Shown here piece by piece: positions 1-64,000 of a stretch of DNA of 64,000 nt; the stretch's first letter is position 1, and every line of letters starts with the position of its first letter. Position numbers and translations under genes: made by a program. Under the pieces are notes generated by a model. It made no database searches, was not told where the DNA came from, and saw only the letters and a list, made by a program, of their open reading frames with translations. Source of the stretch: Dyella sp. C11 (GTDB lineage: Bacteria; Pseudomonadota; Gammaproteobacteria; Xanthomonadales; Rhodanobacteraceae); the NCBI RefSeq assembly GCF_003121485.1, contig NZ_QAVX01000004.1, forward strand, positions 54,276 to 118,275. Reading direction: 5' to 3'.

Positions 1-470
1 TTCCTACGGAGCGGTAACGACGAGACGCCGCGGTCGCGCACAAGGTGCGCTCCTACAGGGGGTACAGCAACATCAATGGTGTGTGCCGTCGAGAATGATG
101 TGCGTCGTCGAGCCCATAGGGCTGGGGTGAGGGACCACCTGCGAGAACACGCCTATCTCTGTAGGAGCGCACTTTGTGCGCGACAAGCCTACGGAGCGGT
201 AACGACGAGACGCCGCGGTCGCGCACAAGGTGCGCTCCTACAGGGGGTGCGGCAACATCAATGGTGTGTGCCGTCGAGAATGATGTGCGTCGTCGAGCCC
301 ATAGGGCTGGGGTGAGGGACCACCTGCGAGAACATGCCTATCTCTGTAGGAGCGCACCTTGTGCGCGACCAGCCTGCGGAGCGGTAACGACGAGACGCCG
401 CGGGCGCGCACAAGGTGCGCTCCTACAGGGGGGGCGGCAACATCAATGGTGTGCGGCGTGGAGCCCATGG
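1..470. repeat. 185-bp tandem repeat, about 2.5 copies, each carrying REP hairpins
   Basis: The same sequence recurs at a spacing of 185 bases: the word ACGGAGCGGTAACGACGAGA starts at 6 and 191, and with one change (GCGGAGCGG...) at 376. Each unit holds one REP palindrome in each orientation (34-57, 160-183, 219-242, 345-368, 404-427) separated by a stretch with GTCGAGCCCATAGGG. The third copy is interrupted near 455, where a deletion joins GGTGTG to a GGAGCCCATGG remnant. The array probably continues left of the window. Open frames inside it (for example 76-315 and 174-491) are repeats of one another and are not credible genes. The rest of the gap up to 535 shows nothing recognisable. Confidence 0.9.
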
Positions 471-535
471 TCTTGCTCTGGACCTGCTTGAACAAGTCGC
501 CTGCTCGATAGGAGCAACTCAAGCAAAGCCGCAAA

Positions 536-1360
536 TCAGCCCCGCTGCTTCCCGTTCCACTCCACAAAAATCCGATGCATCGCATCCAGCCCATCGAACA
601 ACGCTGCCGGCCCCGGCTGCAAAATGATCGGCGACTTGATCTCGTAGAGATCACCATGGCGCACGGCAGGAATCGCATCCCACCCTTCCCTCGCCGCCAC
701 ACGCTCCGGACGAAACCGCTTCCCGCACCACGAGCCAAGAATGACGTCCGGAGCCGCGCGCACAACCTCGCCCGCGTCGGCGAGAATGCGATGCTTCGCC
801 AGCGATTCCCCTGACATTTGCGGAAACACGTCATCGCCACCGGCAATGCGGATCAACTCGGCTACCCAGCGAATGCCGGTGATCAGCGGCTCATCCCACT
901 CCTCGAAATACACCTTTGGACGGCGTACGAACGAGGCAGCTATCGCTTCGATGTCCGCGATGTGTTGCTCGGCCTTGCGTGCATAGGCGGCTGCCTTCTC
1001 TGCCGCGCCCACCATCGCGCCCAGTCGACGGATGTAGGCAAGAATGCCTTTCACGCTGCGATGATTGCTGATCCACACCTCCACGCCCGCCTTGATCAGC
1101 TCGCGCGCGATATCCGCCTGGATATCCGAAAAACCGATCACGAAATCGGGTTCCAGCTTCAGGATCTCGTCGATCTTTGCACTGGTGAATGCCGAGACCT
1201 TGGGCTTTTCCCTGCGTGCCCGTGGCGGTCGCACAGTGAAGCCGGAAATGCCGACGATGCGGCGTTCCTCGCCCAGCGCGTAAAGCACTTCGGTGGGTTC
1301 TTCGGTCAGGCAGACAATGCGCTGCGGATAATGGTCGGTGCTACTTGGAACGTCAGTCAC
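536..1360 (-). CDS. BtuF-like cobalamin/siderophore-type ABC substrate-binding protein, no signal peptide
   Basis: This 274-residue protein has the two-lobe fold signature of class III periplasmic binding proteins. It opens with RIVCLTEEPTEVLYALGEE, continues with a KVSAFTSAKIDEILKLEPD segment typical of BtuF/FepB/HmuT, and ends with the second lobe (PGPAALFDGLDAMHRIF). It begins at a GTG and shows no signal peptide or lipobox, so it may stay in the cytosol or be anchored otherwise; similar signal-less 'cobalamin-binding proteins' occur in many proteobacteria. No transporter permease or ATPase lies beside it. It follows the yjbQ-like gene after four bases and is the last gene of the pdxH operon. 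The ligand cannot be told from sequence. Confidence 0.75.
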   Translation of the reverse strand: MTDVPSSTDHYPQRIVCLTEEPTEVLYALGEERRIVGISGFTVRPPRARREKPKVSAFTSAKIDEILKLEPDFVIGFSDIQADIARELIKAGVEVWISNHRSVKGILAYIRRLGAMVGAAEKAAAYARKAEQHIADIEAIAASFVRRPKVYFEEWDEPLITGIRWVAELIRIAGGDDVFPQMSGESLAKHRILADAGEVVRAAPDVILGSWCGKRFRPERVAAREGWDAIPAVRHGDLYEIKSPIILQPGPAALFDGLDAMHRIFVEWNGKQRG

Positions 1361-1364
1361 GCCT

Positions 1365-1802
1365 TCAATGCCCCAGCACGGTCACCGTGATCTTTCGCTG
1401 ATGCGGATCAAGTCGGTGTTCCCAAAGATAAATGCCTTGCCACGTACCCAGTTGCAGCTTGCCGGTGTGCACCGGCACTACCAGGCTCACCCCGGTGAGA
1501 ATGGCGCGCACATGGGCGGGCATGTCGTCCGGGCCTTCTTCGTCATGACGGAAGATCTTGTCGCCGTCGACCACCGCACGCGCAAACCAGCGTTCGAGAT
1601 CGTCACGCACCGTGGGATCGGCGTTCTCGCTGATCAGCAGCGATGAACTGGTGTGCAGGCTGAAGATGTTCGCGATGCCGGTGTGTACGCCGCTGGCGGA
1701 CACCACCTCGTTGACCTTGTCGGTGATCTCCGTAAAGCCGCGGCCGCGCGTGTGCACGACAAAACCGTTCTGGGCGACGTGATCGGCAGGCGCAGCTCGC
1801 AT
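1365..1802 (-). CDS. YjbQ/UPF0047 family protein (secondary thiamine-phosphate synthase-like)
   Basis: The 145-residue product carries the conserved blocks of the YjbQ family: SLHTSSSLLISENADP near residue 48, DEEGPDDMPAHVRAILTG near 87, and GTWQGIYLWEHR near 119. The histidines in these blocks form the metal-like site of the trimeric fold. Members have weak thiamine-phosphate synthase activity in vitro, but the cellular role is not settled. The ATG at 1802 was chosen because it gives the usual family length; the frame upstream lies inside pdxH. It sits 20 bases downstream of pdxH, so the two are probably co-transcribed. Confidence 0.85.
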   Translation of the reverse strand: MRAAPADHVAQNGFVVHTRGRGFTEITDKVNEVVSASGVHTGIANIFSLHTSSSLLISENADPTVRDDLERWFARAVVDGDKIFRHDEEGPDDMPAHVRAILTGVSLVVPVHTGKLQLGTWQGIYLWEHRLDPHQRKITVTVLGH

Positions 1803-1822
1803 GCGGAAAGCCTCCGGCAGGA

Positions 1823-2410
1823 TCAGGGATACAGCAGGCGACTCGTCCAGGTTTGTCCGTGACGGCTCCAGCGCACGCGTTCGTGCAGCCGGTATTCGGC
1901 GCCGTACCAGAACTCCACCATGTCCGGTTCCACCACGTAACCGCCCCAGTGTGGCGGACGCGGCACGTCCCGGCCTTCGAATTCGTGTTCGTAGCGCGCG
2001 TAGCGCTGTTCGAACGTTTCGCGATCGGGCAGGGTCTGCGACTGCAGCGAGGCCCACGCGCCAATCTGGCTTTCGCGTGCACGCGTGGCGAAGTACGCAT
2101 CCGACTCTTCCGGCAACACCTTGCGCGCCACGCCTTCCACACGAACCTGCACGGCGTTGCGCAGCTGTTTCCAGTGGAAACACAGCGCGACCTGCGGATG
2201 CGCCTCGACCTGGCCGCCCTTGTCGCTTTCGTAGTTGGTGTAGAAGCGAAAGCCCCGTTCGTCGGCACCCTTCAGCAACACAATGCGCGAACTCACCCGC
2301 CCGGCCGCATCGACCGAGGCCAGGCTCATGGCCGTAGGCTCGGGCTCGCCTGCCTTGCCGGCCTCGTCCAGGAGTTGCACAAATGTGTCAAGAATTTCGT
2401 GTTTCAGCAT
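1823..2410 (-). CDS. pdxH: pyridoxine/pyridoxamine 5'-phosphate oxidase
   Basis: PdxH oxidises pyridoxine or pyridoxamine 5'-phosphate to pyridoxal 5'-phosphate with FMN as cofactor. The 195-residue product shows the FMN and substrate motifs in order: PTAMSLASVDAAGRVSSRIV, GFRFYTNYESDKG, ALCFHWKQLRNAVQVRV with the RxxG segment after it, ESQIGAWAS, and the C-terminal W-x-RLLYP-type tail. The start at 2410 (MLKHEILDTF) fits the family length; the open frame continues upstream into an inverted repeat and is not needed. It is the first gene of a minus-strand operon with a yjbQ-like gene and a BtuF-like gene. Its leader contains an inverted copy of the start of the neighbouring kinase gene. Confidence 0.95.
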   Translation of the reverse strand: MLKHEILDTFVQLLDEAGKAGEPEPTAMSLASVDAAGRVSSRIVLLKGADERGFRFYTNYESDKGGQVEAHPQVALCFHWKQLRNAVQVRVEGVARKVLPEESDAYFATRARESQIGAWASLQSQTLPDRETFEQRYARYEHEFEGRDVPRPPHWGGYVVEPDMVEFWYGAEYRLHERVRWSRHGQTWTSRLLYP

Positions 2411-2441
2411 AAGGGTCTTGAATCGTGGCCAGCGCGCGCCA

Positions 2442-2471
2442 TCATGGTGCGATGAAAGGGTGGGTTGGCAT
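2442..2471 (-). other. short upstream frame in the pdxH leader, copied from the kinase start
   Basis: Read on the minus strand, ATG at 2471 opens a ten-codon frame encoding MPTHPFIAP and a stop, 31 bases before the pdxH ATG. The first five residues equal the first five of the glycerate-kinase-like protein at 2709 (MPTHPSDAS), because the DNA is an inverted duplicate of that start. It may be a chance by-product of the duplication, or it could act as an upstream frame that tunes pdxH translation. No ribosome binding site is obvious. Confidence 0.35.
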
Positions 2472-2723
2472 AGGTAAAGCCGATCGCGTTGCTTCGCCAA
2501 GGCCGCCAGCCGGTGAGCCTTGCTGACGCTCATGCAGGTCGCATGAGCAAAGCGAGGATCGCTGGCTGGCTGCCTTGGCGAAGCAACCCGGAGGGCCGGG
2601 TCTGTTTGCCCACAACTCTACGTCATCACTCGGTCGTGTATTGACATACACTCCCTCGCTCTTCCTTGATTTGCGTGCAAACAGCTCCCGGCGCGATCTA
2701 CTTTACCTATGCCAACCCACCCT
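2457..2723. repeat. large nested inverted repeat between pdxH and the kinase gene
   Basis: Two 32-base arms (2457-2488 and 2692-2723) are inverse complements with two mismatches; 23 bases (2457-2479 against 2701-2723) match perfectly. Inside them, 2488-2513 and 2562-2587 are inverse complements at 24 of 26 positions and continue towards a perfect GCTCATGC / GCATGAGC core. The 2488-2587 segment is therefore one roughly 100-base imperfect palindrome. The right half has about 104 extra bases (2588-2691). The right outer arm covers the ATG and first codons of the kinase gene. No transposase is linked, and no clear target-site duplication is seen. Confidence 0.85.
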
Positions 2724-3548
2724 TCGGATGCTAGCACGCAGAATTCGACCCTTGCCGGGCATTTGCTCGATCAATACGCCGGGCGGATTGCCCGCGTCCG
2801 CCGCCCCTATGTGCTGGGCCTTTCCGGCCTGCAGGGCAGCGGCAAGAGCACGCTGGCCCGGGAAATGAAGACCCAGGCCGAGTCCCGCGGCTGGCCGACC
2901 GAGGTGCTATCGCTGGATGACTTCTACTATTCGCGAAGCGAACGTGAAGTCCTTGCTCACCAGATCCATCCGCTGTTGAAAACCCGCGGCGTGCCGGGCA
3001 CGCATGAAATCGAGCTGTTGATGTCGGTGCTGGCCGCGTTGCCGCAGGCCTCTGACAAGTTGCCGGTGGAGCATCCGCGCTTCGACAAGGGGCGCGACAC
3101 CCGCATGGCGCCCTCCAAGTGGCCCAAGGTCACACGGCCGCCCAAGCTGGTGATTCTGGAAGGTTGGGCACTGGGCCTGCGCCCGCAGCTGCTCGGTGCC
3201 CTGGACAAGCCCGTGAATGAGCTGGAGCGCGATGAAGACCCGGAAGGCACCTGGCGCCACTGGGTGAACAAGCAGCTGCGTGGTTACCAGCCGCTGTGGC
3301 GCAAGCTCGATGCATTGATCGTGTTGCAGGCGCCCAACTGGGAAATCGTGCGCAAGTGGCGCAGCCAGCAGGAAGAAGAACTGCTGGCACGACACGCACC
3401 GCTCGCCATGGATGCCCAGACCATGGTCCGCTTTCTCGCCCACTACGAGCGCCTTAGCCGTCATGCGCTCGCCACGCTGCCCGAGCAGGCCGATACCACC
3501 GTGGAATACGACGATGACCGCCACGTCATCGCCCTCAATCACAGCTGA
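2709..3548 (+). CDS. P-loop kinase, D-glycerate 3-kinase (plant/yeast YGR205W) type
   Basis: The 279-residue protein has a Walker A motif GLQGSGKST at about residues 40-48, the nucleoside/phosphoribulokinase-like LSLDDFYYSRSER block, and a Walker-B-like LVILEGWALGLRP. The HPLLKTRGVPGTHE and PRFDKGRDTR segments are typical of the GLYK family that phosphorylates D-glycerate to 3-phosphoglycerate. The substrate is inferred from family only. The ATG at 2709 lies inside an inverted repeat shared with the pdxH leader, and no strong ribosome binding site precedes it, so a later start is possible but the Walker region limits how late. It is a single gene, divergent from pdxH. Confidence 0.8.
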   Translation: MPTHPSDASTQNSTLAGHLLDQYAGRIARVRRPYVLGLSGLQGSGKSTLAREMKTQAESRGWPTEVLSLDDFYYSRSEREVLAHQIHPLLKTRGVPGTHEIELLMSVLAALPQASDKLPVEHPRFDKGRDTRMAPSKWPKVTRPPKLVILEGWALGLRPQLLGALDKPVNELERDEDPEGTWRHWVNKQLRGYQPLWRKLDALIVLQAPNWEIVRKWRSQQEEELLARHAPLAMDAQTMVRFLAHYERLSRHALATLPEQADTTVEYDDDRHVIALNHS

Positions 3549-3568
3549 CGCGGACTATTCGCTTCGCT

Positions 3569-3913
3569 TCAAGCGTTCGGTTCCACTTGCACGGCGGTGC
3601 CGTAAGCGAGAACTTCGGTGACGCCTTCGGCAACATCGTTCGCGTCATAGCGCATGCCGATCACCGCGTTGGCACCTCGTTCGGCGGCATGGCGCAGCAT
3701 CAAGTCGAAGGCTTCCTCCCGTGCGTGTTCGCACAGCTCGGTATAGATGGTGATGTTGCCGCCCACCAGCGTCTGCAGCGCCGCGCCGAAGTTGCCCACC
3801 ACGCTGCGCGAGCGGACGGTGATGCCGCGCACGATGCCCATCGGTCGCACGATGCGATAACCCGGCAATTCATTCGCGGTGGTGATCAGGTGAAGCGCGA
3901 TGTTGTTCGGCAT
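3569..3913 (-). CDS. YbjQ/UPF0145 family protein
   Basis: The 114-residue product has the YbjQ-family core: [20 protein letters not shown] near the start, a middle [21 protein letters not shown] block, and the [13 protein letters not shown] segment that defines the family. Members form pentamers and are often labelled putative heavy-metal-binding, but no biochemical function is established. GGAGAG lies upstream of the chosen ATG at 3913; the longer frame would overlap the neighbouring epimerase gene. It follows the epimerase gene on the same strand after about 50 bases and converges on the kinase gene, whose stop is 20 bases away. Confidence 0.85.
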
Positions 3914-3962
3914 GAATCGTCTCTCCGTGTGACGTGGAATGAACGGCGCAAAGCAGGCTGGC

Positions 3963-4799
3963 TCAGCCGCTGCCGTCCAGCAAGGCGGCATAGCCGGCAC
4001 GCGCGTCGGGCCAGCGCGGTGTGAAGCCCGACGCCCGCAGCCGAACGTTGCTAAGCCGCTTGCTGCCCACACCGGCGGGCGCAGGCCCTTCTCCCGGCAA
4101 CGCTACGCCAAGTTGTCGCGCGAGAGCGTCGTACAGCACATCCAGCGGCAGCGGCGTGCTGTCCACGCCGAGATAGAGCGGCGACGGCCCGGCAAGAAAC
4201 AGCAGATGCACGATGGCCGCCGCGGCGTCGTCGACATGGATGCGGTTGGCCCAATGGGTTTCGTGGCGTGGCACGCGCACCTCGCCACGGCGCAGGCGTT
4301 CGATCAACTGAAGCCGACCGGGCCCGTAAAGCCCGGCGAGTCGCAACACGATCGACGGCGCGCCCGCGCGTGCCAGCGCCTCCGCTTCCAGCAATACGCG
4401 GCCGTTGAAGCCAGGAGGTGCCACCGGCGTTTCCTCGTCGACCCACGCGTCGCCGTGTTCGCCATAGACGGCACTCGATGAAACAAACACCAGCCGCTGT
4501 AGTGTCGATGGCCCAAGGGCGTCGAGCAGATGCCGGAGACCATCGACGAAGACCGCGCGATAGAGCCCTTCGTCACGCGCATCAGGCGTCGGCAGGTACA
4601 CGACATGGGTGATTCCCTCGGGTAACGCGCGCAGGGTTTCCGGCTGGGTCAGGTCGCCCTGAATCCCATGCACGCCATCGCCACCATAGTCGGCAGCACG
4701 GCGACGCAACGCCCAAACCTCGTCGCCACGTTGGCGCAGCAACTGCGCCACACGCAGGCCGACATCGCCTGCTCCGGCGATCAATACGCGCGCGCTCAT
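3963..4799 (-). CDS. NAD(P)-dependent epimerase/dehydratase of the extended SDR family (YeeZ-like)
   Basis: This 278-residue protein starts with a Rossmann glycine motif ([17 protein letters not shown], residues 4-20), followed by a basic stretch ALRRR that suits [15 protein letters not shown] near residue 110 supplies the catalytic Ser and the YxxxK-like region, in which the Lys of the classic motif is not evident. GLYGPGR and [16 protein letters not shown] are further extended-SDR landmarks. The missing canonical lysine makes it an atypical SDR, as in YeeZ-type members. The substrate is unknown. The start at 4799 puts the glycine motif at the N terminus as usual. The divergent aroK begins 58 bases away. 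Confidence 0.8.
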
Positions 4800-4857
4800 C
4801 GCCGCTCTCCCGGAAAATGGCGCCACGTTGCGCTTTCGCGCCTGTTAGCATTCACCC

Positions 4858-5397
4858 ATGAATCCATCGTTCAACCTGTTCATCGTCGGCCCCACCGGCG
4901 CCGGCAAGACGTCCATCGGGCGTCGGCTGGCTGACCATTATGGGCTTACCTTTGTCGATCTCGACCAGGAGATCGAGCGGGTGTGTGGCGTGCCGGTGAG
5001 CACCGTGTTTGAGATCGAAGGCGAAGCCGGCTTTCGCCAGCGCGAAAGCACCCTGCTCGCCGAACACAGCCAGCGCCGCGGTGTACTGATGGCCACGGGC
5101 GCGGGTGCCGTGCTGGATGCTGCCAATCGTCGCCGGCTTGTCGATCACGGCTATGTGCTGTGGCTGCAGGCCACTCTGGAGCAACAGCTGGAGCGTCTCG
5201 CGCAGGATCGCCAGCGCCCCTTGCTCGCCGGCGTGGATCGCGCCGAACGCTTGTCCACCATGTCGGAACGACGCACGCCGCTGTATGAAGAAATCGCCGA
5301 CCTGGTGATTCCCGGTGCGCACGAAACCGTCCACGCTGCCAGCGCGCGCAGCATCCTTCTGATCGACCAGCACTGGCAGCGCCAGCACGCCGCATGA
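4858..5397 (+). CDS. aroK: shikimate kinase
   Basis: AroK phosphorylates shikimate at O3 with ATP, the fifth step of the chorismate pathway. The 179-residue product has Walker [10 protein letters not shown] (residues 11-19), the substrate-binding DLDQEIE and FRQRES elements, and the lid residues in RQRPLL. The usual TGGG shikimate-binding motif reads TGAG (residues 81-84), so the middle glycine is replaced by alanine. That is unusual for this family but the small side chain may be tolerated. It overlaps aroB by four bases (ATGA), so the two genes are translationally coupled. Confidence 0.95.
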
Positions 5398-6497
5398 CAA
5401 CGACCACGCATACCCAACCCCGCACCATCGACGTTGCCCTGGGCGAGCGCAGCTATCCCGTCTGGATCGGCCCCGGCCTGCTGTCCGATCACGCACGCTG
5501 GCGTCGCACGCTGCGCGGTCGCCACGCGCTGGTGATCAGCAATACGACGGTGGCGCCACTGTATCTGGAGCGCGTGTCGCAGGGGCTGGATGGACTGAGC
5601 TGGTCGTCGTTCCTCATCGACGATGGCGAGGCACACAAGACCTTCGCCAACGTGGGCCTGGCGCTCGATGCACTGGCCAAGCTTGGCGCTACCCGCGATG
5701 CCTGTGTGATTGCACTGGGCGGTGGCGTGGTAGGCGATCTCGCCGGTTTCAGCGCGGCGTGCTGGATGCGTGGCATCGACTTCATCCAGATGCCGACCAC
5801 CTTGCTGTCGATGGTCGATTCCTCCGTCGGCGGCAAGACGGGCGTGAACCTGCCGGCCGGCAAGAACCTGGTGGGCGCGTTCCATCAGCCACGCGCCGTG
5901 ATCGCCGATATCGACACGCTCACCACCCTGCCCGAGCGCGAATACCGTGCGGGCCTGGCGGAAGTGGTGAAAGGCGCTGCCATTGGCGATCCCGCGTTTT
6001 TCGCGTGGCTGGAAGCGCATGCCGCGGCGTTGAACGCGCGCCAGACTGCGCCACTGATCGAAGCCATCGCCCGCAAGGTGCACTACAAGGCCGGCGTGGT
6101 GGCACGCGATGAAACAGAACAAGGCGAACGCGCGCTGCTCAACCTCGGCCACACCTTTGGCCATGCACTGGAAACGGCCGGCAAGTACAAGGTGCTGCTG
6201 CATGGCGAAGGCGTCGCGGTGGGCATGCTGCTGGCGGCACGATTGTCCGAGCGCCTCGGCATGAGCGATACGGCCGATACGGCACGCCTGCACGGCCTGC
6301 TCGAAGCCGTGGGTTTGCCCACGTCGGTTCCCGCCGGCATGGATGCGGAGCAGCTGCTTGCGTTGATGCGCCTGGACAAGAAGAACCTCGCCGGCACGCT
6401 GCGGCTCATTCTGTGGCGCGGCATCGGGCGTGCGGAGATAGTCAGCGGCGTGGATGAGCGTGATGTGCTGGCGGTGCTGGAAGCGGCCACTCGCTAA
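5394..6497 (+). CDS. aroB: 3-dehydroquinate synthase
   Basis: AroB converts DAHP to 3-dehydroquinate using NAD and a divalent metal. The 367-residue product has the NAD motif [11 protein letters not shown], the long active-site stretch [20 protein letters not shown], and metal ligands in [24 protein letters not shown] and [10 protein letters not shown]. All catalytic landmarks are present. It is coupled to aroK through an ATGA overlap. An inverted REP pair follows at 6518-6578. The third shikimate gene of the window, aroE, lies apart at 33.4-34.3 kb. Confidence 0.97.
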
Positions 6498-6517
6498 CCG
6501 ACAACGTATCGCCGTGG

Positions 6518-6578
6518 GTCGCGCACAAGTGCGCTCCTACAGCGGAGTTTCTTTTGTAGGAGCGCACTTGTGCGCGAC
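6518..6578. repeat. inverted pair of GTAG-type REP palindromes
   Basis: A REP unit in reverse orientation (6518-6541) faces one in forward orientation (6555-6578), each with the GTAGG head and the GAGCGCAC / GTGCGC hairpin. The pair lies just after aroB and may act as an mRNA end or stability element. No RAYT transposase gene is in the window. Confidence 0.85.
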
Positions 6579-6688
6579 CGCAAGACAGCCGACGCCCAGC
6601 GCGTCACCCTGTCGCACTCGCTCCCCAGACCCCAAGCCTCTTAGAATGCGGCTTCTGCGGCCACCAGCCCTCTTTCGAACCGGACTCC

Positions 6689-6949
6689 ATGCGCCTCTAC
6701 CTGCAAGCCATGACCGCCACCGCCGAGGCGCCGCGTTATGTCCAGATCGTGCTGGAACAGGATCTGCTGGGCGGCTGGACGCTGTATCGCGAATCGGGCG
6801 TGCAAGGTGGCAAGGCCACGCTGAAGCGTGAGCAATTCCTGGAGCGCGACGACGCGCTCGCCGCTTTCGAAAAGGCACGCGACGCGCAGATCAAGCGCGG
6901 CTTCCGCGTGATGTTCAGCCAGGGCCAGGACGGCCCTTACGGATCGTAG
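6689..6949 (+). CDS. small WGR-domain protein
   Basis: This 86-residue protein consists almost entirely of a WGR domain: a [17 protein letters not shown] core around residues 30-46 and an [14 protein letters not shown] tail. WGR domains bind nucleic acids in PARPs and in regulators such as MolR, and single-domain versions are common in bacteria but uncharacterised. The ATG at 6689 gives the whole domain. A TTAGAAT sequence at about 6640 resembles a -10 element. The stop lies two bases before the hemE start, so translation of hemE may be coupled to it, an arrangement whose purpose is unclear. Confidence 0.75.
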
Positions 6950-6951
6950 AA

Positions 6952-8019
6952 ATGACTGATGCCTTGAAGAACGACCGCTTCCTGCGCGCCCTGCGCCGTG
7001 AGGCTACCGACACCACGCCCGTGTGGGTGATGCGCCAGGCCGGCCGCTATCTGCCGGAATACCGCGCAACCCGCGCACGCGCCGGCAGCTTCATGGCGCT
7101 GGCCACGAATCCCGAACTCGCCTGCGAAGTCACCTTGCAGCCACTTGAACGTTTCGAGCTGGACGCCGCGATTCTGTTCTCGGACATCCTCACCATTCCC
7201 GATGCGATGGGCCTGGGCCTGAGTTTCGCCACGGGCGAAGGCCCGCAGTTCGCCCACCCGGTTCGCACGAAGGCCGATATCGAAAGGCTCGCCGTGCCCG
7301 ACATGGACCGCGAGCTGCGCTACGTGATGGACGCCGTACGCCTGATCCGCCAGGAGCTGCACGGCCGCGTGCCGCTGATCGGTTTCTCCGGCAGCCCATG
7401 GACGCTGGCCTGCTACATGGTGGAAGGCCAGGGCTCGCGCGATTTCGCCCGCCTCAAGGGCATGTGCTGGAGCGATCCCGCCCTCGCCCACCAGCTGCTG
7501 GAAACGCTGGCCAAGGCCGTGGCTGCCTATCTCATCGCCCAGGCGGAAGCCGGCGCGCAGGCGCTGATGGTGTTCGACACCTGGGGCGGCCTGCTCGGAC
7601 CGGCCCCGTTCCGTGAATTCTCGCTGCGCCACATGGCGCAGGTGGTCGAGGCACTGAAGGCCCACCCGGCCAGCCGCGACCTGCCGGTGATCCTGTTCTC
7701 CAAGGGTGCCGGGCAGCATCTGGCCACCATGGCCGACACCGGTTGTTCCGCGCTGGGCGTGGACTGGACCATCGACCTTGCCGACGCCCGCCAGGCCGTG
7801 GCCGGCCGCGTGGCGCTGCAGGGCAACCTGGACCCGGCCATCCTGCTGGCCGACCCGGAGGTCATCCGCCGCGAGGTGCGCCGCGTGCTGGACAGCTACG
7901 GCAACCATCCGGGGCACGTGTTCAACCTGGGGCACGGGATCACGCCGGAGGTGAATCCGGAGCATGTGAAGGTGCTGGTGGATGAAGTGCACGCGTACGG
8001 CCGAAAGCTGCGCGGCTGA
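6952..8019 (+). CDS. hemE: uroporphyrinogen decarboxylase
   Basis: HemE removes four carboxyl groups from uroporphyrinogen III to form coproporphyrinogen III in haem biosynthesis, without a cofactor. The 355-residue product shows both signatures: [15 protein letters not shown] near residue 24 (with the substrate-binding arginine) and [16 protein letters not shown] near 144. The catalytic Asp is in the [16 protein letters not shown] block. It begins two bases after the WGR gene. A CTCTCCCC-type palindrome follows at 8033-8061. Confidence 0.97.
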
Positions 8020-8032
8020 CGCTCTTGTCCCC

Positions 8033-8061
8033 TCTCCCCTCCGGGGAGAGGGCTAGGGTGA
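8033..8061. repeat. CCCTCTCCCC palindrome, reverse member of a pair
   Basis: CCCTCTCCCCTCCGGGGAGA forms a strong hairpin just after hemE and is followed by a CTAGGGTGAGG tail. An inverted relative stands at 8141-8178. The same palindrome recurs at 18019, 37533, 44531 and 45117, always at gene ends, so it is a dispersed family that may serve as a terminator or mRNA 3' end. Confidence 0.75.
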
Positions 8062-8140
8062 GGAGCGGGTGCTCGCGGAAGTGTCACCTACCCCTGAAAA
8101 AAGCCCCCATATTCCAACCAAGCCTCAGGGCAGGCCCCGC

Positions 8141-8178
8141 CCCCTCACCCCAACCCTCTCCCCGGAGGGGAGAGGGAG
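8141..8178. repeat. CCCTCTCCCC palindrome, forward member of the pair
   Basis: CCCTCACCCCAACCCTCTCC runs into CCGGAGGGGAGAGGG, the inverse arrangement of 8033-8061. The two together bracket about 80 bases upstream of valS. A GTACAAT sequence near 8215, after the palindrome, could be the valS -10 element. Confidence 0.75.
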
Positions 8179-8280
8179 TGAAAAGCGGGGCTTTTGGCAC
8201 CTCGTGCCCCCCGCCCGTACAATCGACCTTTTACCGTCAATCCCCACGCGCCGAGCCCGGCGCGCACACGCGAGCCCCCG

Positions 8281-11088
8281 ATGGACAAGAGTTTCGAACC
8301 CGGCCAGATCGAATCGAAGTGGTATGCCGCCTGGGAAGCCAGCGGTGACTTCAAGCCGTCCGGCCAGGGCGAGCCCTACTGCATCCTGCTGCCGCCGCCA
8401 AATGTTACCGGCACCCTGCACATGGGCCATGCGTTCCAGCAGACCGTGATGGACATGCTGATCCGCTACCAGCGCATGCGCGGCATGAACACGCTGTGGC
8501 AGGTGGGCACGGACCACGCCGGCATCGCCACGCAGAAGATCGTGGAAAACCAGCTCGCGGTGGAGAACAAGACCCGCCACGACCTGGGCCGCGAAGCCTT
8601 CGTCGAGCGCGTGTGGCAGTGGAAGGAAGAATCGGGCTCCACCATCACCAACCAGATGCGCCGCCTGGGCGTCGCCGCCGACTGGTCGCGCGAGCGCTTC
8701 ACCATGGACCCGGGCCTGTCGGCCGCGGTGCGCAAGGTGTTCGTCGACTGGTTCCGCGCGGGTTTGATCTACCGCGGCAACCGCCTGGTGAACTGGGACC
8801 CGGCACTGGGCACGGCGGTGTCCGATCTTGAAGTGAACAGCGTCGAACGCGACGGCCACCTGTGGTCCATCCGCTACTTCACCGTTGACGGCAAGGACAG
8901 CGTCGTCGTGGCCACCACGCGTCCGGAAACCATGCTGGGCGACGTCGCTGTGGCGGTGAATCCGGAAGACGAGCGCTACACGCACCTTGTCGGCAAGACG
9001 CTGCGCCTGCCGCTGAGCGATCGCGAGATCCCGGTGATTGCGGACGACTACGTCGATCGCGAATTCGGCACCGGCTTCGTCAAGATCACGCCCGCGCACG
9101 ACTTCAACGACTACGCCATCGGCCAGCGCCACAACCTGGCGCCGATCAACATCTTCACGCTGGACGCGAAGGTCAACGACAACGCGCCGGAAAAATACCG
9201 CGGCATGGATCGCTACGAAGCACGCAAGGCCGTGCTCGCCGATCTGGAAGCGCAGGGCCTTCTCGTCGAGACCAAGCCGCACAAGCTGCAGGTGCCGGTG
9301 AGCCAGCGCTCGGATGCGGTGATCGAGCCCATGCTCACCGACCAGTGGTTCCTCGACCTGACCAGCGAGAAGGGCCGCAAGGAAATCACCGAGCCTGCGC
9401 TCGACGCCGTGCGCGGCGGCGAGATCAAGTTCGTGCCGGAAAACTGGAGCACCACGTACACGCAGTGGCTCGACAACATCCAGGACTGGTGCATCAGCCG
9501 CCAGCTGTGGTGGGGCCATCGCATTCCGGCGTGGTACGACGAAGCGGGCAACATCTTCGTCGGCGAAGACGAGGCCGACGCACGCGCGCATGCCACCACC
9601 ACGCCCGTCGGCGCGCTGCGCCAGGACGAGGACGTGCTCGACACCTGGTTCTCGTCTGCACTGTGGCCGTTCTCCACGCTGGGTTGGCCGATGGACGGCC
9701 CGGTGAAGGACGAACACGGCAACGTCGTGGCCAACTGGGAAACGGACAACGTGTTCCTGCCCAGCGCCGTGCTGGTGACCGGCTTTGACATCATCTTCTT
9801 CTGGGTCGCGCGCATGGTGATGGCGACCAAGTACTTCACCGGTCGCGTGCCCTTCAAGCATGTCTACATCAACGCCATCGTGCGTGATGCGGAAGGCCAG
9901 AAGATGTCCAAGTCCAAGGGCAACACGCTCGATCCGCTCGATTTGATCGACGGTATCGAACTGGAGCCGCTGGTCACCAAGTCCACCAAGTCGCTGCTGA
10001 TTCCGCAGGTGCGCGAGAAGGTGGAAAAGCGCATCCGCAAGGACTACCCGGCCGGCATCCCCGCCATCGGCACCGACGCGCTGCGCTTCACCTTCGCCGC
10101 GCTCGCCAGCTACAGCCGCACCATCAACTTCGACATCAAGCGTGCCGAAGGCTACAAGGCGTTCTGCAACAAGTTGTGGAACGCCGCGCGCTTCGTCCTG
10201 ATGAATCTGCCGGACGGCGAGTTGGTTGCGCCTGCGAACGGCCCGGTGACGGAAGCCGAGCGCTGGATTCTTACGCGCCTCAAGCAGACGCTGACCGATG
10301 TGGAGCAGCACTTCGCCAGCTACCGCTTCGACCTGCTGGCGCAGGAGCTGTACGAGTTCACGTGGAACGAGTTCTGCGACTGGTTCCTTGAACTCTCCAA
10401 GCCGGCATTGAACGGTGACGACGCGGCCGCTGCGGCATCCACGCGCCACACGCTGGTGGTGGTGCTGGAAACCATCCTGCGCGCGTTGCACCCCATCGTG
10501 CCGTTCATCAGCGAAGAGATCTGGCATTCGGTTGCGCCGAAGCTCGGCCTCGATGCGAAGTTCCTGCTGGAGCGTCCGTGGCCGAAGGCGGAAGACATTG
10601 CCGCCGACGATGCCGCCACCGCCGAAATCGAATGGTTCAAGAACGTGTTGAGCGGCATCCGTCGTATCCGCGCCGAAATGAACATCGCGCCGGGCAAGAC
10701 CATCCCGCTGCTGCTCGCCGATGGCGACGCCACGGATCGCTCGCGCGCCGCCAAGTTCGCCGCACAGATCAGCTTCCTTGCCCGCGTGGATGCGCCGCAG
10801 TGGATCGAATCCGGTGCCGATGAACCGGCTGCCGCCGCGGCCGTGGTCGGCTCCATGCGCGTGCTGATTCCGCTGGCGGGCCTGATCGACCTGAGTGCCG
10901 AGAAGACGCGCCTTTCCAAGGAAATCGCCCGCATCGAAGGCGAAATCAAGAAGTGCGAAGGCAAGCTGGGCAACGCCAACTTCGTCGCCAATGCACCGGC
11001 GGAAGTGGTGGCGCAGGAGCGTCAGCGCATCACGGACTGGACGACACAAGCCAACGCGTTGCGTGAGCAGGCGCAGAAGCTGGGCTAA
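8281..11088 (+). CDS. valS: valyl-tRNA synthetase
   Basis: ValS charges tRNA-Val and hydrolyses mischarged threonine in its CP1 editing domain. The 935-residue class Ia enzyme has the HIGH-type motif [11 protein letters not shown] near residue 40, the editing domain around 180-390, [10 protein letters not shown] near 410, and KMSKSKGN near 541. A C-terminal coiled coil (about 870-935) ends the protein, as in bacterial ValRS. The start [15 protein letters not shown] is the family start; the upstream extension of the frame is proline-rich and not credible. A perfect nine-base stem follows the stop. Confidence 0.97.
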
Positions 11089-11095
11089 GAAGCGA

Positions 11096-11128
11096 GACGC
11101 GCCCCGTTCCACCGGGCGCGTCCATTTC
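11096..11128 (+). terminator. probable valS terminator hairpin
   Basis: GACGCGCCC (11096-11104) pairs perfectly with GGGCGCGTC (11114-11122) around a nine-base loop, eight bases after the valS stop. Only a short T-rich stretch (CATTTCTG) follows, so termination may be partial. Confidence 0.6.
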
Positions 11129-11197
11129 TGTAGGAGCGCACTTGTGCGCGACCTCGCCGCCAGGTGAGACATGGTCGCGCACAAGTGCGCTCCTACA
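11129..11197. repeat. inverted pair of GTAG-type REP palindromes
   Basis: A forward unit (11129-11152) and a reverse unit (11174-11197) lie between the convergent valS and rimI ends. Each carries GTAGGAGCGCAC and GTGCGCGAC arms. Confidence 0.85.
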
Positions 11198-11212
11198 GGA
11201 AGAACTGCCGAC

Positions 11213-11692
11213 TCAGGGCGCCGGCAACAAATCCAGCGCCATCACGATGGCATCCTCGCGCCCGTCCTTTGCCGGGTAGTACTTCGGCCGGCGGCCGATC
11301 TCCTCGAAGCCGATCGATCGGTAAAGACTCTGCGCCACAGGGTTGGATGGGCGCACTTCCAGGAACACCCTGCCCGCGCCATTCCAGCGGGCAATATCCA
11401 GCAGGCGGCGGAACAGGAAACGCCCCAGGCCCAGCCCGCGATGATCGGGACCCACGCAAACGTTGAGCACATGCGCCTCGCCCGCGGCCACGGACAGCAC
11501 GCCATAGCCGGCGATGACACCGTCCACCCACATCACCCAGCACGGATGCCCGGCTTTCAGGCAGTCGCCAAAGATGCCGGCCGTCCACGGGAAGTCGTAG
11601 GACACCGCCTCCATCGCGGCCACCATGGGGACGTCATCGCGACGCATGGCGCGGATTTCGGCATGGGGTCGGGCCACGGCAACCATGAACAT
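11213..11692 (-). CDS. rimI: ribosomal-protein-S18-alanine N-acetyltransferase
   Basis: RimI acetylates the N-terminal alanine of ribosomal protein S18. The 159-residue GNAT protein has motif A VLNVCVGPDHRGLGLGRFLF with the acetyl-CoA loop RGLGLG, and the motif B region NPVAQSLYRSIGFEEIGRRP with the typical SLYRSxGF. The Y-P segment RPKYYPAKDGREDAIVM is the RimI substrate-side hallmark. The ATG at 11692 shares one base with the stop of the upstream gene (TGATG), which favours this start. It is the last gene of the pssA-HolD-like-rimI operon; the holD-rimI adjacency matches Escherichia coli. Confidence 0.9.
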   Translation of the reverse strand: MFMVAVARPHAEIRAMRRDDVPMVAAMEAVSYDFPWTAGIFGDCLKAGHPCWVMWVDGVIAGYGVLSVAAGEAHVLNVCVGPDHRGLGLGRFLFRRLLDIARWNGAGRVFLEVRPSNPVAQSLYRSIGFEEIGRRPKYYPAKDGREDAIVMALDLLPAP

Positions 11693-12174
11693 CACTCCAC
11701 GCCGGAGGCCAGCGCGCGCCGTAGACTGCGCAGCGCATTCCACAGGCGGCGCTTGGCCGCGCCCGATGCCAGCACGCCAGCCGGTTCGTCGGCGAGCACG
11801 ATATGCGCGCGACTCAGCGCGGCGGCCGGCAACTCGCGACCCAGGGCGTGGGCCTGCGCTTCGCCAAACACCAGATAGGCGCGAGCCTCAGGCACGGCCG
11901 CCAGTTGTCCGTCACGCACTTCGATGCGCGGAGCGCGGGCCACGGCAGCGCCGGCCGTCATCAACGCACGGCCGACCAGGTCGAGCTCCCTCGCCGAGCA
12001 ACCCGACGGCAACACCACGATGCACTCGCCGGCCACCATCGGCGCCGCGTCGTCCGCAACAAGGGTCTCAACCACCACGGGTTCCGGTGCCGACGCGCGG
12101 CGCACCCAAGGCGTCACGCCCAGCGCGCGCAACACGCGCTCGCGATGCGGCAAGGCGTGCGCAGGGCCGGCCAT
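11692..12174 (-). CDS. HolD-like protein, candidate DNA polymerase III psi subunit
   Basis: This 160-residue protein is not easily recognised by overall similarity. Its N terminus RERVLRALGVTPWVRR resembles the psi subunit start (LQQLGITQW...RRP in E. coli), and its C terminus has ASGAAKRRLWNALRSL, which lines up with the psi ANPTARAALWQQI region. Between them is a hydrophobic, glycine- and alanine-rich core. It lies directly upstream of rimI with a TGATG overlap, exactly where holD lies in E. coli. Psi links the chi subunit and SSB to the clamp loader. The start at 12174 overlaps the pssA stop in the same way. The assignment is an inference from order and weak motifs. Confidence 0.55.
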   Translation of the reverse strand: MAGPAHALPHRERVLRALGVTPWVRRASAPEPVVVETLVADDAAPMVAGECIVVLPSGCSARELDLVGRALMTAGAAVARAPRIEVRDGQLAAVPEARAYLVFGEAQAHALGRELPAAALSRAHIVLADEPAGVLASGAAKRRLWNALRSLRRALASGVE

Positions 12175-12944
12175 CACGCCATGCCTCGACGTCGACGGCG
12201 CGTGGCGCGACCCCACAGGGTCATCACCGGGCCAGACAGCAGATACAGCGTGAACACCACGAACAGCACGCGCGGCGGATCAATGAAAAACGGCACCAGC
12301 ACCAGCACGCCGATCAGCACCCACAGGAACGGCACGCGGTCGCCCATCGGCAAGGATTTGAAACTGTAGTAGCGGAAATTGCTGACCATCAGCAGACCTA
12401 CCAGTACCGCCATCACCAGGGTGATGAAACACACTTCCGCGCCGATCACGCCGAACTTGTCCATGGTCCACACGAAGGACATGCACACCGCCGCGGCCGC
12501 CGGGCTCGCCAGCCCCTGGAAATAGCGCTTGTCGATCACGCCGACCTGGGTGTTGAACCGCGCCAGGCGCAACGCCGCGCAGGCCGCATAGATGAAGGCC
12601 GCCGCCCAGCCGATCTTGCCCCAGGTGGGGCCGTAGTCCTTGAGCGTGGACAGCGACCAGGTGTACATCACCAGGGCCGGCGCCAGCCCGAAGCTGACCA
12701 GGTCCGACAGCGAGTCGTACTGCACGCCAAACTCGCTCTGGGTGTTGGTCAGGCGGGCCACGCGACCGTCCATGCCGTCCAGCAGCGCCGCCACGAATAC
12801 CGCAATGGCCGCCGAGCTGAAATCGCCGCCGATGCTCGTCACGATCGCGTAGAACCCGGCAAACATCGCGCCGGTGGTGAACAGGTTCGGCAGCAGATAG
12901 ATGCCCCTGTGGCGCGGGGGGCGGACGGGCGTACTGTCGCTCAT
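12174..12944 (-). CDS. pssA: CDP-diacylglycerol--serine O-phosphatidyltransferase
   Basis: PssA makes phosphatidylserine, the precursor of phosphatidylethanolamine, in the inner membrane. The 256-residue product is the integral-membrane (type II-like) form. It contains the CDP-alcohol phosphotransferase motif with spacing D-G-x2-A-R-x8-G-x3-D-x3-D, seen as DGRVARLTN followed by FGVQYDSLSD. Six to eight hydrophobic segments fill the rest, and the C terminus is a basic RRRRR cluster. It heads an operon with tight TGATG overlaps into the HolD-like gene and rimI. Confidence 0.93.
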   Translation of the reverse strand: MSDSTPVRPPRHRGIYLLPNLFTTGAMFAGFYAIVTSIGGDFSSAAIAVFVAALLDGMDGRVARLTNTQSEFGVQYDSLSDLVSFGLAPALVMYTWSLSTLKDYGPTWGKIGWAAAFIYAACAALRLARFNTQVGVIDKRYFQGLASPAAAAVCMSFVWTMDKFGVIGAEVCFITLVMAVLVGLLMVSNFRYYSFKSLPMGDRVPFLWVLIGVLVLVPFFIDPPRVLFVVFTLYLLSGPVMTLWGRATRRRRRGMA

Positions 12945-13054
12945 GAATCAATCCGTGACGGAATACGCGCAGTGTAAACCATCCCCCGCTTGAGTCCGGC
13001 CGGGCGGGGTGTTAACAAATGCGCAGCTTATTATTTCCGCCCTTGGAGCCCTCC

Positions 13055-13483
13055 ATGCGTCGCCTCCTGATCGCCACCGCACTGCTGCTGGCCGCGCCCC
13101 TGGTTGCTGCCCAGGCCTACAAATGGACCGATGCCAAGGGCACGGTGCACTACTCTGATGCCCCGCCGCCGCAGGGCACCAAGTACAACAAGGTCAGCAC
13201 CACCGGCACGGTGGAACCCTTGGCAGCCCCCGCCAGCAGCGACAGCACGGCCGATGCCACGGCCAAGCCCGACAACAGCCATCCAACCCAGCCCGTCGCC
13301 GATACGCCGGAAAACCGCGCCAAGCTTTGCGCCAACCTCAAGACCAACATGGACGCGCTCAACGGCAGCGGCCCCGTGGTGATGGAAACCAACGGCCAGC
13401 AGACCGTGATCAACGCTGAGCAGCGCAAGCAGCAGCAGACCGCCACCCAGTCCCAATACCAGCAGTATTGCTCAGGCGGCTAA
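13055..13483 (+). CDS. DUF4124 domain protein, exported
   Basis: This 142-residue protein starts with a signal peptide (MRRLLIATALLLAAPLVAAQ) and continues directly into a DUF4124 domain, AYKWTDAKGTVHYSDAPPPQG. A low-complexity Ala/Ser/Thr linker and a C-terminal region rich in Gln with two cysteines (KLCANL and QQYCSGG) follow. DUF4124 proteins are common in Xanthomonadales and are of unknown role; the cysteines could form a disulphide in the periplasm. The ATG at 13055 was chosen because it starts the signal peptide; the longer frame adds residues that spoil it. It stands alone, upstream of proS. Confidence 0.75.
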   Translation: MRRLLIATALLLAAPLVAAQAYKWTDAKGTVHYSDAPPPQGTKYNKVSTTGTVEPLAAPASSDSTADATAKPDNSHPTQPVADTPENRAKLCANLKTNMDALNGSGPVVMETNGQQTVINAEQRKQQQTATQSQYQQYCSGG

Positions 13484-13546
13484 GCCAGCCCTCGCAAGAC
13501 GACCGGAAAACCGGCGCGGCGCGCGAAGTTGTGCGCCGCGGGCCGC

Positions 13547-13552
13547 TATAAT
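13547..13552 (+). promoter_or_regulatory. probable -10 element of proS
   Basis: A perfect TATAAT, preceded by GGCCGC, stands 29 bases before the proS ATG. No convincing -35 hexamer is seen at the usual distance. Confidence 0.5.
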
Positions 13553-13581
13553 CGGCCTCTTTCTCCGCCGGATCCGCACGC

Positions 13582-15279
13582 ATGCGCCTCAGCCAATTCC
13601 ACCTGGCCACCGTCAAGGAAGTTCCTGCCGACGCCGAAATCGCCAGCCATCGCCTGATGCTGCGCACCGGCATGATCCGCAAGCTTGCCGCCGGCCTGTA
13701 TACCTGGTCGCCGCTGGGCCTGCGCGTGCTGCGCAAGGTGGAAGCCGTGGTGCGGGAGGAAATGGACCGCGCCGGCGCCATCGAGCTGCTGATGCCCACC
13801 ATCCAGCCCAAGGAACTGTGGGAAGAAACCGGCCGCTGGGAAAAATTCGGCCCGCAGCTGCTCAAGGTCAAGGACCGCAAGGAGCAGGAGTTCTGCTACG
13901 CACCCACGGCCGAAGAAGTGATCACCGACTACGCGCGCAACGAGCTGAAGAGCTACAAGCAGCTGCCGGTGAATTTCTATCAGATCCAGACCAAATTCCG
14001 CGATGAAATCCGCCCGCGCTTCGGCGTGATGCGTGCGCGCGAGTTCCTGATGAAGGATTCCTACTCCTTCCACCTGACGCAGGAATCGCTGCAGCAGACG
14101 TACGACGCGATGTACCAGGCCTACTCGCGCATCTTCACGCGCCTGGGCTTGAAGTTCCGCGCCGTGCAGGCCGACACCGGCGCCATCGGCGGCAACGCCA
14201 GCCACGAATTCCAGGTCATGGCTGATTCGGGCGAAGACGCCATCGTCTTCTCCGATGGCTCCGACTACGCAGCCAACATCGAAAAGGCGGAAGCATTGGC
14301 ACCGACCGGCGAGCGCCCTGCTCCGTCGGCCGAGCTTGTGCGCGTGGATACACCCACGCAGAAGACCATCGACGACGTCGCCGCGTTCCTCAAGGTCACG
14401 CCGCAGCAGTGCGTGAAGACCATCCTGGTGCGCGGCACCGAAGGCCTCGTCGCGCTCTGCCTGCGTGGCGACCACGAAGTGAACGAGGTGAAGGCCGGCA
14501 AGCTCGCCGAGATGCCGGGTGCCTCCGAGCTTGCCTCGGAAGAAGAAATCCTTGCCGTTACCGGCACGCGCCCGGGCTTCATCGGCCCGGTGAATCTGCC
14601 CGCGGAAATCCCGGTCATCATCGATCGTAGCGCGGCCGTGCTCGCCGACTTCGTCTGCGGCGGCAACCAGGACGGCACGCACTACACCGGCGCCAACTGG
14701 GACCGCGATGCCCGCGTGACGCGCGTGGAAGACATCCGCCAGGTCGTGGCGGGCGATCCCTCGCCCGACGGCCAGGGCACGTTGCAGATGGCACGCGGCA
14801 TTGAAGTGGGCCACGTGTTCCAGCTCGGCAAGAAGTACGCCGAGGCACTGAAGGCCACCGTGCTCGATGAAAACGGCAAGGCCCAGGTGATGATGATGGG
14901 CTGCTACGGCATCGGCGTCAGCCGCATCGTGGCCGCCGCCATCGAACAGCGCCATGACGACGCCGGCATCATGTGGCCCGAACCGATGGCGCCCTGGCGC
15001 ATCGCGGTGTGCGTGATCAATCCCAAGAACGCGCCCGAGATCACCGAGGCGGCCGAGTCGCTCTACAAGACGCTGCAGGCACGCGGCATCGACGTGGTGC
15101 TGGACGACCGCGGCCTGCGCCCCGGCGCCATGTTTGCCGACATGGAACTGATCGGCATCCCGCATCGCGTGGTGGTCAGTGAGCGCGGCATTGCCGCCGG
15201 CACGCTGGAATATCGCGCACGCGATGAAGCCGAGGCTCGCGCCGTGACGCAGGACGAGCTGTTCACACTGCTCGGCTGA
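13582..15279 (+). CDS. proS: prolyl-tRNA synthetase, bacterial type with editing insertion
   Basis: ProS attaches proline to tRNA-Pro and hydrolyses Ala-tRNA-Pro in its INS domain. The 565-residue product has class II motif 1 ([17 protein letters not shown]), motif 2 ([25 protein letters not shown], given here in part), and motif 3 ([12 protein letters not shown] near 440). The INS editing domain fills roughly residues 225-380, including [13 protein letters not shown]. The length is typical of the long bacterial form. A strong rho-independent terminator follows at 15302-15328. Confidence 0.97.
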
Positions 15280-15301
15280 TCACGGAAACCCGGTCCAGGA
15301 A

Positions 15302-15328
15302 AGCGGCCGCGCAAGCGGCCGTTTTTTT
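15302..15328 (+). terminator. rho-independent terminator of proS
   Basis: CGGCCG pairs with CGGCCG around a CGCAAG loop, followed by seven T residues, 24 bases after the proS stop. Confidence 0.9.
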
Positions 15329-15619
15329 GTCCGGCGCTGACATTGCCTGCCGTATTTTGTTTTTCCCAAAATTTGGCGCGGCGCCGACTGGCCAATGGCC
15401 ATAAAGCCCCGAAAGCCAAAATGTCGACTGGCTCACCCTGCTACGGCCTTTAGACCATATTCCTTTTAATGGCCGCCAGTTACGTTCGCCCGTCCTTTCA
15501 AATGGTTCGCATTTCCTTTGCAACTGCCCTTTGGATAGGTAAAAATCAATAATCCAAAAGAGGTACTGCCACATGTCGCAGCACCCAACAGGCAGCCACA
15601 CTCATCCCGGGAGTTACGC
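15329..15619. promoter_or_regulatory. AT-richer upstream region of the H-NS-like gene
   Basis: This 291-base stretch holds no credible gene; a 112-codon minus frame across it has no recognisable features. It is less GC-rich than its surroundings. TTGCAA (15518-15523) and TAAAAA (15540-15545) are spaced by 16 bases and could be the promoter, with a leader of about 70 bases. The segment also contains short repeats such as TGGCCAATGGCCA. Many H-NS genes are autoregulated, and a curved AT-rich upstream region would suit that, but this is inference. Confidence 0.4.
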
Positions 15620-15946
15620 ATGGCAGTTGATATCAAGAACCTCAACCATAATCAGCTCAACGACCTGATCAGCAAGGCCCAGGTTCGTCAGCAGGAATTG
15701 CGCAAGGAAAAGGTCGCCAAGCTGCGCGAGAAAATCCATGCGCTGATCAAGGCTGAGGGTTATTCGTTCGACGATATTTTTGGCAGCACGCGCGGTGGCA
15801 AGACCCGCCGCACCGGCACCACGGTGGCGCCGAAGTATCGCAACCCGGCAGATCCCGAACAGGTGTGGTCCGGCCGCGGCAAGCGTCCGCGCTGGTTCAA
15901 CGACGCGCTGAAGGCGGGCAAGAAGGAAAAGGATCTGGCGATCTGA
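15620..15946 (+). CDS. H-NS-family nucleoid-associated protein
   Basis: This 108-residue protein has an N-terminal coiled coil (NQLNDLISKAQVRQQELRKE) and a C-terminal H-NS DNA-binding domain. The AT-hook-like core is PKYRNPADPEQVWSGRGKRP, close to the Y-x-P-x3-TWSGRGR-P motif of the family, with a following WFNDALKAGK. It resembles the short H-NS/XrvA-type silencers of Xanthomonadales. Such proteins bind AT-rich and horizontally acquired DNA. It is a single gene, flanked by terminators on both sides (15302-15328 and 15966-15995). Confidence 0.9.
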   Translation: MAVDIKNLNHNQLNDLISKAQVRQQELRKEKVAKLREKIHALIKAEGYSFDDIFGSTRGGKTRRTGTTVAPKYRNPADPEQVWSGRGKRPRWFNDALKAGKKEKDLAI

Positions 15947-15965
15947 TCGCCTGGGTCATCCCCCC

Positions 15966-15995
15966 AAAAAAGCCGGCTAAAAGCCGGCTTTTTTT
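15966..15995. terminator. bidirectional terminator between H-NS-like gene and thrE
   Basis: AGCCGGCT (15971-15978) pairs with AGCCGGCT (15982-15989), with an A run before and a T run after. It can serve both the H-NS-like gene on the plus strand and thrE on the minus strand. Confidence 0.92.
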
Positions 15996-16013
15996 ATTTC
16001 CGCGCGCCGATTT

Positions 16014-17288
16014 TCAGAGCGAGCGGCGTGGCGCAATCAACAGGTCGCCGAACAGCAATCCCGCCACCAGTGCGATAAGCAGGGTAATCAGCAGCAGCGT
16101 GCTATCCATGCCCAGCGTGGTATCGCGTTCCAGCAAGTACGAGACACTGCGGAATCCCACGCTACCCGGCACCAGCAAGATAATGCCCGGCTCCCGGATC
16201 ATGGCACCGGGTCGATGCACGAAACGCGCGTAGAGATTCGCCACGCTGCTCAATATCAATCCGCCCAGGAACACGCCAAAGGGCGCCGCAGGCAACCGGC
16301 CCGCCAATGCACCACCCCAACGCGTGGACAGATAACCCAACACCACCGCCGCCATCACCACCAGCCAATCGCGACGCGCGGCGCGGAATGAAATCGCAAA
16401 CGCAAACGCGCCGACCAGCAGCGCCGGATAATCCGTCCATGCCGGCAATGGCGGCAAGGCGTAGTCGCGGCCTTCGATGCCGAATGCACTGCACAGCTGC
16501 GTGGCAGCCACCGTGCCGAACGTAAGCTTGATCAGCGTGGCGATGGCGCCGCCCATGCGTGCCACACCCGATACCAGGTGCTGGCTGGAAATCTCGCGCA
16601 CCGCCGTCGTCAGCGTCATGCCCGGCATCAACACGATCAACCCAGCGAGGATCACCGACTTGATCGCCAGCGGCACCACCAATTCACTGACGACGATGGC
16701 GATGGTCGTTGCCACCAGCGCGCTGATCGCCTCGCTGGCCACGGCCAGTCGCGGACGCGTCGCCGACAACACGGTGATGGTACCGATGATCAGACCGATG
16801 AACGCCGCCGCGAGAAGGTCCGCCCACGAACTGTGCAGCAGCAGCGCCACCACGCTTGCCGCAGCAAGGCCGTAACTGCCGATCACGCCAGCCTGCGCAC
16901 GCCGTGTATCCGGGCGACCCAGTTCGCGCAACAGGCGAAAACCCTCGCGCAACTCGATATCACCCGCGATCACCTTGTCGGCAATGGCATCCGCGTCACT
17001 CAGCCTCGCGAGATTCACGTCGCCAGGGGCAAGGCGCATCACCTGCGTGACCTGCGCCACTTCGTCCTCGCCCTGCGCCAGATCCGTAAACGAAATGATG
17101 ATGGCCGTTGGACTGGACCACACATCCGCCACCAGCCCGAGCCGCTGCGCCGCGCCACCAATCGCGCCTTCCAGTCGGGGCGCGGCTGTGCCGTATTGAT
17201 GCAGGCGGCGCGCGAGTTCCAGCAGGAACGCGATGCGCGTGTTGAGCGGCGCCAAGGCAAGCGGCGTGAGGACGACGGGTGGATTCAT
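16014..17288 (-). CDS. threonine/serine exporter family protein, fused ThrE type
   Basis: ThrE exports L-threonine and L-serine from the cytoplasm. The 424-residue product combines both halves of the family in one chain, which are separate YjjP and YjjB in E. coli. Residues 14-250 hold the soluble N-terminal region (LARRLHQYGTAAPRLEGAI) and the first membrane set with GLIVLMPGMTLTTAVREI. Residues about 275-415 hold the second membrane half with SVANLYARFVHRPG and ILLVPGSVGFRS. About ten hydrophobic helices are evident. It is a single gene; its upstream side is a 780-base repeat-rich gap. Confidence 0.85.
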   Translation of the reverse strand: MNPPVVLTPLALAPLNTRIAFLLELARRLHQYGTAAPRLEGAIGGAAQRLGLVADVWSSPTAIIISFTDLAQGEDEVAQVTQVMRLAPGDVNLARLSDADAIADKVIAGDIELREGFRLLRELGRPDTRRAQAGVIGSYGLAAASVVALLLHSSWADLLAAAFIGLIIGTITVLSATRPRLAVASEAISALVATTIAIVVSELVVPLAIKSVILAGLIVLMPGMTLTTAVREISSQHLVSGVARMGGAIATLIKLTFGTVAATQLCSAFGIEGRDYALPPLPAWTDYPALLVGAFAFAISFRAARRDWLVVMAAVVLGYLSTRWGGALAGRLPAAPFGVFLGGLILSSVANLYARFVHRPGAMIREPGIILLVPGSVGFRSVSYLLERDTTLGMDSTLLLITLLIALVAGLLFGDLLIAPRRSL

Positions 17289-17499
17289 CGTGTCTCGTGA
17301 TGCGCGCGGCGCGGCGCGGATGAGTCATGGATAGGCATGCCGGTAGTAGAACTGATTTGGATGGCCATGTCAGGGGATGGTGTTGGACTTCGCGTGTATT
17401 CACTCGTCAGCTCCGCATCAAAGAGCGGGCCACGTGTCTCCACTTCGCGGGATTGCCGCGCAGCCTTCTGACTCCTGCGGCCTGGCCACAAGCCGCCCC

Positions 17500-17576
17500 A
17501 ACGCAGTTCGAGTTCCAGCCTTCGGCTCTTGGCTCTTGGCCTGGCTTTTGGCTTTTGGCTTTTGGCTCGTCGGGGT
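17500..17576. repeat. low-complexity CTTTTGG tandem stretch
   Basis: The words GGCTCTTGGC and GGCTTTTGGC repeat at seven- to ten-base steps, giving a short degenerate microsatellite just upstream of the multi-hairpin element. Confidence 0.6.
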
Positions 17577-17590
17577 CCCCGTATGACCGC

Positions 17591-17910
17591 GGCGTGCGGG
17601 TGGAGGACCAGCCCGCAGGGTGGCTGGCACGGATGCCAGCCAGTTTGTCGTCAGGGCAGGATGCCCTGTCGACAAACCCCGTAGCCCGCACGCGAACCTG
17701 GAGGCCGCAGGCCGGAAGGCGCGGTCATCCGGGGTGCCCTTTCTTTTGGTTACTTTTCTTTGGGCAAGCAAAGAAAAGTGACCCGGCCTCCGGCAGGAGG
17801 TCGGAAGCCCGCGGCAGGCGAGCCAGGTCGCGGCATCGGCTCAACCGAGCGAGAGAGCAAAGGCAAAGTCACTGGATTCCCGCCTTCGCGGGAATGACGG
17901 TGAGGGATAG
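17591..17910 (+). repeat. multi-hairpin dispersed element, copy A
   Basis: The element begins with an outer stem, GCGTGCGGG (17591-17599) with CCCGCACGC (17684-17692). This encloses hairpin 1 (TGGCTGGCA/TGCCAGCCA, loop CGGA, 17620-17641) and hairpin 2 (GTTTGTCG/CGACAAAC with an inner CAGGGC/GCCCTG stem and an AGGAT loop, 17642-17676). Hairpin 3 is 15 base pairs long with a GGCAAG loop (17747-17782). A conserved tail, with CCTCCGGCAGGAGG at its start, runs to a CCCGCCTTCGCGGG hairpin. A diverged copy lies at 44691-45030. It sits upstream of thrE and converges on the 3' end of parB. The frames covering it (for example 17327-18952) are not genes. Confidence 0.85.
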
Positions 17911-18000
17911 GTACGTTCTCGCCGGGATGACTGTGAGGGATAGGGATGTCTTTGCCCGGATGGGAGTGCGGGATAGAAACGTTACCGCAAGCACCCGACC
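17876..18000 (+). repeat. degenerate ~32-base tandem repeats after copy A
   Basis: The unit beginning CGGGAATGACGGTGAGGGAT (17887) is followed by decayed versions CGGGATGACTGTGAGGGAT and CGGATGGGAGTGCGGGAT at about 32-base steps. Similar decayed units follow copy B near 45010-45090. In translation they give the familiar 'IPAFAGMT' type of spurious peptide. Confidence 0.65.
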
Positions 18001-18018
18001 TTTATCCCCTTTTTGGGA

Positions 18019-18053
18019 CTCACCCCAACCCTCTCCCCGGAGGGGAGAGGGAG
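18019..18053. repeat. CCCTCTCCCC palindrome near the parB 3' end
   Basis: CTCACCCCAACCCTCTCCCC followed by GGAGGGGAGAGGG forms a strong hairpin. Read on the minus strand it follows the parB stop after a TTTCTTTTTTTCTC stretch, so it may shape the end of the parAB transcript. Confidence 0.7.
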
Positions 18054-18067
18054 AAAAAAAGAAACGC

Positions 18068-18940
18068 TTAGCGAATCTTCCCCAAAATCCCATCCAGCTC
18101 ATCATTGCTGTGATAGTGGATCACCAGCTTCCCCTTCCCACCGCGCCCCTGCGCCACTTCAACACGCGTGGCAAGGCGCTCGCCCAGCTCGCGCTCCAGC
18201 GCATCGACATTGGGGTCACGCGAGGGCGTGCTCTTGGCCTTGCCCTTGGGTTCGGTCTGCGCGCGGCGGGCCGCTTCTTCCAGCTCGCGCACGCTCCAGC
18301 CGTTGCGCGACGCTTCCAGCGCCAGGCCTTCGGCCATGCTTTCCGGCAGCGTGATCAGGCAGCGTGCGTGGCCCATCTCCAGCTTGCCTTCATCGAGCAG
18401 GCGCTTGATGGAAACCGGGAGTTCGGTAAGGCGCAGCAGGTTGGATACGGAGGCGCGCGAACGGCCCACCGCATCGGCAGCCTGCTGATGGGTAAGGGAG
18501 AAATCATCGATCAGCCGCTTGAGCGCATCGGCCTCTTCCAGCGGGGTAAGGTCCTGGCGCTGGATGTTCTCGATCAGCGCCATGGCCGGCACGGCCACTT
18601 CCGGCACGTCCTTCACCAGCACGGGCAGCTCCGAAAGCTGCGCACGTTGCGCGGCGCGCCAGCGGCGCTCGCCGGCGATCAGCTCGAACTGGTTCTTGCC
18701 GATCTCGCGCACCACCACGGGCTGGATAAGCCCCTGCGCGCGAATGGACGCGGCCAGCTCGTCGAGCGCTTCGTCGTTCCAGTGGCGGCGCGGCTGGTAT
18801 TTGCCGGGCTGGATGTGTTGGATCGGCAACGTGCGCAGCTCGCCTTCCTGTTCCAGCACCGAGGGCTTGCCGGGTTCGTCATGCCCGCCCAACAGCACGT
18901 CGAGCCCACGTCCCAGGCCCCGTTTTTTCGCAGCGGACAT
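18068..18940 (-). CDS. parB: chromosome partitioning protein ParB
   Basis: ParB binds parS sites, spreads as a CTP-dependent clamp and loads SMC. The 290-residue product has the N-terminal CTP/arginine patch ELIAGERRWRAAQRA near residue 90, IENIQRQDLTPLEEA near 125, a helix-turn-helix (THQQAADAVGRSRASVSNLLRL) near 150, and a C-terminal dimerisation domain ending LDGILGKIR. The N-terminal KKRGLGRGLDVLLG is the ParA-interacting peptide. It starts two bases after the parA stop. Two perfect parS-like palindromes are in recF, about 41 kb away. Confidence 0.96.
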   Translation of the reverse strand: MSAAKKRGLGRGLDVLLGGHDEPGKPSVLEQEGELRTLPIQHIQPGKYQPRRHWNDEALDELAASIRAQGLIQPVVVREIGKNQFELIAGERRWRAAQRAQLSELPVLVKDVPEVAVPAMALIENIQRQDLTPLEEADALKRLIDDFSLTHQQAADAVGRSRASVSNLLRLTELPVSIKRLLDEGKLEMGHARCLITLPESMAEGLALEASRNGWSVRELEEAARRAQTEPKGKAKSTPSRDPNVDALERELGERLATRVEVAQGRGGKGKLVIHYHSNDELDGILGKIR

Positions 18941-18942
18941 GC

Positions 18943-19797
18943 TTACTCCTGATGGATGTCGACGACGTCGTCGAGCGTCTCGTCACTCTCGTGCAGCATC
19001 GGCGTGACCACTTCGTTCGCCGCCGGCGCGTTCTGGCCGCGCTCGCGACGGATGATTTCGCCAGCGAGACCGATATAGGCGATGGCGCCACGCGAACTGC
19101 GGTCGTACAGATGGATCGGCTGACCGTGGCTGGGCGCTTCGGCCAGGCGCACGTTGCGCGGAATGATGGAGCGCAGCACCTTGTCGCCGAAATGCGTGGT
19201 GAGCTGCGCGGATACTTCGTTGCCGAGGTTGTTGCGCACGTCGTACATGGTGCGCAGCAGGCCTTCGATTTCCAGCGTGGGATTCAAGCGCTGGCGCACG
19301 GCCTTCACCGTGTCGAGCAGGCTGGAAAGACCTTCCAGCGCGAAATATTCGCACTGCACCGGAATCAGCAGGCCGTTCGCCGCCGCCAGCGCGTTGAGCG
19401 TAAGCAGGTGCAGCGACGGCGGACAATCGATGAGGATGGTGTCGTAACGGTCGGCGACCTTGGCCAGCGCGTCCTTCAGGCGATTTTCGCGGGCGATCGC
19501 GTCCATCAGCTTCAGCTCGGCGGCGGTGAGGTCACCGTTGCCGGGCAGCAGGTCGTAGTGCGCCTCGGTCTTGACGATGGCCTGCTCGATCGGCGCTTCG
19601 TCCAGCAGCACTTCGCAGCCGTTGGGCTTGGCCACACGCTTGTCCACGCCCGACGCCATGGTGGCGTTGCCTTGCGGATCGAGGTCGACGAGCAGCACCT
19701 TGCGCTTGGCCGCGGCCAGCGCAGCAGCGAGATTGACGGCGGTAGTGGTTTTGCCGACGCCGCCCTTCTGGTTGGCGACAGCGATGATGCGGGCCAT
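18943..19797 (-). CDS. parA: chromosome partitioning ATPase ParA
   Basis: ParA is the Walker ATPase that moves ParB-parS complexes. The 284-residue product begins MARIIAVANQKGGVGKTTTA, with the deviant Walker A KGGVGKTT, then DLDPQGNATMASGVD, and Walker B YDTILIDCPPSLHLL. The short N terminus without an extra helix-turn-helix is the chromosomal (Soj) form. The ATG at 19797 is the family start. It lies between rsmG and parB in the common rsmG-parA-parB order, although mnmG is not beside them here. Confidence 0.96.
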   Translation of the reverse strand: MARIIAVANQKGGVGKTTTAVNLAAALAAAKRKVLLVDLDPQGNATMASGVDKRVAKPNGCEVLLDEAPIEQAIVKTEAHYDLLPGNGDLTAAELKLMDAIARENRLKDALAKVADRYDTILIDCPPSLHLLTLNALAAANGLLIPVQCEYFALEGLSSLLDTVKAVRQRLNPTLEIEGLLRTMYDVRNNLGNEVSAQLTTHFGDKVLRSIIPRNVRLAEAPSHGQPIHLYDRSSRGAIAYIGLAGEIIRRERGQNAPAANEVVTPMLHESDETLDDVVDIHQE

Positions 19798-19849
19798 GTG
19801 TCGTCGAGACCGTGAACGAGTGAAAAGAGCGGCTAGATTAGCAGCCTGT

Positions 19850-20485
19850 TCAGACCGCTGTGCGACCCAGCACCACGAGATGGCGCTCGCCGCCCACATC
19901 GGGGACCTGCAGCTCGTGGATGGCGCGAACCTCGAAACCCGCGGGCACGCCCGGCAATTCCTCGTCCGGCTGCCTGCCCTTCATGGCGAGCCAGATGCCG
20001 TCCTTGGTCAAAAGGTGACCACCCCAGGCCAGCATGTCTTCCAGGCTGGCAAAGGCGCGGGCGGTAATGCAGTCGAACTGGCCTTCCACGTCTTCCACGC
20101 GCGATTGCACGGCCCGCACGTTCTCAAGCTTGAGTGAGCGGATGGCTTCGCGCAGGAAGCGGACCTTCTTGCCATTGGAATCCACCAGCAGCACCTGCCG
20201 CTCCGGCGCGACGATGGCCAGCGGAATGCCCGGCAGGCCCGGACCCGTGCCGAGATCGGCCAGCGTCTGGCCCTGCACGTACGGCACGATGGCCAGCGAA
20301 TCGACCAGGTGACGGCTCACCATCTCGACCGGGTCTCGCACGGCAGTGAGGTTGTAGGTGGCGTTCCAGCGCGCCAGCAGGGCCTGATAGTCCAGCAGGC
20401 GATCCACGGCTCCGGCCGGCAACGAAAGCCCGAGCGCGGCGATGCCACGTTCCAGGCGGGTTTGCAGTTCGGCACGGGAGGTCAT
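19850..20485 (-). CDS. rsmG: 16S rRNA (guanine-527-N7)-methyltransferase
   Basis: RsmG methylates N7 of G527 in 16S rRNA with S-adenosylmethionine; loss gives low-level streptomycin resistance. The 211-residue product has the SAM motif TLADLGTGPGLPGIPLAI near residue 67, LVDSNGKKVRFLREA near 95, and ITARAFASLEDML near 134. The NLTAVRDPVEMVSRHLVDSL block is the family signature. The ATG at 20485 matches the usual N terminus; the longer frame enters a repeat. It is 52 bases upstream of parA. Confidence 0.95.
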   Translation of the reverse strand: MTSRAELQTRLERGIAALGLSLPAGAVDRLLDYQALLARWNATYNLTAVRDPVEMVSRHLVDSLAIVPYVQGQTLADLGTGPGLPGIPLAIVAPERQVLLVDSNGKKVRFLREAIRSLKLENVRAVQSRVEDVEGQFDCITARAFASLEDMLAWGGHLLTKDGIWLAMKGRQPDEELPGVPAGFEVRAIHELQVPDVGGERHLVVLGRTAV

Positions 20486-20545
20486 GGAAAGGCCTTGATG
20501 AAACGGGGTCGCAAAGTATCGGGGGCCGCGCCGTCGTGCGCCACC

Positions 20546-20563
20546 TGTGGGAGCGCTCCCACA
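20546..20563. repeat. 18-base perfect palindrome, degenerate REP
   Basis: TGTGGGAGCGCTCCCACA is a perfect palindrome, apparently a REP unit whose hairpin arms have collapsed to a GAGCGCTC core. It lies between the SPFH gene terminator and rsmG. Confidence 0.7.
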
Positions 20564-20580
20564 AAAGAAGCCATGTGGCA

Positions 20581-20607
20581 AAAGAAAAGCCCGCCGAGGC
20601 GGGCTTC
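20581..20607 (-). terminator. rho-independent terminator of the SPFH gene
   Basis: Read on the minus strand, AGCCCGCC pairs with GGCGGGCT around a short loop, followed by TTTTCTTTT. Confidence 0.88.
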
Positions 20608-20673
20608 AAGGATTTCCCCTGTGGCGGGTGCTCTTGGCCACCTTCGCCAGGGCCTGTCCGGCAACACTCCGGA

Positions 20674-21132
20674 TCAGGCAAATTCCAGTTCCACGCGGGT
20701 GACCATCATGCCGCGCTCGCGCAGCGCGCCGTTCATGCTCTGCTTGAGACGCGAGCCCAGGTCGCGACGATCCGCGCTGAAGGCTTCCGGCTCCTGGCGC
20801 AGCGCGGCCAGGGCGCCACCACGGATCAGCTGGTCGGCCTGGTCGATCACCGAATCGGCGCGCTCGGGCTCCAGCACCTGCCAGTAGACCGTGCCGCGCA
20901 CGTCGTGGGCGTTGGCCAGCGGCTCCTCGAAGCGCAGCACCTGGCCGCCGAGGTTGATGCGATGCTCCACGCGGTCGATCAGCGGGAGGGCCATGTGGGT
21001 ACCTGGCTGCAGAAGGCGATACGGCTTGCCGCGGCGATAGAGGCTATGCACCTGGTCGGCCGGTACGCGCTTGATCGCCGTGGCAAACGTGGCGATCAAG
21101 GCCAGGACAACGAGAGTTATCAGGGCATTCAT
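20674..21132 (-). CDS. small SPFH/band-7-like membrane protein
   Basis: This 152-residue protein has a single N-terminal transmembrane helix (ALITLVVLALIATFATAIK) and then a short SPFH-like domain. The stretch VPADQVHSLYRRGKPYRLLQPGTHMALPLID matches the start of band-7 proteins in part, where a V/I-P-x-G-x3-VVxRxG element opens the domain. VYWQVLEPERADSVIDQADQLI resembles the central strand and helix. It stops before the usual C-terminal coiled coil, so it is a minimal version. Function is unknown. It is a single gene with its own terminator and an AT-rich promoter region. Confidence 0.6.
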   Translation of the reverse strand: MNALITLVVLALIATFATAIKRVPADQVHSLYRRGKPYRLLQPGTHMALPLIDRVEHRINLGGQVLRFEEPLANAHDVRGTVYWQVLEPERADSVIDQADQLIRGGALAALRQEPEAFSADRRDLGSRLKQSMNGALRERGMMVTRVELEFA

Positions 21133-21420
21133 AATAGTGAATACAACGAGTTATGTGGTTTTTCTTCGCTAAAGCTGTAGGTAGATAGTACAGCCTGTTG
21201 CGCCCCTTTAGATTAATCCTTATTTAACGACATCCTGTCGCATCCTTACAACCCCGCTTTCGCGGTAAGCCTTTGATTTTGAGAACCCTGCTACACATGG
21301 CATGGTCATGCATCGATCGGGCCAGTTGCGCAAAAACTCAGCAAATCCATCCGATGAAGTTTTAACGACCGCGCTGGTCACTTCTTGAGCAACCAGGACC
21401 GCGGGCGCTCCGGCAGGCAT
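21133..21420. promoter_or_regulatory. AT-rich intergenic region upstream of the SPFH gene
   Basis: This stretch is less GC-rich than the flanks and holds no convincing gene. A 70-codon frame on the minus strand (21220-21432) ends against the pirin terminator and has no recognisable motif. GGATTAATC-like and TTATTTAAC words near 21215-21228 could belong to promoters, but no pair is clear. Confidence 0.35.
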
Positions 21421-21456
21421 AAAAAAAGTCACCCGGCCGGAGCCTGGTGACTTTTT
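21421..21456. terminator. bidirectional terminator downstream of pirin
   Basis: AAAAAGTCACC pairs perfectly with GGTGACTTTTT around a CGGCCGGAGCCT-type loop, flanked by A and T runs. It serves pirin on the minus strand. Confidence 0.92.
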
Positions 21457-21488
21457 GTTCCAGGAGCCGCGGAGTCGCGGCAGCCGCG

Positions 21489-22322
21489 TCAGAACTTGCC
21501 GGCGCGGAAGTCGGCAATGGCCTGGTGGATTTCGTCCGGCGTGTTCATCACGAACGGTCCATAGCGCGTCACCGGCTCATTGAGCGGATGGCCGGCCACC
21601 AGCAACACGCGCGCCGCGGTGTCGCGGCCAGCGATGCGCAGTTCACCGCTGCGGGTGAGCACGGCCAGATCGCTGCGGGCCAGCGGCTGCCCCGCCACCT
21701 CCGCATCCTTGCCGTCGAACACGTAGGCGAAGCCGGCGTGGCCTTCGGGCAACGGAATGGTGACGGATGCACCCGGCTGCACCGAGACGTCGAGGTAGAT
21801 CGGCTGCGTGACGATTTCCGCCACCGGGCCAGTGACGCCGTTGAACTCACCGGCGATCACTTTCACTTCCACGCCTTCCGCCGGACGCGTGACCGGAATG
21901 CGCTCCGGACCGATGTCCTGGTAGCGCGGCGCGATCATCTTGTCCTTCGAGGGCAGGTTCACCCACAACTGGAAGCCCCACATCAGGCCATCTTCCTGCT
22001 CGGGCATTTCCGAGTGCAGGATGCCGCGGCCCGCGGTCATCCATTGCACGCTGCCCGGCACGAGATCGCCGCGGTTGCCGTGGTTGTCGTGGTGCTTCAT
22101 GTGACCCGCGAGCATGTAGGTGACGGTTTCGAAGCCGCGATGCGGATGCTCTGGGAAGCCGGCGATGTAATCACCGGCCTGGTCGGAACGAAATTCGTCC
22201 AGCAGCAGGAACGGGTCAAGCATGTCGAGGCCAGGCTGGCCAATGACGCGCTTGAGCTTCACGCCCGCACCATCGGACGTGTCGATGCCGCGGATGCGGC
22301 GAACAATGCTGCGCTCGGTCAT
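21489..22322 (-). CDS. pirin family protein
   Basis: Pirins are two-domain cupins with an iron centre; some bacterial members act as quercetin dioxygenases or redox sensors. The 277-residue product has the metal-site blocks FPEHPHRGFETVTYMLAG and HHDNHGNRGDLVPG near residues 58-90, and SVQWMTAGRGILHSEMP near 92-108, supplying the three His and one Glu ligands. The second cupin covers residues about 150-260. The ATG at 22322 is preceded by GGGAGA. It is a single gene. Confidence 0.93.
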   Translation of the reverse strand: MTERSIVRRIRGIDTSDGAGVKLKRVIGQPGLDMLDPFLLLDEFRSDQAGDYIAGFPEHPHRGFETVTYMLAGHMKHHDNHGNRGDLVPGSVQWMTAGRGILHSEMPEQEDGLMWGFQLWVNLPSKDKMIAPRYQDIGPERIPVTRPAEGVEVKVIAGEFNGVTGPVAEIVTQPIYLDVSVQPGASVTIPLPEGHAGFAYVFDGKDAEVAGQPLARSDLAVLTRSGELRIAGRDTAARVLLVAGHPLNEPVTRYGPFVMNTPDEIHQAIADFRAGKF

Positions 22323-22474
22323 GGCTGTCTCCCATAAGTGGATGCCCACCATGATGGCGCCGCATCCGCCGTTGCCCAAGACGGGCAAACGGGAACGGAT
22401 TGTTCGCTTGAAGCGAGCAGTGAGGGAGAGCGCGCGAAGGCACGCTTCCCGCTTCTCAGCGACTCACTGCGCCT

Positions 22475-23152
22475 TCAATGCACCCAGTGCCCGCTGCGCT
22501 GGCGCGGCGGCGCCTCGTGCGGTTCCTTGTCTTCGGCGGGCCGCACGGCAGCCTCGATTTCCGCTTCGGACACGGGATGTTCGTTCCAGTACAGGTTCAC
22601 GGCATTGAGCACGCCGGGCACCTGCGTAAGGCATTCGTCGTATTCGTCTTCGCTCAACTTCTCGAATTCGGCATCCGCACTGAGGATGCCTTCGTCCACC
22701 GCCAGCGCCATCACCGGGCCGAGCAGTTCCATCAATTGCGGATCGTCGGCGAGCCGCTTTTCCCACAGGCCCGCGCGCAGGTCGATGCCGCGGCTGAAAC
22801 CTTCGCACCAGCCCGCGGCGGAAAGCACCGGGCCGGTTTCGGTATCCACTTCGCCCAGGATCGGCTCGTAGGCGTCCACATCCAGTTCGACGCGGATGGA
22901 ATCATTGAGCTTGGCCAGCAGTGCCAGCACGCGATTGCCTTCGGTTTCGTCGGTGAAAGGCTCGTGCAGCACTTCGGGCAGCCACTCTTCCGGCAATACC
23001 TGCGTGGGGCCCACCGTCACTGCGGAGAGCAACCCGTGCACGCCGTCGAGCAGCAGGTCGCCCTCGCCGACATGGCCACGCAGATATTGGTCCAGTTCCT
23101 CGAGCTCGTCGTCGCCTAGCGAACTGGGCCATTCGGTTTTTGGTGTATTCAT
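22475..23152 (-). CDS. UPF0149 (YecA/YgfB) family protein
   Basis: This 225-residue acidic protein has the UPF0149 features LDQYLRGHVGEGDLLLDGVHGLLSA near residue 20 and AAGWCEGFSRGIDLRAGLW near 115, with YLLWNEHP-like VNLYWNEHP near 190. The family is all-helical and includes YgfB, a regulator of alpR in Pseudomonas, and YecA, which carries a SEC-C zinc domain. No zinc domain is present here, so it is the short form. The ATG at 23152 lies 31 bases after the xthA stop, and the genes are likely co-transcribed. Confidence 0.8.
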   Translation of the reverse strand: MNTPKTEWPSSLGDDELEELDQYLRGHVGEGDLLLDGVHGLLSAVTVGPTQVLPEEWLPEVLHEPFTDETEGNRVLALLAKLNDSIRVELDVDAYEPILGEVDTETGPVLSAAGWCEGFSRGIDLRAGLWEKRLADDPQLMELLGPVMALAVDEGILSADAEFEKLSEDEYDECLTQVPGVLNAVNLYWNEHPVSEAEIEAAVRPAEDKEPHEAPPRQRSGHWVH

Positions 23153-23183
23153 CAGCTGCCTGTTGTGCGGTGTTGCTTGTTGC

Positions 23184-23963
23184 TTAGATATCCAGATCAA
23201 TCGTTACCGGCGTGTGATCGGACGGGCGTTCCCACGTTCGCGGTGTGCGATCGATACCCGCCGTTTTCGCCGCGGATTTCAATGCATCGCTGATCAGGAT
23301 CAGGTCGATGCGCAAACCCATGTTGCGCCGGAACGCGGCCTGACGATAGTCCCACCAGCTGAAGTGTTCGCCCGCCTGCTCGAACAGTCGAAAGCTGTCG
23401 TGCAGGCCCAGATCGGTGATGTGCTTGAGCGCCTCGCGCTCCGGCGGCGAGCACAAAATATCCTCGCCCCAGGCGACGGGGTCGTACACGTCACGGTCGT
23501 CCGGCGCGATGTTGAAATCGCCCAGCACCACCAGCTTGGGATGGCGCTGCATCTCACCGGCGAGGAACTCGCGCATCTTGGCCAGCCAGTCGAGCTTGTA
23601 CGCGTATTTTTCATCGCCCACGGCCTTGCCGTTGACCACGTACAGATCCACTACGCGCACGCCGCCTATGGTGGCGGCCAGGATGCGTCGCTGCGGATCG
23701 TCCAGGTTGGGGATGTCCGTGACGACATCCTCGAACTCGCCCTTGAGATCCGCACGCGCCAGGATGGCCACGCCGTTATAGGTCTTCTGGCCCGAAAAAA
23801 TGGCGCGATAGCCAGCAGCGGCCAGTTCATCCACCGGAAACTTGGCATCTTCGAGCTTGGTTTCCTGCAACGCGACCACGTCGGGTTTCGCGTCAGCCAG
23901 CCACTCGGTGAGGTGCGGCAGGCGCACCTTCAGCGAGTTCACATTCCATGAGGCGATTTTCAT
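23184..23963 (-). CDS. xthA: exodeoxyribonuclease III
   Basis: XthA is an AP endonuclease and 3'-5' exonuclease of base excision repair. The 259-residue product has all EEP-fold landmarks: IASWNVNSLKVRLP at the start, LQETKLED with the catalytic Glu, VVLGDFNIAPDDRDVYDP, and SDHTPVTIDLDI at the end with the catalytic Asp-His pair. The length is typical of E. coli-type ExoIII. It precedes the UPF0149 gene in a probable two-gene operon. Confidence 0.95.
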   Translation of the reverse strand: MKIASWNVNSLKVRLPHLTEWLADAKPDVVALQETKLEDAKFPVDELAAAGYRAIFSGQKTYNGVAILARADLKGEFEDVVTDIPNLDDPQRRILAATIGGVRVVDLYVVNGKAVGDEKYAYKLDWLAKMREFLAGEMQRHPKLVVLGDFNIAPDDRDVYDPVAWGEDILCSPPEREALKHITDLGLHDSFRLFEQAGEHFSWWDYRQAAFRRNMGLRIDLILISDALKSAAKTAGIDRTPRTWERPSDHTPVTIDLDI

Positions 23964-24022
23964 GGGCGCATTGTAAGCGATGAGCGAAGTGACGCCGCCG
24001 CCCGTGAGCGGCGGCGAGGTGG

Positions 24023-26065
24023 TCAGGCCAGGCCGTGGCTCTTCAGCAAGGCTTCCGGCTCCGGCGCACGGCCGCGGAACGCCATGAAGCTTTCGATGGC
24101 GGGGCGGCTGGCACCGACGGCGAGGATTTCCTTGCGGAAGCGGTCACCGGTGGCACGGTCGATTACGCCGTTCGCTTCGAATTCGCCGAATGCATCGGCA
24201 CTGAGCAGCTCGGCCCACAGGTAGCTGTAGTAACCCGCCGCATAGCCGCCAGCGAAGATGTGCGAGAACGCGTGCGGAAAACGCTGCCATGCCGGCGGAT
24301 GCAGCACAGCCACTTCGTGGCGCACGCCTTCGAGCACTTCCATGGTGCGTGCGCCCTTGGCGGGGTCGTATTCCAAGTGCAGGCGGAAATCGAACATGCC
24401 GAATTCCAGCTGGCGCACCAGGAACAGGCCGGCGTGAAAATGCCGCGCTGCCAGCATGCGTTCGAACAGTTCGTCCGGCAGGCGTTCGCCGGTTTCGTAG
24501 TGGCGCGCGAAAAGATCCAGCGCTTCGCGGTTCCAGCCGAAGTTCTCCATGAACTGGCTGGGCAGTTCCACGGCATCCCATTCCACGCCGTCGATGCCGC
24601 CGATGGACGGCAGCGCGATTTCGGTCAGCAGGTGATGCAGGCCGTGGCCGAATTCGTGGAAGAGCGTGAGCACGTCGTCATGCGTGAGCAGCGCGGGACG
24701 GCCTTCGGTGGGCGGCGCGAAGTTGCAGGTGAGGAAAGCCACCGGCAGCTGTTCGTTCCCGCCATCGCGGAAGCGGGCGCGGCATACGTCCATCCACGCG
24801 CCGCCGCGCTTGCCGTTGCGTGCATAGAGATCGACATAGGCACCGGCGAACACGCGACCGTCGGCATCGCGCACGTCGTAGTAGCGGACATCCGGATGCC
24901 AGGTGTCGACATCATCGCGTGCGCTCAACGAAATGCCATACAGGCGCTGCGTAAGGCCGAACAGGCCGTCCATCACGGCGGGCAACGGGAAGTAAGGCTT
25001 GAGCTGTTCTTCATCGAGGTCGTACTGCTGCTGGCGCAGCTTTTCCGACGCATAGCCGACGTCCCACGATTCGAGGTTGTCGAGCTTGAGTTCGTTGGTG
25101 GCGAATTCGCGCAGGTGCTTGAGTTCCTCGCGAGCCACCGGTTTGGCGCGGGTGGCCAGATCGTGCAGGAACGCCATCACTTCATCCGGCGTGCCTGCCA
25201 TCTTGGTGGCGAGCGATTCTTCGGCCGCGTTGCTGAAGCCCAGCAGGCGCGCGGCTTCGTAGCGCAGCGCCATGATGCGTTCGATGCGTTCGCTGTTGTC
25301 GTACTTGCCGGCCTGCGGGCCCTGGTCCGACGCACGCGTCTGATAGGCCCAGTACACGCGCTCGCGCAGGCCTCGGTTGTCGGCGTAGGTAAGCACGGCC
25401 TGCACGCTGGGCTGCTTGAGCGTGACGAGATAGCCGTCGAGGTTCTGTTCCTTGGCGTACTGGCGCAACACGGCGCGGCCGGACTCGGGAATGCCGGCAA
25501 GATCGCGTTCGTCGGTGATGTGCTCGTGCCACGCGTCGGTCGCGTCGAGCACCGCGTTGGAGAATTCCGTGGAAAGGCGGCTCAACTCCACGCCGATCTC
25601 GCGATAGCGCGAACGTGCGGGCTCTTCCAGCGCAACACCGGAGAGCTTGAAGTCGCGCAGCGCGTGTTCCACCAGCGCGCGCTCGGGACGCGGCAGGCTG
25701 GCGAAGTCGGGCGCATCCGCCAGCGCCTGCACGGCCTGATAGAGATCGCGGTTCTGGCCCACTTCAATGGCGTGCTCGGTGAGCTTTTCTTCCGCGGGTC
25801 CATAGACCTCGCGCAGCGCTTCGCTGTCCGCCACGGAGTGCAGGTGACCCACCGGTGCCCAGGCGCGTGCCAGGCGCTGCTCGAGGCGTTCCTGGGTGAG
25901 CATGACGCTGGCGAAATCGTGCGGTGCGCCCGGCTGGGTCAGCGCCTCGATGCCGGCGCGGTAATCGGCCAGCAGGGTATCGATGGCGGGCGTGACGTGT
26001 TCGGGGCGGATCTGCGAAAACGCCGGCAGGGTGTCGTCGGCGAGCAGCGGATTGGTCTGTTCCAT
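24023..26065 (-). CDS. prlC: oligopeptidase A (M3 zinc metallopeptidase)
   Basis: PrlC degrades short peptides in the cytoplasm, including cleaved signal peptides. The 680-residue product has the M3 zinc motif TLFHEFGHGLHHLL near residue 465 with the third ligand Glu downstream, and the family block FLTCNFAPPTEGRPALLTHDD before it (cited in part). The N terminus is all-helical as expected. The ATG at 26065 gives the family start EQTNPLL. It is divergent from the patatin gene with 111 bases between the starts. Confidence 0.95.
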   Translation of the reverse strand: MEQTNPLLADDTLPAFSQIRPEHVTPAIDTLLADYRAGIEALTQPGAPHDFASVMLTQERLEQRLARAWAPVGHLHSVADSEALREVYGPAEEKLTEHAIEVGQNRDLYQAVQALADAPDFASLPRPERALVEHALRDFKLSGVALEEPARSRYREIGVELSRLSTEFSNAVLDATDAWHEHITDERDLAGIPESGRAVLRQYAKEQNLDGYLVTLKQPSVQAVLTYADNRGLRERVYWAYQTRASDQGPQAGKYDNSERIERIMALRYEAARLLGFSNAAEESLATKMAGTPDEVMAFLHDLATRAKPVAREELKHLREFATNELKLDNLESWDVGYASEKLRQQQYDLDEEQLKPYFPLPAVMDGLFGLTQRLYGISLSARDDVDTWHPDVRYYDVRDADGRVFAGAYVDLYARNGKRGGAWMDVCRARFRDGGNEQLPVAFLTCNFAPPTEGRPALLTHDDVLTLFHEFGHGLHHLLTEIALPSIGGIDGVEWDAVELPSQFMENFGWNREALDLFARHYETGERLPDELFERMLAARHFHAGLFLVRQLEFGMFDFRLHLEYDPAKGARTMEVLEGVRHEVAVLHPPAWQRFPHAFSHIFAGGYAAGYYSYLWAELLSADAFGEFEANGVIDRATGDRFRKEILAVGASRPAIESFMAFRGRAPEPEALLKSHGLA

Positions 26066-26176
26066 GGTGTCTCCTGAATGCCCCGTCAGCGTGGCGACCC
26101 GATGGGTCGAAATCAAGCCGCCGTCACAGCAGTTTCATCACGAATTGTCACAACCCCATGCGTACCATGCCGCGCC

Positions 26177-27889
26177 ATGTCCAGACCTGATTTTTCCGCC
26201 CTGCTGCGTCGAAGCGATGTGTTCGGGCACCTTGGGGACGAGGCGCTCGCCGCACTGGTTCCTGAACTGCAATGGTTTTCCCTGCCCGGTGGCCGCACGC
26301 TGTTCAAGCGGGGCGACCCGGCGGATGCGCTCTACTTCGTGGTGGCCGGCAGCCTGGGCGTCTTCGACGGGCCGACGCAATGGGTGCGCCTGGTCGCGGC
26401 AGGCGACAGCATCGGCGAAATCGGGCTGATTACCGCCGAACCCCGCAATTTCACCGCGCGGGCCCTGCGTGACAGCGAACTGCTTCGGCTGGACCTTGCG
26501 GCTTACGAAATGCTCACCCAGCGCTATCCGCAGGCGATGCTGGGCGTGGCGCGCGTGGCCATCAACCGCCTGCAGGAGCGCATGCGGGGCGACGAAAGTC
26601 CCGGCATTGCGCGCACGTTCGCGTTGCTTCCGGTGAACGCGGAAGTTCCTGCCCGTTCGCTGGCCATGCAGTTGGCGATGGAGCTGGAGCAGTGGGGCAG
26701 CTGCGTGGTGATCGATGCCGAGCATGGCGCCGGGCGCGGGAGCGACTGGTTTGCCGAACGCGAAGCGCAGGCGCGTTTCATCATCTACCTGGACAGCAAC
26801 GGCGACGACCTGTGGCGCCAGCGCTGTGTGCGGCAGGCCGACGTGCTGCTGCTGCCCACGCTGGCGGCACAGGCGGCGCGCCCGTGGCCGGAAGCCACAC
26901 CCATGCATCCGTCGCGCGCGGGTCATCGACCTCGCCACCTGATCTTGTTGCATCCAGGGCGTCAGCCGGCGCTTGGTTCGGCGCATCGTTGGCGCGCGCA
27001 GTTCAGTGGCGAACTGCAACACCATCACGTGGGTGGTCGCGCTGACATCGCGCGGCTGGCGCGTGTGATCAGCGGCAACGCACGAGGCTTGGTGCTCGCC
27101 GGAGGCGGTGCGCGCGGCGTGGCGCACCTGGGGGCGTTACGCGCGCTCCACGAAGCAGGTCACACGTTTGACGCTGTTGGCGGCACCAGCATCGGCGCGA
27201 TCATTGGCGCCTGCGTGGCAGCGGGCTGGGAGCTGGACACCACCATCGAAACGCTGCGGCGCGCGTTCGTGCAGGGACGTCCCCTGTCCGACTGGACCAT
27301 CCCGGTGGTGGCACTTACGCGGGGCCGACGCGCGGCGTTGATGCTGCGCCGTGCGTTCGGTGCGCTCGATATCGAAGACCTTACGCTGCCTTTCTTCTGC
27401 GTCTCGACCTGCTTGTCGGGCGAAGGCATGACGGTGCATCGCGAAGGTCCGCTGTGGTTGTGGCTGCGCGCGTCGAGCGCCATTCCCGGCGTGCTGCCGC
27501 CGGTGCTTCACCACGGTCGGGTGTTCGTCGACGGTGCACTGGTGGACAACCTGCCGACCGACGTGATGGCTGAAGATGGTCTCGCGCACATCACGGCCAT
27601 CGACATTCGCGCGGAAATTTCCCTGCTCACCACGGCGGAAGAATTTGCCACGCCGCCGTGGTGGCAGTTGATGATGGGACGAAGGGATATCCAGCGACCC
27701 GGCCTGGTTTCCACGCTGGTGCGCGCGGCCATGGTCAACAGCGAAGGGCCGAGCGAGCACCGGCGCGAGCGTGCCGATCTGCTTTTGACGCCGCCGCTGG
27801 AACACATCGGCATGCTGGACTGGAAGGATTGGGAGCGGGCGATGGAAGCGGGATACATCTACACGCGCGATGTATTGGAGAAGTCGTAG
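26177..27889 (+). CDS. cyclic-nucleotide-binding-domain patatin phospholipase (NTE family)
   Basis: The 570-residue product joins a cNMP-binding domain (about residues 15-135, with IGEIGLITAEPRNFTARALRD) to a patatin-like lipase domain (about 290-540). The lipase part has the oxyanion loop GGGARGVAHLGAL, the nucleophile elbow GGTSIGAIIG with Ser, and the catalytic Asp in FVDGALVDNLP. Between them is a linker like a degenerate CobQ/ParA domain with LLHPGRQP. This layout is that of neuropathy-target-esterase-type lysophospholipases. In the cNMP domain the usual PRRAT motif reads PRNFT, so cNMP binding is uncertain. It is a single gene, divergent from prlC. Confidence 0.85.
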   Translation: MSRPDFSALLRRSDVFGHLGDEALAALVPELQWFSLPGGRTLFKRGDPADALYFVVAGSLGVFDGPTQWVRLVAAGDSIGEIGLITAEPRNFTARALRDSELLRLDLAAYEMLTQRYPQAMLGVARVAINRLQERMRGDESPGIARTFALLPVNAEVPARSLAMQLAMELEQWGSCVVIDAEHGAGRGSDWFAEREAQARFIIYLDSNGDDLWRQRCVRQADVLLLPTLAAQAARPWPEATPMHPSRAGHRPRHLILLHPGRQPALGSAHRWRAQFSGELQHHHVGGRADIARLARVISGNARGLVLAGGGARGVAHLGALRALHEAGHTFDAVGGTSIGAIIGACVAAGWELDTTIETLRRAFVQGRPLSDWTIPVVALTRGRRAALMLRRAFGALDIEDLTLPFFCVSTCLSGEGMTVHREGPLWLWLRASSAIPGVLPPVLHHGRVFVDGALVDNLPTDVMAEDGLAHITAIDIRAEISLLTTAEEFATPPWWQLMMGRRDIQRPGLVSTLVRAAMVNSEGPSEHRRERADLLLTPPLEHIGMLDWKDWERAMEAGYIYTRDVLEKS

Positions 27890-27917
27890 CGCAGCGTTCC
27901 ACTGTGAGAGACGCCGT

Positions 27918-28031
27918 TGTGGGAGCGCACCCTGTGCGCGACGCTCGTGCGGCTCGCATCACTCGGATGATGGGATGTCGCGAACAGCCATGCTTTTGCC
28001 CGCCCCGTCGCGCACAGGGTGCGCTCCCACA
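27918..28031. repeat. inverted pair of GTGG-type REP palindromes
   Basis: A forward unit (27918-27942) and a reverse unit (28007-28031) with GTGGGAGCGCACC and GTGCGCGAC arms lie between the patatin gene and the carbonic-anhydrase-like gene. Confidence 0.85.
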
Positions 28032-28128
28032 GGCATCTGTCGCAGGGATACAGGGATCTCCCACCCGGATAAGGTGGCTGAGGCGGCGGCACGCGCGGTA
28101 GGGCCGGTGGAGGCGATACCATGGGCGC

Positions 28129-28665
28129 ATGGATCCTCTACGCAAATACAAGGGCATCTGGCCCACGCTGCATCAGCGCGTCTATGTCGACCCGGCTTCC
28201 ACGGTGATCGGTGCGGTCGAGCTGTTCGACGACGTTTCCATCTGGCCCGGCGCTGTGTTGCGCGGCGACGTGCATTTCATCCGCATCGGCGCGCGCACCA
28301 ACGTGCAGGATGGCGCCGTGGTACATGTCACGCACGACGGTCCGTATTCGCCGGGTGGCCAGCCGACCATCGTGGGCGAGGGTGTCACCATTGGCCACGG
28401 CGCGGTGATCCACGCCTGCACCATCGAGGATTACTGCCTGATCGGCATGCACGCGACCGTGCTGGATGGCGCGGTAGTGAAGAAGCATGGCTTCGTGGGC
28501 GCGGGCAGCCTGATTCCACCCGGCAAGGTGGTGGGCGAGGGCGAGTTGTGGATGGGTAATCCGGCCAGGTTGGTGCGCAAGCTCAACGACAAGCAGATCG
28601 AGCAGCTGCATTACTCGGCGGATCACTACGTGCGCATCAAGGACGAGTATCTGGCGGCGCAGTGA
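28129..28665 (+). CDS. gamma carbonic anhydrase family protein (YrdA type)
   Basis: This 178-residue protein is a left-handed beta helix: hexapeptide repeats run from about residue 30 to 130 (SIWPGAVLRGDV, IGARTNVQDGAVVHV, VTIGHGAVIHACTI). The zinc-binding histidines appear in HVTHDG, GHGAVIHA and the block after it, as in gamma-class carbonic anhydrases and the YrdA/PaaY group. The enzyme activity of this branch is often weak or absent. The stop overlaps the start of the next gene by four bases, so the two are coupled. Confidence 0.87.
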   Translation: MDPLRKYKGIWPTLHQRVYVDPASTVIGAVELFDDVSIWPGAVLRGDVHFIRIGARTNVQDGAVVHVTHDGPYSPGGQPTIVGEGVTIGHGAVIHACTIEDYCLIGMHATVLDGAVVKKHGFVGAGSLIPPGKVVGEGELWMGNPARLVRKLNDKQIEQLHYSADHYVRIKDEYLAAQ

Positions 28666-28994
28666 CGACACCGCGTCGCGTACTGTTCCTCTGCAGCCGG
28701 CACCGGCTGCGCAGCCCGAGGGCAGCCGCCGTGTTCGGAGCGTGGCCACATCTGGAGGTCGACTCGGCCGGATTGGCCGATGACGCGGAAACTTTGCTTT
28801 CCGCCGATCAGCTTGAGTGGGCGGATCTGATCATCGTCATGGAATCGGCTCACCGCCGACGTTTGCAGTCGCGCCATGGCAGGCAACTGCGCGGCAAGCG
28901 CGTTGTCTGCCTGGACATTCCTGATCGCTATGACTTCATGCAGCCCGCACTGGTGGAGCTGCTCTTGAAGAAAGCCGGCCCTTTATTGCGCTGA
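28662..28994 (+). CDS. low-molecular-weight protein tyrosine phosphatase-like protein
   Basis: The 110-residue protein starts at a GTG that overlaps the previous stop (GTGA). It has a phosphatase loop FLCSRHRLRSPRA near residue 8, which fits C-x5-R-S, and a later PDRYDFMQP that supplies the general-acid Asp of the D-R-Y-D type. The substrate may be a phosphotyrosine protein or a small phosphomolecule. It is shorter than standard LMW-PTPs (about 150) and belongs to a compact subfamily found beside YrdA-like genes in several proteobacteria. Confidence 0.75.
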   Translation: MTTPRRVLFLCSRHRLRSPRAAAVFGAWPHLEVDSAGLADDAETLLSADQLEWADLIIVMESAHRRRLQSRHGRQLRGKRVVCLDIPDRYDFMQPALVELLLKKAGPLLR

Positions 28995-28998
28995 CGCC

Positions 28999-29547
28999 TT
29001 ACAGCATCGACCCATTGCCCGCCGACTGCTGCGCCTGCATCGCCGCCGCGCGCGCTTCGTCCTGACGGATCTGGATCTGACGCTGTGCGTCCAGCTTGCC
29101 GCCCAGCAGCGACAGGATGTAGTTGGTGCTGTCGAACTCGCGCAGCAGCGACAGTTCGCGCTGGGCTTCGTCGAGGTTGTTATCGTTGATGGCGCGTTCC
29201 ACGTCGGCCGTGGCGGACGGAAGTGCATCGTGCAGTTCGTCCGTGGCGATCTTGTTCTGCGGATCGAGCTGCAGCACGCTGAGGTAGAACTCGTACGCGT
29301 TGCTGCCGGCCGGTGCCACCAGGCGCTTTTCCGCCACGGCTGTCTTGGCCAGGCCAAGCATGATGCCCACGCCGCTGTCGTCACCGCCTGAGGACGAGGC
29401 CGAAGCGACGTCCGTGGAGCTGCTACCGGCGGCCGTCGACGAACCCTTCGACCAGAAGAAGACACCGCCGCCGATGGCGACAAGCACGATCACGGAAACG
29501 GCGATAAGCACGCGCTGGCGTGAGGCGGGGGATTCGAAACGTGACAT
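28999..29547 (-). CDS. TonB-related protein lacking the TonB C-terminal domain
   Basis: This 182-residue protein has one N-terminal transmembrane helix (RVLIAVSVIVLVAIGGGVFFW) and a periplasmic helical region. That region is clearly homologous to the middle of the TonB protein encoded at 30033-31082: both have RLxAPAGxNAxEFYLxVLxxxPxNKxAxDxL and a following LxLLxxxxxxNYxxxLLxxKLxAQR block. It then stops, without the proline-rich spacer and C-terminal TonB domain. It could compete for or partner ExbBD or the neighbouring TonB. It is the last gene of the tonB-lipoprotein cluster. Confidence 0.7.
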   Translation of the reverse strand: MSRFESPASRQRVLIAVSVIVLVAIGGGVFFWSKGSSTAAGSSSTDVASASSSGGDDSGVGIMLGLAKTAVAEKRLVAPAGSNAYEFYLSVLQLDPQNKIATDELHDALPSATADVERAINDNNLDEAQRELSLLREFDSTNYILSLLGGKLDAQRQIQIRQDEARAAAMQAQQSAGNGSML

Positions 29548-29683
29548 GGCGGCGCTGCATTGAGGTCACCCGCGCGCAGGATCGACTGCCTTCAGGCGTC
29601 CCGGCGGAACCCTGTCACATTATCGTTACATCATGTCAGCGATGTGACTCACCAAACTCACGGACGCCTGGACGTCCGCTCGC

Positions 29684-29974
29684 TCAGCTGAAGTGTCCGC
29701 CGGTGATGCGGCCGTCCTTGTCCAGCTCCGGATAGTAACGGCTGTTGTTGGTGCGAAATTCCAGCGTGGTGATGCTACCCGGCATCACCAGCAGCACATC
29801 GGGATACGCCGCACGGAATTGCTCAGGCGTCGGATGCGTGGCGATGAAAGCATCAAAGGCTTTCATGTCGGTGACGTAGCCATGCACGGGCGATGGCGCG
29901 GTCGGTGCGGATGCCTGACATCCGCCCACGGCCATGGCGACGGCAAGAACAGCGGGGGCGACGAAGCGCAGCAT
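29684..29974 (-). CDS. small lipoprotein, paralogue of the LptM-like protein C-terminal domain
   Basis: This 96-residue protein has a lipoprotein signal peptide (LAVAMAVGGC, cysteine at about 19) followed by a Thr/Ala/Pro linker and a compact domain. The domain, from VHGYVTD to ITGGHF, is about 70% identical (49 of 70) to the C-terminal part of the protein at 38422-38817. Conserved features are ATHPT-x2-QFRAAYPDVLLV, RTNNSRY and ITGG. No function is known. The ATG at 29974 was chosen because it opens the signal peptide; the longer frame is a shadow. It lies 58 bases downstream of tonB. Confidence 0.8.
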   Translation of the reverse strand: MLRFVAPAVLAVAMAVGGCQASAPTAPSPVHGYVTDMKAFDAFIATHPTPEQFRAAYPDVLLVMPGSITTLEFRTNNSRYYPELDKDGRITGGHFS

Positions 29975-30032
29975 GGCGTATCTCCCTGAGGTGCCGGCTG
30001 CGATTATGCGCGTGCGCCCGTGCAGGCCGTCG

Positions 30033-31082
30033 TCACAGTCGGAATTCGATGCGCTGACGCATCGGCAAAGCCACCGGCTTGCCATCCTGCGTGCCCGGTG
30101 CGAATTGCCAACGTGCGACAGCACTGAGCGCGGCACGGTCGAAGACGTACTTCGGGTCCGCATCGGCGACGGCGACGCTGGAGACCGTGCCATCGGGCTG
30201 CACGACGAAGGTCACATCCACCCAGCCCTGGCGTCGCGTGCGCTTGGCGTCCGGCGGATAGGTTGGCTCCACGCGGCGCGTCAGCACCGGCACGCTCGTG
30301 CCGTTGGCATCGGCCAGCGGGGTGGTGACGGTCGGCGTGCGCGCGTGAACCGCTGCGCGCGGGGCGGCTTCGATCTTCGTGGATTCGACGTTCAACTGAG
30401 CAATCGCGCGTTCGTTGGAGGTCACCGCCGGCTTGGAAGGCGCCGCGGGTGCCGGTGCGGGTGTGACTGGCGGCGCAGGCGTCGGCGTCGCCACCACGAC
30501 GGGTGCCGCCGGCGCGGGAGCCGGGCTCTTGCTGGTGGAAGACGGGGACGGCTCGCGGCGATTCGCCTGCTGCTGGGCTTGTTGCGCCTGCTGGGCAACC
30601 GCCGCCCTCTGCGCCTGCAGCTTGGCTTGCAGCAAGGTGACGGTGTAGTTCTGCGGATCGGCGCGCGTGAGCAGATCGATCTGGCGCTGCGCCTCGGCGT
30701 CGTCACCCGTGTCGATGGTCTGTTCGGCGGCGTGGGCGGCGAAGGGGAACACTTCGCGCAGCGCATCCTGCGCCACGCGGTTGCCCGGTTCGCGCTTGAG
30801 CACCGCCAGGTAGAACTCGATGGCGTTGTTGCCGGCGGGCGCCAGCAGCCGTTGCGCGGCCATGGCATCGCGGGCGTGCTGGAGCAGATCGTCGGTGCCA
30901 AGGCCTGCGCGCATCACCGGGCCGGCGGCGGCCACCGTGGCCTGCTTCGGCTGGTCGGCGTCGTCGTTCTGTTTGATCTGCCGATAGATCAACCCACCCG
31001 CCGCGGCGATGAGCACGATCAGGATGAGCAGGCTGTAGCGGGCAATACCTAGGGCACAACGACGCGACGAAGCGGGATGCAT
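30033..31082 (-). CDS. energy transducer TonB family protein
   Basis: TonB proteins carry energy from ExbBD to outer-membrane transporters. The 349-residue product has a single transmembrane helix (YSLLILIVLIAAAGGLIY), then a helical region shared with the protein at 28999, a long proline/alanine-rich spacer (about residues 180-260), and a C-terminal TonB domain (VEPTYPPDAKRTRRQGWVDV, then LSAVARWQFAPGTQDG). The ATG at 31082 was preferred over a GTG three codons upstream. There is no exbB nearby in the window; its partner could be the system expected past gyrB. The helical insert between membrane and spacer is atypical. Confidence 0.85.
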   Translation of the reverse strand: MHPASSRRCALGIARYSLLILIVLIAAAGGLIYRQIKQNDDADQPKQATVAAAGPVMRAGLGTDDLLQHARDAMAAQRLLAPAGNNAIEFYLAVLKREPGNRVAQDALREVFPFAAHAAEQTIDTGDDAEAQRQIDLLTRADPQNYTVTLLQAKLQAQRAAVAQQAQQAQQQANRREPSPSSTSKSPAPAPAAPVVVATPTPAPPVTPAPAPAAPSKPAVTSNERAIAQLNVESTKIEAAPRAAVHARTPTVTTPLADANGTSVPVLTRRVEPTYPPDAKRTRRQGWVDVTFVVQPDGTVSSVAVADADPKYVFDRAALSAVARWQFAPGTQDGKPVALPMRQRIEFRL

Positions 31083-31179
31083 GGGCCACACATGGACGAT
31101 GAAAGCCGGCGCGCCGGCAGGGCGCGCAAGCTTAGAGGCGTCATGTTGCGGGGATGTTGCCCCGCATCACGAGACGTGA

Positions 31180-31224
31180 CGCAGTTCACACGTCGGTTGC
31201 GCGCCACCCGACGCGTGAACTGCG
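31180..31224. terminator. 18-bp stem, likely hairpin end of the PNGase A gene
   Basis: The arms 31180-31197 and 31207-31224 (CGCAGTTCACACGTCGGT and its near-complement) match at 16 of 18 positions around a nine-base loop. It lies 11 bases past the PNGase A stop on the minus strand, before tonB. No clear T run follows, so it may be a processing or attenuation structure instead of a simple terminator. Confidence 0.6.
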
Positions 31225-31234
31225 AAGGCCGTCA

Positions 31235-33001
31235 TCAGCGACCGGGCAGCAGGCTGCTGTCCGGCGAACCATCGGGATGGGCGAACCAGGACACGCGGTT
31301 GGTGCCGTCCGGACAACCCTTGCCTGAGTTGGTGCTCGTCACCGCGCCGGCCTGGGTGGCGAGCGACGCGCGGTAGCAACTGCCCAACGTGTCGTGGAAG
31401 ACAAAGGCCTGCGCGCTTTGCTGGCCATTGTGGCTGGTCAGGTTCCCGCTGGCATCGAACACCAGCGCGTCCTGCGTGTCGATGGTGTTGTCCACGCTCG
31501 CGCCGTACACGGTCAAGCCAAGCAATCGGAGTTCGTCGTGCTGGCGATAACCCTGGTGCACGGTGGACGCCGCGCTGGTGCTGCCGTCACTCGCCAGTTG
31601 CTGGTTGTAGTCCAGCGAGAAAGGATAGTTGAAGTGCTCGTGCCGCTCCGCGGTGAGGAAATTGCCGAGACGGCTCTGGCTGGTGGTGTCGGTCCAGGTG
31701 CGCTGTGCCGTCTGCTGGCGATACGTGCTGCTGTTGATGGTGAAGGTCTGCGTATCGTCGAAACCGGTGTTCTGCGTCACCGTGCTGGTGATGCGGCCGT
31801 GCGAGGTGTTGGCATAACCCTCGATCACGAAGTGGCGATCAATCCGGGTGGTGATGTCGCCCGACAGATTGCCGCTGCTGTCCGTCACCAGCGTGTTGCC
31901 GATGGTGGGTGTCGGCGCCTGGCCCGTGAGCGTGTTGCGGGTGATCGCACCGGTCACCTTTTTCGCCTGTGCGTCGCGATAGATAAGCAGGGCGGCAGTC
32001 GCGGCGAAGTAACCATTGGCCCCTGCCACCTGCACGGCCACCTCATGCGGCTTGCCGTCGCTGAGCTGGCCGGCGAACGGTGTCAGGTCCACGCGGTAGG
32101 GCAGGAAATTCAACGTCTGCACGCCGGGCGTGGGGCGCCACATGTACGGATCGATGCCGCCGGTATAGACCCACGGATACACCGGCGCCACGCCGGCGGG
32201 CTGGCCATCGATGCTGATCTCCGCCTCGCGGAAATTGCCGCCGCCGCATTCGTCGGTTTCGGCGGCGTAGGCGTCGGGCACGCAGGTGTACCAGAACTCA
32301 TCGCCGCTCTGGCTTTGGGTGAACACGTCGAGATACGCGCGTTCCACATTGGTCGGCAAGGTGAGCGTGCGTGCCAGCTTGTCGGTCGACGTGTTGAGCG
32401 TTGCGGTGCTGCCAATGGGGTCGCTGCCCAACGCATACACCGCATCCGGCGCGTCGGCCGCGCGGGCGCGTGCAGAAGCGGGGTAGAACAGCAATCGGGC
32501 GGTGCCGTGGATCACGCCGGTGTAGGTGCTGTCCACCAGGTTGCCGATGATCGCCTGACCCTGCCCCGCACTGCGCAGCAACGCGGCGTAGTCGGTGAGG
32601 TCGCGCTCCACATGCCACGCGGGCGACACCGTCGCCGACGGTTCCTGCGTGGTGCCGAAATAGAGATTCACGCCACCCAGCCATAGCGTGGCCGTGCGGT
32701 CGTACTGGCGGCCAGCGGTCACGGAGAAATCCGCTTCCAGCACCACCTTCGACCATGCGCCGCTGCATGACGTGGGCGGTGCGTAGCTGTACGGGCGGGC
32801 GTTGAAGTCGTCGAAAGTGACGTTGGTGAACAACGTGACCACGCAGGGCTGGCCCGGCGGGCGCGGCACCGTGGGATCGGCCGTGGCCACATTGGTCGAA
32901 CCTACGACCGGATCGGCCAGCGCGTGCGTGGCAAAGCCACCCGCCAACGTCGCCGCCAGCACGAAAACCGCCGGATGGCGGAACAAACCCCCAGGCACCA
33001 T
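31235..33001 (-). CDS. secreted peptide-N-glycosidase A (PNGase A) homologue
   Basis: PNGase A enzymes release N-glycans from glycopeptides; they are known mainly from plants and fungi, with bacterial members in plant-associated genera. The 588-residue product has a signal peptide (FVLAATLAGGFATHALA). Its N-terminal half has the family core: FTNVTFDDFNARPYSYAPPT, SGAWSKVVLEADFSV, GRQYDRTATLWLGGVNLYFG and TVSPAWHVERDLTDYAALL. The C-terminal part is Thr/Ser-rich. The start at 33001 opens the signal peptide. Substrate, activity and role (for example acting on plant or fungal glycoproteins) are inferred from family only. Confidence 0.85.
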   Translation of the reverse strand: MVPGGLFRHPAVFVLAATLAGGFATHALADPVVGSTNVATADPTVPRPPGQPCVVTLFTNVTFDDFNARPYSYAPPTSCSGAWSKVVLEADFSVTAGRQYDRTATLWLGGVNLYFGTTQEPSATVSPAWHVERDLTDYAALLRSAGQGQAIIGNLVDSTYTGVIHGTARLLFYPASARARAADAPDAVYALGSDPIGSTATLNTSTDKLARTLTLPTNVERAYLDVFTQSQSGDEFWYTCVPDAYAAETDECGGGNFREAEISIDGQPAGVAPVYPWVYTGGIDPYMWRPTPGVQTLNFLPYRVDLTPFAGQLSDGKPHEVAVQVAGANGYFAATAALLIYRDAQAKKVTGAITRNTLTGQAPTPTIGNTLVTDSSGNLSGDITTRIDRHFVIEGYANTSHGRITSTVTQNTGFDDTQTFTINSSTYRQQTAQRTWTDTTSQSRLGNFLTAERHEHFNYPFSLDYNQQLASDGSTSAASTVHQGYRQHDELRLLGLTVYGASVDNTIDTQDALVFDASGNLTSHNGQQSAQAFVFHDTLGSCYRASLATQAGAVTSTNSGKGCPDGTNRVSWFAHPDGSPDSSLLPGR

Positions 33002-33129
33002 GACGTCTCTCCCCGCAACGTGCCCCCTGCGCCGGGCACGCTAGCACGCGGGTATGTGCGCCAGACGTCTATACGTCCACAGTCCGCCCATGCAGGTTCT
33101 TGCGACGGGTCAGCAAGGTGAAGGCTTCG

Positions 33130-33420
33130 TCAGCCTGAACGCGTCGCGGCTTCCAGGGCGCCGAGATAAGCCAACGCGTGCTCACGCGAATCGCCACACA
33201 TGGCCGCCTCGGGTCGAAGACCGGAACACACGGCGGGGCGCTCCGGCCGGCCGAAGATCGCGCAGCGGTTGTCGTCGGTCAGCTGCGCGCAGCGCACGCC
33301 GGCCGGCTTGCCATGGGGCATGCCCGGAATGGGCGAGGAAATGGACGGCGCGATGCAGCAGGCACCGCAACCTGCCCGGCAACTCGGCGCATTCGCCGCG
33401 GGTGCCGGGCGCTGCATCAT
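33130..33420 (-). CDS. YkgJ family cysteine-cluster protein
   Basis: The 96-residue protein has the YkgJ cysteine pattern: [18 protein letters not shown] near residue 14, then [25 protein letters not shown] and a final MCG. The cysteines probably bind zinc or an iron-sulphur cluster. YkgJ proteins are widespread and uncharacterised. It follows aroE on the same strand after seven bases, so it is likely in the aroE operon. Confidence 0.85.
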
Positions 33421-33427
33421 CGTTTGC

Positions 33428-34258
33428 TCAACCGAACTGCTTGCGCAGTTCGACGTAGACCGGATCGGTGTCGGGACGCTTGCCGTGCCACACCTCGAAG
33501 CTGTCTGCCGCGGTTTCGATCAGCATGCCCAGGCCGTCGAAGGCATAGCGCGCACCGGCCGTGCGGGCCCAGGCGAGGAAGCCGGTGGCGGCGACGCCAT
33601 AGGAAAGGTCATAGCAAAGCGCACGGTTGCCCACGATGGCGAACGGCAGGTCCAGCGACTTGCCCAGCACGCCGGCCGAGGTGGCATTCACGATCAGGTC
33701 GAAGGCACCCAGATCGGCCAGGTCTTCCCAATAGCGCGTATGCGCGCGCGCCGGTTCGCCGATGTCGTCGGCCAGGACGTCGGCGGTTTCCGGCGTGCGG
33801 TTGACGATGGTGAGCGTGTGCACGCCGGCGTCGAGCAGGTTCCACGCCACGCCGCGCGCTGCGCCGCCGGCACCCAGCAGCAGGGCGGTGTGACCGCGCA
33901 AGTCCACGCTGTGGCGCTCGGTCACGTCGCGAACCAGGCCGCTGCCATCGGTGTTGTGCGCGGCAAGCCGGCCACCGGCGAGCGGGGTGAGGACGTTGGC
34001 CGTGCCCGCACGCGTCGCCGCTTCCGTACGCTCATCGGCCATGGCAAATGCCGTTGCCTTGTGCGGCAAGGTCACGTTGGCACCACGACCACCGTTGGCG
34101 AAGAACGCGCGCACGGAGGCTTCGACATCCGCCGGTGCCGCGTCGATGGTGCGGTACTCCAGCTCGATCCCGAACTGTCGCGCGAACATCTGGTGGATCT
34201 GCGGCGACAGCGAATGGCTGATGGGATGGCCGAACACCGCGAACTGACCTGCACTCAT
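33428..34258 (-). CDS. aroE: shikimate dehydrogenase
   Basis: AroE reduces 3-dehydroshikimate to shikimate with NADPH. The 276-residue product has the substrate-binding [15 protein letters not shown] near residue 9, [15 protein letters not shown] with the catalytic Lys, the glycine motif [14 protein letters not shown] near 128, and [13 protein letters not shown], which includes the NADP-determining NRT. YDLSYG and [14 protein letters not shown] complete the signature. The ATG at 34258 is the family start; the upstream extension is not credible. It leads a two-gene operon with ykgJ-like. Confidence 0.96.
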
Positions 34259-34413
34259 GCGCGCTCCTGATGAAAGTCGATGCCGCCCATAGGCGGTTCC
34301 CGGCTCGGCCGGGCCGCCCATTTTAGCGCCGGAAGCCGCGCCAGTTCTGCCATCGCAGGTTTTGAGATCCGCCAGGGGCACGCTTTGCCCACACCCGACG
34401 ACGGATCACCTCC

Positions 34414-34671
34414 ATGCGCCAGACCACCCGCCTCGCCCATCACGAACGCCTGCTTGGCGCCGCTTTGTTGTGGTTGCTGGGCGGCGCCGCGCTGCTGCTG
34501 ACCACCCTGGTGCCCGCACACACGGACGCCCTGGGCTGGACGCCGGCGTTCTGGCTGGTCGGTGCACCGCTGGTGATCCTGCTGGCGCTGGAACCGTCGC
34601 TGCCACGTCAGCTGCTCGCGCTGCTGCGCCGCCCGCGCCGTCGCAGCGCCGCGCAGCTGATCTGGAACTGA
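34414..34671 (+). CDS. small two-helix membrane protein, uncharacterised
   Basis: This 85-residue protein has two hydrophobic helices (LLGAALLWLLGGAALLLTTLV and ALGWTPAFWLVGAPLVILLAL) with a short loop, and a basic C-terminal tail (RRPRRRSAAQLIWN). It resembles small membrane proteins annotated as hypothetical in Xanthomonadales. No ribosome binding site is obvious before the ATG, which lowers confidence. A 447-base gap with REP elements follows. Confidence 0.55.
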   Translation: MRQTTRLAHHERLLGAALLWLLGGAALLLTTLVPAHTDALGWTPAFWLVGAPLVILLALEPSLPRQLLALLRRPRRRSAAQLIWN

Positions 34672-35118
34672 GGGAATCGAATTCACTTGGCAGTGGATGC
34701 CGCGGCCGGAACGCCGCGGCGTGGGGCTCCATGCGACGGCAAGGACCTGTCGATGACAGGGCGGCTGGGCACCTCGCAGGAGCGGCGCGACGGAACGCGC
34801 CCGCGTGACGGCAGTCCATGGATGGGCTGCCGTAATCACCCCACTGTCAGCAAGGTCGATGTGTGCGATTGCTGATTTCCATCGCGCGATCACAGCGATC
34901 TGGCGAAGCCTTTCTTCTGTAGGAGCGCACTTGTGCGCGACCGCTGTGCAAAACGCTTCCCTCCGCCACACGAAGATCCAGCACCCTCGCACACCGATGC
35001 ACACGGGTCGCGCATGAATGCGCTCCTACAGGGGTGCTTCGCGCACTTTTCTGACTTGGGAGGCGAGCTGCAGTGCTGCGAGTCGCACACAGGGTGCGCT
35101 CCCACAACACACGTTTGC
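34672..35118. repeat. REP-containing gap upstream of the RimK end
   Basis: This 447-base gap holds three REP units: forward 34918-34941 (GTAG type), reverse 35008-35031 (hairpin arms altered to GCGCAT/ATGCGC), and reverse 35082-35106 (GTGG type, first arm mutated). No coding region is supported. The RimK gene ends at 35119 on the minus strand, so the last unit may mark its mRNA end. Confidence 0.75.
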
Positions 35119-36603
35119 TCAGTCCGTGGCGCCGGCGCGCTTGCGCTCCATGCGCCGCAGGAACTCCTGCATGATCCGGCGATAAAGCTCCTCACCAAGA
35201 TGCTCGTCTTCCACGCCGTGATCGATGGACGGGTTGTCGTTCACCTCGATCACCACGGGCTTGTCGCCAAGCCGTTTGATGTCGACACCGTAAAGGCCAT
35301 CGCCCACGGCCTGCGTGGCCTTGAGCGCCAGCTTCACCACGTCGGCCGGTGCCTTTTCGATGGGCAGCGTTTCCGACTCACCGGTTTTCGAAGCGCCCTT
35401 GGCGCCGTGGTTGTAGATCTGCCAGTGGCCGCGCGACATGTAGTACTTGCACGCATACAGTGGCTCGTTGTTGAGCACACCGATGCGCCAGTCGAATTCG
35501 GTGGGGATGAATTCCTGCGCCAGCAGCAGCGCACTGTGCTGGAACAGTTCCGATGTCGCCTTGCCCAGCGCGGCTTCGTTTTCCACCTTCACCACGCCGC
35601 GCGAGAACGATCCGTCCGGAATCTTCAGCACCAGCGGAAAGCCGAGTTTCTCGGAGACTTCCTTCAAGCCCTTGGCGTCGTCGCGGTAAAGGATCTCCGT
35701 GCGTGGCACGGCGAGCTTGCGCGAGATCATCAGATCGTTGAGGAAGATCTTGTTCGTGCAGCGCAGGATCGACGTGGGATCGTCCATCACCACCATGCCT
35801 TCCTTTTCAGCGCGATGCGCGAAGCGGTAGGTGTGGTTGTCGCTGGCGGTGGTCTCGCGAATGAACAGGCCGTCGTATTCGGCCAGGCGCTGGTAATCGT
35901 TCTTGCCGATGGGATCGACTTCGATGCCCAGCTCCTTGCCGGCCGCGATGAAGAGTTTCTGCGCCTTCCGGTTCGACGGCGGCATCGCTTCGTGCGGATC
36001 GACCAGCATGGCGATGTCGTAGCGGAACTGTTTGCGCGCCTTGGGCTTGCGCCACAACTTCTTGCTGAAGCGGTCCAGCTCCTCCGCGAAGGCGTCTTCC
36101 TGCGCGTCGTCGAGCGTGTGCAGACCGACCGGCTTGATGGCGCTGATCTGCCACACGCGATCGCGCTCGAACTCGATGCGCAACAGCGGGCACGGAAACA
36201 TTTCGAACACCTGGCGCGCAAGATCCTGCAACGCCGGATGCGCCGTCTGCCCGAAGTAGACGAGGATGCCGAAGTCGGTGGTGTCACGCCCGCCGGCAGG
36301 CAGGAAATGCGTGAGCTTGGCGCTGAGATCCTCGATCTCCAGGCCGTACAGCGAGCGCCGGCGCAGGTCGTTCACGGTGCGCACCGAAGGCATCACGCGA
36401 TGCCCGCGCGCCTCGGCCAGCAGCGACACGTAGTAGCCCGCTCCCAGGTATTTGTAGCTGCGACAGAGGTTGATGACGTGTGTGCGCTCGTCATCCACGC
36501 CCACCGGTTCGCGCAGGTAATCCATGGCCGTCACCACGTCTGCGGACGGGTAGTAGACGCTCCAGTCGGAGGCCTTCTCGACAACAAGGACGAGACGGGT
36601 CAT
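35119..36603 (-). CDS. RimK-family ATP-grasp ligase with N-terminal RLAN domain
   Basis: The 494-residue protein has an N-terminal RLAN (RimK-like ATP-grasp N-terminal) region with NLCRSYKYLGAGYYVSLLAEA near residue 45, followed by a link and a C-terminal ATP-grasp of the RimK type (about 270-480). The latter shows FPLVLKIPDGSFSRGVVKV and DWRIGVLNNEPLYACKYYM, then VEVNDNPSIDHGVED with the Asn-x-Asn-Pro metal site. Such ligases add amino acids such as glutamate to peptides or proteins. Comparative work on amidoligases has linked RLAN-RimK to GNAT acetyltransferases; here a GNAT gene is divergent from it 315 bases away. The start at 36603 is the family start. Confidence 0.83.
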   Translation of the reverse strand: MTRLVLVVEKASDWSVYYPSADVVTAMDYLREPVGVDDERTHVINLCRSYKYLGAGYYVSLLAEARGHRVMPSVRTVNDLRRRSLYGLEIEDLSAKLTHFLPAGGRDTTDFGILVYFGQTAHPALQDLARQVFEMFPCPLLRIEFERDRVWQISAIKPVGLHTLDDAQEDAFAEELDRFSKKLWRKPKARKQFRYDIAMLVDPHEAMPPSNRKAQKLFIAAGKELGIEVDPIGKNDYQRLAEYDGLFIRETTASDNHTYRFAHRAEKEGMVVMDDPTSILRCTNKIFLNDLMISRKLAVPRTEILYRDDAKGLKEVSEKLGFPLVLKIPDGSFSRGVVKVENEAALGKATSELFQHSALLLAQEFIPTEFDWRIGVLNNEPLYACKYYMSRGHWQIYNHGAKGASKTGESETLPIEKAPADVVKLALKATQAVGDGLYGVDIKRLGDKPVVIEVNDNPSIDHGVEDEHLGEELYRRIMQEFLRRMERKRAGATD

Positions 36604-36917
36604 GGCACCTCTGTCAGATGGAACAGGGAAGTGTCGCCTCGCGGGGAAACGCGGCGTCACAGCGCAAGGCGCGCAGTTTGGCACATGCACGGCCGCGTAC
36701 AAGGCTGGAAGTCACGGGTGGACTCAGAGCATGTTCAAGGTTCATTCGTACGCGCGGCATGCGTCACGATGCGGCGGCCCTGCCTGCACCTTTTCCTTAC
36801 AACTGCGCCTGCAGCTTGAACGGGTTGTGAAATGCGCCACAAGTCATCGTTGCTCCCGGGGAGCACGGGGTCTAGAGTGCCCGCCTTGTTTCACTGCGCG
36901 CCATCGGACCGCCCCTG
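36604..36917. promoter_or_regulatory. divergent regulatory gap between RimK and GNAT genes
   Basis: This 314-base region separates the two divergent starts. It holds a TGCTCCCGGGGAGCA-like hairpin (about 36850-36864) and a TCTAGAGT that could be a -10 element for the GNAT gene. Nothing else is recognisable. Confidence 0.35.
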
Positions 36918-37445
36918 ATGACACCTATGCCCGCGACCGCCGCCGTCCGCGTGCGCCGCGCCGAGCTCTCCGATCTCGATGACCTGGTTGCCCTCGAAGA
37001 GAGCAGCTTTGCCACCGACCGCCTGAGCCGGGCCCAATACCGTCGCCACCTGGACAGCGAAAGCGCGCAGGTACTGGTGGCCAGCGCCAATCACCGCAAC
37101 TTCCTCGGCACCGCCGTGGTGTTTTTCCGCAAGGGCACGCAAGTGGCGCGGCTGTATTCCATCGCCACCAGGCTCGAGGCGCGCGGCAAGGGCGTGGGTT
37201 CCGCGCTGCTCGAAGCGGCCGAGCAACTGGCTGCCCGTCGCGGCTGCACCGCACTGCGACTGGAAGTGCGCACGGACAACGAAGACGCAATGCGCCTGTA
37301 CGAGCGGCTGGGCTACCAGCGCATCGGGCACTACGACCGTTACTACGGCGATGGCGCGGATGCGTGGCGGTATGAGAAGGCGTTGGAGCAGGCGAGTGCG
37401 CCGCGCCCTGCGGGTGTGGAAGCGCCGCTTCGCAAAGTGGGCTAG
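36918..37445 (+). CDS. GNAT family N-acetyltransferase (RimI-like), partner of the RimK gene
   Basis: The 175-residue protein is a GNAT with VRRAELSDLDDLVALEESSF at the start, motif A YSIATRLEARGKGVGSALLEA (acetyl-CoA loop RGKGVG), and motif B EDAMRLYERLGYQRIGHYDRYY. The C terminus is a short Pro/Arg-rich extension. In many proteobacteria this type is fused or linked to a C39-like peptidase and found beside RLAN-RimK genes; no peptidase domain is present here. The substrate is unknown but is probably a peptide or amino compound made by the ligase. Confidence 0.8.
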   Translation: MTPMPATAAVRVRRAELSDLDDLVALEESSFATDRLSRAQYRRHLDSESAQVLVASANHRNFLGTAVVFFRKGTQVARLYSIATRLEARGKGVGSALLEAAEQLAARRGCTALRLEVRTDNEDAMRLYERLGYQRIGHYDRYYGDGADAWRYEKALEQASAPRPAGVEAPLRKVG

Positions 37446-37532
37446 AGCGGTTCGCTCGAACGGGCTTGTCGCTTCGAACAGGCTTGTCGCAAGGTTGGCC
37501 CCTCACGACCGTAAAGGTCGCAATGCCCCGGC

Positions 37533-37560
37533 CCTCTCCCCGGAGGGGACAGGGAGTGAG
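37533..37560. repeat. CCCTCTCCCC palindrome, variant
   Basis: GCCCTCTCCCCGGAGGGGAC followed by AGGGAGTGAG is a shortened and slightly mutated member of the dispersed palindrome family. It lies between the convergent GNAT and membrane-protein genes. Confidence 0.65.
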
Positions 37561-37581
37561 AGCGGCGACGACCGCTGCTAC

Positions 37582-38265
37582 TCAGAACGGCTGTGCGATT
37601 TTCTGCTCGGTGGCATCATCCGGGCGCGCCACCAACGCGCCCGTGCGCATCAGGCTCACCGTGTAGTGCCCCTGGTCGACCAGCGGCAGGAACACGCCGC
37701 TGCCGAACAGCACATCCACATCGGGCACCCAGCGCGGGTACTGCTTGTGCAGGTCGAGCAGGTCGAAGTCGCCGGCATCGCGGAAATCCACCACGGTGCG
37801 TGGCGCATGCATCTCGTCGTTGGGATCGTCGTAGCGGCCCGACAGGCGGTCGAGGCGATAAAGCGGCGGAAGGCCTGCCAGCATCGCCGGCAATTTCCAC
37901 TTCAGCACCACCGCTTCCACGCGCCAGGCATCGCCGGCCACTTCCACGCGCCGCGTGGCGCCATCGGGCCAATGCAGCACCAGCGACCAGCGCTGCGGCG
38001 AGAGGATGTGCGAGTCGATCTCGACGACGGGCGCCTCTTCGGTGAGCAGGCGATAGCCGCGCAACGCAAAGCCCGCGCCGGTAAGCGCCAGCGTGAGCAC
38101 GAAGCCGACGATCAGCAGCACCGCGCGGCCCACGGCCGGCACACGTTGTCCATCGTCCAGGCGCTGGCGCAGCGCCACCAGCTGGAAGAGCGTGAAGAGC
38201 AGGGCGATCACTGCCAGGATCAGCAGGATCGTCGAAGGGAGGCGCAGCAGCGCGGTCCAATCCAT
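37582..38265 (-). CDS. two-helix membrane protein with a large soluble domain, uncharacterised
   Basis: This 227-residue protein has two N-terminal transmembrane helices (TILLILAVIALLFTLFQLV and VGRAVLLIVGFVLTLALTGAG), then a soluble domain of about 150 residues rich in beta strands. Notable words are HILSPQRWSLVLHWPDG, RLSGRYDDPNDEM and LLDLHKQYP. Related proteins occur in Xanthomonadales with loose labels such as multidrug transporter, which nothing here supports. It is a single gene, convergent with the GNAT gene. Confidence 0.6.
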   Translation of the reverse strand: MDWTALLRLPSTILLILAVIALLFTLFQLVALRQRLDDGQRVPAVGRAVLLIVGFVLTLALTGAGFALRGYRLLTEEAPVVEIDSHILSPQRWSLVLHWPDGATRRVEVAGDAWRVEAVVLKWKLPAMLAGLPPLYRLDRLSGRYDDPNDEMHAPRTVVDFRDAGDFDLLDLHKQYPRWVPDVDVLFGSGVFLPLVDQGHYTVSLMRTGALVARPDDATEQKIAQPF

Positions 38266-38389
38266 CGTCGTACTTCTTGTGCATTCAAACCGCGCAAGGC
38301 GGCGACGGCGGCATCATAACGGCTGGCGCGGCGCCAACGGGGGCTGTCTGGCGCGATGCCATCGGCTCGCCACGTTTTCAGGGCTTGCC

Positions 38390-38395
38390 TATACT
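38390..38395 (+). promoter_or_regulatory. probable -10 element of the lptM-dapF operon
   Basis: TATACT in a CTTGCCTATACTGAACC context stands 26 bases before the lptM-like ATG. A -35 element is not clear. Confidence 0.45.
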
Positions 38396-38421
38396 GAACC
38401 GGTTCCCGCCGGATAACCGAC

Positions 38422-38817
38422 ATGCGCCGATCCCTCCTGCTTCTTCCGCTGTGCTCCGTTCTCGCCCTGCTCGCCGCGTGCGGCAACAAGGGTCCGCTGT
38501 ACATGCCCAAGGCAGCGCCGGCCGCGACCGTGCACCCGGCGACGCCGGCCACGCCCGCCGCGAAGCCGGCGGTTGCGGCCGCACCGACCGCGGCGGCGCC
38601 TGCGCCTGCGCCCGTGCACGGCTTCGTGACCGACGTGACGGCCTTCAACGCCTTCATCGCCACCCATCCGACCGCTGCGCAGTTCCGCGCGGCCTATCCG
38701 GATGTGCTGCTGGTGCTGCCGGGCGACATCTCCACGCGCGAGCTGCGCACCAACAACAGCCGCTATTTCGCCGATGTGGACACCAGCGGCCACATCACCG
38801 GCGGCAAGTTCATGTGA
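38422..38817 (+). CDS. lptM: LptM-like lipoprotein with an additional C-terminal domain
   Basis: The 131-residue protein starts with a lipoprotein signal peptide (VLALLAAC) and directly after the cysteine has GNKGPLYMP, the hallmark of LptM (YifL), which assists assembly of the LptD/LptE translocon. LptM normally ends soon after. Here an Ala/Pro linker (residues 32-65) leads to an extra domain with ATHPTAAQFRAAYPDVLLV and RTNNSRYF, 70% identical to the small lipoprotein at 29684. It overlaps dapF (TGATG), the same neighbour as in E. coli. Whether the extra domain binds LptD or something else is unknown. Confidence 0.8.
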   Translation: MRRSLLLLPLCSVLALLAACGNKGPLYMPKAAPAATVHPATPATPAAKPAVAAAPTAAAPAPAPVHGFVTDVTAFNAFIATHPTAAQFRAAYPDVLLVLPGDISTRELRTNNSRYFADVDTSGHITGGKFM

Positions 38818-39650
38818 TGAAGCTGCCGTTTTGCAAGATGCACGGCATCGGCAACGACTTCGTGATGGTCGATTGCCGGGCCCGGCCGTTTCCGCTCAAT
38901 GAAGAGCAGATCCGCGCCATCGCCGACCGGCACATGGGCGTGGGTTTCGATCAGCTGATCAGCATCGAACCACCACGCGATGCGACGTGCGCGTTCTACT
39001 ACGGCATCTGGAATGCGGATGGCACGCCGTCGGGCCAGTGCGGCAACGGCGTGCGTTGCGTAGCCGCGTGGCTGCACCGTGCGGGCGAGCTGTCCGTTGG
39101 CGACACCGTGCGGCTGGAAAGCCCCTCGGGCCCGGTGACCGTGCGCCTGAGCGGTCCCGGCGAAGTCACCGTGGACATGGGCGTACCTGCGCTGGAGCCG
39201 GAACGCGTGCCGTTCGAGGCGGAGGCGCTGTCCGATCGCTACGCCATCGAGGTAGGTGGCGACGTGCTGGAGATCGGCGCACTGTCGCTGGGCAATCCGC
39301 ACGCCGTGGTGGTGGTACCAGACCTGCAGTCGCCGTCGCTGTACCGCATCGGCCCCATGCTGACCTCGCACGATCGGTTCCCGGAAGGTGCGAATACCGG
39401 TTTCGTGCAGCAGGTCGATCGCGGGCAACTCCGACTGCGCGTGCATGAGCGCGGCAGCGGCTGGACGCTGGCCTGCGGCACGGGCGCCTGCGCGGCGATG
39501 GCCGTATTGCGCCTGCGCGACGAGGTGGACGAGCAGGTAAAGGTGACCTTGCCTGGCGGCACGCTCACCATCGAATGGGCCGGACCGGGGCACACCTTGT
39601 GGATGACCGGGCCCGCCACGTTCGTGTTCGAAGGTGAATGGTTGGGCTGA
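38817..39650 (+). CDS. dapF: diaminopimelate epimerase
   Basis: DapF interconverts LL- and meso-diaminopimelate for lysine and peptidoglycan. The 277-residue product has both catalytic cysteines in their motifs: SGQCGNGVRCVAAW near residue 72 and LACGTGACAAM near 218. KMHGIGNDFVMVD at the start and GNPHAVVVV in the middle complete the family. The ATG at 38817 shares a base with the lptM stop, and DUF484 and xerC follow, the same order as in E. coli. Confidence 0.96.
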   Translation: MKLPFCKMHGIGNDFVMVDCRARPFPLNEEQIRAIADRHMGVGFDQLISIEPPRDATCAFYYGIWNADGTPSGQCGNGVRCVAAWLHRAGELSVGDTVRLESPSGPVTVRLSGPGEVTVDMGVPALEPERVPFEAEALSDRYAIEVGGDVLEIGALSLGNPHAVVVVPDLQSPSLYRIGPMLTSHDRFPEGANTGFVQQVDRGQLRLRVHERGSGWTLACGTGACAAMAVLRLRDEVDEQVKVTLPGGTLTIEWAGPGHTLWMTGPATFVFEGEWLG

Positions 39651-39740
39651 GCGGGGCAATTTCCTGTCCGTGTCGGTTGAAAGCCGGTAGCCGGACATCG
39701 CACACTCGGCCCGCGACGCATCGACCCTGCTGAGGTAGCC

Positions 39741-40424
39741 ATGTCCGACACCGCCATCGCCGACACGCTTTCTGCCAGCGACGTCGCGGCTTATCTGCGC
39801 CGCCATCCCGAATTCCTCAGCGACTACCCCGACATTGCCGCGCAGCTCACCCTGCCACGTGAGCAGGGGCGGGTGGCATCGCTGGCCGTGTACCAGCTGC
39901 AGAGCCTGCGCGAGAAGAACACCGAGCTGGAAAAGCAGCTCGCCGCGCTGGTGTCCATTGCCGCGGAAAACGAGCGGCTGATGCAGCGGGTGCACGAACT
40001 GAACCTCGCCGTGCTTCGGGCCGGCACACCGGCCGTGGCTGCGCGCAGCGTGGTGGCGCGCCTGTCGGAGGATTTCCAGACCGACCAGGTACGCCTGATG
40101 CTGTTCGGCCCCATTGGCCTGCCGCCCGCCGACTGGCTGGTGCACGTGCCGGGCGGCCGCTCGCAGGTGCCCGAATTCGCCGACTTCATGGCGCATCACG
40201 AACCCGTGGCGGGTCGCCTTTCCGCCGAACGGCTGTATCGCCTGTTCGGCGAACACGCGCCGGAGATTCGTTCGGCAGCGATGATGCCGCTGGGCGAGTT
40301 CGGCATCCTTGCCATCGGCAGCGGCGACTCGGATCACTTCCAGCCAGGCATGGGCACGGTGTTCCTGAAGATGATCGCCGGCACGGTCACCGCCGCGCTG
40401 CGTCGCGCGCAGGACGTCATGTAA
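39741..40424 (+). CDS. DUF484 family protein
   Basis: The 227-residue protein has the N-terminal DUF484 start VAAYLRRHPEFLSDYPDIAAQL, then a coiled coil (LREKNTELEKQLAALVSIAAENERLM, in part) and a GAF-like C-terminal region. The family is always found between dapF and xerC in gammaproteobacteria, but the molecular role is unknown. RBS and spacing suggest co-transcription with dapF (90-base gap) and xerC (10-base gap). Confidence 0.88.
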   Translation: MSDTAIADTLSASDVAAYLRRHPEFLSDYPDIAAQLTLPREQGRVASLAVYQLQSLREKNTELEKQLAALVSIAAENERLMQRVHELNLAVLRAGTPAVAARSVVARLSEDFQTDQVRLMLFGPIGLPPADWLVHVPGGRSQVPEFADFMAHHEPVAGRLSAERLYRLFGEHAPEIRSAAMMPLGEFGILAIGSGDSDHFQPGMGTVFLKMIAGTVTAALRRAQDVM

Positions 40425-40434
40425 GAGCCTGACG

Positions 40435-41322
40435 ATGTCCAAGCCGCAGGATCAGGTCGACGCCTGGCTGGCCCGGCTATCGGGAGAAAAGAAGGCGTCG
40501 GCGCATACCGTGGATGGCTATCGCCGCGATCTGGCCAAGCTGCTGCGCTGGATGGAAGCGCAGGGCGTTGCCGCCTTCAACTCGCTTGAACCCAACCGCA
40601 TGCGCGGCTTCGTCGCGGCGGAACATCGCGCGGGTCTGTCGCCGAAAAGCCTTCAGCGCCTGCTTTCCTCCTGCCGCAGCTTGTTCCGCCAGCTGACGCG
40701 CGAAGGCGCGCTCGACCACGATCCGCTGGCCGGCGTGCGCGGACCCAAGGTGCATCGCAAGCTGCCGCAGGTGCTGGACGTGGACGAAGCCACGTCGCTG
40801 GTGGAAACGACCACCGAGGGCGCCTTGAACCTGCGCGACCGCGCCATGCTGGAGCTGTTCTATTCCTCCGGCCTGCGCCTGTCCGAATTGTGTGGGCTGC
40901 ACTGGGTGGATCTGGATCTGCAGCAGGGTGAGGTGCGCGTGCTCGGCAAGGGCAACAAGACGCGCATCGTGCCGGTGGGCCGCCACGCCGTGGCGGCGCT
41001 GCGCGCGCTGGGCGACGCCGAAGGCATGGCGCCCGAACAGGCCGTGTTCAAGGGTCGCGGCGGCGCCACCATCAACCCGCGCACGGTACAACTGCGACTG
41101 AAGGCGCTGGCGCTGCAGCAGGGCATGGCCAAGCGCATTCATCCGCATTTGCTGCGGCACACGTTCGCCAGCCACATGCTGGAATCCTCCGGCGACCTGC
41201 GCGCGGTGCAGGAGCTGCTGGGCCACGCCGATATCGCCACCACGCAGATCTACACCCATCTGGATTTCCAGCACCTGGCGCGCGTCTACGATGCCGCGCA
41301 TCCGCGTGCCAAGCGCAAATGA
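40435..41322 (+). CDS. xerC: tyrosine recombinase XerC
   Basis: XerC resolves chromosome dimers at dif together with XerD. The 295-residue product has the N-terminal SAM-like core-binding domain and the catalytic set Arg (in LFYSSGLRLSELCGL), the HLLRHTFASHML box, GHADIATTQIYTH and the final Tyr in that last word. This gives the canonical R-H-R-H/W-Y residues. Its stop overlaps the glpM start by four bases. The order lptM-dapF-DUF484-xerC is shared with E. coli. Confidence 0.95.
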   Translation: MSKPQDQVDAWLARLSGEKKASAHTVDGYRRDLAKLLRWMEAQGVAAFNSLEPNRMRGFVAAEHRAGLSPKSLQRLLSSCRSLFRQLTREGALDHDPLAGVRGPKVHRKLPQVLDVDEATSLVETTTEGALNLRDRAMLELFYSSGLRLSELCGLHWVDLDLQQGEVRVLGKGNKTRIVPVGRHAVAALRALGDAEGMAPEQAVFKGRGGATINPRTVQLRLKALALQQGMAKRIHPHLLRHTFASHMLESSGDLRAVQELLGHADIATTQIYTHLDFQHLARVYDAAHPRAKRK

Positions 41323-41663
41323 GCGGCGTGGCCAACCTGCTGCTGAAGTCGTTGATCGGCGCACTGATGGTGCTGCTGATCGGATTGCTGGCGCGCACGC
41401 GCAATTACTACATCGCCGGACTGTTGCCGCTGTTTCCCACCTTCGCGTTGATGGCGCATTACATCGTGGGCAGTGAGCGCGGCACGGCCAACCTTCGCGC
41501 CACCATCGTCTTCGGCATGTGGGCGGTGATCCCGTACCTGGCATACCTGGGTTCGCTGTACTGGCTGGTGGCCCGGCTGCGACTGTTGCCGGCGCTGGGC
41601 ACGGCGCTGGCCGTGTGGTGCCTGGTGGCGGGGTTTCTTGTCGTGGCATGGAACCGGCGCTAG
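41319..41663 (+). CDS. GlpM family membrane protein
   Basis: This 114-residue protein has four hydrophobic helices. The family block NYYIAGLLPLFPTFALMAHYIVG is near residue 28 (cited in part below 20). GlpM was named from Pseudomonas glycerol metabolism and alginate phenotypes, but its activity is unknown. The ATG at 41319 overlaps the xerC stop, so it is the last gene of the dapF operon. An inverted REP pair follows. Confidence 0.85.
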   Translation: MSGVANLLLKSLIGALMVLLIGLLARTRNYYIAGLLPLFPTFALMAHYIVGSERGTANLRATIVFGMWAVIPYLAYLGSLYWLVARLRLLPALGTALAVWCLVAGFLVVAWNRR

Positions 41664-41679
41664 GCAAGACCTGCACCGT

Positions 41680-41753
41680 TGTAGGAGCGCCCTTGGGCGC
41701 GACCGCGGCACCGCATCATTCAGGCACCGGTCGCGCCCAAGGGCGCTCCTGCA
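41680..41753. repeat. inverted REP pair with co-varied hairpin arms
   Basis: A forward unit (41680-41703) and a reverse unit (41730-41753) have the GTAGG head but GCGCCC/GGGCGC arms instead of GCGCAC/GTGCGC. Both arms changed together, so the stem is kept. It lies between glpM and hslV. Confidence 0.85.
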
Positions 41754-41776
41754 GGGAGTGGCCCTAAGCCCGGCAA

Positions 41777-41804
41777 CTTGGTTTCCGCTTCCACGGCCCC
41801 ACCT
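41777..41804 (+). promoter_or_regulatory. possible sigma-32 promoter of hslVU
   Basis: CTTGGTT and CCCCACCT are separated by 13 bases, close to the heat-shock consensus CTTGAAA-N13-CCCCAT, and end 30 bases before the hslV ATG. The match is partial; hslVU is a heat-shock operon in many gammaproteobacteria, which supports the call. Confidence 0.4.
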
Positions 41805-41834
41805 CTGGCGAATTCACTCTTTACGGAGTTCCGC

Positions 41835-42368
41835 ATGGAATCCTTTCACGCCACGACCATCGTTTCGGTGCGCCGCAACGGGCGGGTCGTGATCGGCGGC
41901 GACGGCCAGGTCACCCTGGGCAACACGGTGATGAAGGCCAACGCCCGCAAGATCCGCCGCCTCGGCAAGGGCAACGTGCTGGCCGGTTTCGCCGGCGCCA
42001 CCGCCGACGCCTTCACCCTGTTCGAGCTGTTCGAGCAGAAGCTGGACAAGCACGGCGGCAACCTCACCCGCGCCGCCGTGGAACTGGCCAAGGAATGGCG
42101 CACCGACCGCCGCCTGGGTCGCCTGGAAGCCATGCTGGCCGTGGCCGACAAGGAAGCCTCGCTGCTGATTTCCGGCAACGGCGACGTACTGGAACCCGAG
42201 CATGGCCTGATCGCCATCGGTTCGGGCGGCCCGTATGCGCAGTCCGCCGCGCTGGCACTGATGGAGAACACCGAGATGGATTCGCGCGCCATTGTCGAGC
42301 GAGCGCTGAAGATCGCCGGTGACATCTGCATCTACACCAATCACAACACGACGATTGAAGAGCTTTGA
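41835..42368 (+). CDS. hslV: ATP-dependent protease peptidase subunit HslV
   Basis: HslV is the threonine peptidase of the HslUV (ClpYQ) complex. The 177-residue product matches HslV throughout: [40 protein letters not shown] (with KLDKHGGNL), and [16 protein letters not shown] at the end. The conserved Thr-Thr that is the mature N terminus in E. coli lies at residues 7-8 ([12 protein letters not shown]), after six extra residues. Met-Glu would not be trimmed by methionine aminopeptidase, so processing is needed to free the threonine. ACGGAG sits before the ATG at 41835. Confidence 0.95.
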
Positions 42369-42488
42369 GGGAAGAGGGGCGAGTCGCGAGGGCGCAAGTC
42401 CGCAGACGCACCGTCCCATGACCCATCTCAAGGCACGAGGCGCGGTTTTGGCGCCCTCGCTACTCAACCCTCATCCCTGGTCCCTCCC

Positions 42489-43826
42489 ATGTCCGAACTG
42501 ACACCCCGCGAAATCGTCAACGAACTCGACCGCTACATCATTGGCCAGCACGACGCCAAGCGCGCCGTGGCCATTGCGCTGCGCAACCGCTGGCGCCGCA
42601 TGCAGCTCGAGCCGAACCTGCGTGATGAAGTCACGCCCAAGAACATCCTGATGATCGGTCCCACCGGCGTGGGCAAGACCGAAATCGCCCGCCGCCTCGC
42701 CACGCTGGCCAATGCGCCCTTCGTGAAGGTGGAAGCCACCAAGTTCACCGAGGTGGGTTACGTGGGCAAGGATGTGGAATCCATCGTCCGCGATCTCGCC
42801 GACGTGGCCTACAAGCTGGTGCGCGAGCAGGCCATGAAGCGCGTGCGCACGCAGGCCGAAGATCGCGCCGAAGACCGCATCCTCGACGCCCTGCTGCCGC
42901 GCCGTCAGACGCCCACCGACTGGTCGCACGACGCCGCACCCAGCAGCGAGCAGAACGACACGCGGCAGAAGCTGCGCAAGCAGCTGCGTGAAGGCGCCCT
43001 GGACGACCGCGAGATCGAGCTGGATTTCGCCATGAATGTAGGCGTGGAAATCATGTCCCCGCCGGGCATGGAAGAAATGGGCCAGCAGTTGCGCCAGATG
43101 TTCCAGAACATGGGCGGCGCCAAGACCCAGCAGCGCAAGGTGGCCATCAAGGTGGCCCGCCCCATGTTGATCGAAGAAGAAGCCGCCAAGCTGCTCAACG
43201 AGGAAGAGGTGCGCGCGCAGGCCATGCACGCCGCGGAGCAGAACGGCATCGTCTTCATCGACGAGATCGACAAGGTCGCCCAGCGCTCCGAGTTCGGCGG
43301 CGCCGGCGTCAGCCGCGAAGGCGTGCAGCGTGACCTGCTGCCGCTGGTGGAAGGCTCCACGGTGTCCACCAAATACGGCCCGATCAAGACCGACCACATG
43401 CTGTTCATCGCCTCGGGCGCGTTCTCGCTGGCCAAGCCCTCGGACCTGATTCCCGAGCTGCAGGGTCGCCTCCCGATTCGCGTGGAGCTGTCGGCGCTGT
43501 CGGTCGACGACTTCAAGCGCATCCTGCGTGAACCGCATAACGCCTTGACCAAGCAGTACATCGCCCTGCTGGGTACCGAAGGCGTCACGGTCAGCTTCAC
43601 CGAGGAGGGCGTGGACCGCCTGGCTGAGGTCGCTTTCCAGGTGAACGAGCGCACCGAGAACATCGGCGCCCGGCGCCTGCACACCGTGATGGAGCGGCTA
43701 CTGGAGAAGATCTCCTACGAAGCTGCTGACAAATCCGGCGAAAATTACATGATTGACGCCGAATATGTGGATAAAAACCTGGGTGTACTGGTTCAGGACG
43801 AGGATTTGAGCCGTTACATCCTGTAA
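42489..43826 (+). CDS. hslU: ATP-dependent protease ATPase subunit HslU
   Basis: HslU unfolds substrates and feeds them to HslV. The 445-residue product begins [20 protein letters not shown] and has Walker [10 protein letters not shown] (residues about 58-66), Walker [16 protein letters not shown] near 250, the I domain between them, and the [15 protein letters not shown] and sensor-2 regions after. It ends EDLSRYIL, the C-terminal peptide that docks into HslV. The gap from hslV is 120 bases. Confidence 0.97.
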
Positions 43827-43862
43827 ACAAGGGGAAAGCCCCGGGCTGGTAAAATTTTGACC

Positions 43863-44477
43863 ATGGGAAATGTGATTGAACTGAAGACCACCGGCCAGCG
43901 CGCCCAGTTGCGCGAAGCGCAGCAGAAGCACCAGCTGGTCCGGTTGTGGCGCGGCGAACTCGAACACGGCAGCTTTTGTGGTTACGTGGGTGGTGTTGGC
44001 CGTGAATTCTTTTTGCTGTGGGTCGTCGGCGACGGCATCACGTATGACGGCATGTATGTGATGCGTCACCGCGACGTGTCCGAACTGGAAGCGCCCGACA
44101 AGCACGCGCCCTTCATGGAAAAGGCGCTGGCCTTGAAGCACCTGATGCCACGCCCGCCGCGAGGCTTCCCGCTGGACGACATCCGCAGCGTGATCCAGGC
44201 CGCTGCCGCGCAGGCGCCCGTCATCGGCGTGCACGTGGACAGCGAGGACGAGTCGGAGGTCTGCTACATCGGCCGCCTGATCAGCGTGGAAGAAGACGGC
44301 TTCAACATGCAGGAGATCTCGCCGGACGCCGAATGGCTGCGCGAGGCATCGTTCTTCTCCTGGGACGAGGTTTCCACCGTGAGCATCGAAGACGGCTACG
44401 CCACGTCGCTGCTGGCCGTGGCGGGCACGCCGCCGCCGCTGGAGCAGGGTGATTCGGGCGTGGGTACCGCGCAGTAA
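43863..44477 (+). CDS. two-module protein downstream of hslU, uncharacterised
   Basis: This 204-residue protein is not recognised as a named family. It seems to hold two similar small modules: about residues 25-75 (LWRGELEHGSFCGYVGGVG, ending MRHRDVSELE) and about 120-180 (VHVDSEDESEVCYIGRLISV, ending WDEVSTVSIED). Both follow a short beta-rich pattern ending in a D-V-S element, like degenerate Sm-like folds. A TTG two codons upstream is possible, but the ATG at 43863 follows better. The close position after hslU (36 bases) suggests the same transcript. A terminator follows at 44500. Confidence 0.6.
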   Translation: MGNVIELKTTGQRAQLREAQQKHQLVRLWRGELEHGSFCGYVGGVGREFFLLWVVGDGITYDGMYVMRHRDVSELEAPDKHAPFMEKALALKHLMPRPPRGFPLDDIRSVIQAAAAQAPVIGVHVDSEDESEVCYIGRLISVEEDGFNMQEISPDAEWLREASFFSWDEVSTVSIEDGYATSLLAVAGTPPPLEQGDSGVGTAQ

Positions 44478-44499
44478 TGCTTGTGAATGTGCTGGATAG

Positions 44500-44527
44500 A
44501 AAGGCCGCCTCACGGGCGGCCTTTTTC
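44500..44527 (+). terminator. rho-independent terminator after the hslVU operon
   Basis: AGGCCGCC pairs with GGCGGCCT around a TCAC loop, followed by TTTTTCTTT. Confidence 0.92.
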
Positions 44528-44530
44528 TTT

Positions 44531-44571
44531 GGCCCCCTCTCCCCTTCGGGGAGAGGGTTGGGGTGAGGGGC
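44531..44571. repeat. CCCTCTCCCC palindrome, left flank of copy B
   Basis: CCCCCTCTCCCCTTCGGGGA continues to GAGGGTTGGGGTGAGGGG. The inverse arrangement stands at 45117-45158, so the pair brackets the multi-hairpin element. Confidence 0.8.
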
Positions 44572-44690
44572 CAATCTGGCCTTTCCTTTCATGACCGTGC
44601 TCCACGCGAAGGCAGGAGCGACGCGATGTGCAGCGCAGCTGCACGAGCCGTCCGCTCCGCTTTTGATTTTGATCCTGGGCCCCCTGTGCG

Positions 44691-45030
44691 GCGGTGAGGG
44701 GTGGACGATCAGGCCCCGCAGGGGTGCCTGACATGGATGTCAGGCACTTTTCGCCCGGGCAGGAGCCCGGTCGAAAAGCCCGGCCGCCCCTCACGGACTG
44801 GCTGGGCGCAGCCCAGGCAGCGCCAAGTGGGGGTGCCCTTCTCTTTGGTTACTTTCTCTTGGGCAAGCAAGAGAAAGTGACCCGGCCTCCGGCAGGAGGT
44901 CGGAAGCCCGCGGCAGGCGAGCCGGGTTGCGGAAGGACCGCAAAAGAGCCAAAGAACAAAGTCACTGGATGACCGGCCCTTCGGCCGTTGAAAAGCGCCT
45001 CCCGCCTTCGCGGGAATGACGGTGAGGGGT
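44691..45030 (+). repeat. multi-hairpin dispersed element, copy B
   Basis: Copy B has the same layout as 17591-17910. The outer stem is GTGAGGGG (44694-44701) with CCCCTCAC (44787-44794). Hairpin 1 is TGCCTGACA/TGTCAGGCA with loop TGGA (44725-44746). Hairpin 2 is CTTTTCG/CGAAAAG with inner CCGGGC/GCCCGG and loop AGGA (44747-44778). Hairpin 3 is 15 base pairs with the GGCAAG loop (44847-44882). In each stem the changes relative to copy A keep pairing. It lies between the hslU operon and the convergent DPP IV gene, where no gene is credible. Confidence 0.85.
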
Positions 45031-45116
45031 AGAGATGTCGCCGCGAGGATGCAGGTGAGGGATGGGGAGGTCATCGCAAGGATGACAGCGAACGAAAGAA
45101 ACGCTTCCGCGAGCAC

Positions 45117-45158
45117 CCACCCCTCACCCCAACCCTCTCCCCGAAGGGGAGAGGGAGC
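45117..45158. repeat. CCCTCTCCCC palindrome, right flank of copy B
   Basis: CCCCTCACCCCAACCCTCTC runs into CCCGAAGGGGAGAGGGAG, the inverse of 44531-44571. On the minus strand it follows the peptidase gene stop at 45169. Confidence 0.8.
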
Positions 45159-45168
45159 TAAGGCAGGG

Positions 45169-47442
45169 CTATCGAGCCGTCGCAGCAGCAGCCGGCTGCA
45201 CTGCAGGCTTCGGCGCCACCGGCACAGCAGCACCCTTCACCTGCTGCTGAAAGAAATTCTCGATCAGGTGATACACGTGACTGCGCTGTCCCGGCAGGTT
45301 CAAACCGTGCTTCGCCCCCGGATACGCCATGAACTGAAACTGCGTCCCTCGCTTCTGCAACTCCGCCATCAACTCCGTGGAATTGAGGAACAGCACGTTG
45401 TCGTCCGCCATGCCGTGGACGAGATAGAGCTTCGAGGTCAGGCCATCCAACCACGCCATCGGGGAACTGCGCGTGTAGCCGGAATCGTTGTCCTGCGGGC
45501 GGCCAAGATAACGCTCGGTGTAGAACGTGTCGTACAGGCGCCAGTTGGTGACGGGCGCCACGGCCACGCCGCCGGCCAGTTCATCGGATGCCTTGGACAG
45601 CATCATGGTGGTCATGTAACCGCCGTAGCTCCAGCCGAACACGCCGATGCGCTTGCCGTCGATCCACGGCTGCGATTTCAGCCAGTGGATGCCAACGAGT
45701 TGATCGTCCACCTCGGCCGCGCCCAGCTGCTGGTAGATCACGCTGTCGAATTTGCGACCGCGGCGCGCCATGCCGCGGTTGTCCAGGGTGAACACCACGA
45801 AGCCCTGGTTGGCCATGTACTGGTTGAAATAGTCACCCCACACGTTGGCGACCATCTGCGCGTGCGGACCGCCGTAGTACATGTCGAACACCGGGTACTT
45901 CTTGGTGGGATCGAAGTTCACGGGCTTGTATAGGCGGTAGTACAGCGTCTGGCCATCGGCGGCTTTCAGCGTGCCGAATTCCGGCTTGATCAGGCTGTCG
46001 CGGTAGGGCCAGTAGGGATGCTTGTCGTCGAGCTTGTTCGGCTCGATCCAGGTGACGAGGCTACCGTCTGCCTTGTGCAGGCTTACCTGCGGCGGCGTGT
46101 CGACGCTGGAAAAGTTGTCGAGATAGAAGCTGCCATCCGGTGCAAACGTGGCCACATGGGTGCCCGCGCCCTGGGTGATGCGTACCGGCGCCTTGGCGTC
46201 GCTGCCATCGAGCTTCACCGCGTAGACCTGTTTTTCCGGCACGGCGTCCTTGTTCGATGCCATGTACACCAGGCCCGCCCGTTCGTTCACCGCCAGCAGC
46301 CCGTCGATGGGCCAATCGCCGTCGCTTACCGCATGCTTGAGCGTGCCATCGAGTCCGTACAGATACAGATGGTGGAAACCACTGCGTTCGCTGCCCCACA
46401 GGAAGCTCTTGCCGTCCTTGAGGAAGGTGAGGACGTCGTTGAGGTTGATCCACGTGTCGGCGGTTTCGGTGACCAGCGTGCGGTGGGCCAGCGTCTTCGC
46501 ATCCACCAGGCGCAGTTCCAGCTTTTGCTGGTTGCGCGGCATGCGCTGATAGCTGACGTGCTTGCCGTCGGGCAGCCAGTTCACGCGGACCAGGTAGATG
46601 TCCTGATCCTTGCCCAGGTCAATCCAGCGCGGCTGACCGCCCGCGGGAGAGACAAGACCGAGTTTCACCGCGACGTTGGGTGCACCCGCCGCCGGGTAGC
46701 GCTGGTCGATCACGTCGGTGTGATCGGCGTAGAGCTCGGTGCGCTTGGTCACCGGCACCTTCGACTCGTCATAGCGTTCGAACGCGATGGCCGAATCGTC
46801 CGGCGCCCACCAGTAGCCCGCGCTGCGATCCATTTCTTCCTGCGCGACGAACTCGGCTTCACCGTTATGCACGGTGCTGCCGCCATCGTGCGTGAGCTGT
46901 TTCGCTTCGCCACTGGTGAGGTCGATCACCCACAGGTTCTGGTCGCGCACGTACGAAACGTAACGGCCCTTGGGCGAGATCTTGGGGTCGATCACGTTGT
47001 CGCCCGCGTCGAGCTGCCTGGGCGCCGCATCGGGCGTGGCCAACGCGTAGACGTACAACTTGCCGTTGATGGGAAACAGCAGCTGCTTGCCATCCGGCGA
47101 CCACTGGTAACTCACGATGCCGTGCAGGCCCGCGGTGCGTTCGCGCTCGCGGCGCGCCTTTTCCGCATCCGACAGCTGCTCGCCGTTGGGTTCGAGTTTC
47201 TTCGAATCCACCAGCAGGCGCGTGGTGTTGCCCTTGAGCTGGTATTCCCACAAATCCAGCTGGAACTGGTCGTCCGCACGGGCACGCAAGAAAGTTACGC
47301 GCGTGCCATCGGGCGATATCTGCAAACCGCGCGGCGCAGCACCGGCAAGGTTGCCGCCGTCGAAGATGCGTTCGATCGTGAGTTTTTCGGCCATGGTCGG
47401 CAAAGCCACCAGTGTGAGGGCGGCAAAGAAAAGTGCGCGCAT
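45169..47442 (-). CDS. dipeptidyl-peptidase IV-type S9 serine peptidase, exported
   Basis: DPP IV removes Xaa-Pro dipeptides in the periplasm or outside. The 757-residue product has a signal peptide (LFFAALTLVALPTMA), an N-terminal beta-propeller (DPPIV_N; VAQEEMDRSAGYWWAPDDSA with the EE substrate-binding pair), and a C-terminal hydrolase. The catalytic triad is Ser in GVFGWSYGGYMT, Asp in HGMADDNVLF and His in GAKHGLNLPG. The family block YYGGPHAQMV is also present. A Pro/Ala-rich tail ends the protein. It is a single gene. Confidence 0.92.
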   Translation of the reverse strand: MRALFFAALTLVALPTMAEKLTIERIFDGGNLAGAAPRGLQISPDGTRVTFLRARADDQFQLDLWEYQLKGNTTRLLVDSKKLEPNGEQLSDAEKARRERERTAGLHGIVSYQWSPDGKQLLFPINGKLYVYALATPDAAPRQLDAGDNVIDPKISPKGRYVSYVRDQNLWVIDLTSGEAKQLTHDGGSTVHNGEAEFVAQEEMDRSAGYWWAPDDSAIAFERYDESKVPVTKRTELYADHTDVIDQRYPAAGAPNVAVKLGLVSPAGGQPRWIDLGKDQDIYLVRVNWLPDGKHVSYQRMPRNQQKLELRLVDAKTLAHRTLVTETADTWINLNDVLTFLKDGKSFLWGSERSGFHHLYLYGLDGTLKHAVSDGDWPIDGLLAVNERAGLVYMASNKDAVPEKQVYAVKLDGSDAKAPVRITQGAGTHVATFAPDGSFYLDNFSSVDTPPQVSLHKADGSLVTWIEPNKLDDKHPYWPYRDSLIKPEFGTLKAADGQTLYYRLYKPVNFDPTKKYPVFDMYYGGPHAQMVANVWGDYFNQYMANQGFVVFTLDNRGMARRGRKFDSVIYQQLGAAEVDDQLVGIHWLKSQPWIDGKRIGVFGWSYGGYMTTMMLSKASDELAGGVAVAPVTNWRLYDTFYTERYLGRPQDNDSGYTRSSPMAWLDGLTSKLYLVHGMADDNVLFLNSTELMAELQKRGTQFQFMAYPGAKHGLNLPGQRSHVYHLIENFFQQQVKGAAVPVAPKPAVQPAAAATAR

Positions 47443-47566
47443 GAATACTTCCCTGGGCGACGCGTCGTACGCAAGAACAAGCGGCGATTAGAACGCGTCG
47501 GGCGCAGGGAAGCCAGCGATTTCCCGTGAAAAGCGCTGCATCCGGCAACGGATGCAGCGCGCGATC

Positions 47567-48265
47567 TCAGACTTTTGCACCTTGGCCGAACAGCACTTTT
47601 CGCGCGTTTTCGTCGGTCGTCAGGTCGAATGTGCCCCGGATCTGCTCGCCGATGGCATAGGCGCGCTGGGTGGCAGGGCGCGCGCGGATCGACTCGAACC
47701 AGGCCTTCACACGGGGAAAGTCCTCCAGCGTCATGCCCTGGTTTTCATAGGGCACGATCCACGGATACGCCGCCATGTCGGCGATGGAGTAGTCCTTTCC
47801 GGCGATGAAATCACGGCCTTCCAGGCGCTTGTTCAGCACGCCGTACAGGCGCCGCGTCTCGTTCACGTAGCGGTCGATGGCGTAGGGGATTTTCTCGGGT
47901 GCATAGCGGTTGAAGTGGTGGTTCTGGCCCAGCATCGGGCCCAGGCCACCCACCTGCCAGGCCAGCCATTCCAGCACGGTGTACTTGCCACGCAAGTCGG
48001 TTGGCAGGAACCGGCCGGTCTTCTCGGCCAGGTACTGCAGGATGGCACCGGACTCGAACACGCTGATGGGCTCGCCGCCGCCCGTCGGATCGGTATCCAC
48101 CACGGCGGGCATGCGGTTGTTGGGCGAAATGGCCAGGAAATCCGGCTGGAACTGCTCGCCCTTGCCGATGTTCACTGGCTTGATGGTGTACGGAAGACCG
48201 GTTTCTTCGAGAAACAGCGTGATTTTGTGGCCGTTGGGCGTGGGCCAGTAATGCAGCTCGATCAT
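47567..48265 (-). CDS. nu-class glutathione S-transferase (YfcG/YghU-like)
   Basis: This 232-residue GST starts IELHYWPTPNGHKITLFLEE, in which T-P-N-G-x-K is the nu-class motif that activates glutathione without the usual Tyr/Ser. VVDTDPTGGGEPISVFESGAIL supplies the E-S glutathione contact. Nu-class GSTs act mainly as disulphide-bond reductases with two glutathiones. The all-helical C-terminal domain is complete (YPWIVPYENQGM). The ATG at 48265 is the family start. It is divergent from the Spy-like gene. Confidence 0.88.
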   Translation of the reverse strand: MIELHYWPTPNGHKITLFLEETGLPYTIKPVNIGKGEQFQPDFLAISPNNRMPAVVDTDPTGGGEPISVFESGAILQYLAEKTGRFLPTDLRGKYTVLEWLAWQVGGLGPMLGQNHHFNRYAPEKIPYAIDRYVNETRRLYGVLNKRLEGRDFIAGKDYSIADMAAYPWIVPYENQGMTLEDFPRVKAWFESIRARPATQRAYAIGEQIRGTFDLTTDENARKVLFGQGAKV

Positions 48266-48398
48266 GGCGATAACTCGGGGCGGACAATGCGTTGATGGTC
48301 GGGGCGCTAGCCTGCGATTCAAGCGCGGGGGAGCTCCTCGCCGTCAACCGCGACGCCGCGGGGGCGTTCCCGCGCTGGTCACCCACGGAGAACCGCCC

Positions 48399-48836
48399 AT
48401 GAAACGCCTCCCCGGCTCTCTCGCGTTTGCACTCGCTGTTGCCTTCACGGGCCACGCACTGGCCCAGCAGGCCGACCAGGCCGGTACCGCACCGCCGCCC
48501 GCCAACGGCCAGCACATGCATCAGTTTGATCCGCAGACGCAACTGCAGCGCCTGACCAAGCAGCTGCAGCTCACGCCGGACCAGCAGGCCAAGATCGGCC
48601 CGATGTTGCAGCAGCGCGACCAGCAGCTGCAGGCACTGCGCGCCGACACCACCCTGAAGCCGGCGGACCGCCGCGCGAAGACCATGTCCCTGGTGCAGGA
48701 CAGCGAAAGCCAGATCGGTGGCGTGCTGACGCCGGAACAGCGCGACAAGTGGAAAGCCGCGCGCGAAAAAGCCATGGAGCGCATGCAGGAGAAGCACGGC
48801 CAGAACGTGCCGTCGTCGGGTAGCAGCGGCGGCTGA
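48399..48836 (+). CDS. Spy/CpxP-type LTXXQ protein, periplasmic
   Basis: The 145-residue protein has a signal peptide (LPGSLAFALAVAFTGHALA) followed by a low-complexity linker and a helical domain with two LTxxQ-type motifs: LQLTPDQQAKIG and VLTPEQRDKWK. This layout is that of Spy/CpxP, small periplasmic chaperones or Cpx sensors. ACGGAG lies before the ATG at 48399. No two-component genes are nearby. It is a single gene, upstream of rbsK. Confidence 0.8.
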   Translation: MKRLPGSLAFALAVAFTGHALAQQADQAGTAPPPANGQHMHQFDPQTQLQRLTKQLQLTPDQQAKIGPMLQQRDQQLQALRADTTLKPADRRAKTMSLVQDSESQIGGVLTPEQRDKWKAAREKAMERMQEKHGQNVPSSGSSGG

Positions 48837-48949
48837 TGGTGATTCCCGTCGTCGCCCCGGCGCGCGCGGGGGCGACGCGCTGTCGTTTCGGCCAGCCGGC
48901 CCTTCTCGTATCCTCCCTCTTCCCCGCATGAAGAAGTGATGGAGCAGGT

Positions 48950-49840
48950 ATGGCGCGCGTGGCCGTGGTCGGCAGCATCAACATGGATCTGGTGACGCTG
49001 GCGTCGCGTTTTGCCGGACCCGGCGAACCCATTCTCGGCGAGCGCTTCCTCACCGTGCACGGCGGCAAGGGTGCGAACCAGGCGGTGGCCGCCGCGCGGC
49101 TTGGTGCCGAGGTGGCGCTGATCGGCGCCGTGGGTGACGACGCTTTTGGTGCGGAACTGCGGGAAGGCCTGTCGCGCGAGAACGTCGATCTCGCGCATGT
49201 CGTGCGCATCGCCGAATGCGGCAGCGGCACCGCATCCATTACCGTCGCCGAAGGCGAAAACCACATCATCGTGGTTCCCGCCGCCAACGCGCGCGTGACA
49301 CCGGCGCAGATCGAGCGGGCGCAATCCACGCTCGCCAGCGCCGACGCCATTCTGGTGCAGATGGAAATTCCGCTCGAGTCCGTGGAAGCCACGCTGCGAC
49401 TCGGCCAGCGACTTGGCAAGCCGGTGATCCTCAACCCCGCACCCACGCAGAAGCTGCCGGTGGAATGGTTGAAACTTGCGCGCTATCTCACGCCCAATCA
49501 ACACGAGCTCGCCATCCTGCTCGGTGCGGATGCCGATGAAGATTTCCAGTCATTGATGCAACGCGCGCCTGCACCGGTGGTGCTGACGCGCGGCGGTGAT
49601 GGCGCTTGGTATCGCGATGGCGGTGACGCGGCACATCAGGCAGGTTTCAAGGTCGATGCCGTGGACACCACGGGTGCCGGCGATACGTTCAATGCGGCTC
49701 TCGCCGTTTTCCTTCACGAAGGATTGCCTGCAGCAGTCCGCAAGGCGTGTGCTGCCGCGGCATTGTCGGTGACACGACTGGGCGCGCAAGGCGGCATGCC
49801 AACGCGCGCCGAGCTGGAAGCGTTCCTTCCGTCCGCCTGA
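48950..49840 (+). CDS. rbsK: ribokinase
   Basis: RbsK phosphorylates D-ribose to ribose 5-phosphate. The 296-residue PfkB-family protein has the substrate-binding GGKGANQAVAAARLGAEVAL near residue 40, PNQHELAILLG, and the catalytic DTTGAGDTFNAALA near 245 with the general base Asp. The overall layout, including VGSINMDLV at the start, matches ribokinase better than other PfkB kinases, though related substrates cannot be excluded. No ribose transporter genes are beside it. Confidence 0.88.
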   Translation: MARVAVVGSINMDLVTLASRFAGPGEPILGERFLTVHGGKGANQAVAAARLGAEVALIGAVGDDAFGAELREGLSRENVDLAHVVRIAECGSGTASITVAEGENHIIVVPAANARVTPAQIERAQSTLASADAILVQMEIPLESVEATLRLGQRLGKPVILNPAPTQKLPVEWLKLARYLTPNQHELAILLGADADEDFQSLMQRAPAPVVLTRGGDGAWYRDGGDAAHQAGFKVDAVDTTGAGDTFNAALAVFLHEGLPAAVRKACAAAALSVTRLGAQGGMPTRAELEAFLPSA

Positions 49841-49863
49841 GCGCTTTGCCGCCGATGCTTTTT

Positions 49864-49978
49864 TGTGGGAGCGCACCCTGTGCGCGACTGTGCGAAGCGG
49901 AACGGATAGGCCTCGATTCAAGCCCGCACTTTCCTTCGCTTTCGCATCCCGTTGTCGCGCACAGGGTGCGCTCCCACA
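49864..49978. repeat. inverted pair of GTGG-type REP palindromes
   Basis: A forward unit (49864-49888) and a reverse unit (49954-49978) with GTGGGAGCGCACC and GTGCGCGAC arms lie between the convergent rbsK and ftsK genes. Confidence 0.85.
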
Positions 49979-49989
49979 AACGCTGTTGA

Positions 49990-52578
49990 TTAGTCCGACG
50001 GCCCCGGCGCAATCACTTCCCGCTGCCCATTGATGCCCATCGACGATACCAATCCCGCCGCTTCCATCGCTTCCACCAGTCGCGCGGCGCGGTTGTAGCC
50101 GATGCGGAACTGGCGCTGCACGAACGAGATCGACGCGCGGCGCGAGCGCAGCACGAACGCGGCGGCTTCGTCATACAGCGGATCGAGTTCCGCGTCCGCC
50201 CCTTCTTCGCCGAACAACTCGCCGCTGCCTTCACTGGGCGGACCGGCAAGGATCTCGTCCTTGTAGTCGGGCTCTCCGTAGAGCTTGAGATGCGCGACGA
50301 TGCGGTGCACTTCCTCATCCGCCACGAACGCGCCGTGGATGCGCTGTGGATAACCCGTGCCCGGCGGCAGGAACAACATGTCGCCCTGGCCAAGCAGGCT
50401 TTCCGCGCCCATCTGATCGAGGATGGTGCGCGAGTCGATCTTGGACGACACCTGGAACGCCACGCGCGTGGGAATGTTGGCCTTGATGAGACCCGTGATC
50501 ACATCCACCGACGGACGCTGCGTGGCAAGGATCAGATGGATGCCCGCCGCACGTGCCTTCTGCGCAAGTCGTGCGATCAGTTCTTCGATCTTCTTGCCGG
50601 CCACCATCATCAGGTCGGCCAGCTCGTCGATCACCACCACGATCATCGGCAACGTATCCAGCAGCTCCGGCACTTCCGGATGCGCGGGGAACGGATTCAT
50701 CAATGGACGTCCAGACGCCCGTGCCTCACGCACCTTCTGGTTGAAGCCGGCCAGGTTGCGCACGCGCAGGTCCGACATCAGGCGATAGCGGTTTTCCATT
50801 TCGCCCACGCACCACGCCAAGGCGTTGGCAGCGAGCTTCATGTCGGTGACCACGGGAGCGAGCAGATGCGGAATGCCCTCGTACACCGAGAGTTCCAGCA
50901 TCTTCGGGTCGATCATGATCATGCGGACGTCGTCGGGCGTGGCCTTGTACAGCATCGACAGGATCATCGCGTTCACCGCGACGGACTTGCCCGAACCGGT
51001 GGTGCCCGCGACCAGCATGTGCGGCGCCTTGGCAAGGTCCGTCACCAGTGGCTCGCCGGTAATGCCCTTGCCCATCGCCAGCGTGAGCAGCGAGTCGGAG
51101 TCGCGGTAGGCGGGGGAGTCGAGGATTTCCGACAGCGCAATCATCTGGCGCTGCTCGTTGGGCAATTCCAAGCCCATGCACGTCTTGCCCGGAATGGTTT
51201 CGACCACGCGAATGGACGTCCGTCCCAGGCCGCGCGCGAGATCCTTCATCAACGCGACGATCTGGTTGCCGCGCACGCCCACGGCGGGCTCCACTTCAAA
51301 ACGGGTAATCACCGGGCCCGCCGATGCGCCGACCACGGTCACCGGCACCTTGAACTCGCGCAGGCGTTGCTCGATCAACTCGCCGGTTTCGGCCAGTTGT
51401 GCATCGTCAATGGAGGCCTGTTCGGTGCGCGGCGCAGCCAATAGCGACAATGGCGGCAGCATGGCCGCCGAGCGTTGATGCGCGGGTGCAGGCTGACGCA
51501 GCGGTGTAACGCTCGTCGCGAGGCTGGCCAGCTCTTCGTCGTTGGCAGCAGGGCGCCGCAAGGAAGCTATGGGCGTAGTCGACACGGGGGCGTGGCTTGC
51601 CGCCGGCAAGTCCACATCGAAGGGAGCTTCTTCATCAAGCACCGGTTCCTCGGCGGAAACCATGGTTTCGATCACCGGGGAAGGTGCGATGCCGAATTCT
51701 TCCGGGACGTGCACAGGCCCTGGCAGCGGTGTCGGTTCGATCACGGCCGTCGCGAGCGGTGCTGCAACAGCAACCATCGGTGTCTGCGCGACGGCGTTCG
51801 TCGCCGCCGATGCCGTCGGCCATGCGGCCACGGTCGGTTTCGTCGCCATCAACGGCGCGGCGCGAACGGGCGACCCTTGTTCCTGGGATGCGGCCAGCTT
51901 GCCGCGCTTGGGCGTCAGCCAGGGTTCGCGTATCACCTTCTCCTGTTGCGCTACGCGGCTGACGCGCGACAAGGGCGTCGGCGTCAAAGGTGATGGCTCA
52001 GCCACTTGCACGGAAGGTTTCTGCGCTGCAGCGACGACCGGGGCCGGGGCTTCCGTGCGGCGCGCGGCGGCGGGTTTAGCGCGACGTCCCTTCGCCGGTG
52101 CACGATCAGGTCGGCGCACGGCACCGCTTGAGCGCCTCGCAACGATCGCCTTGCCCCGTTTTTTGGCGATGGCTTCCACACCCCGCTGCAGAAGCGCGGC
52201 GATGATGTCGACCACGCCGGATACACGCTTGAAGATCTGCGGCCAGCCCAAACCCAGATACCAGGGTAGTGCGGCCGCAAGTACGGCCAGCATCGCCAGC
52301 GTGGTGATCCATCCGCCAAGCAACCCGTCCAGGCCTTGCGACAACGCGCGACACAACGTGCCGCCCGCGTTGGCGTCGTCGGTGTACTGATCGATCACCA
52401 GGCCTTCCAGCGTCGCACTCGCCAGCAACACGAAGAGTGCGCCCAGCCACAAGCGGATCGAGCCTTCGCCGCCGCCCGTCGCGGAACGACGTTTCAACAG
52501 GCCGTTGCCGACGCGCCAGAGCAGGGGGATGAGCCAGAGAGTGGACAGCCCGAAGGCGCCGAAAATGAGATGGAGCAT
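49990..52578 (-). CDS. ftsK: FtsK/SpoIIIE-type DNA translocase with a short membrane domain
   Basis: FtsK pumps DNA towards dif during division. The 862-residue product has a motor domain with Walker [18 protein letters not shown] near residue 520 and Walker [14 protein letters not shown] near 640, and a C-terminal gamma domain ([20 protein letters not shown]) that reads KOPS. The N terminus has only three hydrophobic segments (about 5-25, 42-62 and 88-112) instead of four, and a long Ala/Pro/Arg-rich linker follows. There is no upstream in-frame ATG or GTG before a TAA, so the start at 52578 seems real. It may be a second FtsK paralogue. It lies downstream of mnmE. Confidence 0.85.
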
Positions 52579-52698
52579 GCCTGAGATGCCGAGCCGCTTG
52601 CCTGCAAACTCAGCATGTTAGCGCCAACGTGTAAGGAACGTCAGCAGAGGGTTGCCTAACACGCTGTAATTTATCGATTACTCGCCGTGTCAGGCGGC

Positions 52699-54039
52699 TT
52701 ACTTTCCGATGCAGAACGAGCTGAAGATGGCTCCCAGCAGATCGTCGCTGGAATAGGTGCCGGTGATTTCGCCCAAGGCATGCTGCGCCTGGCGCAACTC
52801 CTCGGCGGCCAGTTCACCCGCGCGGGTGGCTTGCAGCACATGGTCGGCCGAGGCTAGGTGCGCATGGACCTGTTCCAGCGCCTGCACGTGGCGACGGCGT
52901 GCGCTGAACGCACCTTCGCCACTGCCGGCACCCGCAAGCTGCTTGAGATGATCGCGCAATGCGTCAAGGCCGGCGCCGGTTTTCGCCGATGCCCACACCC
53001 AGATGGCGTCGCTGCGAACGTCGTACTGCGCAGCGTGACTGCCGAGGTCGATTTTATTGATCAACACGATGCGCTCGACGTTGGCGGGAAGATCGGCCAA
53101 CAGGGCGAGGTCGTGTCCGGCATGCTCCGCGTCGGTGACGAGCAGGGCGACATCGGCACGCGCCAATTCGCCGTGCGCACGGCGCACGCCCTCGCGTTCG
53201 ACGGGATCGTCCGTTTCGCGCAAACCCGCGGTGTCGGCAAGTTCCAGTGCGATGCCGTCGAGGTTCAACTGTTCCCGCAACACATCGCGCGTGGTGCCGG
53301 CGATGTCGGTGACGATGGCGCGGTCGCTACCAGCCAGGGCATTCAACAAACTCGACTTGCCCGCGTTTGGACGTCCGATGATGGCGACGCGCAAACCGTC
53401 GTTGAGGCGCACGCCGCGTTGGGCTTCGCGCAACAAGTCATCCAACTGCACGCGCAATGCGTGCAGCTGCTGCATGATCAGCGGATCGGCAAGGAAGTCG
53501 ATTTCTTCCTCGGGAAAATCGATGGCCGCTTCGATATGCACGCGCAACGCGATCAGCGATTGCAGCAATTCATGGACCTTGCGCGAAAACACGCCTTCCA
53601 TGGATTGCAGCGCCGCACGCGCTCCCGCCTGCGAACGCGCGGCGATGAGATCGGCGACCGCTTCCGCCTGTGCCAGGTCGAGCTTGCCGTTGAGAAAGGC
53701 GCGCTCGGTGAATTCGCCCGGCCGCGCGAGTCGCGACCCCATGGCGCACACGCGTCGCAACAACGCATCGAGCAGGACAGGACTGCCGTGGCCCTGCAAT
53801 TCCAGTACGTGTTCGCCGGTGTAGGAGGCTGGAGCAGGGAAGTAGAGCAACAGGCCGCGATCGATCAGTTCGCCATGCGCGTCGCGAAACGCGGCGAAGT
53901 AGGCGCGGCGCGGTTCGGGATCGCGACCTAGGAATTCACTGGCGATGGCCGGCACGGCTGGTCCCGATACGCGCAACACGCCGACGCCCGCGGCACCGGA
54001 GGCGCTGGCAATGGCGGCGATGGTGTCGGTGTGGGTCAT
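52699..54039 (-). CDS. mnmE: tRNA uridine-5-carboxymethylaminomethyl modification GTPase
   Basis: MnmE with MnmG modifies the wobble uridine of several tRNAs. The 446-residue product has the folate-binding N-terminal domain (DTIAAIASASGAAGVGVLRV), the inserted G domain with GRPNAGKSSLLNAL, DIAGTTRD, DTAGLRET and NKID, and the C-terminal CIGK that ends nearly all MnmE. The ATG at 54039 is the family start; an in-frame extension enters a repeat. It lies between ftsK and yidC; in E. coli the yidC-mnmE order is the same. mnmG is not in the window. Confidence 0.97.
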   Translation of the reverse strand: MTHTDTIAAIASASGAAGVGVLRVSGPAVPAIASEFLGRDPEPRRAYFAAFRDAHGELIDRGLLLYFPAPASYTGEHVLELQGHGSPVLLDALLRRVCAMGSRLARPGEFTERAFLNGKLDLAQAEAVADLIAARSQAGARAALQSMEGVFSRKVHELLQSLIALRVHIEAAIDFPEEEIDFLADPLIMQQLHALRVQLDDLLREAQRGVRLNDGLRVAIIGRPNAGKSSLLNALAGSDRAIVTDIAGTTRDVLREQLNLDGIALELADTAGLRETDDPVEREGVRRAHGELARADVALLVTDAEHAGHDLALLADLPANVERIVLINKIDLGSHAAQYDVRSDAIWVWASAKTGAGLDALRDHLKQLAGAGSGEGAFSARRRHVQALEQVHAHLASADHVLQATRAGELAAEELRQAQHALGEITGTYSSDDLLGAIFSSFCIGK

Positions 54040-54090
54040 GGGGGTAATTATGAAGGGTGGCAGCAAGTTGGCGAATACATGTCGAGATGC

Positions 54091-54202
54091 CTCACCGTCA
54101 TCCCTGCGAAGGCAGGGATCCAGTGCCTTTGCTCTTGATATGGATGGGCGCTTTAAGTGCGAAAGACGCTGGATCCCTGCTTTCGCAGGGATGACGGTGA
54201 GG
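54091..54202. repeat. 112-bp inverted-repeat element of the 'CCCTGCGAAGGCAGGG' type
   Basis: The arms 54091-54123 and 54168-54202 are near-perfect inverse complements (CTCACCGTCATCCCTGCGAA... against ...TTCGCAGGGATGACGGTGAG), with the centre a 45-base spacer. Each arm is itself a CCCTGC-AAGG-CAGGG-like hairpin. The same kind of arm occurs in the tails of the multi-hairpin copies A and B (CCCGCCTTCGCGGG). Translated, it gives the IPAFAGMT-type peptide often annotated wrongly as coding. Confidence 0.85.
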
Positions 54203-54237
54203 AGTAACCAAGGTGACGGAAGAATAAGGAGCATCAA

Positions 54238-54266
54238 AGAAAAAGGCCGCTTTCGCGGCCTTTTTC
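54238..54266. terminator. bidirectional terminator after yidC
   Basis: AAAAAGGCCGC pairs with GCGGCCTTTTT around a TTTC loop, flanked by A and T runs. It lies 20 bases past the yidC stop on the minus strand. Confidence 0.92.
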
Positions 54267-54285
54267 TCAAGCTTTTCCGAAGCGA

Positions 54286-55983
54286 TCAGGCCGCCTTGGC
54301 CTTCTCGTCCGCGCGATCCACCGCGCGCGTGATCAGCCACTGCTGGGTCAGGCTGGTCAGGCCGTTGATCACCCAGTACAGCACCAGGCCGGCCGGGAAG
54401 AACAGGAACATGAAACCGAACACCACCGGCATCACCTTCATCATCTTCTGCTGCGCCGGGTCCATGCCTGCGGCGGCCGGCGTCAGCCACTGCGTAGCCA
54501 GCATCACCAGGATGTAGAGCACCGGCAGCACGAAGAACGGATCGGGCGCGGACAAGTCGTGGATCCAGCCGAAGAACGGCGCATGACGCAGTTCCACGCT
54601 TTCCATCAGCACGCGATACAGGCCGAAGAACACGGGCATGGTGATCAGGATGGGCAGGCAACCCGACATCGGATTGACCTTCTCCTTCTTGTACAGCTCC
54701 ATCATGGCCTGCTGCATCTTCATCTTGTCGTCGCCGTAGCGCTCCTTCAGAGCGGTAACGCGCGGCTGCAGCTTGCGCATCTTGGCGCCGGAACGGAACT
54801 GCGCGGCGGTGAGCTTCCACAGCGCCCCCTTCAGCAACAGCACCAGCAGGATGATGGCCACGCCCCAGTTGCCGGCGACGGTGTGCAACTGCGACAGCAG
54901 CCAATGCAGCGGCTGCGCCACCACGGTGAGCCAGCCGTAGTTGGTGGTCAGGTCCAGGCCCGGTGCCACCAGATCCAGCGTGCCCTGCAGCTTGGGACCG
55001 ACATACAGGCGCGAAGCCGCCGTGGCGCTCTGGCCCGGTGCCACGTTGATCGACGGACCCACCGAGCGAATCAGGTACACCGGCTGCGCGGTGTCCGGAT
55101 TGATCACGCTGGTGCTGTAGGTGTTGGCGTCCTGCGCCGCGGGAATCCACGCGACGAAGAAGTAGTGCTGCAGCATCGATGCCCAGCCACCGGTGATGGC
55201 GTGGTTGAGCGGCTTCTTGGCGAAGTCGCTGAAGGGCAGCGTCGACATCTTGTCTTCAGGGCTGTACCACGCGGCGCCATAGAAGCTGTGCGAGGACGGA
55301 TCGCTGAAGTTCTGCCACCAGCTCTTCTGCTGTGCCGGTGCCACGCGCTGCAGCTGTTCGTAGGTGTTGCCGGTCCACGCGGTGCTGCCGCCGTTCTCGA
55401 TCTTCTGGTCGACGGTGACGACGTAGCTGCCGCGCTTGAGCGCAAAGGTCTTGGTGACCTTGAGGCCAGCGGCATCCGCCCAGCTCAGGTCCACCTTCAG
55501 TTCGTCCTGGCCCTGGGCCAGCACGTAGCTGGTCTGGGCGGCGGAGAACACCGCGCGGTGATCGGGCGCATCGCCCTGGTTGCTCACCAGACCGCTCTGC
55601 GCGACGAAGTACTGCGCGCGGTCGTCATCGAGCAGGCGCACCGGTGCGGGGTCCGGGTCCTTCTTGGTGCGCGGCACCGACGGATAGTTGAGCAGTTCCG
55701 AGCGCACGACGCTGCCGCCGCGCGTATCGATGGTCAGGCGCAGCACGTCGGTGTTGATCGTGATCAGCTGGGCCGACGCTTCACTCACCGTGCCAGGTAC
55801 GGAAGCCGTCGGCGTGGCAGCGGAAGAGGTCGCACCCGGCACGCTGGCATCGGCACCTGGCGTGGCCGATGTGCTGGCGGCTGCCGGTGCGGGCTGCGGA
55901 CCGTAGTCCTTCTCCCAGGCCTGGAACAGCAGATAGGCCACGGCGAGCAGGGCAAAGATGAGGAACGTGCGCGTTTGATTCAT
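54286..55983 (-). CDS. yidC: membrane protein insertase YidC
   Basis: YidC inserts and folds inner-membrane proteins with or without SecYEG. The 565-residue product has an N-terminal anchor (RTFLIFALLAVAYLLFQAW), a large periplasmic beta-sandwich (about 60-340), and the five-helix core from about 350. Core marks are the arginine-bearing KLTAAQFRSGAKMRKLQP, the C1 loop after it, and PMSGCLPILITMPVFFGLYR. The ATG at 55983 (MNQTRTFL) is the family start. No yidD gene is seen between it and rnpA (58 bases). Confidence 0.97.
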   Translation of the reverse strand: MNQTRTFLIFALLAVAYLLFQAWEKDYGPQPAPAAASTSATPGADASVPGATSSAATPTASVPGTVSEASAQLITINTDVLRLTIDTRGGSVVRSELLNYPSVPRTKKDPDPAPVRLLDDDRAQYFVAQSGLVSNQGDAPDHRAVFSAAQTSYVLAQGQDELKVDLSWADAAGLKVTKTFALKRGSYVVTVDQKIENGGSTAWTGNTYEQLQRVAPAQQKSWWQNFSDPSSHSFYGAAWYSPEDKMSTLPFSDFAKKPLNHAITGGWASMLQHYFFVAWIPAAQDANTYSTSVINPDTAQPVYLIRSVGPSINVAPGQSATAASRLYVGPKLQGTLDLVAPGLDLTTNYGWLTVVAQPLHWLLSQLHTVAGNWGVAIILLVLLLKGALWKLTAAQFRSGAKMRKLQPRVTALKERYGDDKMKMQQAMMELYKKEKVNPMSGCLPILITMPVFFGLYRVLMESVELRHAPFFGWIHDLSAPDPFFVLPVLYILVMLATQWLTPAAAGMDPAQQKMMKVMPVVFGFMFLFFPAGLVLYWVINGLTSLTQQWLITRAVDRADEKAKAA

Positions 55984-56041
55984 CGCGGAGCAGATCCGGT
56001 GCATGCCGCGACGCCAAGCCGCGACATAGGGTGGAGAAAGG

Positions 56042-56440
56042 TCAACGCACGATTGTGCCGGCCGTATCGTCCGGCTTCAATGTGGCTTCGACCTTGGCGG
56101 AACGCAGTTTCTTCCACAGTTGCTGCAATTCGGCGAGCAACTCCGGGCCGGGCAGGCTGCAAGCCTGCTCGCGCGCCATCACCATGAGGTCGACGGGCGG
56201 AAGCTCAAGGCGAGCGCGGCGATATGACTCGCGAATGAGGCGCTTGATGCGGTTGCGATCGACCGCGCGCTTGGAGACGCGCTTGGAAATGGCCAGCCCC
56301 AGGCGGGGATGACCCAGATCGTTCAGTCGAAAGCGCACAGAAAAACAGCGGCCACCTAGGCGGCCGCTGTTCTGTCGCAATGCAGCGAAATCACCGGCTC
56401 GGCGAAGCCGCGCCTCGCGCGGCAGGCCGGCGGCACGCAT
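56042..56440 (-). CDS. rnpA: ribonuclease P protein component
   Basis: RnpA helps the RNase P RNA process tRNA 5' ends. The 132-residue basic product has the family block RVSKRAVDRNRIKRLIRESYRR near residue 53, of which RNRIKR is the signature. The N terminus and the helix after the block match the usual alpha-beta fold. It follows rpmH with a 13-base gap and precedes yidC. The RNA partner gene (rnpB) is not seen in this window. Confidence 0.95.
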   Translation of the reverse strand: MRAAGLPREARLRRAGDFAALRQNSGRLGGRCFSVRFRLNDLGHPRLGLAISKRVSKRAVDRNRIKRLIRESYRRARLELPPVDLMVMAREQACSLPGPELLAELQQLWKKLRSAKVEATLKPDDTAGTIVR

Positions 56441-56453
56441 CAGGGCGCGCCGC

Positions 56454-56591
56454 TTACGGGATCAGACGCTTGCGGCCTTTGGCGCGACGAGCGTTCAGGA
56501 TCTTGCGGCCATCGGCCGTGGCCATACGAGCACGGAAGCCGTGGGTGCGGGCACGCTTGAGCTTGCTGGGCTGGAAGGTCCGCTTGGACAT
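56454..56591 (-). CDS. rpmH: 50S ribosomal protein L34
   Basis: This 45-residue protein is L34: it starts [20 protein letters not shown], has [20 protein letters not shown] and ends RLIP. It is too short for the usual length filters but unmistakable. It is the first gene of the rpmH-rnpA-yidC-mnmE block running away from the origin. A strong promoter stands upstream. Confidence 0.97.
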
Positions 56592-56628
56592 GGCTTCCTC
56601 CAAAGTTAAGTTGATAAAAAGGTTGGAA

Positions 56629-56658
56629 ATTATGCGGGGTACAAAAGGACCCTGTCAA
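56629..56658 (-). promoter_or_regulatory. strong sigma-70 promoter of rpmH
   Basis: On the minus strand a perfect TTGACA (56658-56653) and CATAAT (56634-56629) are spaced by 18 bases, 38 bases before the rpmH ATG. Confidence 0.75.
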
Positions 56659-56676
56659 ATGGGGGTGTTTTCGGGG

Positions 56677-56719
56677 TTGACAAAGGCTGTTGACTGCCTG
56701 TGGATATCCATGTGGATAT
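56677..56719 (+). promoter_or_regulatory. dnaA promoter region with two DnaA boxes
   Basis: TGTGGATAT occurs twice (56699-56707 and 56711-56719); it is the reverse complement of ATATCCACA, one base off the DnaA box TTATCCACA. TTGACA (56677) and TTGACT (56690) lie just before. A -10 match is weak. The placement suggests that DnaA represses its own gene, as in other bacteria. Confidence 0.6.
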
Positions 56720-56804
56720 GTGTGCCGACAAGCTCGTTTTCTGCTGCTAGACTTTCCGGTCCACCCCGCGCGAAAGCGCCCCTTTCAGTGGTTGAAGACT
56801 TCCC

Positions 56805-58160
56805 ATGAGTGATCTGTGGCGGCGCTGTCTCGAGCGTCTCGAGGGCGAATTGAACGCCGAAGACCTGCACACCTGGCTGATGCCGTTGCAGGCGCGCGAC
56901 GACACCCATGGATTGAAGCTGTTCGCACCCAATCCCTACACGCTGGAAACGGTGCGCGAGCGCTATCTGGCGCGTATCGAAACGGTGATCAGCCAGCTGA
57001 CCGGCCACGAGCTGACGGTGCGCCTGGAAGTGGGTTCCAGTTCCCCGCGGGCGACCGCGACCGGCAAGGTGACCGCGACGCCGACACCGACGCCCGCGCG
57101 GGCCGAACCGATGGTGGCCGAAGCGCCGCCGCCGACGTTCACCCACAACCTCGATCCGCATTACACCTTCGAAACCTTCGTTGAAGGCAAGTCGAACCAG
57201 CTGGGCAAGGCGGCGGCCATGCAGGTGGCGATGAATCCCGGCCGCGCCTACAACCCGTTGCTGCTTTACGGCGGCACGGGCCTGGGCAAGACGCACTTGA
57301 TGCACGCCACCGGCAACCTGATGCGCGAGCGCAATCCGGACTTCAAGGTGCTGTACCTGCGTTCGGAGCAGTTCGTGGGCTCGATGATCGAAGCGCTGCG
57401 CACCAAGAGCATGGACGAGTTCAAGCGCCGCTTCCGCTCGGTGGACGCGCTGCTGATCGACGACATCCAGTTCTTCGCCGGCAAGGACACCACGCAGGAA
57501 GAGTTCTTCCACACCTTCAACGCGCTGTTCGAATCCAAGCAGCAGATCATCCTCACCTGTGACCGCTACCCGAAGGAAGTGGACAAGCTGGAGCCGCGGC
57601 TGAAGTCGCGCCTGGGTTGGGGACTGTCGGTGGCGATCGAGCCGCCGGACTTCGAGACGCGCGCGGCAATCCTGCTGTCCAAGGCACACGACAAGGGCGT
57701 GGCGGTAGGGGAGAACGTGGCGATGCTGCTGGCCAAGCGCATCCGCTCCAACGTGCGCGACCTGGAAGGCGCGCTCAACACGTTGGCGGCGCGTGCCAAC
57801 TTCTACGGCAAGCCCATCACCATCGACTTCGCCGAAGAAACCCTGCGCGACCTGCTGGCCACGCATGCGCAGGCGGTCACCGTGCCGAACATTCAGAAGA
57901 TCGTCGCGGATTACTACCAGGTGCGCCTGCAGGATCTGCTGTCCAAGCGCCGCGTGCGCTCGCTGGCGCGTCCGCGCCAGATCGCCATGGCGCTGTCCAA
58001 GGAGCTGACCGAGCACAGCCTGCCGGAAATTGGCGAGGCGTTCGGCGGCCGCGACCACACGACCGTCCTGCACGCCTGCCGCACGATCAAGAAGCATTGC
58101 GAGACGGACACACGCATGCGTCAGGATTGGGAACAGCTCATCCGCATTCTTACCGGCTAA
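56805..58160 (+). CDS. dnaA: chromosomal replication initiator protein DnaA
   Basis: DnaA binds DnaA boxes and opens oriC. The 451-residue product has domain I ([20 protein letters not shown]), a Pro/Thr/Ala linker (about residues 78-112), an AAA+ domain with Walker A GGTGLGKT (156-163) and Walker [15 protein letters not shown], and a C-terminal DNA-binding domain with the signature [18 protein letters not shown]. All parts are complete. It is followed by an AT-rich region with DnaA boxes before dnaN. Confidence 0.98.
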
Positions 58161-58421
58161 GTTGCCGGTGGAAGCGGGGGTGCCTGTGCACTCTTCGCTT
58201 GAAAAGTACTGTGGCAACCTGTGGATAATAGGTGGACGACTTGGACGCTGAAGTTATCCACAATTGGCACACAGCGATCAGGCACTTCAGAACACAAAGT
58301 AATAATCGCGTAATTCATTGATTCAAAAAGAGAATTTTCGATTTTTGAGTTATCCACGCGACCTACCACCACTACAGAACTTCTTTTAAAAACAGAAAAG
58401 CAGGATTGGGGAAGCGCATAC
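58161..58421. other. probable chromosomal replication origin (oriC)
   Basis: Between dnaA and dnaN lie three DnaA boxes: TGTGGATAA (58220-58228), TTATCCACA (58254-58262, perfect) and TTATCCACG (58350-58358). Between the second and third box the DNA is AT-rich (about 58290-58350, with AAAGTAATAATCG and AAAAAGAGAATTTTC), which would serve as the unwinding element. Gene strands reverse around 56.6-56.8 kb, consistent with an origin here. Confidence 0.75.
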
Positions 58422-59522
58422 ATGCAATTCAGCATTCAACGAGAAGCTCTGCTCAAACCGCTTCAGCAGGTCGTTGGCGTGGTCGAACGACGCCAGACAC
58501 TGCCCGTGCTGGCCAACCTGCTGGTGAAAGTCGCCGACGGCAAAGTGTCGATGACCGGCACCGACCTGGAAGTGGAGATGATCGCCACCACGCCGGCAGA
58601 CAAGCTGGTGGACGGTGAAATCACCATTCCAGCCCGCAAGCTTTTCGACATCGTTCGTGCGCTGCCCGATGGCGCGCAGATCGAGCTGAAGCTCAACGGC
58701 GATCGCGTTGCCATGAACGCGGGTCGCAGCCGCTTCACGTTGGCCACGCTGCCCGCCACTGAATTTCCCACCATCGATGAAATAGAGCTGGTTGAGCGGG
58801 TATCGCTACCGGAAGAAGTGCTGCGCGATCTCATGGAGCGCACGGCCTTCGCCATGGCCAATCAAGACGTGCGCTATTACTTGAACGGCATGCTGCTGGA
58901 TCTGCAGGAGCACACGCTGCGCTGCGTGGCGACCGACGGCCATCGCCTGGCTCTGAAGGAAACCAAGCTGGACAGCAAGGTTTCCACGCGTCGCCAGATC
59001 ATCATTCCCCGCAAGGGCGTGAACGAGTTGATCGGTTTGTTCGAAACCGGCGATGGGCAGATCGAACTGGAATTTGGCCGTAATCACCTGCGTGTCCGCC
59101 GTGGCGATGTGGTTTTCACCTCCAAGCTCATCGACGGTCGTTTCCCGGATTACGAAGCGGTGATTCCGCTGGGCGCGGACAAGCACGCCACGCTGGATCG
59201 CGAAGTGCTGCGCGGTGCGCTGCAGCGCGCGGCCATTCTTTCCAACGAAAAGTACCGCGGCGTGAAGCTGGAACTGTCGCCGGGCAAGCTGCGCATCGTG
59301 GCCCACAACCCGGAGCAGGAAGAGGCCGTGGAAGAGGTCGAGGCCGACACGCCGGTGTCCGATCTGGCGGTGGGCTTCAACGTGGGTTACCTGCTTGATG
59401 CGCTGGGTGCGCTGCGCGGTGAAAAGGCACGCTTGAACCTGCGCGATGCCCAATCCAGCTGCCTGGTGCAGGAAGACGACAGCGATCAGGCCCGCCACGT
59501 GATCATGCCGCTGCGCCTCTGA
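58422..59522 (+). CDS. dnaN: DNA polymerase III beta clamp
   Basis: The beta clamp tethers polymerase III to DNA. The 366-residue product has three similar domains, starting MQFSIQREALLKPLQQVVGV and ending RHVIMPLRL; the last is the typical MPMRL-type terminus. The hydrophobic partner-binding pocket in domains 2 and 3 is retained (for example VGYLLDALGAL). GGGGAAG lies upstream of the ATG. A perfect hairpin after the stop (59563-59597) precedes recF. Confidence 0.97.
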   Translation: MQFSIQREALLKPLQQVVGVVERRQTLPVLANLLVKVADGKVSMTGTDLEVEMIATTPADKLVDGEITIPARKLFDIVRALPDGAQIELKLNGDRVAMNAGRSRFTLATLPATEFPTIDEIELVERVSLPEEVLRDLMERTAFAMANQDVRYYLNGMLLDLQEHTLRCVATDGHRLALKETKLDSKVSTRRQIIIPRKGVNELIGLFETGDGQIELEFGRNHLRVRRGDVVFTSKLIDGRFPDYEAVIPLGADKHATLDREVLRGALQRAAILSNEKYRGVKLELSPGKLRIVAHNPEQEEAVEEVEADTPVSDLAVGFNVGYLLDALGALRGEKARLNLRDAQSSCLVQEDDSDQARHVIMPLRL

Positions 59523-59562
59523 TGTCGATCATTCGTTTGCCCCACCAGGGCAAGCCCGCTGC

Positions 59563-59597
59563 GAACGCCGGAGCCGTCGAAAGACGCTCCGGCGTTC
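59563..59597 (+). terminator. hairpin between dnaN and recF
   Basis: GAACGCCGGAGC (59563-59574) pairs perfectly with GCTCCGGCGTTC (59586-59597). Only CTTG follows, so it may attenuate instead of fully stopping transcription into recF. Confidence 0.6.
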
Positions 59598-59618
59598 TTG
59601 CTTGGGGCGCCCGCTGAC

Positions 59619-60690
59619 ATGCATCTGGAAAGTCTGCGCATCCGCGGTTTGCGTTGCCTGGAAGACGTGGTTCTGCCATTGGCTCCCGGTGTGTCGGTGT
59701 TTGCCGGTGCCAATGGCGCGGGCAAGACCAGCGTGCTGGAAGCGGCGTTTCTGCTCTCGCACGCCCGGTCGTTCCGGGCGGGAGCAAAAGACGCGTTGCT
59801 TCAGCGCGGTGCGGATTCACTCTCGGTCTTTGCCGAGTTGAGGCATGGGGATGGCCGGGGAAGCCGGCTCGGCCTGGGGCGGCAGGGTTCCAGGTGGGAA
59901 GCTCGAAAAGACGGCGAGGTGGTAAGCCTTAGCGAACTGGTGGGGGAGTGCGCCGTCGTTTGCTTTGAACCGGGCTCCCACGCCCTGATTGCCGGTGGCG
60001 CGGAAGAGCGGCGCCGTTACCTCGATTGGGGCGTGTTCCACGTGGAACACGAATTCATGGGCGCCTGGAGGCGCTACCAGCGGGCGCTCAAGCAGAGAAA
60101 TGCCCTACTGCGCCAATCCATGTCGATTCCAGAGGCGCTATTCCTCCCCTGGGAGGCCGAACTGGATGCAACGGCGACTCTGATTGACCACATGCGGCAA
60201 CTGTATTTGACGGCACTCCGCCCCCATATAGAAACCACGATGCGAAGCTTGCTGCCTGAGCTTGGTGCGGGGGAGTTGCGCTACCGGCGCGGGTGGGCTG
60301 AAGAATCGACGCTGGGAGCGCTGCTTTCCAGCCCCCGCGGTCGGGATCTTTCGCGGGGGCACACCACACTGGGCTCCCACCGGGCCGATTGGTCGATTGC
60401 ATTCGAGCATGCGCCCCAGAGGGAACATCTTTCCCGAGGCCAGGAGAAGCTCACGGCACTGGGCTGCATGCTGGCCCAGGCGGCGCTTTACGCCGAGCGG
60501 AAGGGCGAGTGGCCCGTGGTTTGCCTGGACGATCTGGCCTCGGAACTGGACAAGGCGCATCAGGCCGCCGTGGTAAGCCAGTTGCAGGCGGTGGGCGCCC
60601 AGGTACTGGTCACGGGAACCGAGGTTCCTGAGGCGCTCCAGGGCAGCCCAGCGCTCGTGTTCCACGTGGAACAAGGTCGTCTCAACCCCC

Positions 60691-60698
<8 letters not shown>
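59619..60698 (+). CDS. recF: DNA replication and repair protein RecF
   Basis: RecF loads RecA at gapped DNA through RecOR. The 359-residue SMC-like ATPase has Walker A FAGANGAGKTSVLEA near residue 28, the signature LSRGQEKLTALG near 270, and Walker B VVCLDDLASELDK near 300. HARSFRAG is also typical. The ATG at 59619 (MHLESLRIRGL) is the family start. Two perfect 16-bp palindromes inside the gene (60034-60049 and 60658-60673) match parS; they encode F-H-V-E in both places. Confidence 0.95.
60034..60049. promoter_or_regulatory. parS-like ParB site 1 within recF
   Basis: TGTTCCACGTGGAACA is a perfect 16-base palindrome identical to the parS consensus of Pseudomonas chromosomes. It lies inside recF, 3.2 kb from dnaA, where ParB-rich centromere regions usually are. 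Confidence 0.85.
60658..60673. promoter_or_regulatory. parS-like ParB site 2 at the recF 3' end
   Basis: The same perfect TGTTCCACGTGGAACA recurs 624 bases after the first. It abuts the gyrB promoter (-10 at 60694), so ParB bound here could also affect gyrB. Confidence 0.85.
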
Positions 60699-63191
<2,493 letters not shown>

Positions 63192-63198
63192 CCAGGTC

Positions 63199-63243
63199 GA
63201 GCCGGGGGCGGTGCGAGGTCTTCGCATCCCCTCGGCTTTTTTT
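63199..63243 (+). terminator. terminator of gyrB
   Basis: AGCCG pairs with CGGCT and GGGG with CCCC around an inner GTGCGA/TCGCAT stem, followed by seven T residues. Confidence 0.75.
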
Positions 63244-63501
63244 CGACATCGCGTACTAACGCGTTAGTGCACTATCTAAAGTCAGGAAAACGGGCGCCGA
63301 TAGCGTGTTTCCAGGCCAAAAAGTCACGGGTCACAGTGACCTCCGCCTTGAAAATCAGGTCCAGTCGCGTCCGTATGGTTCAACTTATTGATTTTTAACA
63401 AACTTTATTGCCGCGTTGCGACTTGTTATCTACGGCCTAGTCAGGTTACGCTCAGCGATCCCCCGCGCCGCAACCGCGCGAAACCTACATTGAGGACTGC
63501 C
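63244..63501 (+). promoter_or_regulatory. upstream region of the TPR gene with two palindromes
   Basis: The region holds ACTAACGCGTTAGT (63255-63268), a perfect 14-base palindrome, and GGTCACAGTGACC (63329-63341), a 13-base perfect inverted repeat. Between them and the ATG is an AT-rich stretch with TTGATTTTTAACAAAC. The palindromes may be operators, but no consensus is recognised. Confidence 0.45.
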
Positions 63502-64000
63502 ATGAAGCGTGTTCCCCTGATCAAGATGCTTGCCGGTACGGCGCTGGCCCTGGCCGTCGTGAGCACTCCGGTCATCGCGAGCGACAGCACTTCCAAGGAC
63601 AAGAAGGAAGCGCTGTACCCGAACGCCACGCGCAAGGAACCGAAGCTGGACCTGACCAGCGAGAAGGACCAGAAGGCCATCAACGACGGCCTCGACGCAG
63701 TCAACAACCAGGACAAGGAAAAGGCGGTCCAGATCCTTCAGCCGATCGCCGACAGCAGCAAGAGCAAGTACGCGCAGGCGCTGGCCCTCCAGGGTCTGGC
63801 GAACGTGCACTACAACGACGGCGACGTGAAGGGCGCCATCGACCTGCTCAACAAGGCGCTTGAGAACGGCACGCTGCCGAACGACACCTACTTCCAGCTC
63901 GAGTACATGCTTGCCCAGTTCTACCTGGCCAACGAGCAGTACCAGCAGAGCATCGACACCGTCGAGAAGTGGCGCGCCGAAGGCAAGAAGGAAACCCCCG
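63502..64000 (+). CDS. periplasmic TPR-type protein, cut by the window end
   Basis: The partial protein (166 codons) starts MKRVPLIKMLAGTALALAVV and has a signal peptide ending near STPVIA. It continues as a lysine-rich stretch and helical TPR-like repeats (INDGLDAVNNQDKEKAVQIL, LALQGLANVHYNDGDVKGAI, YMLAQFYLANEQYQQSID). A ribosome binding site GAGGA precedes the ATG. In Xanthomonadales a related TPR gene after gyrB is followed by tonB and exbBD, which would lie just outside the window. Function is inferred only from that context. Confidence 0.75.
   Translation, partial: MKRVPLIKMLAGTALALAVVSTPVIASDSTSKDKKEALYPNATRKEPKLDLTSEKDQKAINDGLDAVNNQDKEKAVQILQPIADSSKSKYAQALALQGLANVHYNDGDVKGAIDLLNKALENGTLPNDTYFQLEYMLAQFYLANEQYQQSIDTVEKWRAEGKKETP

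What the first reader, a model, noticed from the sequence alone, without database searches (positions are those of the whole stretch)
17591..17910. Two diverged copies of a multi-hairpin element show covarying stems
Copies at 17591-17910 and 44691-45030 share one layout: outer stem, hairpin 1, hairpin 2 and a 15-bp hairpin 3. Between the copies the loops (CGGA/TGGA, AGGA, GGCAAG) hardly change but the stems do, and in pairs. Hairpin 1 has two compensatory pair changes, hairpin 3 has three (positions 56-58 against 71-73 of each copy), and the outer stem swaps a C-G for an A-T. Even an internal mismatch in hairpin 2 keeps its place. This is the pattern of a selected structure, either a structured RNA or a single-stranded DNA fold, and the element has no protein to explain it. 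Similar sequences are known to recur in related genomes as unexplained repeats, but I know of no described function.
Basis: partly seen in the sequence, partly recalled or inferred. Interest (0 to 1): 0.82.

Follow-up and report, generated by a model that had tools for sequence, protein, structure and literature searches.

The report
Repeat with covarying triple-helix pseudoknot
A DNA repeat scattered through this and many other bacterial chromosomes keeps, through paired mutations, a folded strand in which three stretches can wind into a triple helix beside hairpins that look like docking sites for the regulator CsrA; it looks like a widespread, undescribed structured element whose job is still unproven.

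Summary
The window holds two of about 40 copies in this genome. Stems covary across 32 aligned copies while two GGA loops stay invariant. The 15-bp hairpin is part of an H-type pseudoknot: its loop pairs with four upstream bases, and an 8-nt pyrimidine tract matches the purine strand in parallel, as a third strand. In 55 distinct cores, 437 of 440 third-strand cells obey T.A-T, C.G-C or G.T-A (shuffles at most 395), and 97.4% of pair cells are paired. G.T wobbles show that the + strand folds. The core hairpin occurs in 89 of 370 gammaproteobacterial genomes, often as head-to-head inverted pairs. Rfam's TwoAYGGAY RNA, predicted to bind CsrA, lies directly 5' of the core in 6 of 6 Rfam hits. Best reading: a dispersed structured RNA with a CsrA-binding 5' domain and a triple-helix 3' domain. 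The fold is strongly supported; RNA rather than single-stranded DNA, transcription and CsrA binding are inferred. csrA co-occurrence was inconclusive.

The parts
17581..17730 (+). Copy 1, 5' domain: outer stem 17592-17600/17685-17693, hairpin with CGGA loop 17621-17642, hairpin with AGGA loop 17643-17677, further hairpins outside the outer stem. Subfamily A.
   Evidence: Inverted repeats, fold z -5.37, alignment of 32 copies with both GGA loops invariant, compensated pairs
17735..17738 (+). Copy 1, pseudoknot strand S1a (TGCC), pairs with the hairpin loop 17763-17766 (GGCA)
   Evidence: S1 covariation over other genomes
17740..17747 (+). Copy 1, third strand TTTCTTTT, parallel to the purine strand 17770-17777 (AAAGAAAA)
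   Evidence: Triplet code 437 of 440 cells in 55 distinct cores
17748..17783 (+). Copy 1, core hairpin S2: arms 17748-17762 and 17769-17783, loop 17763-17768
17784..17803 (+). Copy 1, 3' hairpin with GGCA loop; stem variants CCTCC/GGAGG, CGATC/GATCG, ACTGC/GCAGT, ACCGC/GCGGT among own copies
   Evidence: Alignment A1, pair counts
17873..17899 (-). CGTC-type REP palindrome in the tail of copy 1 (a known repeat kind, not part of the core finding)
   Evidence: Sequence; CGTC repeats in PMC3733652 (passages)
44682..44829 (+). Copy 2, 5' domain with TGGA and AGGA loop hairpins. Subfamily B.
   Evidence: Fold z -4.21, alignment
44834..44837 (+). Copy 2, S1a TGCC, pairs with loop 44862-44865
44839..44846 (+). 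Copy 2, third strand TTCTCTTT, parallel to purine strand 44869-44876 (AAGAGAAA)
44847..44882 (+). Copy 2, core hairpin S2
44883..44902 (+). Copy 2, 3' hairpin with GGCA loop
   Evidence: Alignment A1

Best explanation
Shown by covariation: the + strand of the element is kept able to fold, as a single strand, into a 5' domain of GGA-loop hairpins followed by an H-type pseudoknot. In that pseudoknot a pyrimidine loop matches the purine arm of stem 2 as a parallel third strand. Inferred: it works as an RNA, transcribed as a small RNA or as part of an untranslated region. The GGA hairpins bind CsrA/RsmA dimers and lower the free CsrA. The triple-helix pseudoknot is a rigid 3' domain that protects the RNA from decay or is recognised by a protein. 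The element has spread to tens of intergenic sites, in this genome mostly between converging genes, as head-to-head units or solo halves. Copy number would then set the sponge's capacity.
For: Fold: 437 of 440 third-strand cells obey the code, with shuffles at most 395 and sliding by one or two positions giving 207-251. S1+S2 cells are 97.4% paired against 81.4% shuffled, with 168 double-change cells against 42. An S1 test on 84 cores from 80 named loci, found by a pattern that leaves S1 free, gave 91 of 112 pairs in 28 unique combinations (shuffle mean 52.0, maximum 69). Strand: in the lower stem 33 G.T or T.G cells against 2 C.A. CsrA: A(N)GGA loops 5' of 100 cores number 74 on the element strand and 6 on the other; two GGA loops are invariant in 32 own copies; TwoAYGGAY lies directly 5' of the core in 6 of 6 Rfam hits; the own genome has csrA. 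Spread: the core hairpin is in 89 of 370 genomes; 0 viral contigs hold the exact pattern.
Against: No transcript was seen here, and no own promoter or terminator was shown. CsrA is found in 82 of 89 genomes with the core hairpin and, by subtraction, 242 of 281 without it, so there is no association. A(N)GGA loops occur at 47 of 95 cores counted as csrA+ and 4 of 15 csrA- cores (p 0.16; 41 of 85 without the untested plasmid-record loci, p 0.16), and about half of all cores lack them. The window copies do not score as TwoAYGGAY. Some hits of the hairpin model lack a third strand (7 of 84 loci, 6 of 20). A strand bias relative to replication in this genome (34 of 40) and in one relative (14 of 18) suggests a DNA-level process, but another relative shows none (9 of 17). 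Inverted pairs are easier to explain at the DNA level.
Confidence: 0.45

Rival explanations
1. Single-stranded DNA mobile element: a REPIN-like, non-autonomous transposable unit. The folded strand is exposed at the replication fork, and the pseudoknot or hairpin is the recognition end for a host-encoded single-strand transposase; the inverted pair is the full element and the window copies are solo halves.
For: Inverted pairs dominate among neighbouring cores: 24 -+ against 2 ++ and 1 +-. Best matches to copies 1 and 2 lie head to head in two Dyella loci (L240, L291). Orientation is biased against GC skew in 34 of 40 own copies and 14 of 18 in G004. The site of copy 1 carries a core in the same orientation in 8 of 19 genomes of the genus that have the gene, own included.
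Against: Y1 transposase (PF01797) does not track copy number: G006 and G010 have 32 pattern matches each and none, G009 has one and no match. G005 shows no strand bias (9 of 17). Target duplications were not determined. The + strand is complementary to the presumed lagging-strand template, which is not the strand IS200/IS605 elements use (recalled).
Confidence: 0.3
2. A 3'-UTR or intergenic insulator: a transcription stop, roadblock or mRNA 3'-end stabiliser placed between converging genes, with no trans role.
For: The downstream gene points towards the element in 27 of 34 own copies with a called downstream neighbour. Both neighbours converge in 17 of 28, against 47 of 263 intergenic gaps of at least 150 bp (home-made gene caller).
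Against: No run of T follows the core in either window copy. GGA loops on one strand only (74 against 6) are not needed for a stop. Mobile repeats in general survive best between converging genes (recalled).
Confidence: 0.15
3. Mutational artefact: arms of imperfect palindromes correct each other during replication, so compensated changes need no selection.
For: This could produce paired changes within plain hairpins (recalled mechanism).
Against: A third strand that is parallel (a mirror, not a complement) to the purine strand cannot be copied from it, yet it follows it in 437 of 440 cells, with G at T-A inversions.
Confidence: 0.03
4. A conserved coding sequence on one of the strands (an open frame of 117 aa crosses copy 1 and one of 174 aa crosses copy 2 on the minus strand) explains the conservation.
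For: The open frames exist.
Against: One-base indels and 23-25 base inserts between copies break any common frame, and changes are paired across stems.
Confidence: 0.02

Closest known systems
TwoAYGGAY RNA (Rfam RF01731; Weinberg 2010, PMC2864571, passages only)
   Same: GGA-loop hairpins; in Pseudoalteromonas L035 and in L136, L150 and L164 the Rfam hit lies directly 5' of the core or overlaps its first bases
   Different: The window copies do not reach the Rfam score, and copy 1 not even E 5; the second loop is CAGGA(T/G), not AYGGAY; no pseudoknot domain was mentioned in the passages I read
CsrB/RsmZ-type CsrA sponges
   Same: Several A(N)GGA hairpin loops on one strand
   Different: Tens of dispersed copies instead of a few genes (recalled); no binding or titration shown
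Intrastrand triplex motifs (ITxF database, PIT/TMECO; Holder 2015, PMC4666352, abstract, sections 15-16 and passages)
   Same: Three consecutive tracts able to form an intrastrand triplex, intergenic, many copies
   Different: The TMECO detailed there is a G/C-rich purine-motif triplex without a pseudoknot stem; this is a pyrimidine-motif triplex with pseudoknot S1 and a covarying third strand. This motif was not seen in the parts I read
H-type pseudoknots with a triple helix (SAM-V PMC6061858 and guanidine-III PMC5696562, abstracts only; telomerase RNA, recalled)
   Same: Order S1a, loop 1, S2a, S1b, loop 3, S2b, with loop 1 in the groove of S2 (recalled topology)
   Different: Not a riboswitch known to sit upstream of one gene; repeated up to dozens of times per genome
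REP/REPIN elements (GTAG and CGTC families, PMC3733652, passages)
   Same: Intergenic, many copies, dimers in inverted orientation
   Different: Unit of about 220 nt against 20-40 bp, no GTAG tag at the core, no link to Y1 transposase

Membership tests
TwoAYGGAY (RF01731) | Score at or above Rfam's gathering cut-off (43 bits) | tested here: not met
   Window at gathering: 0 matches; 17300-18100 at E up to 5: no TwoAYGGAY. Copy 2 was scanned at gathering only.
TwoAYGGAY (RF01731) | Two hairpins with AYGGAY loops | tested here: inconclusive
   First loop ACGGAT/ATGGAT fits; second is CAGGAT/CAGGAG
TwoAYGGAY (RF01731) | Relatives of the element carry a recognised member at the same place | tested here: met
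   6 of 6 Rfam hits, in 4 of 26 loci scanned, lie directly 5' of a core on the same strand; the other 22 loci scanned have no hit
CsrA/RsmA-sequestering RNA | Multiple A(N)GGA motifs in hairpin loops | tested here: met
   74 against 6 on the opposite strand, 100 cores; 47 cores have at least one and 22 at least two
CsrA/RsmA-sequestering RNA | Host encodes CsrA | tested here: met
   Own genome yes; 82 of 89 core genomes, but base rate 324 of 370
CsrA/RsmA-sequestering RNA | GGA loops kept only where the host has CsrA | tested here: inconclusive
   47 of 95 against 4 of 15, p 0.16; 41 of 85 without six untested plasmid-record loci, p 0.16
CsrA/RsmA-sequestering RNA | Transcribed, binds and titrates CsrA | not testable with these tools
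   No expression or binding data for this genome
H-type triple-helix pseudoknot | Stem 1 between the upstream strand and the hairpin loop | tested here: met
   4 of 4 S1 pairs change on both sides, 91.8% of cells paired; second set 68 of 84 cores 4/4 paired
H-type triple-helix pseudoknot | Loop 1 bases form parallel Hoogsteen triples with stem 2 | tested here: met
   By sequence covariation only: 437 of 440 cells; not shown physically
TMECO/PIT purine-motif triplex | Pattern CCCTCNCCC N3-6 GGGNGAGGG N3 GGGNGAGGG | tested here: not met
   The core lacks it; a sequence fitting it by eye occurs separately in the flanks (pattern)
REP/REPIN mobilised by RAYT | GTAG-tagged short palindrome with a Y1 transposase in the genome | tested here: not met
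   Genomes with 32 pattern matches (G006, G010) lack PF01797
Transposable element with target duplication | Target-site duplication and empty sites | not tested
   Only patchy occupancy of one site was examined

The most novel reading that the evidence does not exclude
Bacterial chromosomes carry, in about a quarter of the gammaproteobacterial genomes sampled and beyond, a self-spreading RNA element with a CsrA-trapping 5' half and a telomerase/ENE-like triple helix as its 3' cap. Its copy number would tune a global regulator, and the evolutionary record would show a triple helix, including G.T-A triplets, under selection in living cells.
Probability: 0.3. Interest if true: 0.95.

Novelty: new variant of a known kind. 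Interest (0 to 1): 0.85.

Why it matters
Natural intrastrand triplexes have been catalogued from sequence patterns, but whether cells keep them is open. Here the third strand follows the purine strand through about ten sequence variants, with G at T-A inversions, which plain duplex pairing or mutational correction cannot explain. It also ties an orphan Rfam motif (TwoAYGGAY) to a larger, countable, widespread element. That makes two questions directly testable: does the fold exist in cells, and do dispersed copies titrate CsrA?

Tried and rejected
Rfam on the window at gathering and on copy 1 at E up to 5: no family, so none of the described mobile RNAs such as HEARO. Plasmid and phage records: in the listed rows only the core or the CGTC palindrome matched; no record held 80% of the query. 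E. coli genomes: no match to the 62-base core. Y1 transposase as the driver: no correlation. A second pseudoknot in the 3' hairpin: matches as in shuffles, rejected. CsrA dependence: inconclusive; the first result, 0 of 5 csrA- cores, weakened to 4 of 15 after I fetched more. The four with loops all come from one fragmented assembly (G062), in which csrA may be missed. Replication-strand bias: strong in own genome and G004, absent in G005; not resolved. Literature: searches, 106 of one open-access library; I saw no description of this pseudoknot in the listings or in the parts read. Cell-level statistics do not correct for relatedness of copies; counts of distinct variants are given for that reason. 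The core finder fixes a 6-bp lower stem and asks for a purine-rich arm, but not for the third strand; the sliding test is the evidence for that register. Of the 17 distinct third/purine rows, the 10-variant figure keeps only those with at least 5 of 8 matches; unfiltered, 83 of 136 cells match (shuffle mean 65.9, maximum 82, 0 of 20,000), and for other genera alone 59 of 88 (10 of 20,000 reached).

Full report
WHAT WAS CHECKED. A search of the window's own assembly (4.73 Mb, 46 contigs) gave 51 matches; 40 of at least 100 bases are treated here as copies and 11 were dropped. Thirty-two full-length copies were aligned. They fall into two 5' subfamilies, A (copy 1) and B (copy 2). Core-hairpin variants (TCTTT/AAAGA or CTCTT/AAGAG) and several 3'-hairpin variants occur with both subfamilies, so the copies are mosaics. 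Consensus folding predicts 65 pairs, 18 of them with changes on both sides in at least one copy. The GGA in two large loops is invariant. One-base indels and 23-25 base inserts rule out a shared reading frame. The genus is probably Dyella: a same-genus genome, G005, has one contig of 5,396,991 bases, the length of Dyella jiangningensis CP007444.1.

THE CORE IS A PSEUDOKNOT WITH A THIRD STRAND. The 15-bp hairpin (17748-17783) is preceded by TTTCTTTT. This is not the complement of the purine arm AAAGAAAA but matches it in parallel, as a Hoogsteen third strand (T on A-T, C on G-C). In copy 2 both change together (TTCTCTTT with AAGAGAAA). Just upstream of it, after one spacer base, four bases (TGCC) can pair with the hairpin loop (GGCA). 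The order S1a, loop 1, S2a, S1b, loop 3, S2b is that of an H-type pseudoknot with a loop 1 to stem 2 triple helix.

TEST OF THE FOLD. A covariance model of the hairpin alone, without third strand or S1, was run on 370 gammaproteobacterial genomes: 89 have it, in 76 of 273 genera. Loci were fetched from 67 of these 89 genomes. A finder that asks for the third strand, at most one triplet off, finds it in 61 of the 67 (genomes), and by eye in one more (L141); 22 genomes were not inspected. With strand chosen by S1 only, 116 of 136 hairpins with an 8-nt tract have a perfect third strand. Over all 17 distinct third/purine rows 83 of 136 cells match (shuffle mean 65.9, maximum 82; 0 of 20,000). Among the 10 rows that have a third strand at all (at least 5 of 8), 78 of 80 cells obey the code (shuffle mean 59.4; 0 of 20,000). 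In 55 distinct gap-free cores, 437 of 440 cells are T.A, C.G or G.T (third strand against purine strand); shuffles reach at most 395, sliding the third strand gives 207-251, and antiparallel reading gives 303. The three exceptions are C opposite a C-G inversion. G opposite T-A inversions recurs in several variants: TTTGCTTT/AAATGAAA, TTGTCTTT/AATAGAAA, TTTCTGTT/AAAGATAA, TTTTGTTT/AAAATAAA (L141) and TTTGTTTT/AAATAAAA. G.T-A is the triplet known to fit a T-A inversion in pyrimidine-motif triplexes (recalled). One further exception, G opposite G, is in L177. Several weaker hits keep only part of the third strand, and 7 of 84 loci and 6 of 20 gave no core by the finder.

S1 AND STRAND. The counting tool gave S1 91.8% and S2 98.9% of cells paired, 168 double-change cells against 42 in shuffles, and 13 of 19 pairs with double changes. 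In the lower stem, G.T and T.G occur 33 times and C.A twice among unique stems, so the + strand is the one that folds. G.T as the commonest pair at one position (33 of 55) is easier for RNA than for DNA (inference).

THE 5' DOMAIN. Within 260 nt 5' of 100 cores, A(N)GGA hairpin loops number 74 on the element strand and 6 on the other. PMC5864184 (passages) calls A(N)GGA the typical CsrA-binding motif. Rfam TwoAYGGAY hits lie directly 5' of a core in 6 of 6 cases, in 4 of 26 loci scanned. PMC4333381 (passages) predicts TwoAYGGAY to be a CsrA-binding RNA. The window copies themselves are not recognised.

AGAINST THE CsrA READING. CsrA occurs in 324 of 370 genomes and 82 of the 89 with the core hairpin, so, if one search drew the same genomes, in 242 of 281 without: no association. 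Loops occur at 47 of 95 csrA+ cores and 4 of 15 csrA- cores (p 0.16). Six plasmid-record loci, whose csrA status was not tested, were counted as csrA+; without them it is 41 of 85 (p 0.16). The element can therefore exist without a detected CsrA, and about half of the cores sampled lack such loops.

ARCHITECTURE AND SPREAD. In 84 loci (83 from other genomes; L124 is own; L128 and L157 overlap) 107 cores were found in 77. Neighbours within 1.5 kb are arranged -+ 24 times, ++ twice and +- once; a mononucleotide shuffle of one strand of 40 loci gave none. In two Dyella loci, L240 and L291, the best match to copy 1 (-) and the best match to copy 2 (+) sit head to head, so the window's 'two diverged copies' are probably the two halves of one ancestral unit. 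In the own genome, the downstream gene converges on the element in 27 of 34 cases and both neighbours converge in 17 of 28, against 47 of 263 gaps of at least 150 bp. The element + strand lies on the strand with negative GC skew in 34 of 40 own copies, in 14 of 18 copies inside sampled stretches of G004, and in 9 of 17 of G005. The site of copy 1 carries a core in the same orientation in 8 of 19 genomes of the genus with the gene, own included. No exact match to the core pattern occurs in the viral contigs.

TRANSCRIPTION. Indirect only: in Burkholderia locus L034 the Rfam sRNA Bp1_684 starts inside the 3' arm of the core, and that candidate is listed as RT-PCR-validated (PMC3521395, passages). 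The method there used oligo(dT) priming and does not prove strand.

NOVELTY. PMC4666352 (abstract, sections 15 and 16 and passages) catalogues intrastrand triplex motifs and describes TMECO; I did not see this motif or any covariation test there. Searches for the core sequence found no paper, and I saw no description in the listings of term searches. Triple-helix pseudoknots themselves are known in riboswitches (PMC6061858 and PMC5696562, abstracts).

VERDICT. The fold is real and selected (confidence about 0.95 for pseudoknot pairing and third-strand matching). That it acts as RNA is likely (about 0.65). CsrA titration as the function is the leading but unproven reading (about 0.45).

Noticed in passing
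window about 18018-18053 (-), 44534-44570 (+), 45117-45156 (-): By eye, the C/G-rich palindrome around the elements fits the TMECO purine-motif intrastrand triplex pattern (CCCTCTCCCC..GGGGAGAGGG TTG GGGTGAGGG), so a second kind of triplex motif flanks the element.
   Followed up: partly
own genome G000, 40 copies: Strong orientation bias against GC skew (34 of 40), also in G004 (14 of 18) but not in G005 (9 of 17); cause unknown.
   Followed up: partly
L039:6737-7014, L042:9892-10169, L048, L052, L057, L064, L065: Seven of 32 aligned copies carry a 23-25 base insert (GACGCGAAGCTAGTCCCGTGGGA-like) in the 5' arm of the core; L060 carries a 68-base insert. These would break or extend the pseudoknot.
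   Followed up: no
window 17520-17575 and 5' flanks of other copies: Many subfamily A copies are preceded by TTTGGC/CTTTTGGC-type short tandem repeats; many subfamily B copies by a GTGCAGC..GCTGCAC palindrome.
   Followed up: no
tail 17900-17960 and 45030-45100: Degenerate repeats like GACGTCATCGCGAGGATGACGGTGAGGGATAG follow the CGTC palindrome in many copies and could again place GGA in small hairpin loops (by eye).
   Followed up: no
L034:2034-2146: Rfam sRNA Bp1_684 of Burkholderia begins inside the 3' arm of the core, so that candidate may be a fragment of this element.
   Followed up: partly
G361: One genome with many cores has 12 CsrA-like matches.
   Followed up: no
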